A stretch of DNA of 34,528 nt from Opitutaceae bacterium. GTDB lineage: Bacteria; Verrucomicrobiota; Verrucomicrobiia; Opitutales; Opitutaceae. A program made the position numbers and the translations under genes. The stretch lies in assembly GCA_002694885.1 (NCBI GenBank), contig NZNM01000019.1, positions 1 to 34,528 on the forward strand, given 5' to 3'. The first letter of the stretch is position 1; each line of letters opens with the position of its first letter. Below the pieces are notes generated by a model. That model saw only the letters and a program-made list of their open reading frames with translations, was not told the origin of the DNA and made no database searches. Below are positions 1 to 34,528 of this stretch, in pieces.

Positions 1-1274
1 GCGCTATTTTCGGCTTATGTGTCTTAGTTCTGCTTTGCTATGGAGTTAGCGAGCGGCGAGACCGGATTCGCTGGTCTCTGGTAGGCTATGGCATCGCTCT
101 GCAAATCGTCATGGCGGTTTTGGTACTTCGGGTTCCGGTTTTTCATGATGCGACTCGATCGGTTTCCTGGTTCTTCAGCAAGCTTGTCGGTTTCAGCAAC
201 GGTTCGGCTGCGTTCGTATTCGGTCGCTTGGCCAGCGATGAGACCGGGGCATTCGGATTCGCATTTACCGTTCTCCCGACAATTATCTTTTTCTCCGCTT
301 TGTCGGCGATTCTCTATTATTTGAGAATTCTCCCGTTCATCGTTTTCGGTTTCGCCTGGCTGCTGAACCGAAGCTTGAAGCTGTCTGGACCCGAAAGCTT
401 GGCTGCCGCGGCCAATGTTTTCATAGGCCAAACCGAGGCTCCGCTGGTCATTAAGCCTTATTTGAAATACATGAGTCGCTCAGAGATCATGGCCCTTATG
501 ACTGGCGGCATGGCTACCATAGCTGGAGGTGTTCTTGCTGTTTACATCAATGTCCTGGGAGGCGGATCTGAAGCAGAGAGCATCGCTTTCGGCCAACATT
601 TGTTGACGGCATCCCTATTAAGCGCTCCGGCGGCTATGGTCGTATCGAAGATACTTGTTCCCCAAGTCGAGTCGCTCGATGCCTCATTGGCCTTGCCCAA
701 AGACAGCGTATCCGGAGGTTTGCTCGATGCAGCGACTCGAGGTACGAGCGATGGCATTAAACTGGCTTTGAACGTAGGCGGTATGCTCTTGGCGTTTACG
801 GGGCTGGTGTACTTGCTTAATTGGACAGTCTCGTCTGGGTTAGGGGAGTGGAGCGGATTAAATAGCTGGGTAGTCCTAATAACGGATGGGCGATTTGAGG
901 CCTTCAATTTCTCGTTTTTGGTGGGAGTCGTCAGCTCTCCCTTTGCCTGGTTGATCGGCGTCGCCTGGGAGGACTGCCTCATTGTCGGCCAATTGCTTGG
1001 CGAACGGCTGGTTCTCAACGAGTTTATTTCCTATCTCAATTTGGCGGAGTTTCAGTCCTCGGGCGCTTTCAGTGATCCCAGGTCTGCTGTTGTCGCTACC
1101 TACGCTCTTTGCGGATTCGCCAACTTGACTTCAGTCGGGATTCAAATCGGTGGCATCAGCGCTCTCGAGCCTTCCCAACGGCCGAACCTGCTGAAATTCG
1201 GATTGCGTTCACTCCTAGGTGGAATGGTGGCGTGCTATATGACGGCGATAATCGCTTCAACTCTGATTGTCTGA
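1..1274 (+). CDS. Concentrative nucleoside transporter (CNT/NupC family), 5' end missing
   Basis: Inner-membrane importer that takes up nucleosides together with Na+ or H+. The reading frame is already open at base 3, so the start lies before the window; about 423 codons remain, close to a full-length CNT protein. The family signature GQTEAPLVIKPYL lies near base 430, and a second conserved stretch, ALCGFANLTSVGIQIGG, lies near base 1110. Both belong to the re-entrant-loop regions that bind substrate in this family. The rest is a series of hydrophobic segments, and the protein ends in a hydrophobic helix. The family call is firm; the coupling ion and the nucleoside preference cannot be read from the sequence. 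The next gene starts 75 bases downstream on the same strand. Confidence 0.92.
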   Translation, partial: AIFGLCVLVLLCYGVSERRDRIRWSLVGYGIALQIVMAVLVLRVPVFHDATRSVSWFFSKLVGFSNGSAAFVFGRLASDETGAFGFAFTVLPTIIFFSALSAILYYLRILPFIVFGFAWLLNRSLKLSGPESLAAAANVFIGQTEAPLVIKPYLKYMSRSEIMALMTGGMATIAGGVLAVYINVLGGGSEAESIAFGQHLLTASLLSAPAAMVVSKILVPQVESLDASLALPKDSVSGGLLDAATRGTSDGIKLALNVGGMLLAFTGLVYLLNWTVSSGLGEWSGLNSWVVLITDGRFEAFNFSFLVGVVSSPFAWLIGVAWEDCLIVGQLLGERLVLNEFISYLNLAEFQSSGAFSDPRSAVVATYALCGFANLTSVGIQIGGISALEPSQRPNLLKFGLRSLLGGMVACYMTAIIASTLIV

Positions 1275-1349
1275 TTTGGCGCTTGGAGACTGTTTACCAG
1301 GAAGAAGGGATCGATTGACTTGGGGCCGATTGACGCTTGAATTTACAGA

Positions 1350-1724
1350 ATGGGAAAATCCTATATCGAGAAACGCGTCATTCAAGCAGGCGTTGAGCTT
1401 TGCGAACAGCGTATTAACCAAAAGGGTACTCGGATTACGCCTGACGATATAAAGACTCTGAAGGTAAAAACGTTTTCTCCGGTAATGCAGGGCGTGTACA
1501 TAGCTTTAGGAGTATTGCTGTTCGTATTCGGAATGTGGTTTCAATACATGGTTGGAAACATGGCTGTTTCTATGGGACTGGTGCTAATCGGCTTTCTTAA
1601 TGCTGCCTACGGTATCCATGGTCGGCCCAGGCAGGCATCGGCTATCCCAAATCTGAACTTGGTTGATCTATCTGCTGAAATCGTTCGGGCAGTTGCTGGA
1701 GAGGAAGGGGAAATGACTAGGTAG
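1350..1724 (+). CDS. Small membrane protein, unknown function
   Basis: A 124-residue protein I do not recognise. The N-terminal 40 residues are charged and probably cytoplasmic. Two adjacent hydrophobic segments follow, at about residues 45-65 and 70-90, joined by a very short loop, so it is probably a hairpin membrane protein. A short acidic C-terminal tail ends in GEEGEMTR. It follows the nucleoside transporter by 75 bases on the same strand and may share its transcript. No Shine-Dalgarno motif is visible before the ATG. The coding call rests on frame length, a sensible membrane layout and fit between neighbours. Confidence 0.7.
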   Translation: MGKSYIEKRVIQAGVELCEQRINQKGTRITPDDIKTLKVKTFSPVMQGVYIALGVLLFVFGMWFQYMVGNMAVSMGLVLIGFLNAAYGIHGRPRQASAIPNLNLVDLSAEIVRAVAGEEGEMTR

Positions 1725-1788
1725 ATGAATTCATTTCGCCCTTCCCAAAAAAGAAATCGGATACTATCAGTAGTTTAAGCGAGAGACT

Positions 1789-2382
1789 ATGAAAGTCACG
1801 GCCATAGAAATTGCGGAAGCGATTGAAAAAGAGATAACGCGGTACCTCGAAGAGGCGAGCGATCGGAGCGAAATGCGTTTCACTCGTTTCATTGATCTCG
1901 CTGGCAAGCAATTGGACGTCCATCTGTATCCACCCGTTTCAGGAGCGACGGTTTGGTGTATCGTATGAATCAAGTCTGTTTACAGGGATGAGCAGGGCGA
2001 TTGCATGATCTACAATGTGTCTCTATCCGATTCGGATCGCAGATTCGCGTATGTCCAAGTGTCGCCAGTTGAGGCAGATCTTCCGGAAATCGCCAAAAAG
2101 ATAGTCGATTTTCTCAAAGACGATCTTAAAGCCGTTAACGAAGGCACTGCCCTCGAAGGTGGAAATCTAGCATTGGGAGGCAATGATAATGGGGAAGGTG
2201 AATCGGATAGCGAGCCAGCGGCAAAAGACGCAGGGTCTAAATCCGTTGAGGGGAAAGCTGATACGGAAAGAGGTGAACCGAAATCTGTGGAAGAGACCGA
2301 GCCAGGCAGTTCGGACGGATCCGTTTCTGAGGAAGACTCGGAAGAGCCTGAAGACGAGGCCACCAAGGAAAGTGGAGCCTAG
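1789..2382 (+). pseudogene. Hypothetical gene interrupted by an in-frame TGA
   Basis: One frame runs from the ATG at 1789 to the TAG at 2380-2382, broken only by a TGA at 1966-1968. The first part encodes 59 residues (MKVTAIEIAEAIEKEI...). The second resumes with IKSVYRDEQGDC, then an ATG at 2005, and continues for 125 residues. Both halves have protein-like composition. The second half ends in a long acidic, Ser/Glu-rich tail of about 75 residues that looks disordered. A one-base change of CGA or TGG to TGA would explain the break. Alternatively, translation restarts at 2005, giving a 125-residue protein (2005-2382). I do not recognise the family. Its stop codon overlaps the stop of the convergent HDOD gene. 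Confidence 0.6.
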
Positions 2383-3259
2383 TCGTTTATGTTTTGCAGG
2401 ATCTCGTCAAGCCGCTCTCTAACGCTTCCCAGGACGTGTTTGAGATCGTTGACTTGCAGTCTTAAGGATTCGCAGTAGAAAGCTACCGGCTTCCAGTATC
2501 CAGTTTCTCCTGGCAATCCTTTGTTGATCTTCTCGACGATGAAGCAGGCGAGATTCAAAAGTTGAGATTCCACACTGCAGCTATCGAGGTCGCCATCGAG
2601 ATACTGATGCTGAATTGACTGAGCAGTGGCTTCGGAAAAATTCCAAGAGGCTAGAAGGAAGCTCGCCACCTTAGGGTTGGTTGTTCCAATGGCTCTGGAT
2701 TCCCATTCCAAGATGGGAAGCTGTTCAGCAAGGGGGTAGTGCGGAGCGTTTCCTTTTTTTGAAAGGCAGAGATCGATGGCCATCTTGCCGATTGATCGCA
2801 GAAGTCCAAGCGTGTACATATCTTGTTCATCGTAGCCTAGCTTGCCAGCAAGTTGGTCTATTGCCAATCCGCATGCCAGAGCGTTTTCCCACAAGCGCGT
2901 ACCAGAGATTTGGTAAGCCCTGTTTTGCACGGCGAATAGATCCGATGCGGCCGCTACACCAACGAGTTTGAAGACTTCGCGGAAGCCGATTCGATTTATG
3001 GCATCGTCAAGATTATCGATCGCGGTACCTTGGGCAAATGCCGCGCTATTGCTCAGCTTTAGTACGCGCGCCGTAAGCCAGGCGTCGGTATTTACGAGTC
3101 GGTGATATCATTGAGGCCAGTATTGGGATCGCGGAGCATCTTGCCGAGTTTCCCAAACACTTGCGGCGAAGGCGGTAGCTCGTTCGCAGCGACTTTGAGA
3201 TCGTCGGGAGTGACGATGCTTGGGGACTCGAAAGATAAGCTAGCCGTGTTCACGGACAT
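2379..3259 (-). pseudogene. HDOD-domain protein with a frameshift
   Basis: HDOD proteins are catalytically degenerate HD-domain signalling proteins. The ATG at 3257-3259 opens a frame with ELPPSPQVFGKLGKMLRDP, the usual start of an HDOD domain, but it stops at 3092-3094 after 55 residues. The rest of the domain lies in the next frame: VNTDAWLTARVLKLSNSAAF, then DDAINRIGFREVFKLVGVAA, then HD-like helices down to the stop at 2379. Loss of one base at about 3095-3100 (or gain of two) accounts for it, since joining the frames there gives an uninterrupted HDOD protein of about 290 residues. An internal GTG at 2928-2930 could still start a 183-residue fragment that lacks the N-terminal part of the domain. 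Confidence 0.75.
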
Positions 3260-3376
3260 ATAATCGGGTATTTTCCTCTGCGCTTAACCGCTTTTGAATT
3301 GAGTCTAAGTTCCTGGCGACCGATATCCTGGCAACGGCATTCACTATAGAATTTAGCGTTGATAATTGGAGAATAG

Positions 3377-3901
3377 ATGGCGATCGACGATCATCCAGAA
3401 CAGCGAGCGGCGGAAAAAGGCAAAGACCGTCTGTTCCTAGCTTTGTCTGGAATCAATGGGTGGAGTCTCGTGGTTGCCGGTATGGTTTCTCTGTTGATTT
3501 CCGGTTTTGCGCGTTCTCTGTCCGGCATCATCATATCCTTGGCGATTCTCATCCACGGATCGCTAGAACTTAGTTTTCGAAAGACCGCGAGCGAACGCGG
3601 AGATCGGTTTCAAGGCCGCAGAATGGCATTTAACCAGATGGGGTTGGCCACGAGCGTGAGTTTGTATCTAGCGTATCAGGCTTTCTCGCTGGAGCCGGAT
3701 GCTGTGGTTGAGGCGCTAATGCGTCCCCCGATTTATGATGTTCTGGTCCTCTATCCCTTAGACGTGAGAACGTGGCTTATTCAATCGGCTCCAAAAATGA
3801 TAGGATCCTTTTACGCGTTAGCGGCTATCGTATCTTGGATTGTTTGCGGGGCTACGGCCGCGTTTTATTGGCCCCGCCGTAAACAGGCTCCTGTCTCATA
3901 G
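3377..3901 (+). CDS. Four-helix membrane protein, unknown function
   Basis: A 174-residue protein I do not recognise. A charged N-terminus of about 20 residues precedes hydrophobic segments at roughly 24-43, 46-64, 85-105 and 140-163, so it is probably an inner-membrane protein. A basic stretch (RKTASERGDRFQGRR) between the second and third segments should be cytoplasmic. A Shine-Dalgarno-like GGAG lies 9 bases before the ATG, which supports this start. It is divergent from the broken HDOD gene and converges on the small minus-strand gene that follows, with a 6-base overlap of the two ends. Confidence 0.7.
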   Translation: MAIDDHPEQRAAEKGKDRLFLALSGINGWSLVVAGMVSLLISGFARSLSGIIISLAILIHGSLELSFRKTASERGDRFQGRRMAFNQMGLATSVSLYLAYQAFSLEPDAVVEALMRPPIYDVLVLYPLDVRTWLIQSAPKMIGSFYALAAIVSWIVCGATAAFYWPRRKQAPVS

Positions 3902-4141
3902 CTTCTCGCCTCGAGCTTGTATGATGCGCATCTGCTTTTCTTGAACCTTGCCGCGTCGAAATTTATTCTCCGCGAGCTCGTTTAAAGTATCCCAGTCTTC
4001 ATTGTCTGGAGTGAATATTTCCCAAGGCTCGAATCGCCCGTTTTGACGATGAAACGTGAGTTTGGACCCAAAAAAGCGGGCTTCTATTTTCAGTTTTCCG
4101 AGATCCGGATCTTTCTTTGTCCATCCGATAGGCCGTGGCAT
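3896..4141 (-). CDS. Small basic protein, unknown function
   Basis: An 81-residue soluble protein (MPRPIGWTKKDPDLGKLKIE...) rich in Lys, Arg and aromatic residues. No signal peptide or membrane segment is visible. The central part has an alternating pattern suggesting beta strands (KLKIEARFFGSKLTFHR), followed by a probable helix ending in basic residues. No family is recognised. It overlaps the end of the upstream membrane-protein gene tail to tail and stands alone on this strand. It is called coding because of its frame length in a gap that would otherwise be empty and its amino-acid make-up. Confidence 0.6.
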   Translation of the reverse strand: MPRPIGWTKKDPDLGKLKIEARFFGSKLTFHRQNGRFEPWEIFTPDNEDWDTLNELAENKFRRGKVQEKQMRIIQARGEKL

Positions 4142-4222
4142 AGGAGTACAGTACTAGGAGAATCCTGGATGGCTCTGCAACTTTAGCTTTGCCGACGTGG
4201 TCCTGAAATTTGAGAGATAGCT

Positions 4223-4846
4223 ATGGAAATTCTGATTGGCAGCGGTTTCTGGAGTCAATGGATGGGACACTTAGCTGATTGGTGGGGTGCCGCTTGGCCG
4301 TGGATTTGGATGTCTGTAGCCTGGGGATTATTGGTTTCCGCGGCGGCCCTAGGGCTGCTAGGCGTGTTCGTTCCCGTGATTCCTGGAGCGATTGTCTTCT
4401 TTTTAGGCGCATTGATCCATAAGTTGATGCTACCAGATGTATTCGCTTGGTGGGGGATCGGAGCAGTTGGGGTGTTGATGATTATGGACAGGGTGGTCGA
4501 TCTTTTCGCGACGGCTCTAGGTTCCAAGTGGTTCGGCGGGACCAAGTGGGGCATATTTGGCGCATTGGCAGGGGGGCTGATAGGTCTTTTCTTTGGAATC
4601 GTAGGAATTCTGATCGGTCCGGTCATTGGAGCGGTCGTTTGCGAGTTGATATGGGCCAGGCGACACCCAAAGGAGGCGGCCAAATCCGGACTAGGGGCGG
4701 GTTTAGGATTTGGATTATCTGTTGTGGGACGGATGGTGATCTATTTTATGATGTTCGGCGCGCTTGTTTTCGACGTGGTTCTGGATCGTGAGGAGGAAGT
4801 CGGTCCAATAATTGAAGTCTCGAGTGATCCAGAAGTTGAGGGGTGA
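4223..4846 (+). CDS. DUF456 family membrane protein
   Basis: A 207-residue, Gly-rich inner-membrane protein matching the DUF456 pattern. A hydrophobic N-terminal block contains GLLGVFVPVIPGAIVFFLGA (residues about 47-66), which corresponds to the family's conserved G-x-P-x-P-G region. A Gly-rich repeat-like block follows at about 110-145 (FGALAGGLIGLFFGIVGILI) and ends in GPVIGAVVCELIWARR. About five or six membrane segments are predicted, with an acidic C-terminal tail. The biochemical function of the family is unknown. A GAGA motif lies just upstream of the ATG. Confidence 0.8.
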   Translation: MEILIGSGFWSQWMGHLADWWGAAWPWIWMSVAWGLLVSAAALGLLGVFVPVIPGAIVFFLGALIHKLMLPDVFAWWGIGAVGVLMIMDRVVDLFATALGSKWFGGTKWGIFGALAGGLIGLFFGIVGILIGPVIGAVVCELIWARRHPKEAAKSGLGAGLGFGLSVVGRMVIYFMMFGALVFDVVLDREEEVGPIIEVSSDPEVEG

Positions 4847-4903
4847 TGCTCTAGTGTATGATTGTTGCTTTCTTCGCTTCGCAAGCGCTTATGGGCCTTG
4901 TAG

Positions 4904-5013
4904 ACTGGATTGGGCTCGGCGTTGCCTCGGTCGCGTTGCGACCCTCCTTCGGCTGCCCCATCTCCACCCGCGTTGCGGGTTCCGTCAAACCAGCTTCGCG
5001 GTTCTCATCCAGT
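4904..5013. repeat. Structured non-coding element with nested inverted repeats
   Basis: Between the DUF456 gene and the tRNA lies a stretch with three inverted repeats. Outer arms ACTGGAT (4904-4910) and ATCCAGT (5007-5013) enclose two perfect 6-bp hairpins that share the same GTT loop: GGTCGC/GCGACC (4929-4943) and ACCCGC/GCGGGT (4966-4980). It may be a dispersed REP- or MITE-like intergenic element or part of a small RNA. Only one copy is visible here, so its repeated nature is not shown. I see no protein-coding gene in 4847-5073. Confidence 0.4.
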
Positions 5014-5038
5014 TGGAGGCAATGTCTGGATAAAGAAA

Positions 5039-5061
5039 AGCCGTCCGGAGTAGGGACGGTT
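5039..5061 (-). terminator. Rho-independent terminator of tRNA-Asn
   Basis: Read on the minus strand, an 8-bp stem (AACCGTCC with GGACGGCT, including one G-T pair) encloses a 7-base loop and runs straight into a T-rich tract, CTTTTCTTT (fed by the A-rich bases 5032-5040 of the plus strand). It lies 13 bases after the CCA end of the tRNA gene. Confidence 0.7.
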
Positions 5062-5073
5062 GACTTGGTTATA

Positions 5074-5148
<75 letters not shown>

Positions 5149-5161
5149 ATGATGGGGGAGG

Positions 5162-5190
5162 AAAAAGCCGGGTTGTTCGGCCCATGTCAA
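5162..5190 (-). promoter_or_regulatory. Possible promoter of tRNA-Asn
   Basis: On the minus strand a perfect -35 box, TTGACA (5185-5190), stands 17 bases ahead of CTTTTT (5162-5167), where the -10 box should be. The -10 match is poor, but the position relative to the tRNA start at 5148 is right. Confidence 0.3.
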
Positions 5191-5320
5191 CTCTTTGATT
5201 GCTCCGGGCGGAGAAAAATCAGAAGGGGTGAAACTTTTGATTGATTTCCGGTAATCGGCTCTTACGGTCTTCCGCTCTTCTCAATGGCCTGATGCCGGGA
5301 AGAATTCAATTTTCACGGAA

Positions 5321-5875
5321 ATGAAGGATCTCACAATTAACGTCACTCCCAGGGAAGAAACGGGTACCGGACCATCTAGCCGCTTGCGCAAAGAAGGCAG
5401 AGTTCCCGCAATCTCCTATGGTAAATCGAAAGAGCCCACGCAACTCAGTGTGGATTCCCGGGAACTATCAGTCGTGTTGCGCGAGATCGGAAATAGTACG
5501 CCTCTCGTCAAAATCAAGAGTGGCAAAAGCAAAGCCAGCACCTCTGTCATCCAGGAGATTCAAAGGCATCCCATTACCGACAAATTCCTGCATGTCGATT
5601 TCCGGGAAGTGGCCGAGGATGAATCAGTTATATTGGAAGTACCGGTCCATGCCCAGGGAGAGGCCTGGGGTGTCAAAAACGAGAATGGCACGTTGGAGTA
5701 TGTAACTCACTCTGTAGCCGTTCGGGCTTTGCCGAAAAATATTCCCGAATTTATCGACTGTGATGTGAGCGAGCTTAAAGTGGGTGATCTCATTCACATC
5801 AAGGAGTTGCCTGAGCTCGAAGGAGTCGAATATCTGGACCATGCTGAGCAGCCCGTTTTCACGGTCATCGTTTAA
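5321..5875 (+). CDS. rplY: 50S ribosomal protein L25, CTC type
   Basis: Binds 5S rRNA in the large ribosomal subunit. At 184 residues it has the longer CTC form. The N-terminal L25 domain (about 1-92) contains RLRKEGRVPAISYGK and the IQRHPITDKFLHVDF block. A C-terminal beta domain (about 95-184) contains EVPVHAQGEAWGVKNENGTL, PEFIDCDVSELKVGDLIHIK and the ending PVFTVIV. Pth follows 84 bases later, the common rplY-pth pairing of bacteria. No clear Shine-Dalgarno motif precedes the ATG. It begins the long plus-strand block that ends at the terminator near 12.4 kb. Confidence 0.95.
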   Translation: MKDLTINVTPREETGTGPSSRLRKEGRVPAISYGKSKEPTQLSVDSRELSVVLREIGNSTPLVKIKSGKSKASTSVIQEIQRHPITDKFLHVDFREVAEDESVILEVPVHAQGEAWGVKNENGTLEYVTHSVAVRALPKNIPEFIDCDVSELKVGDLIHIKELPELEGVEYLDHAEQPVFTVIV

Positions 5876-5959
5876 GCGGATTTCTATCTCGCGAATGGGG
5901 GATTTATCGTTCCGCCGTTCGCTTTTTTGTTCTTTAATATCGTTTCAACTCAAATACCG

Positions 5960-6571
5960 ATGGGATTTCGACTAATAGTCGGACTCGGTAATCCTGGGGC
6001 TGCCTATGAGAAGACGCGGCACAATATAGGATTTAGAGTGGTCGAGCAGTTCGCTCAGGCCAAGGGGGCTGAGGAATGGCAAAAGAATCGCAAATTGAAG
6101 GGCGAGGCCGCGCAGCTTGAGCAAAAAGGCTCCGAAAAACTTTATCTGGTGAAGCCAATGACATTCATGAACGAAAGCGGCGTTTGTCTGCAGAAGGTTT
6201 CCAGCTATTATAAAATACCGCCGGAGGAGGTTATCGTCGTTTACGACGAGATAAATTTGGACGTCGGGGAAGTAAAAATCAGCGTCCGTGGCGGTCCCGG
6301 AGGTCATAATGGGTTGAGCGACATCATCGATCGGATGAAACCCAACTTCACAAGAGTCCGCATTGGCATCGGCCAAAAGACTCCGAAAGAAATTGATCTG
6401 GCGGATTACGTGCTGGGAAAATTCAGCGAAGAGGATGAGACTGTAATCGGCGCTTCAATGGAGCGCTATATTGACTGCCTCGACCGGCTTTTAAAAGAAG
6501 GGTCGGAGAAGGCTATGAATTTTGTAAATCGAAAACCTAAACCAAAGCAAAGAGAAGATGGCCAACTATAA
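5960..6571 (+). CDS. pth: Peptidyl-tRNA hydrolase
   Basis: Cleaves peptidyl-tRNA released by stalled ribosomes and so recycles tRNA. The start is placed at the ATG at 5960, giving MGFRLIVGLGNPG, the usual family N-terminus; an in-frame upstream start at 5927 would add 11 residues without family similarity. Key residues are present: the catalytic His21 in KTRHNIGF, Asn71 in FMNESG, Asp96 in YDEINLD, and His116-Asn117 in GGPGGHNG. The protein has 203 residues, normal for the family. Its end overlaps the start of rpsF by 14 bases, suggesting coupled translation. Confidence 0.96.
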   Translation: MGFRLIVGLGNPGAAYEKTRHNIGFRVVEQFAQAKGAEEWQKNRKLKGEAAQLEQKGSEKLYLVKPMTFMNESGVCLQKVSSYYKIPPEEVIVVYDEINLDVGEVKISVRGGPGGHNGLSDIIDRMKPNFTRVRIGIGQKTPKEIDLADYVLGKFSEEDETVIGASMERYIDCLDRLLKEGSEKAMNFVNRKPKPKQREDGQL

Positions 6572-6842
6572 GGCAACGTTTATACTCGATACTCGAGGAC
6601 GCGAAGAGAGCATTGACGAACTCGTCGATGGGCTCAAAGGCGAGCTCGAGGGCGCAGGCGCGGAAGTCAGCGATACGGAAAACCTAGGAAAGCAGGATTT
6701 CGCTCGAGCTGCTGACCGTCGCTACGAATCGGGCGTTTATGCCCAGTATCGGATTTCAGGCGGGGTGGATCTCCCGGAAAAGATTCTGGAAAAACTGCGC
6801 TTGAATAAACTGATTTCCCACAAGATTATTCAACGGGTCTAA
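6558..6842 (+). CDS. rpsF: 30S ribosomal protein S6
   Basis: Component of the small subunit platform, where it normally pairs with S18. The 94-residue protein begins MANYKATFILDTRGREESI and has the S6 ferredoxin-like fold pattern, with YKATFILD as the first strand and YESGVYAQYRISG as a later one. It ends LRLNKLISHKIIQRV. It overlaps the end of pth by 14 bases and precedes ssb by 32 bases. The gene for its partner S18 (rpsR), often found after ssb, is not present here. Confidence 0.93.
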   Translation: MANYKATFILDTRGREESIDELVDGLKGELEGAGAEVSDTENLGKQDFARAADRRYESGVYAQYRISGGVDLPEKILEKLRLNKLISHKIIQRV

Positions 6843-6874
6843 CCCCGTGTGCTTACTCTTTAACCCAAAGTTCC

Positions 6875-7309
6875 ATGCCGAATTTCAATAAAGTCTACTT
6901 GATGGGAAACTTGACCCGCGATCCTGAACTGAGGACGACTCCTTCAGGTACTCCAGTTTGCCAATTCAGCATGGCAGTCAACCGGATTTATAACAATTCC
7001 AACGGCGAGCGACAGGAGGAAACGACTTTCGTCGACATCGAAGCCTGGGGACGCCAGGCCGAAACGATCTCGAAATACGTATCCAAAGGGAACCCCCTCT
7101 TTATCGAAGGTAGGCTAAAATTGGATACCTGGGAGAACAAGGAGGGAGAGAAGCGCAGCAAGATGAAGGTTGTGCTAGAGAATATGCAGTTGATTAGCCA
7201 GCGCGGCGAAGGAGGCGGCGTTTCAAGCGATTCCGTTCCGGATGCTCGTCCAGCGTCATCAGCGGCGTCTCAAAAGAGCGAAGACATCGAGGAAGATGTC
7301 CCATTTTAA
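6875..7309 (+). CDS. ssb: Single-stranded DNA-binding protein
   Basis: Coats single-stranded DNA during replication, recombination and repair. The 144-residue protein has an N-terminal OB fold (about residues 1-110) with the typical start NKVYLMGNLTRDPELR, then TPSGTPVCQFSMAVNR, FVDIEAWGRQAE and GNPLFIEGRLKLDTW. A short disordered linker leads to the acidic tip EDIEEDVPF, the conserved tail that recruits partner proteins. It lies between rpsF and rplI in a widespread arrangement. No Shine-Dalgarno motif is visible. Confidence 0.96.
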   Translation: MPNFNKVYLMGNLTRDPELRTTPSGTPVCQFSMAVNRIYNNSNGERQEETTFVDIEAWGRQAETISKYVSKGNPLFIEGRLKLDTWENKEGEKRSKMKVVLENMQLISQRGEGGGVSSDSVPDARPASSAASQKSEDIEEDVPF

Positions 7310-7340
7310 ATAACTAACTGAATTTCAACCAAATTTGATT

Positions 7341-7856
7341 ATGGCAACAAGCGAATTATTACTCATTCAGCCGGTGGATTCTCTGGGAGCAGAAGGCGAC
7401 AGGGTTAAGGTTAAGGCGGGATATGCCAGGAATTACCTTCTGCCCAGAAAGTTCGCAGTTCCGGTTACCCGGGCGAACAGCAAACAGATCGAAGCATTGA
7501 AGGTTCGTCGAGCAGAGCGCGAAGCCAAGAATCTCGAGGACGCTAGGGCTCAGGCTGCTAAGATTGCGGAAACGCATTTTGCCATTGCGGTGAAAACCGG
7601 CGAATCTGGAAAGATGTTCGGCGCGGTTACTGCGATCAGCGTGCACGAGAAGCTCGTAGAAGCAGGCTTCGAAAGCATCACTCGCAAGCAAGTTAAGCTC
7701 GATGCTCCGATCAAGGAGATTGGCCAGCACTCTGTGAGCATCAAAGTGTACCAGGATGTCGAGGCTACGCTTCGATTCGATGTGGTTTCCGAAAACCCGA
7801 TCGTCGAAGGCTCTGCTGACGCAGAAGAAGTGGGAGCCGCTGCTTCCGAAGACTGA
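7341..7856 (+). CDS. rplI: 50S ribosomal protein L9
   Basis: Large-subunit protein that binds 23S rRNA near the base of the L1 stalk. The 171-residue protein starts MATSELLLIQPVDSLGAEGD and carries the L9 signature GDRVKVKAGYARNYLLPRKFA at about residues 19-39. A long connecting helix follows (about 45-75, rich in Ala, Glu and Arg), then the C-terminal domain with GKMFGAVT. The ATG at 7341 gives the family N-terminus; a TTG two codons upstream is less likely. An Ala/Glu-rich tail of about 20 residues extends the C-terminus. Confidence 0.96.
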   Translation: MATSELLLIQPVDSLGAEGDRVKVKAGYARNYLLPRKFAVPVTRANSKQIEALKVRRAEREAKNLEDARAQAAKIAETHFAIAVKTGESGKMFGAVTAISVHEKLVEAGFESITRKQVKLDAPIKEIGQHSVSIKVYQDVEATLRFDVVSENPIVEGSADAEEVGAAASED

Positions 7857-7880
7857 ATCGTTTCGATGGCTTAAGAGGTA

Positions 7881-9281
7881 ATGCCGTTTAAGCCGTCCGA
7901 TACTAGCACGCTTAACGTTCCGATCGATCCGGAGGCTTCGGGTCGTTCTCTGCCGCATAGTTTGGATGCGGAAAAAGGATTGTTGGCGGCTTGCCTGATA
8001 GATCCGGCGGAAGTCATTTCGCGATGCATGGCTCAAAAGCTTCCAGGCGAAGCGTTTTACAGTCCTGCCCATCAGTTGATTTACAAGACCGGCGTCGACG
8101 TTTTCGAACAGAAGTCGATGCTCGATGCGAAAATCCTCGTTGAGGAACTGAATACCCGCGGCGAACTCGAGGAGATCGGCGGGCCTACCTATGTCGCAGA
8201 ACTCGCGACTCAGATTGAGACAACGGCCCATGCTACCTACTTTCTGGATATTGTCCGGGAAAAGTACCTGCTGAGACGCCTCATTCACACGGCAACCAAG
8301 ACGGTTAAACGCTGCTTCGAGCCGCAGGTTGATGGCGGACTCGAGAATTTTATCGACGATATTGAAAAGGAGATTTTCGCCATCAGCGATGATCGGGTGG
8401 CCGATACTTCCCAGCCGATTAAAAAATCCGTGGACGACGCTGTTAAGCTCGTGCAAAAACTCATCGCCAAGCGAGGAGAGTTGGCAGGCTTGTCGTCAGG
8501 TTTTGATGATCTCGACAAGATGACCTTCGGCTTCCATCCGCAAGAGATGGTGGTCCTCGCTGCCAGACCTTCGATGGGTAAAACGAGTTTGGCGCTAAAC
8601 ATCGCCGAAGCGGCGGCCTTGCCGTTAAAGCCCGGCAGACAAGGGGTAGGGGCATTGGTGTTTAGCCTCGAGATGAGCGCGGAGCAATTGGCCATGCGTC
8701 TCCTTACCAGCCGGGCCAAAGTCAGTTCTCAGAGATTGCGTGAAGGCTTCGTCAACAAAGAGGAGCAACAGGAACTAGCTCGAGCGGCTAAGGAGCTCAA
8801 GAATGCTCGGCTTTGGATCGACGACTCCGGCCACGTAACGATAAACCAATTGCGAGCCAAAGCCCGACGAATTTGGGCTCGTAATGAAAACATGGGGTTG
8901 ATCGTTGTTGATTACCTGCAGCTAATCACGGGCACGGATCCTAAAATTCCACGCGAACAGCAAATATCGGAAATTTCTCGCGGTTTAAAAACCCTTGCCA
9001 AGGAACTCAACGTTCCTGTGATTGTTCTAAGTCAGCTGAACCGTGACTCAGAAAAAGAAAAACGGCAACCAAAACTTTCCGACCTCCGCGAATCTGGATC
9101 TATCGAACAAGACGCCGATGTGGTGTTATTGCTTGCTAGACCTAAAGACGCAGTTGACAAGCATTCGGTAGCCGCAGACTCAGCTGACCTCATAATCGCC
9201 AAGCAGCGTAACGGGCCCGTTGGCGACATTCGATTAACCTTCCACAAAGAATTTACCCGCTTTGAAAATTTCATGGAATAG
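7881..9281 (+). CDS. dnaB: Replicative DNA helicase DnaB
   Basis: Hexameric 5'-3' helicase that opens the replication fork. The 466-residue protein has an N-terminal primase-interacting domain (about 22-130, with LPHSLDAEKGLLAACL) and a RecA-like helicase domain (about 180-466). The Walker A motif ARPSMGKTS lies at about 228-236 with Lys234. Walker B is LIVVDYLQLI near residue 340. LSQLNRDSEKE and DLRESGSIEQDADVVLLL are also present, as usual for DnaB. No intein is inserted. GAGGT lies only 2 bases before the ATG, too close for a good ribosome binding site. The end overlaps the proposed start of bamA. Confidence 0.97.
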   Translation: MPFKPSDTSTLNVPIDPEASGRSLPHSLDAEKGLLAACLIDPAEVISRCMAQKLPGEAFYSPAHQLIYKTGVDVFEQKSMLDAKILVEELNTRGELEEIGGPTYVAELATQIETTAHATYFLDIVREKYLLRRLIHTATKTVKRCFEPQVDGGLENFIDDIEKEIFAISDDRVADTSQPIKKSVDDAVKLVQKLIAKRGELAGLSSGFDDLDKMTFGFHPQEMVVLAARPSMGKTSLALNIAEAAALPLKPGRQGVGALVFSLEMSAEQLAMRLLTSRAKVSSQRLREGFVNKEEQQELARAAKELKNARLWIDDSGHVTINQLRAKARRIWARNENMGLIVVDYLQLITGTDPKIPREQQISEISRGLKTLAKELNVPVIVLSQLNRDSEKEKRQPKLSDLRESGSIEQDADVVLLLARPKDAVDKHSVAADSADLIIAKQRNGPVGDIRLTFHKEFTRFENFME

Positions 9282-11733
9282 CCACTTGAGACGTGTTCTC
9301 GTTGCCTCTATGGTGCTTGCTTGCGTTCCAGCCGCGCTGGCTCAGTTGGGGAGCGCTCCAGAGCCTAAAGCTCCGCCAATAATCCGCAAGCTGATCGTTA
9401 ACTTCACCGGGCTCTCCAATGTCAATGAAGAGGTCGCTCGAGCTAACATGTCTCTGCGAGAGGGGGAGCCTTACGATGCGATCGCCATCGACCGCGACAT
9501 TAGGACGCTTTACCGAACGCAGCTTTTTGAGCATATCGAGGTGCGTCTACAGCCGGTCGGGGCGGACGAGGTTGATTTGTTTTTCGACATTAGACCAAAG
9601 TTCCGGATCGCTTCTATTAGCTTCGACGGGAATGAGCGCATCCGTGATCGTCGCTTGGAAAGCGAGGTCACAATCTTGCCCAATCAGATTTTGAATGAGA
9701 GGCGAGTAAAAGAAGGGGGCCAGGCGATTGAAGAATTCTATCTCAAAAGGGGATTCTCTCAGGCCCGTATCGAATATGAGATCGACCGGAATCCGGCTAC
9801 CGGCTTCGGCAACGTCATCTACAAGATTCGCGAAGGCGGCAAGTACAAGATAACCAAGGTAAAGTTTACCGGAAACGAGAATATAAAGAGCCGCAAACTT
9901 CGCCGAAACATCAAGACCAAGAAGCGGGGCATCTTTTCACTTTTTACGGGATCCGGGAGATTCGATGCCGATCAGTTCGATGACGATTTGGAAACGTTGA
10001 AGGATCTCTATGTTGAAGAAGGCCACCTGGATATCGACATCGATCCGGCCCAGGTGCGCTTTTCCTATCCTACGAACCGAAAGATGGTAATCGATATTGC
10101 GGTTGATGAAGGTAAGGAATATCAGGTTGGCAGCATCGATTTCGAGGGAAACGAACTTTATGATGACGACATCCTAAAGTTGATGCTGCGGGTAAAACCG
10201 GGAGATCGCTACCGTCCAGAATTTTTAGATGAAGACCTGGAACGCATCGAGGATTTTTATGGGCAGTTTGGATACATGGAGTCTCGCGTTCGTTTGACTC
10301 GAGTTCCCAATGTAACCACCGGCAACATCGATATCGTCTACCAGATTTACGAGAGCGAGAAGTTTCAGGTAGAGTCGATAGAGATCGAGGGTAATACGAA
10401 AACGAAAAGCACTGTCGTGATCCGCGAATTGGCTTTGGGTCCAGGGAGTACTTTCGACAGCGTGCGGATGGATGCGTCGCGTATGCGACTAGAGAATACG
10501 CGCTATTTTGACGATGTAAATGTTACACCGCAAACCACTCAGATCCCAGGCCGACGCGATTTGCGAATCACTTTCCGGGAGGGACGTACAGGAAATTTCT
10601 CTTTTGGGGCGGGGTTTAGCTCCTTGGAGAAAGGGACCTTCTTTGTCGAGCTGACCCAATCGAACTTCGATATTTTCAATTGGAGAGGAGCCTTTCAAGG
10701 GGATGGCCAGAAATTCCGCTTGAGGGCTCAAATCGGCTCGCTCTCATCTCAAATCACGCTGGCATTCGAGGAGCCTTGGCTTTTTGAAAAGCGGCTCGCT
10801 GCTGGTTTTACGCTCTTCAACACCTCGAGCGGATTGACCCGTTTGTATGATGTCGAGCAGAAGGGATTCGACGTTTACATACGTAAGCGATTGATCGAAC
10901 TGATTGAAGCCCGGCTTTCCTACTCGTTGGTTGAGTTCGGATTCGACAATTTCGCCCGCGAGTTGGACGAAACTCAACGCGATCAACTGGAGCAGAGTAA
11001 TGGCCAGATCTCGAGCGTCAATTTGCTCCTGCTACGGGATCGTCGCGACCGTATTATCAATACTTTTCGCGGATCGCGCTTGGAGCTGGATCTAACGACT
11101 GCTGGTGGTCCTTTGGGAGGCAACTTCCAGTATAACAAGATCGAAACCCGCAACTTGATCCACTTGCCCATCTCCACATGGCATTCCCAAACAATCGGAT
11201 TCCTCATCCGAGCCGGTGTCGTCAAAGAATCAGGCGATAGCGATTTCGTCCCTATCGAGGAACGCTTTTATTTAGGTGGGCCGAATACGTTGCGAGGATT
11301 CGAATTTCGGGACGTTTCCCCCAAGTCAGGGCTGATTCCGCTCGACCCTGAATTAGCCAACAGTAGCCTGGGTCGTCGCCCCTTCGAAATTGGAGGCAAA
11401 ACCTATGGCATGTTCAGCGCGGAGTACACGATCGGATTTACCGACGGATTTCACGGGGCCGTATTCTATGATGGCGGATTCGTGAACAAAGCGGCCGGAG
11501 ATTTTGGCCTGGATCGCGTGAATTCCTATGGCGAGTTCCTCGGAGAGCCGGTCTTGCTAGGCTGGAACAACAGCGGCTGGAACGACAATGTTGGTATTGG
11601 TATACGGATTTCCGTTATGGGAACGCCACTGAGGCTTGATTACGCGATTCCACTAACAACCTCGGGCGACCCGATTTTCGGCGGAAATGACGAGGGAGCT
11701 CAATTCAACTTTACATTTGGAGGAAGATTATAG
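9262..11733 (+). CDS. bamA: Outer-membrane protein assembly factor BamA
   Basis: Core of the BAM complex, which inserts beta-barrel proteins into the outer membrane. With the TTG at 9262 the protein has 823 residues. A signal peptide (RRVLVASMVLACVPAALAQ) is followed by five POTRA-type repeats (about 40-430; for example VKFTGNENIKSRKL, IDFEGNELYDDDIL and IEIEGNTKTKSTVV). A C-terminal beta barrel from about 435 contains the family motif LRGF at 677-680 within LGGPNTLRGFEFRD, and the chain ends FNFTFGGRL, a terminal aromatic-rich strand. The start is uncertain: TTG 9262 overlaps dnaB by 20 bases, while TTG 9286 would keep the whole signal peptide. The gene for its chaperone partner Skp follows at once. 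Confidence 0.95.
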   Translation: MKISWNSHLRRVLVASMVLACVPAALAQLGSAPEPKAPPIIRKLIVNFTGLSNVNEEVARANMSLREGEPYDAIAIDRDIRTLYRTQLFEHIEVRLQPVGADEVDLFFDIRPKFRIASISFDGNERIRDRRLESEVTILPNQILNERRVKEGGQAIEEFYLKRGFSQARIEYEIDRNPATGFGNVIYKIREGGKYKITKVKFTGNENIKSRKLRRNIKTKKRGIFSLFTGSGRFDADQFDDDLETLKDLYVEEGHLDIDIDPAQVRFSYPTNRKMVIDIAVDEGKEYQVGSIDFEGNELYDDDILKLMLRVKPGDRYRPEFLDEDLERIEDFYGQFGYMESRVRLTRVPNVTTGNIDIVYQIYESEKFQVESIEIEGNTKTKSTVVIRELALGPGSTFDSVRMDASRMRLENTRYFDDVNVTPQTTQIPGRRDLRITFREGRTGNFSFGAGFSSLEKGTFFVELTQSNFDIFNWRGAFQGDGQKFRLRAQIGSLSSQITLAFEEPWLFEKRLAAGFTLFNTSSGLTRLYDVEQKGFDVYIRKRLIELIEARLSYSLVEFGFDNFARELDETQRDQLEQSNGQISSVNLLLLRDRRDRIINTFRGSRLELDLTTAGGPLGGNFQYNKIETRNLIHLPISTWHSQTIGFLIRAGVVKESGDSDFVPIEERFYLGGPNTLRGFEFRDVSPKSGLIPLDPELANSSLGRRPFEIGGKTYGMFSAEYTIGFTDGFHGAVFYDGGFVNKAAGDFGLDRVNSYGEFLGEPVLLGWNNSGWNDNVGIGIRISVMGTPLRLDYAIPLTTSGDPIFGGNDEGAQFNFTFGGRL

Positions 11734-11763
11734 TTGGTAGGTCCCCACATTTTTAAATTCCCT

Positions 11764-12369
11764 ATGAAAGCAAAAAAATCCATAACCTCTTTTATAGCCC
11801 TGGTGTTCGCAGTTGGCTTCGGAGCTGTATCAGTAAGCGCTGAGACCGTGATTCTCACGATCAGCGTCAACGATGCGGCCGAGCGCTACTACAAAGTCCA
11901 GGAGTTCATGAAGGAGATCCAAGATTCTCAGCAGCAGGCTCAAGAGCGCGTCGCCACGATAAACGAGGAAGGAAAGGCTCTCGAACAAGAATACCAGGAA
12001 TTGGTAGAGCAAGCGAGCAGCGACATTCTCACCGAAGAAGCCCGCAATGACGCCCAGGAGGATGCCCGAATCAAATACCAAGAGATTGCCCAAAAGCAAA
12101 ATGAACTCAGGCAGTTTGCCGAGAATGTGCAGCGCCAGTTGGCCGCTCGTCAGGGGACGCAAATGAGTTTGTTTACCAAGGAGATCATGGAAGTCGTTAC
12201 TGAAGTCTCGAAGGAGCGCAGCGCATCCATTGTCCTCGATACATCGGGCATTTCCCAAAATGGTATGCCGTCTGTGATTTCTTTCGACGAGTCGATCGAT
12301 ATCACCGAAGAGGTTATCAAACGCATCAACGCGGACGCTCCTCCTGCGGAAGAAGCGGCGTCGGAATAA
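11764..12369 (+). CDS. skp: OmpH/Skp family periplasmic chaperone
   Basis: Holds unfolded outer-membrane proteins in the periplasm on their way to BamA. The 201-residue protein begins with a signal peptide, MKAKKSITSFIALVFAV, probably cut after SVSA at residue 26. A long coiled-coil helical section follows (about 45-145), very rich in Gln, Glu and Ala, which forms the grasping arms of Skp-type trimers. A C-terminal part (about 150-180) contains VVTEVSKERSASIVLDTSG, typical of OmpH. The ATG at 11764 is preferred to a TTG at 11734, which would put ten residues before the signal peptide. It is the last gene before a strong terminator. Confidence 0.9.
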   Translation: MKAKKSITSFIALVFAVGFGAVSVSAETVILTISVNDAAERYYKVQEFMKEIQDSQQQAQERVATINEEGKALEQEYQELVEQASSDILTEEARNDAQEDARIKYQEIAQKQNELRQFAENVQRQLAARQGTQMSLFTKEIMEVVTEVSKERSASIVLDTSGISQNGMPSVISFDESIDITEEVIKRINADAPPAEEAASE

Positions 12370-12388
12370 TCCTTTTTCCTATTTCTTG

Positions 12389-12420
12389 AAAACCCTGCCA
12401 TGTTTCGGCAGGGTTTTTCT
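12389..12420 (+). terminator. Rho-independent terminator after skp
   Basis: An 11-bp perfect stem, AAAACCCTGCC with GGCAGGGTTTT, around a 7-base loop, followed by TCTTTTT. It lies 20 bases after the skp stop and closes the block that began at rplY. Confidence 0.92.
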
Positions 12421-12473
12421 TTTTACTAAGACTGTGGCTGGAGCGGGGCTATTTCCCTCGTATTAGTGAGACG

Positions 12474-13517
12474 ATGCAAGTTGAGCTTAGCATAGACGGT
12501 ATTAAGAACGGAGCCGACATTATTGAGGAAGTCGGTTCCTGTTCGCGGTCTGTATTGGATGGAATCGCGACACTCAAGGAAGCTCGCGCGGGGGATTTGT
12601 CGTTCATGAGCGGGGCGAAGTATGAGAGCGATTTGAGCGAAACCTCCGCGTCCGTGGTATTCGTTCCAGAAGATTGCCGGCAAATCCCGAAGGATGACCA
12701 GCTGTTTCTAAAAGTGAATCACCCAAGTCTAACGCTTGCTCGGGCTTGCGAAGCAGTCGCTCAATCCATGTGGCCTCGCAAGCCAGGAGGGGTTCATCCT
12801 TCATCGGTTGTTGCTGATTCGGCTTCGATTCATGAATCCGCTTACATCGCCCCGTTTTGCGTGATTGGCGAGGACGTCCGCATCGGATCGAACACTCGAA
12901 TCGATGCTGGATGTGTGATAGAAGATGCTTCGATCGTGGGCGATGACTGCTGGCTTTCATCGAATGTAAGTGTCACGCGGGACACGGTTTTGGGCGATCG
13001 AGTCCGGGTACACTCAGGCGTCGTTATTGGGGCCGATGGATTCGGATTCGAATTCAATGGGGAGCGACACGAAAAAGAACCGCAAATCGGATGGGTGGAA
13101 ATCGAATCGGATGTAGAGATCGGGGCCAATTCTGCCATCGATCGGGGTCGATTCGGGCCAACGAGGATTGGCGAAGGAACGAAAATCGACAACCACGTTC
13201 AGATCGGCCACAATGTGAAGATCGGAAAGCATTGCATTCTTTGCGCCCAGGTAGGCATCGCCGGCAGCACGACGATTGAGGATTTTGTGGTATTCGGAGG
13301 ACGAGCAGGAGCATCTGGGCATTTAACGATTGGCCAAGGGTCGAAATTGGCAGGTTGCTCGGCAGCTTTTACGGATTTGCCTGCAAAGAGCGTTTGTGGC
13401 GGTACGCCAGCGATTCCGTTGAACGCTTATCAGCGGATTACCGTTGTGCAGCGCAAGCTTCCCGAGCTCTTTCAACGAGTACGGCGCTTGGAGTCTCAGT
13501 TAGGGAAACCATCTTGA
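12474..13517 (+). CDS. lpxD: UDP-3-O-acylglucosamine N-acyltransferase LpxD
   Basis: Adds the N-linked acyl chain to UDP-3-O-acylglucosamine, the third step of lipid A synthesis. The 347-residue protein has an N-terminal substrate-binding domain (about 1-105, with GDLSFMSGAKY and LKVNHPSLTLAR) and a left-handed parallel beta helix made of hexapeptide repeats (about 106-310, for example VIGEDVRIGSNTRIDAG). The likely catalytic His is His246 in VQIGHNVKIG. The C-terminal helix (about 320-345, VVQRKLPELFQRVRRLE) matches the family. The gene follows bamA and skp as in many Gram-negative bacteria, but a terminator separates them, and fabZ and lpxA are not next to it. Confidence 0.95.
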   Translation: MQVELSIDGIKNGADIIEEVGSCSRSVLDGIATLKEARAGDLSFMSGAKYESDLSETSASVVFVPEDCRQIPKDDQLFLKVNHPSLTLARACEAVAQSMWPRKPGGVHPSSVVADSASIHESAYIAPFCVIGEDVRIGSNTRIDAGCVIEDASIVGDDCWLSSNVSVTRDTVLGDRVRVHSGVVIGADGFGFEFNGERHEKEPQIGWVEIESDVEIGANSAIDRGRFGPTRIGEGTKIDNHVQIGHNVKIGKHCILCAQVGIAGSTTIEDFVVFGGRAGASGHLTIGQGSKLAGCSAAFTDLPAKSVCGGTPAIPLNAYQRITVVQRKLPELFQRVRRLESQLGKPS

Positions 13518-13599
13518 GTTGCAATATACCAATGTCTTCGGAAACCTCTTGCTCCTAACTGTGTCAAATTCCCAACCAATGGAAAACGATTTGAAATTC

Positions 13600-15027
13600 A
13601 TGAAACGCATACGGGTCTTTGTATTTGCCGTGTTCTCGACGCTCTCCGCTTCCGCTTTAGTTGCTGAAGAGTCTATCAAAGATGAAGTCGTAATCGATGA
13701 AACGCCTTTGGACAGAAAGTTGAATGGCGGGGTAGTGAGCTACTCCGAATCATTGTCCAAAATCCGCCCTGCGGTCGTCAATATTTCATCTACTCGTGTA
13801 TTCGATACACAAAGACAGCTGCCAGAAGATCATCCGTTTTGGCGCTTTTTCGGTGAGGGTATGCCGAGACAGCGGGAAATTGAGGGTCAAGGGAGTGGCG
13901 TCGTGGTATCGGAAAGCGGATACATACTGACCAATAACCACGTCGTGGAGAATGCGAGCGAGGTCAGCGTCAGCTTTCAGGACGGACGCATTTTAGATGC
14001 CAAAGTTATAGGCGCGGATCCTCAGACCGATTTAGCTGTGTTGAAGGTCGACGGCGACGAGGAATTTCCTTTCGCGGTTATGGCAGACAGCGAACAAATT
14101 GAAGTCGGGGACGTTGTTTTCGCGATAGGAAACCCGCTAGGCGTCGGCCAGACCGTAACGATGGGTATCGTTTCCGCAAAGGGCCGTAATGATCTGAATA
14201 TGATTCGAGACGGGTTCGAAAATTTCATTCAAACGGACGCTTCAATAAATCAGGGAAATTCGGGCGGGGCTTTAGTCGATGCTCAAGGGCGATTGATCGG
14301 TATCAATACGATGATTCTCACCGATGGTCGCAGCACGGGTAATATCGGAATTGGGTTCTCCATTCCGACAGCTTTGGCTCACGCGGTTATGGTAAGCCTG
14401 ATTGAGGATGGTTCGGTGTCGCGAGGGTTCCTGGGCGTAGCTATCCAGAGTTTGGATAAAGACTTAGTCGAAGCGATGGATTTGGAGGATTCCAAGGGAG
14501 CTTTGGTTACCAATGTGGTCCCCGATTCCCCAGCGGAAGAGGCGGGTCTCAAGGTTGGTGACCTCATCGTGAAAGTAGGTGATGAAGAAGTAGCATCGGA
14601 CACGGATTTGCGATTGAAGATCGCCTCAAAAGCTCCTGACAGTCTAGTGGATCTAACGGTTTATCGAGACGAGAAATATTTCAAAACGGAAGCGAAGCTG
14701 GTGGAGCGAAGAACGAATGGGCGAATGACAATCGGTAGTCGCACTAGAGAGCTTTTGGATGGAGTGGAAGCTGAACCAGTCTCAGACGACCTGCGCCGAC
14801 AATTCCAAATCGACGAGACAGTAGAGAATGGACTGGTTATCACGAGTGTGTCACCGGACAGTCCATACGCCAGGCAGTTGATGGCTGGAATGGTGATCGA
14901 AAAGATTAAAGACGAACGTGTCTATACAGTCGCGGAAGCGAAAGATCTACTCGAGTCCGGGGAAAAAGTCGCTCTGTTTGTCTATATCGATGGATTTTAT
15001 CGATACATGGCAATCGATGTTGAGTGA
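13600..15027 (+). CDS. degP: DegP/HtrA family periplasmic serine protease
   Basis: Periplasmic protease and chaperone that removes misfolded envelope proteins. From the ATG at 13600 it has 475 residues. A signal peptide (KRIRVFVFAVFSTLSASALVA) is followed by a trypsin-like domain with the catalytic triad His114 (TNNHVVEN), Asp144 (DPQTDLAVL) and Ser221 (NQGNSGGAL). Two PDZ domains follow, at about 280-370 (RGFLGVAIQSL) and about 380-475; the second is more divergent. In-frame starts at 13519 (TTG) and 13579 (ATG) would place extra residues before the signal peptide and are less likely. Its place behind lpxD and skp fits a role in outer-membrane quality control. A terminator follows. Confidence 0.94.
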   Translation: MKRIRVFVFAVFSTLSASALVAEESIKDEVVIDETPLDRKLNGGVVSYSESLSKIRPAVVNISSTRVFDTQRQLPEDHPFWRFFGEGMPRQREIEGQGSGVVVSESGYILTNNHVVENASEVSVSFQDGRILDAKVIGADPQTDLAVLKVDGDEEFPFAVMADSEQIEVGDVVFAIGNPLGVGQTVTMGIVSAKGRNDLNMIRDGFENFIQTDASINQGNSGGALVDAQGRLIGINTMILTDGRSTGNIGIGFSIPTALAHAVMVSLIEDGSVSRGFLGVAIQSLDKDLVEAMDLEDSKGALVTNVVPDSPAEEAGLKVGDLIVKVGDEEVASDTDLRLKIASKAPDSLVDLTVYRDEKYFKTEAKLVERRTNGRMTIGSRTRELLDGVEAEPVSDDLRRQFQIDETVENGLVITSVSPDSPYARQLMAGMVIEKIKDERVYTVAEAKDLLESGEKVALFVYIDGFYRYMAIDVE

Positions 15028-15066
15028 CAACGGCTCGGGGGCGAAAGCGTTCGCTTCTTAACTGGT

Positions 15067-15099
15067 GGGGAAGGTCGGGCCCGGTCCTCCCCTTTTTTT
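15067..15099 (+). terminator. Rho-independent terminator after degP
   Basis: A 13-bp GC-rich stem with one A-C mismatch and two G-T pairs, from GGGGAAGG (15067-15074) to CCTCCCC, directly followed by TTTTTTT. It lies 40 bases after the degP stop and also faces the end of the convergent DUF5069 gene. Confidence 0.85.
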
Positions 15100-15102
15100 A
15101 TG

Positions 15103-15645
15103 TTATACTGCTGTCTGGGCCGACTCCGAGCTGCGTCGTTTGACGAACTCGACGATCCCTTTGTCGTCGTCAAGGTTTGCCCAGACGACGCGAAGGAATT
15201 CGGCAGGATGAATATCGTGGGTTGTTAGAAAGTTTCTGTCTCCACCACAGCAATACATAATTTCGTCTGACAGTTCGCCAAGGAGTTTTCCTCGAGCTTT
15301 AGGCAGTATTCGGGGAAGCCAAGTGATTCCGTCGATCGCCTCAGTTTTGGCAGGGAGGTCAGCGGAAGAAATGCGGTTTGGGGATGGATGGCTCTTCTGG
15401 ATGTGCAAGTAATATTCGCGTCTCACTTGCTCGATTGATTGAGCTATTTCGTAAGAAGGAGCCCTGTCGAGCACTGCGTCTTCCGCGTAGTCGAAAAAGT
15501 CTTGTACACGCCAGCCGTTTGAGGAAATGACGGCTCTTTCTGATTCGTCGAAATAGGATTCCTCGTTCCGGTTTCCCTGATCGTAAAGTCCATGGGCCTT
15601 TTCGTATAGAGCTCGAAACGTGTCTTGGTAATTATAGTGCTGCAT
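15103..15645 (-). CDS. DUF5069 family protein
   Basis: A 180-residue soluble protein. The C-terminal part (about 105-170) matches the DUF5069 pattern: ITWLPRILPKARGKLLGELS, then EIMYCCGGDRNFLTTHDIHP and AEFLRVVWANLDDDKGIVEF. The family's role is unknown. The N-terminal 100 residues (MQHYNYQDTFRALYEKAH...) are helical and charged and are longer than I expect for the plain domain. No signal peptide or membrane segment is seen. It lies 62 bases downstream of the rnr end on the same strand and could be cotranscribed with RNase R. Confidence 0.75.
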   Translation of the reverse strand: MQHYNYQDTFRALYEKAHGLYDQGNRNEESYFDESERAVISSNGWRVQDFFDYAEDAVLDRAPSYEIAQSIEQVRREYYLHIQKSHPSPNRISSADLPAKTEAIDGITWLPRILPKARGKLLGELSDEIMYCCGGDRNFLTTHDIHPAEFLRVVWANLDDDKGIVEFVKRRSSESAQTAV

Positions 15646-15707
15646 ATGAGGAAAATAACTGATGAAGCTTGTAATGAATTGCGAGTAGATTCCTGTTGAA
15701 AGCGTAC

Positions 15708-17987
15708 CTAGTCGGATATGCGAAAGTCCACTTGGCGTTTGAAGCGATCTACGCGATGGACGAGAACATTTGCCTTTTGTCCAACTCGATAAGTCTTCCG
15801 AGTTCGTCTCCCGACGATTGCTGTCCCACTGTCGTTCACTCGGTAAAGATCGTCTTTCAGGGTAGAGATGTGAACCATGCCAAAGGCATTGGATTCGACT
15901 AGCTCGATAAACATGCCATGGTTTCTTACTTCGGTGATAACGGCCGTGAATTGAGTTCTCTTAGGCTTCTCCAGCTCGCGTTCAAAGAATTCAAGCAGCT
16001 TTACTTTAACGGACTCTCGTTCGGCCTCTGTGCTGTTTACTTCCGTATGACTCAAATGTTCGGCGAGCGTATTGGCGCGAGAGATCGTGTAGCCCCGACT
16101 CGAGGCGCCTTCTAGGGGACTATGCCCTTCAACTTTTACGAGGTAGTGTTCGAACACTCGATGAACAGCAAGATCGGAGTATCTTCGTATCGGCGATGTG
16201 AAATGGGTGTAGTTTTTCTTGTTCAATCCGTAGTGGCCATCTGGAGTCGATCGATAGCAGGCTTTTTTCAATGAGCGCAGCAATTGGGATTTCAGAATAT
16301 GGCTTTGGGGATGCGTATCCAGTTGGTGGGTGAGCTTGATCATTTCGGAACGTACGCTAAGATCAGCGACGGTTACGCCGAAGGTAGCCAGATAGTCGCG
16401 AAGCTCGTTGAGGCGGTCTTCGTCGGGATCGTCGTGAGTCCGGTAGATGCAGGGCAAACTGGCTCCTCGCATGGCTTTGGCAACAGCCTCGTTCGCGGCT
16501 AGCATGAATTCCTCGATTAACTGATGGCTCTCGTCGTTCGCTACCTTTTCCAGGCGATCGGCGTATCCATTTTCGTCTACGAATATTTTCGTTTCGCTCA
16601 TGTCGAGATCCAGGCTGCCCGTTCGCATCCGATCCGAGCGAAGTTTGGAAGCGATCTTCCAGAGTTTCCTGAGCGTGGTTTGCAGCAAACTGATTTCCTT
16701 TTCCGGGAGATCTGCGAGGGCTCTTCCGATAGACCCTGTTTGATGGGAAGGGGGAAGCTGTAGCTTACGGGCAGCGTTAATATCATCCTCGAAAAGGAGC
16801 GTGTAAGCTTGCTTATAAGTGAGGCGTTTGTTGCTGCGAATCACAGAATTCGCGAACTCGGCTCCCTTGAACTTTCCACCAGGAGTGAACGAGAGGAAAA
16901 CAGACTTGGTCAGCCTATCTTCGTCTTCCACGAGGCTGCATACGCCATTCGATAGCGCGTGAGGAAGCATGGGGATGACTTTACCTACCAGATAGGTCGA
17001 ATTCCCTCGAGCCCGAGCTTCCTTGTCTAAGGCGGACTCGGGCCTAACGTAGCTAGCTACATCCGCGATATGGATACCAATTCGAAATGTGTTATTCGAT
17101 TGTTCAAAGCTGAGGGCGTCATCAAAATCCTTTGCGTCATCGGGGTCGATAGTCAGAGTGTAGACTTCTCGAAGATCACTGCGTCCCTTAATTTGGTTAG
17201 GGTGAACCTTTTGGGGAATTCCTTTGGCTTCGTTCATCACGGCCTCTGGGAATTCAGGATTTAATTCGTATTTATGAAGAATCGACTGGAGCTCTGCCTG
17301 CGGTTCATGGGTGTCGCCGAGGTTCTCTATGATTTCCCCTTCAGGATTGACGTGCCGTTGTTCCCATTCGTGAAGTTTCACAACGACTTTGCTGCCCACT
17401 TTCGGTGTGGGCGATACTTTAGCCTTTTTAGGGTCAGTTACATAGATGTCGTGAACGATTCGGGGATCATCCGGAACGACATAGTGAAAAAATCGGGTCT
17501 TTTGCAGATTACCGACAATCGTTTTCCGAGCTCGCTTTTGTATTCGAATGACGCGGCCTCTGACTCGGTCAGAAAATCGGTTTTGATGCCGTCGCCGCCC
17601 TCTCCGTTGCCGATTTGAAGGTTGTTCGAACTTTTCGTACAATCGAACGACAACGCGATCTTCGTGCATGGATACACCGGTATCGGCTGCGTCGATTTCT
17701 ATCGGTTCGACTGCATTTCCAGATCCGGTTTCGTCAGGAATCACGAATCCAGATCCGTTTTGTCGAAACCGTATGACGCCAGTTGTCAAATCGACGTCTC
17801 CAGGAATGCAATATCGGTCGCCTTTTACGATAATTAGCCGCCCTTGGCTGGTTAAGAGGCGCAGTTCATGATCGAGTTTGCGTCGATCCTTTTTGCCCAG
17901 GCCAAGGGACTCGGAGAGCTGATTCTTGGTTTTGGGGGTGTAATCCCCGGATTGGGCGAGAGCGATGATACGTTCTCTAAGTTTCAT
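15708..17987 (-). CDS. rnr: Ribonuclease R
   Basis: Processive 3'-5' exoribonuclease that degrades structured RNA and takes part in rRNA and mRNA turnover. The 759-residue protein has an N-terminal helix-turn-helix region (about 1-60), cold-shock-type RNA-binding domains (about 65-235), and an RNB catalytic domain (about 270-600) with the metal-binding cluster DPDDAKDFDDA at 281-291 and RRYSDLAVHR further on. A C-terminal S1 domain follows (about 680-757) that ends VHRVDRFKRQVDFRISD. It lacks the long Lys-rich tail found in some relatives. It is divergent from glgA with 58 bases between the two starts. Confidence 0.95.
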   Translation of the reverse strand: MKLRERIIALAQSGDYTPKTKNQLSESLGLGKKDRRKLDHELRLLTSQGRLIIVKGDRYCIPGDVDLTTGVIRFRQNGSGFVIPDETGSGNAVEPIEIDAADTGVSMHEDRVVVRLYEKFEQPSNRQRRGRRRHQNRFSDRVRGRVIRIQKRARKTIVGNLQKTRFFHYVVPDDPRIVHDIYVTDPKKAKVSPTPKVGSKVVVKLHEWEQRHVNPEGEIIENLGDTHEPQAELQSILHKYELNPEFPEAVMNEAKGIPQKVHPNQIKGRSDLREVYTLTIDPDDAKDFDDALSFEQSNNTFRIGIHIADVASYVRPESALDKEARARGNSTYLVGKVIPMLPHALSNGVCSLVEDEDRLTKSVFLSFTPGGKFKGAEFANSVIRSNKRLTYKQAYTLLFEDDINAARKLQLPPSHQTGSIGRALADLPEKEISLLQTTLRKLWKIASKLRSDRMRTGSLDLDMSETKIFVDENGYADRLEKVANDESHQLIEEFMLAANEAVAKAMRGASLPCIYRTHDDPDEDRLNELRDYLATFGVTVADLSVRSEMIKLTHQLDTHPQSHILKSQLLRSLKKACYRSTPDGHYGLNKKNYTHFTSPIRRYSDLAVHRVFEHYLVKVEGHSPLEGASSRGYTISRANTLAEHLSHTEVNSTEAERESVKVKLLEFFERELEKPKRTQFTAVITEVRNHGMFIELVESNAFGMVHISTLKDDLYRVNDSGTAIVGRRTRKTYRVGQKANVLVHRVDRFKRQVDFRISD

Positions 17988-18045
17988 AAAGCTTGGTAGG
18001 AATTAGATTGGATTCCAAAATAGATCGATTAGTTTAAGGGTAACG

Positions 18046-19485
18046 ATGAAGATTATACACGCCGTGAGCGAGATGTTCCCTTTCCTAAAAACAGGAGGGC
18101 TGGCTGATGTTGCGGGAGCTTTGTGCAAGTCCTTGTCTCGGTTTGGACATGATGTTTCGATTTTTTTGCCTGGCTACCGCAAGATTATCGAATCTCCAGA
18201 GTTTGCTAAAGCCAAACTTAAGGTGATTTTGCAAGTAGAGCTCGGAGACGAGTATCTTAGAGGGGAACTTTACGCTTTGCCGTTGGGCAAGCGCCAGACA
18301 ATGTATGTGATTCGTCGCGACGAGTTTTTTGATCGCTCAAGCCCTTACGGCTCCGCAAATCGCGATTACGATGACAACGATCGGCGATTCATTTGGTATT
18401 GCAAGGCAATTGTAGAAGGCATGCGTCTACTAGAACTCAAGGCAGATGTCTTTCATTGCCACGATTGGCAAACTGGGCTGGCTCCCTTGTTTTTGCGCGT
18501 TGCCGAGGAGGAGTATGGCACGTCATTAGCCCTAAAGACTTTTTTCTCCATACATAATATGGCGTTTCAAGGTCTTTTCCCGAGCAATTCCTTCCGCTAC
18601 ACGAATCTTCCGAGCGAGTTCAACGAATTGGACGGAATCGAGTTTTACGAGCAGATCAGCCTGATCAAGGGTGGGATCTTTTTTTCCGACAAGATCATTA
18701 CCGTTAGTCCGAACTACGCAAAAGAGATTCTGACTCCAGAATTTGGATGCGGAATGGAAGGCGCTTTAAAAACGCGCTCCTCGGATCTGATTGGCATCGC
18801 CAATGGCATCGATACTGAGGTTTGGGACCCTAACACAGACGATCGATTGCCAGCAAACTATTCGCTCTCGAATCTGGAAGGAAAGCGCACCTGTCGGTCT
18901 CACCTTATCGAGAAGCTGGGGCTAGCCGAGACCGAGAATCCGATTTATGGAATCGTTTGCCGGCTAACCGAGCAAAAGGGTTTGGACATCCTGCTGAGCC
19001 AAATGAGCTTCTTCAGCAAACAGGATTGTCGGCTAGTGGTGTTGGGTTTGGGCGATCCTAAGTTCGAACGCGCGTTGAAACGGTGGGCGAGAACCCGTCC
19101 TGACAAGATTGCCGTGTGCACTGTTCTGGATGAAACCATGTCTCATTTAGTGGAAGCAGGGTCTGACTATTGCCTGATGCCTTCTATCTTTGAGCCGTGT
19201 GGGTTGAATCAGATGTATAGCCAGCGATATGGAACGCCTCCCCTCGCGTCGAATGTGGGAGGCCTGCATGACACCATCGACGATTTCCGGGAGAATCCGG
19301 AGACTGGCACGGGCCTGTTATTCGAGCCGAGCGAACCTCATTTCAAGAATGCCTTGGAAGAATCGCTTTCTATTTTTAGATCCGAGGGTGAGTATCAACG
19401 GATGCAGGCAAATGGGATGAAGCGCGATTTTTCCTGGTCCAATGCGGCAAAGGAGTATGAAGCCCTGTATTCGGACTCTATTTGA
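18046..19485 (+). CDS. glgA: Glycogen (starch) synthase
   Basis: GT5-family glycosyltransferase that extends alpha-1,4-glucan chains from ADP-glucose. The 479-residue protein has the N-terminal motif KTGGLADVAGAL with Lys15, which binds the donor phosphate. The acceptor-side segment HCHDWQTGLAPLF lies near residue 140. The C-terminal Rossmann domain has IYGIVCRLTEQKGLDIL and the catalytic-site region PSIFEPCGLNQMYSQRYGTPP near 385. Length is normal for the bacterial enzyme. An AAGGGT motif lies 5 bases before the ATG. No other glycogen gene (glgB, glgC or glgP) is in the window, so it stands apart from the usual cluster. Confidence 0.95.
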   Translation: MKIIHAVSEMFPFLKTGGLADVAGALCKSLSRFGHDVSIFLPGYRKIIESPEFAKAKLKVILQVELGDEYLRGELYALPLGKRQTMYVIRRDEFFDRSSPYGSANRDYDDNDRRFIWYCKAIVEGMRLLELKADVFHCHDWQTGLAPLFLRVAEEEYGTSLALKTFFSIHNMAFQGLFPSNSFRYTNLPSEFNELDGIEFYEQISLIKGGIFFSDKIITVSPNYAKEILTPEFGCGMEGALKTRSSDLIGIANGIDTEVWDPNTDDRLPANYSLSNLEGKRTCRSHLIEKLGLAETENPIYGIVCRLTEQKGLDILLSQMSFFSKQDCRLVVLGLGDPKFERALKRWARTRPDKIAVCTVLDETMSHLVEAGSDYCLMPSIFEPCGLNQMYSQRYGTPPLASNVGGLHDTIDDFRENPETGTGLLFEPSEPHFKNALEESLSIFRSEGEYQRMQANGMKRDFSWSNAAKEYEALYSDSI

Positions 19486-19520
19486 TCAAAACGGTTCGAC
19501 AATCGGTACTTAAAATTTGA

Positions 19521-20882
19521 ATGCAATTTAGGCGGGAGGTAGTTTTGCCTTGTTCGGCGCGGGAGGCGTTCGAGTGGCATGCTCGAGAGGGAGCGTTTGA
19601 GCGGCTTGCCCCGCCTTGGGATCGGCTGGAAATTCTGTCTCGCTCGGGAAACGGCATCGATGAAGGATCGACGATTCGCTTGAAACTTCGAAAACTGGGC
19701 ATCTCAAAAGAGTGGATAGCCAAGATAAGCGAGCGCCTGGATGGGGTCTATTTCAAGGATATACAAGTAAAGGGCCCTTTCGCCAAGTGGGAGCACACGC
19801 ACAGTTTCGAAGAGTCAGGTTCTTCCAATGCCGTATTGGCCGATGAAATTGAATACGCGTTGCCGGGTGGGCCCATCGGGAGTTGGCTTGGGAATGATCG
19901 TGTCCGATCGGAATTGGAAAGAGTTTTCAGGTATCGGCATGAGATTACCAAAAGCGATTTGACGTTGTGGGATCGATACAGAAATCGAAAAAGATTGAAC
20001 ATCCTTATTTCTGGAGGCCATGGATTTATTGGCAGCCGACTCAGCGTATTCCTGAGGAGCCAGGGGCATACCGTAGCTGTATTGTCCCGAACTCCGAAAA
20101 CCGGGGATGTCGGATGGGATCCAAGCTCTGGGTCTATTTCTCGCGATCAATTGGAAGGTTTTGACGCGGTTATCCATTTAGCTGGTGAAAACCTTGCTTC
20201 TGGAAGATGGAATGCCCAACGAAAAGAACGCTTGTGGAAAAGCCGCGTAGATGGGACGAAGCTCCTGGTCCAGGCATTGGGACAGGTGAAGCGACGGCCA
20301 AGCGCGTTCATTTCCGCCTCTGGAATCGGCTATTATGGAGATAGCGGCGATCACGTCGCGCGAGAAACTGAACCTCTCGGAGAAGGTTTTCTTGCAGAAC
20401 TTTGTCAGGCTTGGGAATCGGAAGCTCTCGTATTGGAGAGCTATGTTGAAAACGTTATACGTTTGAGAACGGGAGTCGTTTTAGATGCGAGAGGCGGCGC
20501 TTTGGCCAAGATGCTTCTGCCATTCAAGCTGGGGCTCGGAGGAGCCCTAGGTGTTGGAACGCAATGGATGCCATGGATTGCTTTGGAGGATTGGATCGGT
20601 TCCGTCTACCACCTACTAATGGAAGAGAAGACCGGTCCCTTCAATCTGGTAGCCCCGAATCCCGTTACGAGTCGAGAATTTGCCAGGACATTGGGGGCGG
20701 TTTTGAGTCGTCCTGCATTTATGGATGTTCCCGCTCCGGTTTTGAGGCTCGTACTTGGAGAATTCGCTGATGAGGGTTTACTATCCAGCTGTCGAGCCTA
20801 TCCATCTGCGCTCGAATCCTCGGGCTATGAGTTTAGGCATCCTGACATTGGGGACGCATTGCGTATTACTTTGGGGAGATAA
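19521..20882 (+). CDS. SRPBCC domain fused to a TIGR01777 (SDR11/YfcH-like) epimerase
   Basis: A 453-residue two-domain protein. Residues about 1-150 form an SRPBCC/START-like ligand-binding domain (MQFRREVVLPCSAREAFEWH, later KWEHTHSFEE). Residues about 155-453 form an extended SDR of the TIGR01777 group: NAD(P)-binding ISGGHGFIGSRL at about 157-168, then AVIHLAGENLASGRW, and the active-site region SASGIGYYGDSGDHVARE with a catalytic-type Tyr. The C-terminal extension (PVTSREFARTLGAVLSRPA) matches the family. The substrate is unknown. The fusion is known in the family. It follows glgA by 35 bases and may share its transcript, though no functional link is known. Confidence 0.88.
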   Translation: MQFRREVVLPCSAREAFEWHAREGAFERLAPPWDRLEILSRSGNGIDEGSTIRLKLRKLGISKEWIAKISERLDGVYFKDIQVKGPFAKWEHTHSFEESGSSNAVLADEIEYALPGGPIGSWLGNDRVRSELERVFRYRHEITKSDLTLWDRYRNRKRLNILISGGHGFIGSRLSVFLRSQGHTVAVLSRTPKTGDVGWDPSSGSISRDQLEGFDAVIHLAGENLASGRWNAQRKERLWKSRVDGTKLLVQALGQVKRRPSAFISASGIGYYGDSGDHVARETEPLGEGFLAELCQAWESEALVLESYVENVIRLRTGVVLDARGGALAKMLLPFKLGLGGALGVGTQWMPWIALEDWIGSVYHLLMEEKTGPFNLVAPNPVTSREFARTLGAVLSRPAFMDVPAPVLRLVLGEFADEGLLSSCRAYPSALESSGYEFRHPDIGDALRITLGR

Positions 20883-20966
20883 TAGAAGATCAAATAAGGA
20901 TAAGCGAATTGAGACGAATGTTCCGAGATTGACTCTGAGTCGGCTGCGCTCCAAAGGAAGGGCGAG

Positions 20967-21926
20967 ATGTCTAGGATTTATCCCAATATAACGGCGGCGA
21001 TTGGTCATACGCCTTTAGTCAAATTGAATGCCCTGGCAGAGGGACTGGAAGCTGAGGTTCTGGTCAAGTGCGAGTTCTTTAATCCGCTTTCTAGCATAAA
21101 AGACCGGATAGGCATCGCGATGATAGAGGCGGCTGAGAAAGCGGGAAAACTTAGGGAGGGCAGCGTCATTATCGAGCCCACATCCGGCAATACCGGTATT
21201 GCTCTAGCATTTATCGCTGCTGCTAAAGGTTATCGGCTAATTCTAACAATGCCGGAAACCATGTCGATGGAGCGGCGTGTGCTTTTGAATATGCTGGGAG
21301 CGGATCTCGTCCTTACTCCAGGACCCAAAGGTATGCCGGGCGCCATCGCTAAGGCCCAAGAGCTAATGGAAGAGCATGGGGACAACGCTTTTATGCCCCA
21401 GCAGTTCGAGAATCCCGCTAACCCGGAAATTCATCGACGTACGACGGCGGAAGAAATTTGGGAAGCGACGGGTGGCGAGATCGATGCTTTTGTCACGGGT
21501 GTAGGAACAGGTGGAACGATCACCGGGGTTTCGGAAGTGATCAAGAGTCGGCGTCACTTGAAGACCGTAGCGGTCGAACCTACCAATAGCCCGGTGATTT
21601 CCGGCGGCAATCCAGGTCCGCATAAGATTCAAGGAATTGGAGCGGGTTTTATTCCTAAGAATTGCAACACGCAAATCATCGATGAAGTCATTACGGTTGA
21701 GAACGACGATGCCTTTGCAACGGCCCAGGCGGCGGCTCTCAAGGATGGACTGAGCGTTGGCATTTCTTCAGGCGCCACGATTTGGGCGGCTATCGAGCTA
21801 GCGAAACGTCCGGAAATGGCGGGCAAGCGGATTGTGACTATAGCTGCCAGTAGTGGCGAACGCTACATAAGCACGCCTCTTGGGGAAGCTGCAAGGGCCG
21901 CGGCTGCTGCCGCTGTCGTTTCCTGA
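20967..21926 (+). CDS. cysK: Cysteine synthase A (O-acetylserine sulfhydrylase)
   Basis: PLP enzyme that makes cysteine from O-acetylserine and sulfide. The 319-residue protein has the PLP-binding Lys45 in NPLSSIKDRIG, the substrate loop PTSGNTGIALAF at about 72-83, the phosphate-binding GVGTGGTITG near 175, and the C-terminal SSGATIWAA region. All match CysK and not threonine synthase or CBS-type enzymes with extra domains. A GAAGG motif lies 6 bases before the ATG. No serine acetyltransferase gene (cysE) is close by. The C-terminus ends in a run of Ala (EAARAAAAAAVVS), which is slightly unusual. Confidence 0.95.
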   Translation: MSRIYPNITAAIGHTPLVKLNALAEGLEAEVLVKCEFFNPLSSIKDRIGIAMIEAAEKAGKLREGSVIIEPTSGNTGIALAFIAAAKGYRLILTMPETMSMERRVLLNMLGADLVLTPGPKGMPGAIAKAQELMEEHGDNAFMPQQFENPANPEIHRRTTAEEIWEATGGEIDAFVTGVGTGGTITGVSEVIKSRRHLKTVAVEPTNSPVISGGNPGPHKIQGIGAGFIPKNCNTQIIDEVITVENDDAFATAQAAALKDGLSVGISSGATIWAAIELAKRPEMAGKRIVTIAASSGERYISTPLGEAARAAAAAAVVS

Positions 21927-22010
21927 TCAGGCTAGGGAACGTTTGATAGCATTCATGGCGACGGTCTTTGTCGCTTTTGTCATTCGTATCTGAACCGAAT
22001 GATGAAAAAG

Positions 22011-22044
22011 TTGCACTATTTTAATACTTAATGTATTAGTGCAA
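22011..22044. promoter_or_regulatory. Inverted repeat ahead of the AraC-type gene, probable operator
   Basis: Perfect 8-base arms TTGCACTA (22011-22018) and TAGTGCAA (22037-22044) enclose a shorter ATAC/GTAT pair with a TTAAT centre. The sequence is AT-rich and ends 15 bases before the ATG at 22060, a place where a repressor or autoregulator would block expression. It could also form a leader hairpin. Its position favours the 22060 start, since a GTG start at 22039 would lie inside the repeat. Confidence 0.5.
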
Positions 22045-22059
22045 TTAAAACACCTTTTA

Positions 22060-22929
22060 ATGAAAGTCCTCGATGGAATCAATTCGGATTTACCTGTCAA
22101 CGATGCTTCAATCGGATTATATCATATTGATAAGCAATTAGTTGAAAATTCGGCACATCGGCACGGTTGCCATGAGATTGTGGCCATTACTCGAGGTAGA
22201 GGTAAGGTTCAGATCGGGTCCTTCTCAGGTGATTTCGGACCTGGATCCGTGGCCTTTGTCAGAAGCGAAACGGATCACTATTGGAGCTCGGATATCGCGA
22301 GTGGTCATATATCTGCGATTTTCCTTCACGTTCCCAAATCGGTGTTTTCCAGAGCCTTGTTGGCCTTACCCGAATCCTACGGAGTCCGTCGATTGTTTGC
22401 TGAGGGACGTATCGGATCGATATGCCGCTTTCCTGAAATCGATCGTGTTGGATCGAGATTGAGAACAATCAGGGGAGCTCGCGGGTTTTTGCGCCTGGCT
22501 CGTTTCTACGCTCTCATCGATTTGCTCGTTTCGTACGAAGATTGGCAAGTTATTGATAATCAAAAATTAAATGCGTACAAAATTCGTGATAGCGTACATC
22601 TTAGGACTGCGTGCGAGTATATTGCTGAACACTTGAGTGAAGACCTGAATCGCGATTCTCTAGCGACTCAATTGGGCATGAACCCTAGTTCCTTTTCCCG
22701 ATTTTTCCGGAGAGCTAGCGGGCAGAAATTCAATGACTATTTAAATGTTATACGCATTCGAGAAGCGGCAAAAATGTTGGCGACTCGACGTCGACTGCCG
22801 GTTTCGTCAATTGCGAGATCATGCGGCTATTCGAATCTGAGCGTATTCAACCAGCAATTTCGAAAGCGATTGGGAATGACTCCGCGCGACTATCGGCGGC
22901 AGCTTGAATTTGAGCCGATTTCGCCTTAG
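22060..22929 (+). CDS. AraC family transcriptional regulator
   Basis: DNA-binding regulator of about 289 residues. The N-terminal part is a cupin-like sensing domain (about 20-90) with HRHGCHEIVAITRGRGKVQIG and FGPGSVAFVRSETDHYW, including several His residues typical of such domains. The C-terminal 100 residues hold two helix-turn-helix motifs: LNRDSLATQLGMNPSSFSRF with FRRASGQKFNDYLN, and LPVSSIARSCGYSNLSVFNQ with FRKRLGMTPRDYRR. This is the full AraC/XylS DNA-binding module. The target and ligand are unknown. It may control itself through the inverted repeat just upstream, and the leuCD-exbBD genes begin 90 bases after its end, but a regulatory link is only a guess. Confidence 0.9.
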   Translation: MKVLDGINSDLPVNDASIGLYHIDKQLVENSAHRHGCHEIVAITRGRGKVQIGSFSGDFGPGSVAFVRSETDHYWSSDIASGHISAIFLHVPKSVFSRALLALPESYGVRRLFAEGRIGSICRFPEIDRVGSRLRTIRGARGFLRLARFYALIDLLVSYEDWQVIDNQKLNAYKIRDSVHLRTACEYIAEHLSEDLNRDSLATQLGMNPSSFSRFFRRASGQKFNDYLNVIRIREAAKMLATRRRLPVSSIARSCGYSNLSVFNQQFRKRLGMTPRDYRRQLEFEPISP

Positions 22930-23019
22930 TGGAGACAGGGCTCTCACATGGATTCTTACTTGATAGTGGATTAGACCGCGGTGATTCTATCGAGATACAT
23001 AAGCATATTAGGAAATAAA

Positions 23020-24444
23020 ATGAGCCAGTCACTATTCGAAAAAGTTTGGGAAGCCCATGCAGTTAAGGAGCTGTCGAATGGACAAACACAGCTGTTGATA
23101 GGAACGCACTTGATTCATGAAGTTACCAGTCCTCAGGCATTTGGCATGCTTCGGGACTTGAACTTGCCGGTAGCCTATCCGAACCGGACTTTCGCTACCG
23201 TGGACCATATTGTGCCTACGGATCAGCGACAAGAGCCTTTTGCTGATCCCTTGGCTGATGGCATGGTTAAGGAGCTACGCAAGAACTGCGAAGAAACCGG
23301 GATCACGTTTTTCGATTTGCCGAGCGGCAAGCAGGGGATTGTTCACGTAGTCGGGCCCGAGCAAGGGATTACGCAGCCGGGGACGACGATTGCTTGTGGC
23401 GATTCCCATACGTCCACTCACGGCGCGTTTGGCGCTATTGCTTTCGGAGTGGGGACGACGCAAATTAGAGATTTGCTGGCTACGCAAACTATGGGCATCG
23501 GCAAGCTGAAGGTGCGCCGTATCAACGTCAATGGCGAGTTGCGTCCTGGAGTCTACGCTAAGGACGTTATCCTGCATGTCATCCGTAAGCTTGGAGTAAA
23601 AGGAGGGACCGGATTCGCATACGAGTATGGAGGGTCGGTTTTCGAAAATTTTTCGATGGAAGAGCGAATGACGGTTTGCAATATGTCCATCGAAGGTGGG
23701 GCTCGAGTTGGATACGTCAATCCCGATGAGAAGACCTTCGGGTACCTAAAGGGAAGACCGTATTCGCCTAGCGGTGACGATTGGGATAAGGCTGTGGAAA
23801 ACTGGAGTTCCTTTGCTAGCGATCCAGATTGCCAATACGATGACGTTGTTGATTTCAACGCGGAAGATATCGCTCCTACGGTGACGTGGGGCATCAACCC
23901 TGAGCAGGCCATCTCTGTGGAAGAGAATATTCCCACCGTAGAGGGGTCGAATGAATCGGATAAGGATTTGGTGGCGGAAGCCCTTGAATATATGAAGCTG
24001 CCGGAGGGGCAGCCAATCAAAGGCACGAAGGTAGACGTTTGTTTCATTGGTTCCTGCACCAATGGCCGGCTTTCGGATTTCGAGGAAGCCGCGAAATATC
24101 TCAAAGGGCATCGAGTCGCGGATAGCGTTAAAGCGATCGCGGTCCCCGGTTCTCAGATCGTTGACGGAATTTGTCGGGAAAAGGGTATCGACAAAGTCTT
24201 CGAAGAAGCGGGTTTTGAATGGCGGGGCGCCGGTTGCTCGATGTGTCTTGCAATGAATCCTGACAAGCTAATCGGCGATCAGTTGAGCGCTAGTTCCAGC
24301 AATCGGAATTTCAAGGGGAGACAAGGCAGTCCGACGGGTCGAACTGTATTGATGAGCCCGGTTATGGTAGCGGCTGCTGCCGTCCGCGGAGAAATTTCCG
24401 ATGCTCGAGAAGTTTTTGGAGTCGGTGAACTGGTGAATGCGTAA
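23020..24444 (+). CDS. leuC: 3-isopropylmalate dehydratase large subunit
   Basis: With LeuD it isomerises 2-isopropylmalate to 3-isopropylmalate in leucine synthesis. From the ATG at 23020 the protein has 474 residues. This start has an AGGA motif 7 bases upstream and gives the family N-terminus ([14 protein letters not shown]), whereas a GTG at 22981 would add 13 residues without similarity. The three [4Fe-4S] cysteines are present: Cys346 in GSCTNGR, and Cys406 and Cys409 in GAGCSMC. The motifs VDHIVPT and [14 protein letters not shown] are also seen. Length and residue positions match the standard bacterial enzyme. leuD follows 20 bases later; leuA and leuB are not in the window. Confidence 0.96.
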
Positions 24445-24464
24445 TAAGAAAGAGATTTAATAAA

Positions 24465-25067
24465 ATGGCTTTAGAAAAAATAACATCAGTTAGTGGCGCG
24501 GGCGTTTACGTTCCTGGAAACGAGATCGATACCGATCGGATCATTCCGGCTAGATTTATGAAGTGCGTTACATTCGACGGACTTGGAGAATATTTGTTCT
24601 ACGATGTCCGTAAGAATGAAAACGGGAGCGATAAAGATCATCCGCTTAATGATTCTAGATTTTCGGAAGCTAGCATCCTGTTGTCCGGGGCGAACTTCGG
24701 ATGCGGCAGCTCCAGAGAGCATGCCCCGCAAGCTCTTTATCGTTATGGCTTTAGAGGAATAATCGCCGAAAGTTACGCCGAAATATTCTTTGGAAACTGC
24801 ACAACTTTAGGAATTCCTTGCTTTTGCGCGGCCAAAGAGGACATCGAGGCGATCGCAGCTTCAATTGAAGCGGATCCAAGCGTTGAAATAACGCTCGATG
24901 TGGAAAATGAGCGCATCCGGGTTGGCGATCAGAGCTATACTGCAGTCGTAAGGGAGACAGCCCGGAAAGCCCTTTGCGAAGGTAAGTGGGACATGATAGG
25001 CGAATTGAAGGAAGGGGAGTCTCAAGTGGCGGCAGTGGTAGGGAAGCTACGGTACATGGCTCGCTAA
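24465..25067 (+). CDS. leuD: 3-isopropylmalate dehydratase small subunit
   Basis: Swivel-domain subunit that completes the active site of LeuC. The 200-residue protein has the family landmarks: VPGNEIDTDRIIPARFMK near the N-terminus, GANFGCGSSREHAPQAL at about 66-82 and AESYAEIFFGNCTTLGIPC at about 97-115. The length fits the bacterial LeuD that works with a separate LeuC. Only 20 bases separate it from leuC, so the two form one transcription unit. The following exbB gene starts 104 bases after its stop, so read-through is possible but not certain. Confidence 0.96.
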   Translation: MALEKITSVSGAGVYVPGNEIDTDRIIPARFMKCVTFDGLGEYLFYDVRKNENGSDKDHPLNDSRFSEASILLSGANFGCGSSREHAPQALYRYGFRGIIAESYAEIFFGNCTTLGIPCFCAAKEDIEAIAASIEADPSVEITLDVENERIRVGDQSYTAVVRETARKALCEGKWDMIGELKEGESQVAAVVGKLRYMAR

Positions 25068-25171
25068 AACTAGTAGCGGCCGTTTCCTTTTTAGGATTGC
25101 CCGACTAGAGAAAGCTCTCTTAAGGATCGCAATCGTTATCCCGAACCTGTTCGCATTCAGGGCGATTATCT

Positions 25172-25729
25172 ATGTTAGAGATTCTTAAAGGCGCCGGCGT
25201 ATTTGTTTACCCGCTCATGCTCTGCTCTCTCGTGGGCGGATTTATAATATTCGAACGGCTGTTCGCTTTACGAAGAGCCGCGATCATCCCTGCCCACATA
25301 GTCGAGGGCATCGTGGAGGGCAGCCCTTCCGATGGTGGAGGGCGTTCTGCTTTGGGAAGAGTCATAGCCTATTGGAAGCGTCATGAGAAAGACGAAGGGG
25401 CCGTGCGAGCGTATGCTCGGCTGGAGGTCAATCGCATGGAGCGCGGGTTTGTTTTTCTGGAAATAATAATCGGGGCGGCTCCGTTGTTGGGATTGCTGGG
25501 AACGGTTACGGGGCTTGTTCAAGTATTTGGTAATGTTTCTCTCGATACAGGTATGCCCGATCCCTCTGCTTTTACTCAAGGAATCGCCTTGGCATTGACC
25601 ACAACGGTTATCGGTTTGGCTGTTGCCATACCTTGCTTGGTGGCCAATAGCTACTTGCAGCGCAAAGTGGAAACCTATGCCGTTCAGTTTGAGTCTCTTC
25701 TCGAGCAAATAGGCCTTAAGAACGTATGA
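25172..25729 (+). CDS. exbB: MotA/TolQ/ExbB proton channel family protein
   Basis: Inner-membrane subunit that forms a proton-conducting motor with an ExbD/TolR partner. The 185-residue protein has one hydrophobic segment near the N-terminus (GVFVYPLMLCSLVGGFIIFERL), a cytoplasmic stretch rich in charged residues, and two further segments (about 90-115 and 130-160). The family signature is present: FLEIIIGAAPLLGLLGTVTG and GIALALTTTVIGLAVAIPCLVANSY. Its stop overlaps the ExbD start in ATGA, so translation is coupled. ExbB and TolQ cannot be told apart with certainty; no tonB, tolA, tolB or pal gene is nearby. Confidence 0.88.
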   Translation: MLEILKGAGVFVYPLMLCSLVGGFIIFERLFALRRAAIIPAHIVEGIVEGSPSDGGGRSALGRVIAYWKRHEKDEGAVRAYARLEVNRMERGFVFLEIIIGAAPLLGLLGTVTGLVQVFGNVSLDTGMPDPSAFTQGIALALTTTVIGLAVAIPCLVANSYLQRKVETYAVQFESLLEQIGLKNV

Positions 25730-26121
25730 GTTTGCTGGCTCGCAGGCGCAGTAAAGCCAGCATCAATATCATCCCGCTAATGGATGTATTGACGATTTTG
25801 ATATTCTTTTTTCTCGTCAGCATGCAGTTCAAGGAAATGACTACGCTCAATTTGACATTGCCGAAAATCGAGTCAGCGGGGAGCAACGAATTTCCCGAGC
25901 GTATTCTAATCGGCATTGATGAGGAAGGGCAGATTTTTTTGGAAAACCAGCCGGTCCCGTTGAGCGAGTTGGAAGCCGTTTTGTCGAGAGTGTCGGAAGT
26001 ATCCAATGATGTGCCTGTCCTGGTTAAGGCCCATAATTTGACTCCCCTGCAGACCGTGACGGATGTTATGGATGCTTGCCGGCTCAACGGTCTGAGCAAG
26101 ATTCGATTGCAATCCAGGTGA
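25726..26121 (+). CDS. exbD: ExbD/TolR family biopolymer transport protein
   Basis: Single-pass partner of the ExbB-type channel. The 131-residue protein has a short cytoplasmic basic N-terminus (SLLARRRSKASINIIPLMD), one membrane helix with the proton-carrying Asp20 in PLMDVLTILIFFFL, and a periplasmic domain (about 45-131) with the usual alternating strand-helix pattern and the ending GLSKIRLQSR. The length is typical. The start overlaps the exbB stop by 4 bases. The energy-transducing partner (TonB or TolA) is not in the window, so it remains open which outer-membrane process is driven. Confidence 0.88.
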   Translation: MSLLARRRSKASINIIPLMDVLTILIFFFLVSMQFKEMTTLNLTLPKIESAGSNEFPERILIGIDEEGQIFLENQPVPLSELEAVLSRVSEVSNDVPVLVKAHNLTPLQTVTDVMDACRLNGLSKIRLQSR

Positions 26122-26151
26122 TGGGAGTGAGCGGCTGTTTTCCGGTAAATA

Positions 26152-26181
26152 GGCCGGGAACGTTTTCTGAAAACGCCGGTC
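26152..26181 (+). terminator. Hairpin after exbD, possible weak terminator
   Basis: GGCCGG and CCGGTC (one G-T pair) flank an inner perfect CGTTTT/AAAACG stem around CTG, with a 3-base bulge GAA on the 5' side. It lies 30 bases after the exbD stop. No run of T follows, so it is a poor intrinsic terminator and could be an RNA end-stabilising structure instead. Confidence 0.4.
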
Positions 26182-26279
26182 AGATTTGAGTTGCTCACCG
26201 AAACGTATCGGCTGCCACTTTTTACAATTGCTTATCTTAAATGGCTGAATTCAAATCCGAATTGACATTAGGCACTAAC

Positions 26280-26308
26280 TTGGCGTCCAATTTTCGAGTT
26301 GATATAGT
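26280..26308 (+). promoter_or_regulatory. Possible sigma-70 type promoter of the cytochrome b562-like gene
   Basis: TTGGCG (26280-26285) and TATAGT (26303-26308) are separated by exactly 17 bases. The -10 box matches the consensus at five of six positions and the -35 box at four. The start codon lies about 15 bases after the expected transcription start. Confidence 0.4.
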
Positions 26309-26329
26309 AACCTTAGCAAAAACCAGTTT

Positions 26330-26776
26330 ATGAAAAGACGTACCCTCATTGTTACCTTGGCTTTGGCCATTGCCATGTTGCCATCCATTCAGGCCGACTC
26401 TCATGGAGGCGGTGACCACGTTCACACAGCGCTTGAAGATCAAATGAGCGCCATGAACAAGGCTTGGCGTTCAATCCGGCGTCAAATTAAAGATCCCGCC
26501 AAGAACGACTCGACTCTAGAGTACGTTGCCAAGGTCAAGAAAGCAGCTAAAAAGTCGGTAGAACTGACCCCGATTCTCGCCAAGGAGAAATCAGGAGCGG
26601 ACAAAAAGAATTTCATGACTGGCTACCAGAAGATGATGCAGAAAACGGTCGACATGATTGGCGATTTGGAAGCTGCTTTGAAGGCCGGTGACAATGCTAA
26701 AGCGGGAGAAATTGTGGGGAAGATCAACGATGCCCGCAAGAAGGGTCACGAAAAGTATAAGCCCTCGGACGATTAA
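26330..26776 (+). CDS. Cytochrome b562-like periplasmic four-helix protein
   Basis: A 148-residue exported protein. A signal peptide (MKRRTLIVTLALAIAMLPSI) is probably cut after QA at residue 22. The mature part aligns by eye with E. coli cytochrome b562: TALEDQMSAMNKAW with Met39 at the place of heme ligand Met7, and ARKKGHEKYKP with His140 at the place of ligand His102. There is no CxxCH, so heme would be bound without a covalent link. The four helices are rich in Lys and Ala. Small His-rich stretch HGGGDHVH follows the cleavage site. Function in the family is unclear (electron transfer is presumed). It is a single-gene unit with a promoter and a terminator of its own. Confidence 0.75.
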   Translation: MKRRTLIVTLALAIAMLPSIQADSHGGGDHVHTALEDQMSAMNKAWRSIRRQIKDPAKNDSTLEYVAKVKKAAKKSVELTPILAKEKSGADKKNFMTGYQKMMQKTVDMIGDLEAALKAGDNAKAGEIVGKINDARKKGHEKYKPSDD

Positions 26777-26809
26777 TTCGCATTCGATTTCTTGGATAAA
26801 TCACTTTCA

Positions 26810-26840
26810 GCCTGCCCATCTTGGGCAGGCTTTTTTATTT
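26810..26840 (+). terminator. Rho-independent terminator after the cytochrome b562-like gene
   Basis: A perfect 8-bp stem GCCTGCCC/GGGCAGGC with a 5-base ATCTT loop, followed by TTTTTTATTT. It lies 34 bases after the stop codon. Confidence 0.93.
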
Positions 26841-26874
26841 CCAGAAACTATAGTCGTTCGTAAGCTGTTGGCCA

Positions 26875-28137
26875 ATGTCTATGCAAATTCCGTATGGTGA
26901 AAGCCATGTCGATCTGGATCTTAGTGGCGTGAACGCCACCGTTGTTGAGCCGCGTTTCATCGAGGGGCTCGAGAATGAGGAATCGGGTTTTCTAGCGGCC
27001 TGTTCTAGCCCGATAGGATCGCCGCCTTTGGCTAATGTGGTTAAGCCTTCCGATCGAATAGCGGTCTGTATTCCGGATGCCACTAGACCTTTCCCGAGCG
27101 ATCGCGTTTTGCCCTGGCTGTTCGAGTACTTGTCCTTCCTTCCGATTGAAAATGTGGTTATTATCAATGGGACTGGTTCCCACCGCGGGAATACTCCTGA
27201 GGAGCTGGAGCGTATGGTGGGTAGTGAAATTTACGATAATTATCGCATCGTAAACCACAATGCTCACGATCCGAACACTCTGACCAAGGTGGGAAACTCT
27301 AGATTCGGATATCCCGTATATTTAAACCGTGAATACGTTGAAGCGGATAGGCGTATCTTGCTAGGGTTCATCGAACCGCATTTCATGGCAGGGTTTTCGG
27401 GTGGCTATAAGGCCGCCTTTCCAGGGGTGGCAGGTATTGACGCGATTATGCAGTACCACGGCGCCGGAGTTATCGGGGATCCCTTGAGTACTTGGGGAAA
27501 CTTGCAAAACAATCCGACCCAAGAACATGTCCGAGCGGGCGGTCAGCTTCTAGAAGCGGACTTTCTGATCAACGTCACTCTGAATCGAGACCGTGAGATA
27601 ACGCGCTATTTTTGCGGACATCCGATCGAGGCTCACGAAGCCGGCTGCGCCTACGTCAAGGAAAGCGCTATGGTTAGCTGCCAGGCGCCGTTCCCGATCG
27701 TAGTCACCAGCAACAATGGGTTTCCTTTGGATCAAAATCTCTACCAAGCCGTCAAGGGCATGTCAGCCGCCGCTCAAATCGTGGAAGAGGGTGGAATGAT
27801 TCTCGTGGCTTCCGAGTGTCGCGACGGTTTTCCTGAGCATGGGAATTACCGCAAACTGCTTTTCGAGTACGATTCTCCCGATGCTTTGCTGGAAGCGATT
27901 CACGAACCTGGATTTTCCGTATTCGATCAATGGCAAGTTCAGTTGCAGGCAATGATTTGCCAGAAAGCCCGAGTGGGCATCCAGTCCTCGATAGACTCGG
28001 ATGCATTGAGACAGGCTCATTTGATACCGGTCGATTCGATTAATGACGCATTGCGGGCCGAATTGGATCGAATTGGTAGGGATGTTCCAGTTGCCGTATT
28101 GCCTGAAGGTCCAGTCACCGTTCCCTATTTGCGCTAG
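26875..28137 (+). CDS. larA: LarA family (nickel pincer cofactor) 2-hydroxyacid racemase/epimerase
   Basis: The founding member, lactate racemase, uses a covalently bound Ni-pincer nucleotide; other members act on other 2-hydroxyacids. The 420-residue protein keeps the characteristic residues: His103 in NGTGSHRGNTPEE, His169 and Lys179 in EPHFMAGFSGGYKAAFPG (Lys179 is the cofactor-attachment position, ten residues after the His) and His195 in MQYHGAG. The DATRP motif at 68-72 is also present. The cofactor-building genes larB, larC and larE are not in the window, so they must lie elsewhere for it to work. Substrate cannot be assigned from sequence. A second ATG two codons in is an alternative start. 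Confidence 0.88.
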   Translation: MSMQIPYGESHVDLDLSGVNATVVEPRFIEGLENEESGFLAACSSPIGSPPLANVVKPSDRIAVCIPDATRPFPSDRVLPWLFEYLSFLPIENVVIINGTGSHRGNTPEELERMVGSEIYDNYRIVNHNAHDPNTLTKVGNSRFGYPVYLNREYVEADRRILLGFIEPHFMAGFSGGYKAAFPGVAGIDAIMQYHGAGVIGDPLSTWGNLQNNPTQEHVRAGGQLLEADFLINVTLNRDREITRYFCGHPIEAHEAGCAYVKESAMVSCQAPFPIVVTSNNGFPLDQNLYQAVKGMSAAAQIVEEGGMILVASECRDGFPEHGNYRKLLFEYDSPDALLEAIHEPGFSVFDQWQVQLQAMICQKARVGIQSSIDSDALRQAHLIPVDSINDALRAELDRIGRDVPVAVLPEGPVTVPYLR

Positions 28138-28234
28138 GGATTCATTTATAGCTTGGTACGGCCGGATAATTGCTCATTCTTTAGGCCACTCATAGACTTA
28201 CCCTTAATCCGAAAACCCGCTTGGGCCCGTTTTT

Positions 28235-28999
28235 ATGAAATTCGTTCGTACCTTAATTCTACCACTAGCCGTTTTGTTAATGTTTGCGTCGGTCGGGGCC
28301 GAAGATGGCCCTGTTTTCGAAATGCGGACCTACTACGCCAATGAAGGTAAGCTAGACGATCTCCTGACACGGTTTAGAGATCATACGGTGTCTTTGTTCG
28401 AGAAGCATGGCATGGAAAACGTCGGTTACTTTGTGCCGGAAAATAATCCAGATAGCATCCTTGTGTATTTCCTATCCTACCCGAGCCGCGATGCTAGAAA
28501 AGCATCCTGGAAAGGCTTTGTAAACGACCCTGACTGGAAAGGAGCATTCGCTGCTTCCAAAGTGAATGGAAAGCTCGTGGCCAAAGTGGAGAGCCAGTTC
28601 CTGATGCTTACGGACTACTCGCCCAAACTGCGGATTAAGAAATCCAAAAAACCGCGATTGTTCGAAATGCGAACCTACACGGCGGCGGAAGGGAAACTCT
28701 CCCATTTGGACTATAGATTTGCCAATGATACCATTCGGATCTTCGAAAAACATGGTATGACTAATGTCGCTTATTGGCATCCCATGTCGGACCAGGAAGG
28801 CCATGGAAACACTTTGATTTATCTGTTGGCGTATAAAGATTCCAAAGCTCATGAAAAGGCCTGGACCGGCTTCCGAGCTGATCCAGATTGGAAAGCGGCA
28901 GCGGCAAGATCTAAAGAGCGGGCGAATGGCGGGCTCTTAGTTAAAAATGGCGTTCAGTCTCAGATGCTAAAGTCCGTGGACTTTTCGCCCATGAGGTAG
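28235..28999 (+). CDS. Exported protein with two NIPSNAP domains
   Basis: A 254-residue protein with a signal peptide (MKFVRTLILPLAVLLMFASVGA). Two tandem NIPSNAP domains follow, at about 28-128 and 142-250. Each has the FEMRTY start (FEMRTYYANEGKLDDLLTRF and FEMRTYTAAEGKLSHLDYRF), a FEKHGM-NV centre and a W-x-F-DPDWK section, which points to an internal duplication. NIPSNAP domains have the dimeric alpha-beta barrel fold; their role in bacteria is unknown. Exported copies are frequent in Verrucomicrobiota and Planctomycetota as far as I recall. No lipoprotein Cys is seen, so the protein is probably periplasmic or secreted. Confidence 0.88.
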   Translation: MKFVRTLILPLAVLLMFASVGAEDGPVFEMRTYYANEGKLDDLLTRFRDHTVSLFEKHGMENVGYFVPENNPDSILVYFLSYPSRDARKASWKGFVNDPDWKGAFAASKVNGKLVAKVESQFLMLTDYSPKLRIKKSKKPRLFEMRTYTAAEGKLSHLDYRFANDTIRIFEKHGMTNVAYWHPMSDQEGHGNTLIYLLAYKDSKAHEKAWTGFRADPDWKAAAARSKERANGGLLVKNGVQSQMLKSVDFSPMR

Positions 29000-29066
29000 A
29001 CACCTGTTTCGTTCGCTCAGACTTTCCCGTATTCAATAATCGCATGCCGCATCCCGGCGGAATCTC

Positions 29067-30218
29067 TTGGTCGATAGCGACATACTAGTCACCTGCCCTA
29101 AAGCGTGCGCCGGCTACTTAAGCGAGGAGCTGGAGGAGTTGGGTTACCTAGTGACTCGGGTAGCGCCTGCTGGGGTGTTCACAAAGGGATCGCTACGCGA
29201 TTGCATGCGCCTGAATTTGCTCTTGCGAACGGGGCTTAGGGTGCTCTGGCAGATCGCGGATTTCAACGCTAGGGATGGGCAGCAGCTGTATAATAAGGCG
29301 GTCAAGATTCCTTGGGAGTCCTATATTCCGGCCGATGGCTACGTCTCTATCGGTTCCTCGGTAAGAAACGATACCATTCGGAACACGAAGTTCGCTGGAT
29401 TGCGTTTGAAAGACGCCATGGTCGATCGAATCAGAGATCGGAGAGGGAAACGTCCGGATACGGGAAACGATTCCGATAAGGCTAAGCTTTTCCTCTATTG
29501 GAGGGAGGAAGAGGTTAACATTTATTTGGATACGTCGGGAGTTCCGCTCAGCAATCGGGGCTATCGTGTTAGTCCTGGCAAGGCTCCGATGCGGGAGAAT
29601 CTAGCCGCTTCTGTGTTAAAGGCGACTCACTGGCACCCGGGTATCCCGCTCGTTAACCCTATGTGCGGGAGCGGCACCTTGGCCATTGAGGCGGCTCTCC
29701 AGGCATCCGGAAGGCCAGCAGGGCAATTGCGGGAAAATTTCGGATTCATGCACCTGGAAGGCTATCGCCCAGAGGAATTCGAGGCTGTAAAGAGCGGGTT
29801 GGATAAAGGAAGACCGGTTAAAGAATCGGCTCCCATTGTCGCGACCGATCGAGATCCAGAGGCGATCGAAGCGGCTCGTCGAAACGCTGAGCTCGCTGGT
29901 GTGGCTGATTCGATCCTGTTTTCCGTTTGCGACTTTCGCGAAACCGAGATGCCCGAGACCCCAGGCGTGGTTATTCTGAATCCAGAATATGGCGACAGAA
30001 TGGGTGACGAGAAAAAGCTGCTCCCCGTTTATCAAGCGATAGGGGACTTTTTTAAAAAGGACTGTTCCGGCTATTGGGGCTACGTTTTCACGGGTAACCG
30101 TTCTCTGGGGAAGCGCGTCGGTTTAAAGACTTCGAGGAAGATCGAGTTCTACAATGGCCCCATCGAGTGCAGGCTATTTGAGTACGAGCTCTATGCGGGA
30201 TCGCGGAATCCGAAGTAG
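29067..30218 (+). CDS. THUMP-domain class I SAM-dependent RNA methyltransferase (RlmL N-terminal/YpsC type)
   Basis: Probable 23S rRNA guanine-N2 methyltransferase, a 383-residue protein. The N-terminal region (about 1-165) carries ferredoxin-like and THUMP parts, with SDILVTCPKACAGYLSEELE and SSVRNDTIRNTKFAGLRLKDA. The Rossmann methyltransferase domain (about 180-383) has motif I PMCGSGTLAIEAAL near 198-211 and an acidic strand end ATDRDPEAIEAARRNA. Motif IV reads NPEYG at 305-309, where most relatives have NPPYG. The TTG start at 29067 has GGCGGAA upstream and gives the family N-terminus; no in-frame ATG fits. It lacks the second methyltransferase domain of E. coli RlmL. Confidence 0.85.
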   Translation: MVDSDILVTCPKACAGYLSEELEELGYLVTRVAPAGVFTKGSLRDCMRLNLLLRTGLRVLWQIADFNARDGQQLYNKAVKIPWESYIPADGYVSIGSSVRNDTIRNTKFAGLRLKDAMVDRIRDRRGKRPDTGNDSDKAKLFLYWREEEVNIYLDTSGVPLSNRGYRVSPGKAPMRENLAASVLKATHWHPGIPLVNPMCGSGTLAIEAALQASGRPAGQLRENFGFMHLEGYRPEEFEAVKSGLDKGRPVKESAPIVATDRDPEAIEAARRNAELAGVADSILFSVCDFRETEMPETPGVVILNPEYGDRMGDEKKLLPVYQAIGDFFKKDCSGYWGYVFTGNRSLGKRVGLKTSRKIEFYNGPIECRLFEYELYAGSRNPK

Positions 30219-30270
30219 AGCCATTTTGAGACAACCGATCCTTTGAATTAAGGATTTTCTGAGATTTAAT

Positions 30271-30807
30271 ATGGGTACTAATGCTACGAGTTTTTCCTGC
30301 CTTTCGCCTCAGTGTCGAGTCGAGGAAAGTCCGATTCACGGTAGCGGGTTATTTGCTAAAAACGATATCAGTAGAGATGACATTGTTGCTGTTAAGGGAG
30401 GATATATTTTTGACAGCAAGCAGTGGGCCGAGAAAGAGCGGCTGTTAGGTTCAGCCGAGATTCAAATAGCCAAGGATCTCTTTATCGCTCCTTCGTGCAT
30501 GGAGGAGAGAGAAGAATCGACGCTGTACTCAAATCATTCCTGCGACCCCAACATAGGGATACAGGGGCAGATCGTATTTGTGGCAATGAGAGATATTTCC
30601 ATGGGCGAAGAGTTGACTCACGATTGGGCTACAACAGACAACGGTGCCTAGTCGATGGATTGTCGCTGCGGCTCTTCCAAATGTCGGAAAACTGTTACGG
30701 GCCAAGATTGGAGGCTCGCGGAATTGCAGAATCGCTATGCAGGGTGGTTCGCTTGGCATATTCAGCGGGAGATTGATCTCCGGTGTCTCCAAGAACCTGA
30801 TGAGTAG
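30271..30807 (+). pseudogene. SET-domain protein interrupted by an in-frame TAG before the post-SET motif
   Basis: SET domains are usually protein lysine methyltransferases. The intact part (30271-30651, 126 residues) has the SET start VEESPIHGSGLFAKNDIS and the core NHSCDPNIG, followed by EELTHDW. A TAG at 30649-30651 stops translation. The same frame then continues, with no other break, as SMDCRCGSSKCRKTVTGQDW and onward to a TAG at 30805-30807. This second part contains the CxCx4C zinc-binding post-SET motif and the W that follow the SET core in intact relatives. Tyr normally precedes this region in relatives, so a TAC or TAT to TAG change is the simple explanation. The truncated protein lacks the post-SET cysteines and would probably be impaired. 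Confidence 0.75.
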
Positions 30808-30821
30808 GGCTTTTTTCCGCT

Positions 30822-30866
30822 GGAAAATTGTTGAAAGGGCTTTAAGACTGCGCCCTACAATTTTCC
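30822..30866 (+). promoter_or_regulatory. Long hairpin in the leader of metY
   Basis: A 10-bp arm GGAAAATTGT (30822-30831) pairs with ACAATTTTCC (30857-30866). Inside it AGGGC (30836-30840) pairs with GCCCT (30852-30856), with a 4-base bulge on the 5' side and an 11-base loop. It lies 42 bases before the metY start and 15 bases after the last SET stop. No run of T follows it. It could be a metY leader element or an RNA end structure of the SET gene. It does not resemble the SAM riboswitches I know well enough to name. Confidence 0.4.
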
Positions 30867-30907
30867 CTTGGGTTAAACCCGCTTAATCTTTAACCACTGC
30901 CTTCTCT

Positions 30908-32191
30908 ATGAAACTCGAAACGAAATGCCTCCACGCCGGTCAAGCGCCGGATCCGACTACTAACTCTAGAGCGGTTCCCGTTTACCGTACGTCTTCCTAC
31001 GTGTTCAACGATACTGAGCATGCAGCTAACCTATTCGCGCTTAAAGAATTGGGTAACATCTACTCTCGGATCATGAATCCGACCCAGGACGTTCTGGAGC
31101 AACGGGTAGCCCAACTAGAAGGCGGAGCAGCGGCCCTAGCGTTGTCCTCAGGTACGAGCGCCATTTTCTATTCAATTATCAATGTTGCCAAGGCTGGCGA
31201 CAACATTGTCTCGGCCAATAATTTATACGGCGGTACGTATACGCAATTCAATGACATCCTGCCTGACTTGGGTATCACGGTTAAGTTTGTAGATCCGAAT
31301 GATCCTGCGAATTTCGCTGAAGCGATAGACGAGAATACCAAAGCTCTCTTTTGCGAGACGGTCAGCAATCCAGGAGTGGATATTGCGGATCTGGAAGCGA
31401 TCGCCAATATCGCCCACGACAACGGCTTGCCCCTGATTGTGGATTCCACGTTTTCCACGCCTTATCTAACGCGCCCAATCGAGTTTGGGGCCGATATCGT
31501 AGTGCACTCCTTGACCAAATGGTTTGGCGGCCACGGTACAGGTATAGGTGGTGTCGTCGTCGATTCCGGCAAGTTCAATTGGGCCAATGGGAAATTCCCG
31601 CTCTATGACGAGCCGGATTCATCTTATCACGGCCTGCGTTGGGGCCACGATTTGCCTGAGCCATTGGCGCCTCTAGCTTTCATCTTAAGAATGCGTACTG
31701 TGCCCTTGCGAAATTTGGGTGCCTGCTTGGCCCCGGATAACGCCTGGATATTCCTGCAAGGGATAGAAACGCTGCCGTTGCGTATGGAACGCCACTGCTC
31801 GAATGCCAAGACCGTTGCCGAACATCTCGATGGCAAGGCCGGGGTCGAATGGGTTCGGTATCCAGGGCTCAACGACGAGAAGAGCGGAGCTTTGGCTGAC
31901 AAGTATCTCGATGGCAAGGGTGGCTCCATGGTGATATTCGGAATCAAAGGTGGAGCCGATGCGGGGTCCAAGTTTATTGATTCCCTAGAGCTTTTTAGCC
32001 ATTTAGCCAATGTAGGTGACGCTAAGAGTTTGGCTATTCATCCGGCGACCACTACGCACAGCCAGCTATCCGAAGAAGCCCAAAGCGCTGGAGGTATTAC
32101 TCCTGAACTCGTTCGTTTGTCGGTGGGTATCGAACATATTGACGATATCCTAGCCGATATCGATCAAGCTCTCGAGAAGGCGCTGGCATAG
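30908..32191 (+). CDS. metY: O-acetylhomoserine aminocarboxypropyltransferase (sulfhydrylase)
   Basis: PLP enzyme of the Cys/Met metabolism family that makes homocysteine from O-acetylhomoserine and sulfide. The 427-residue protein begins LETKCLHAGQAPDPTTNSRA and has YSRIMNPTQDVLEQRVAQLEGG, typical of the family. The PLP lysine is Lys204 in HSLTKWFGGHGTGIGG. The long section around 240-290 (LAFILRMRTVPLRNLGACLAP) is the insertion that marks MetY against the shorter cystathionine enzymes. It ends VRLSVGIEHIDDILADIDQAL. With cysK 9 kb upstream, the window holds both sulfide-fixing routes. A leader hairpin lies upstream. No metX is adjacent. Confidence 0.92.
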   Translation: MKLETKCLHAGQAPDPTTNSRAVPVYRTSSYVFNDTEHAANLFALKELGNIYSRIMNPTQDVLEQRVAQLEGGAAALALSSGTSAIFYSIINVAKAGDNIVSANNLYGGTYTQFNDILPDLGITVKFVDPNDPANFAEAIDENTKALFCETVSNPGVDIADLEAIANIAHDNGLPLIVDSTFSTPYLTRPIEFGADIVVHSLTKWFGGHGTGIGGVVVDSGKFNWANGKFPLYDEPDSSYHGLRWGHDLPEPLAPLAFILRMRTVPLRNLGACLAPDNAWIFLQGIETLPLRMERHCSNAKTVAEHLDGKAGVEWVRYPGLNDEKSGALADKYLDGKGGSMVIFGIKGGADAGSKFIDSLELFSHLANVGDAKSLAIHPATTTHSQLSEEAQSAGGITPELVRLSVGIEHIDDILADIDQALEKALA

Positions 32192-32268
32192 ACCAGCGCT
32201 TCAGCCTATTTCAAAAACTGGTGGTTTGTCTGAGATAGTGTCCAGTAGGTTGCTTCCCGTTCTTCAAA

Positions 32269-32302
32269 TGGTAGGGCTGACTGGGGACAGCCAGCCCTAC
32301 CA
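32269..32302. repeat. REP-like imperfect palindrome in the metY-nupG spacer
   Basis: A 34-base hairpin. The arms TGGTAGGGCTG and CAGCCCTACCA pair perfectly over 11 bp, then one A-C mismatch, then CTG/CAG around GGGA. There is no T run and its position (77 bases after metY, 178 before the transporter) is intergenic, as expected for a dispersed palindrome. Only one copy lies in this window. The remaining spacer (32192-32479) shows no credible gene. Confidence 0.5.
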
Positions 32303-32479
32303 TCTCCAAAGCATTCGAGATACGATTATGGACGCTCCCAAATCGTCTTTCGGTCTGAGCTTTGCCAAAGGGCTGATTCCTCCTCTCATAGGGCATTGCT
32401 CTAAAATGATACGATCTAGACAGCCGTTGTAAAACCTGCATGATCGCAATCTTTTCGTTGTACCCCTAACGTTTAAATT

Positions 32480-33691
32480 ATGCCTACCTCCATTCGACTG
32501 CAGCTTTCGGTAATGATGTTTCTCCAGTTTTTCATCTGGGGAGCCTGGTTCGTAACTTTGGGAACCTACCTAAACGGTATGGCTTTTGACGGCGTTCAGA
32601 TTGGCGCTGCTTACAGTACCATGCCGTGGGGAGCTTTGACCGCCCCATTTTTTGTAGGAATGGTCGCCGACCGCTTTTTTAATTCCGAGCGTGTTCTCGC
32701 GGTGTGCCATTTGCTGGGTGGGGCCATTCTCTATTTGAGCGCATCGGTCACGGACGCTTCTGGCTTGTTTTGGATGCTGTTCGCCTACGCCCTGTGCTAC
32801 AACCCTACCTTGGCTTTAGTAAACTCGATCTCATTCGCTCAGATGGAGGATACCGCTAAGCAGTTTCCGAGGATTCGAGTACTAGGGACGATCGGATGGA
32901 TCGCTGCGGGGCTTTTTGTAGGAATGTTTGGTATAGAAGACACGGCTGTGCCGATGAAGATTGCCGCTGCGGCATCAGGATTATTGGGCATTTACGCCTT
33001 CTTCCTTCCAAAAACTCCGCCAAAGTCGTCAGGTGAAAAATCGAGTCTTCGCGATATCCTAAATTTGGATGCGTTGAGCTTAATGAAGGATCGGTCCTTC
33101 TTGGTTTTTGTCTTGGGCTCGCTATTGATCTGCATCCCACTGGCATTCTACTACAACTTTACTAACCTCTTCTTGAATGAGGTAGGTATGCCCAATCCAG
33201 TGCAAAGCATGACTTTCGGCCAGATGTCGGAAATTCTTTTCATGGTCATCATGCCGTTTTTCCTGGTACGGCTGGGAGTGAAAAAAATGCTGCTCTTCGG
33301 CATGATCGCCTGGGCTCTTCGCTATGTTCTTTTTGCCAAGGGCGATGCGGACACTTTGATAGGCATGCTTTACGCTGGAATTATTCTCCATGGCATCTGC
33401 TATGACTTCTTCTTCGTTACTGGGCATATCCACGTCGATAATGTGGCGCCAAAAAAGATCCAGGCCAGCGCTCAAGGGTTCATCGCTCTAATCACGTACG
33501 GATTGGGCTTGCTAATTGGAACTTGGATTTCTGGATACTGCGTCAAGTTATACGAAACAACTAAAGCCAATGGCGACATCGTGCATGATTGGGAAAAAAT
33601 CTGGATCATTCCCGCGGCTATGGCCGCAGTGGTTATCGTAGTATTCGCCATCTTTTTCAAGGAACCCGAATCTAGTAAATCCACAGCTTAG
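32480..33691 (+). CDS. NupG-type nucleoside:H+ symporter (MFS)
   Basis: Inner-membrane transporter of 403 residues with about 12 hydrophobic segments in two halves joined by a charged loop (about 180-200, PKTPPKSSGEKSSLRDIL). The N-terminus IRLQLSVMMFLQFFIWGAWFVTLGTY is the usual start of the nucleoside H+ symporter group, and the first loop has APFFVGMVADRFFNSERVL, the MFS motif after helix 2. FPRIRVLGTIGWIAAGL is another family landmark. The exact substrate is unknown. No Shine-Dalgarno motif precedes the ATG. It sits 35 bases ahead of a Gfo/Idh/MocA gene, a pairing that suggests uptake followed by oxidation of a sugar or nucleoside, which remains an inference. Confidence 0.88.
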   Translation: MPTSIRLQLSVMMFLQFFIWGAWFVTLGTYLNGMAFDGVQIGAAYSTMPWGALTAPFFVGMVADRFFNSERVLAVCHLLGGAILYLSASVTDASGLFWMLFAYALCYNPTLALVNSISFAQMEDTAKQFPRIRVLGTIGWIAAGLFVGMFGIEDTAVPMKIAAAASGLLGIYAFFLPKTPPKSSGEKSSLRDILNLDALSLMKDRSFLVFVLGSLLICIPLAFYYNFTNLFLNEVGMPNPVQSMTFGQMSEILFMVIMPFFLVRLGVKKMLLFGMIAWALRYVLFAKGDADTLIGMLYAGIILHGICYDFFFVTGHIHVDNVAPKKIQASAQGFIALITYGLGLLIGTWISGYCVKLYETTKANGDIVHDWEKIWIIPAAMAAVVIVVFAIFFKEPESSKSTA

Positions 33692-33726
33692 GGAATTAGA
33701 GACTGTCGGATTTAATGTTACATTCA

Positions 33727-34528
33727 ATGAATGCACCTATGAATCGAAGGAAATTCCTAGCGGGATTAGGAACTGTAACAGTATTTAGCATACTGTCCGG
33801 CCGGTCTTTAGCATCTTCGCCTAATGGCAGGCTGCAGATCGCTCAAATTGGTGTGGGCAATCGGGGGAAGGGGAACCGCAGCGCTTTAATGCGCTTGCCG
33901 AACATGGATATTGTAGCGCTTTGCGATGTCGATAGCGACTATCTCGCGGAGGCTAAGTTGGAGGTTCCTGGAGCCGCGACCTTTTCCGATTACCGGAAAA
34001 TGATGGACGCCATGGGCGATCGGATCGACGCGGTTCTCGTTTGCACGCCTGATCATATGCACGCCCCGATATCGACGCTGACCATGGAAGCGGGGAAGCA
34101 TGTCTATTGCGAAAAACCGCTGGCCCACAATGTTGTCGAGAATAGGCAGCTGCGTTTGCTTGCCGATGAGCAGAATCTTGTCACCCAATTAGGAATACAA
34201 GTTAGCGCGACGATCGCTCAACGTATGACTGTCGAGTATGTGCGCAGCGGTCTCATCGGCAAAGTCAGTGAGGTCCATGTATGGTCCAACAAGAAATGGG
34301 GAAGGGATGAAACGATTCCAGCGAGCTCGAATCGAGTGCCGGATTCGCTGGATTGGGGACTTTGGCTTGGCGTTGCGGATGAGCGACTGTACCGGGAAGA
34401 CGTGTTCCATCCAGGGCAGTGGCGTAGACTGCTTGATTTCGGAACGGGGACGCTTGGTGATATGGGTGTACATATTTTCGATACACCGTATCGGGCTCTG
34501 GAGCTCGGCACCCCGAAGTGGGTTCGTA
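33727..34528 (+). CDS. Gfo/Idh/MocA family oxidoreductase with Tat signal, 3' end missing
   Basis: NAD(P)-dependent sugar or cyclitol dehydrogenase, truncated by the window end after about 267 residues. The N-terminus carries a twin-arginine signal (MNRRKFLAGLGTV), so it is exported folded. The Rossmann domain follows with IGVGNRGKGN, then ALCDVDSDY and LVCTPDHMHAPIS, the family motif EKPLAH at about residue 135, and the C-terminal domain start SEVHVWSNKKWGR. WGLWLGVADERLY and LGDMGVHIFDTPYRAL match the group common in Planctomycetota and Verrucomicrobiota. Three in-frame ATGs (33715, 33727, 33739) are possible starts; none has a clear ribosome binding site. The substrate is unknown. Confidence 0.9.
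   Translation, partial: MNAPMNRRKFLAGLGTVTVFSILSGRSLASSPNGRLQIAQIGVGNRGKGNRSALMRLPNMDIVALCDVDSDYLAEAKLEVPGAATFSDYRKMMDAMGDRIDAVLVCTPDHMHAPISTLTMEAGKHVYCEKPLAHNVVENRQLRLLADEQNLVTQLGIQVSATIAQRMTVEYVRSGLIGKVSEVHVWSNKKWGRDETIPASSNRVPDSLDWGLWLGVADERLYREDVFHPGQWRRLLDFGTGTLGDMGVHIFDTPYRALELGTPKWVR

Follow-up and report, generated by a model that had tools for sequence, protein, structure and literature searches.

A SET-domain gene of an Opitutaceae bacterium is interrupted by an in-frame TAG, past which a post-SET tail is encoded in the same frame. The locus raises the question of whether the gene has been inactivated, is recorded wrongly in the assembly or still yields a functional product. The gene is located in the window, the whole stretch of 34,528 nucleotides that was analysed, together with the following features, all on the + strand:

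29067–30218, +, RlmL-like THUMP methyltransferase gene (rlmL), upstream neighbour (Pfam RlmL_1st, THUMP and UPF0020).
30271–30648, +, SET domain part, 126 codons (ORF list, Pfam PF00856, alignment A1), with the motifs NHSCDPN and ELTHDW.
30649–30651, +, in-frame TAG; 14 of 18 orthologues encode Tyr here (TAC or TAT), and the other four have GAC, AGC, TCG or TCA.
30652–30804, +, post-SET tail, the 51-codon continuation, with CxCx4C, TGxDW and a C-terminal helix (helices and strands placed from the modelled read-through protein).
30655–30657, +, in-frame ATG, two codons past the TAG; several intact orthologues likewise have Met at this position.
30805–30807, +, TAG closing the extended frame, the presumed original stop (from the sequence).
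30908–32191, +, gene of a PLP-dependent enzyme of Cys/Met metabolism (metY here), downstream neighbour (Pfam PF01053).

An inverted repeat was also seen right after the extended frame, at window positions 30822–30866 (arms at about 30822–30840 and 30852–30866, delimited by eye); it is possibly a candidate transcription terminator.

The ORF opened by ATG 30271 (30271–30651) encodes the SET domain and ends at the in-frame TAG 30649–30651, past which the frame continues for 51 more codons to the TAG 30805–30807; the sequence-only reading had described this arrangement correctly. The SET part was assigned to Pfam PF00856 (residues 24–118) at 46.1 bits, the cut-off being 22.4; no NCBIfam match above a cut-off was obtained, and the tail alone reached no Pfam or NCBIfam family. 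The post-SET motif CxCx4C is in the same frame as the SET domain, but is located after the TAG. Its cysteines C131, C133 and C138, as well as W147, do not vary among the 17 aligned sequences, the window included, or among the 21 sequences of a wider set, which bears out the earlier identification of a post-SET motif and a conserved W behind the stop. By itself, the tail matched that of L034, an uninterrupted orthologue, at 76% over 42 residues (tblastn E 1.9e-21). Since the tail alone matches the tails of uninterrupted orthologues, the resemblance is far beyond chance, and the two sides of the TAG fit one SET protein, as had been proposed.

In SET enzymes, the post-SET tail completes a zinc site and closes the active site; in homologues, the three tail cysteines bind zinc together with the cysteine of NHSC. 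The stop removes residues 127–178, these three cysteines included. Because of this role of the tail, the truncated product of 126 residues is probably inactive or unstable, judging by analogy with these enzymes. The read-through protein, modelled with Tyr at the TAG, showed a mean pLDDT of 91.3 and a pTM of 0.84, and the tail (residues 131–170, block pLDDT 94–96) forms a confident part of the fold. Comparison of the model with structures matched the SET domains of NSD1, MLL1 and ASH1L (best Foldseek E 3.2e-10). The best sequence match was the KMT2A/MLL1 SET domain with post-SET (PDB 7u5v; profile E 1.8e-22), which spans the SET domain and the post-SET cysteines; KMT2A/MLL1 contains Y-D-Y, whereas H-D-W is found in the clade of the window gene, and the window copy is interrupted.

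Eighteen orthologues were aligned, namely, 14 from a genome-contig scan (L034–L047) and 4 from a search of class genomes (L109–L112). These are intact bacterial single-domain SET and post-SET proteins, 49–66% identical over their length in alignment A1 and carrying the same motifs. In contrast to the window gene, all 18 are uninterrupted, including the tail, and contain a sense codon at the stop position (Tyr in 14); the TAG is common to none of them. Since this position is a sense codon in 18 of 18, the window gene has a frame interrupted relative to intact orthologues, which is a criterion for a pseudogene. The TAC or TAT codon that the sequence-only reading had proposed to look for in relatives was thus found, but it cannot separate an error from a real mutation, because the orthologues belong to different species with at most 66% identity.

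The genome-contig scan gave 45 loci, of which 20 were read at the TAG position and 25 were not; all 20 are open through it. Besides the 14 orthologues, these include the more distant L048–L052 and the fragment L055, cut by a contig end, which is open with Tyr at the TAG position; these six were left out of the orthologue set. At E <= 1e-20, the search of 384 class genomes gave six matches in addition to that of the window, all free of internal stops; L113 and L114 were omitted from the alignment, their best matches being partial. When the read-through protein was compared with 57 close relatives, only matches at 28–44% identity were obtained, which are taken to be paralogues; the gene therefore appears scattered in distribution. 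In viral contigs, eight distant relatives (31–35% identity) and no close copy were found.

The locus was located in congeners by means of rlmL, orthologues of which are present in 10 of 10 other genomes of the genus. The closest congener by this gene is G008 (85%), and its rlmL–metY interval contains only a remnant of the tail (L116, G008:C133, 2641–2907), with 45% identity over 42 residues, no cysteine kept and an in-frame TAG of its own in a different place from that of the window; most of the SET part is absent. The DNA alignment of the remnant extends into the downstream gene metY. A DNA search of the genus detected the remnant at E 1.4e-4; apart from the window, no other match had an E below 0.001. 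When the 1,500 bases following rlmL at nine congener loci were searched with a profile, only G008 was found at E < 0.01; the tenth locus, L125, ends inside rlmL and lay outside this search. Judging from these sequences, the gene was probably present in the ancestor of the window genome, G000, and G008, and decayed in the latter. It is dispensable in G008, where nothing more than this degraded piece of the tail, itself interrupted by a stop, is left. This decay is the strongest argument for tolerated loss, and because it occurred in the closest congener, loss is credible in the window strain as well.

The window gene contains one stop and no frameshift. Its ratio of tail to SET-part divergence in pairwise comparisons is 1.27, and the other 18 span 1.16–1.33. 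On a fixed topology, the window branch accounts for 3.9% of the tail tree versus 6.4% of the upstream tree. Compared with its nearest relative L034, the window branch is 1.2 times as long in the upstream part (0.339 versus 0.274) and 3.2 times as long in the tail (0.281 versus 0.087; 41 residues, a weak measure). The 3.2-fold tail branch could reflect some relaxation and a stop older than ‘very recent’, as far as the sequences indicate. Of the 39 differences between the tails of the window and L034, 25 affect third codon positions, and the two tails agree at 32 of 41 residues. In neutral decay simulated without selection and without indels, the probability of no further stop was 0.79 at 1% divergence, 0.32 at 5% and 0.04 at 15%; because of this fall, the period without constraint should be short. 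Clear decay was seen in the G008 copy alone, and the window gene overall has no excess divergence. As the tail is without clear decay, the stop looks recent; a preserved tail is equally expected where the tail is still translated.

Accordingly, the preferred reading, to which we assign a probability of about 0.7, is that of an ordinary bacterial SET gene very recently inactivated by a single nonsense substitution, i.e., an incipient pseudogene of the age of a strain or population. The substitution would have hit a codon that is usually Tyr; RF1 would read the TAG 30649–30651 and translation would end there, leaving a product of 126 residues without the post-SET tail. We infer loss of function, recent age and dispensability in the window strain. 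Three options had been offered from the letters alone: very recent mutation is favoured by the single stop, the lack of frameshifts and of clear tail relaxation, and the decay in G008; sequencing error is retained as the main rival, and tolerated readthrough gained no positive support.

Stop usage was determined in a 303-kb sample for 213 ORFs of at least 150 aa, called mechanically, greedily and without overlap, some of which are spurious: TAG is the commonest stop (101), followed by TAA (57) and TGA (55). The median run of the frame past the stop is 19 codons for TAG, 19 for TAA and 18 for TGA; the run past TAG equals that past the other stops, which argues against general readthrough. RF1 is encoded in the genome (one prfA match above the cut-off), and a second, weaker prfA match is probably RF2. 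The amber suppressor tRNA suggested by the sequence-only reading as a check was not seen: the 38 tRNAs found, an incomplete list (e.g., without Ile-GAT), include none with a CTA anticodon. Both Ile-GAT and Ala-TGC are missing from the 38 tRNAs found in G000; the draft genome therefore probably lacks its rRNA operon region.

As controls in G000, internal stops were absent from 11 of 11 sulfatases among the matches listed (95 matched) and from 4 of 4 glutaredoxins among the matches listed. Exceptions among the matches listed were one sulfatase of G007 (TGA and TAG) and one glutaredoxin of G010 (TAG and TAA). Recoding of TAG in the genus was rejected on the basis of stop usage, of RF1 and of the near absence of internal stops in sulfatases and glutaredoxins among the matches listed. 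Amber recoding is marked by TAG being rare as a stop and by a stop position kept in relatives; here, 101 of 213 ORFs end in TAG, and the stop is kept in 0 of 18 orthologues. In the congener G007, an rlmL orthologue with an in-frame TAG at the position of Q323 was found (L122, G007:C1). It was considered as a second tolerated amber and dropped, metY in the same locus being split over three frames; the breaks in both genes are read as poor assembly or local decay.

The main rival, according to which the species has an intact gene and the TAG is an error of sequencing or of the consensus, or a variant of a minority strain that entered the draft assembly, is possible, though doubtful. It draws on the draft state of the genome (165 contigs), on the single base that separates TAG from the Tyr codons of the orthologues, on the lack of decay elsewhere in the gene and on the conserved genes broken in the G007 assembly (the TAG in rlmL and metY over three frames); however, no internal stop was detected in the control sulfatases (11 of 11, 95 matched) and glutaredoxins (4 of 4) of G000 among the matches listed, and the decay of the same gene in G008 makes real loss credible. 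Functional readthrough or regulated suppression, with some ribosomes inserting an amino acid at the TAG and the full-length protein being made, is very improbable. Although the frame and every invariant residue of the tail are intact, and bacterial precedent for the readthrough of in-frame stops is argued from dN/dS in a survey (PMC7918605), the stop occurs in none of the 18 orthologues, no CTA anticodon is present in the incomplete list of 38 tRNAs, the frame runs about as far past TAG (median 19 codons) as past TAA (19) or TGA (18), and RF1 is encoded. According to PMC5373646, ribosomes of E. coli occupy UAG to an extent similar to UAA, and bacterial readthrough is characterised there as rare in comparison with frameshifting. 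PMC7918605 describes in-frame stops as widespread in bacterial genes, many being argued not to be pseudogenes, and as persisting for short times; a young pseudogene and a tolerated polymorphism would both agree with this. The interrupted genes described there and the window gene have in common one in-frame stop, unshared by other species and short-lived in that survey, in a conserved frame that is otherwise intact; the orthologous stops studied there were, in contrast, common to at least two genomes, and the window stop is found in 0 of 18 orthologues. A literature search on bacterial pseudogenes with readthrough, as one combined topic, gave no results.

A quite improbable variant is that the amber codon damps expression: occasional readthrough, or a new start at ATG 30655, would supply a little tail, so that the gene would be functional at a low dose. 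The same ATG, two codons past the TAG, is the sole feature permitting a reinitiated tail peptide of 50 residues, which would complement the 126-residue SET fragment as a split protein. This is hardly credible: Met is already present in the intact orthologues L034, L036 and L047 and so did not arise for a restart, no clear Shine–Dalgarno sequence was recognised by eye just upstream of ATG 30655, and no second genome with the same arrangement was found. Least probable of all is that the tail is dispensable and the 126 residues form a short but functional SET protein; the SET part alone does exceed the Pfam cut-off, but all 21 sequences compared keep Cys131, Cys133, Cys138 and Trp147, and the tail is confident in the modelled fold (block pLDDT 94–96, residues 131–170).

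Apart from the stop, the window gene is distinguished by the motif ELTHDW (30613–30630), which does not match ELxFDY, given as the canonical catalytic SET motif in PMC3980110. ELTHDW was found in 19 loci besides the window (L034–L047, L055 and L109–L112), His and Trp thus replacing in this clade the Phe and the active-site Tyr of ELxFDY. The motif scan covered 89 loci, 19 of them without a motif match; in the other 51 loci with a recognisable motif, Tyr occupies this position in 49, Cys in L059 and Phe in L156. Recruitment was biased to the motif, the contig scan being partly seeded with HDWATTDN and the viral scan with EELTHDW, and other loci were found too. Judging from the motif, the clade may have an altered chemistry or may have lost methyltransferase activity. 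The string ELTHDW was not found among the literature matches listed, and a search on Verrucomicrobia bacterial SET proteins with horizontal transfer, as a combined topic, gave no papers.

The finding itself is ordinary: one more gene caught near the moment of its inactivation, a case made clearer by G008, where little of this gene is left. It also warns against concluding readthrough from a frame that stays intact past a stop; should readthrough be real, the TAG would act as a naturally occurring switch for low-dose expression of a bacterial SET protein. The ELTHDW clade is the more unusual observation and may deserve more attention than the stop, and it could offer a way to test whether SET enzymes are able to function when the canonical Tyr of the active site is missing.
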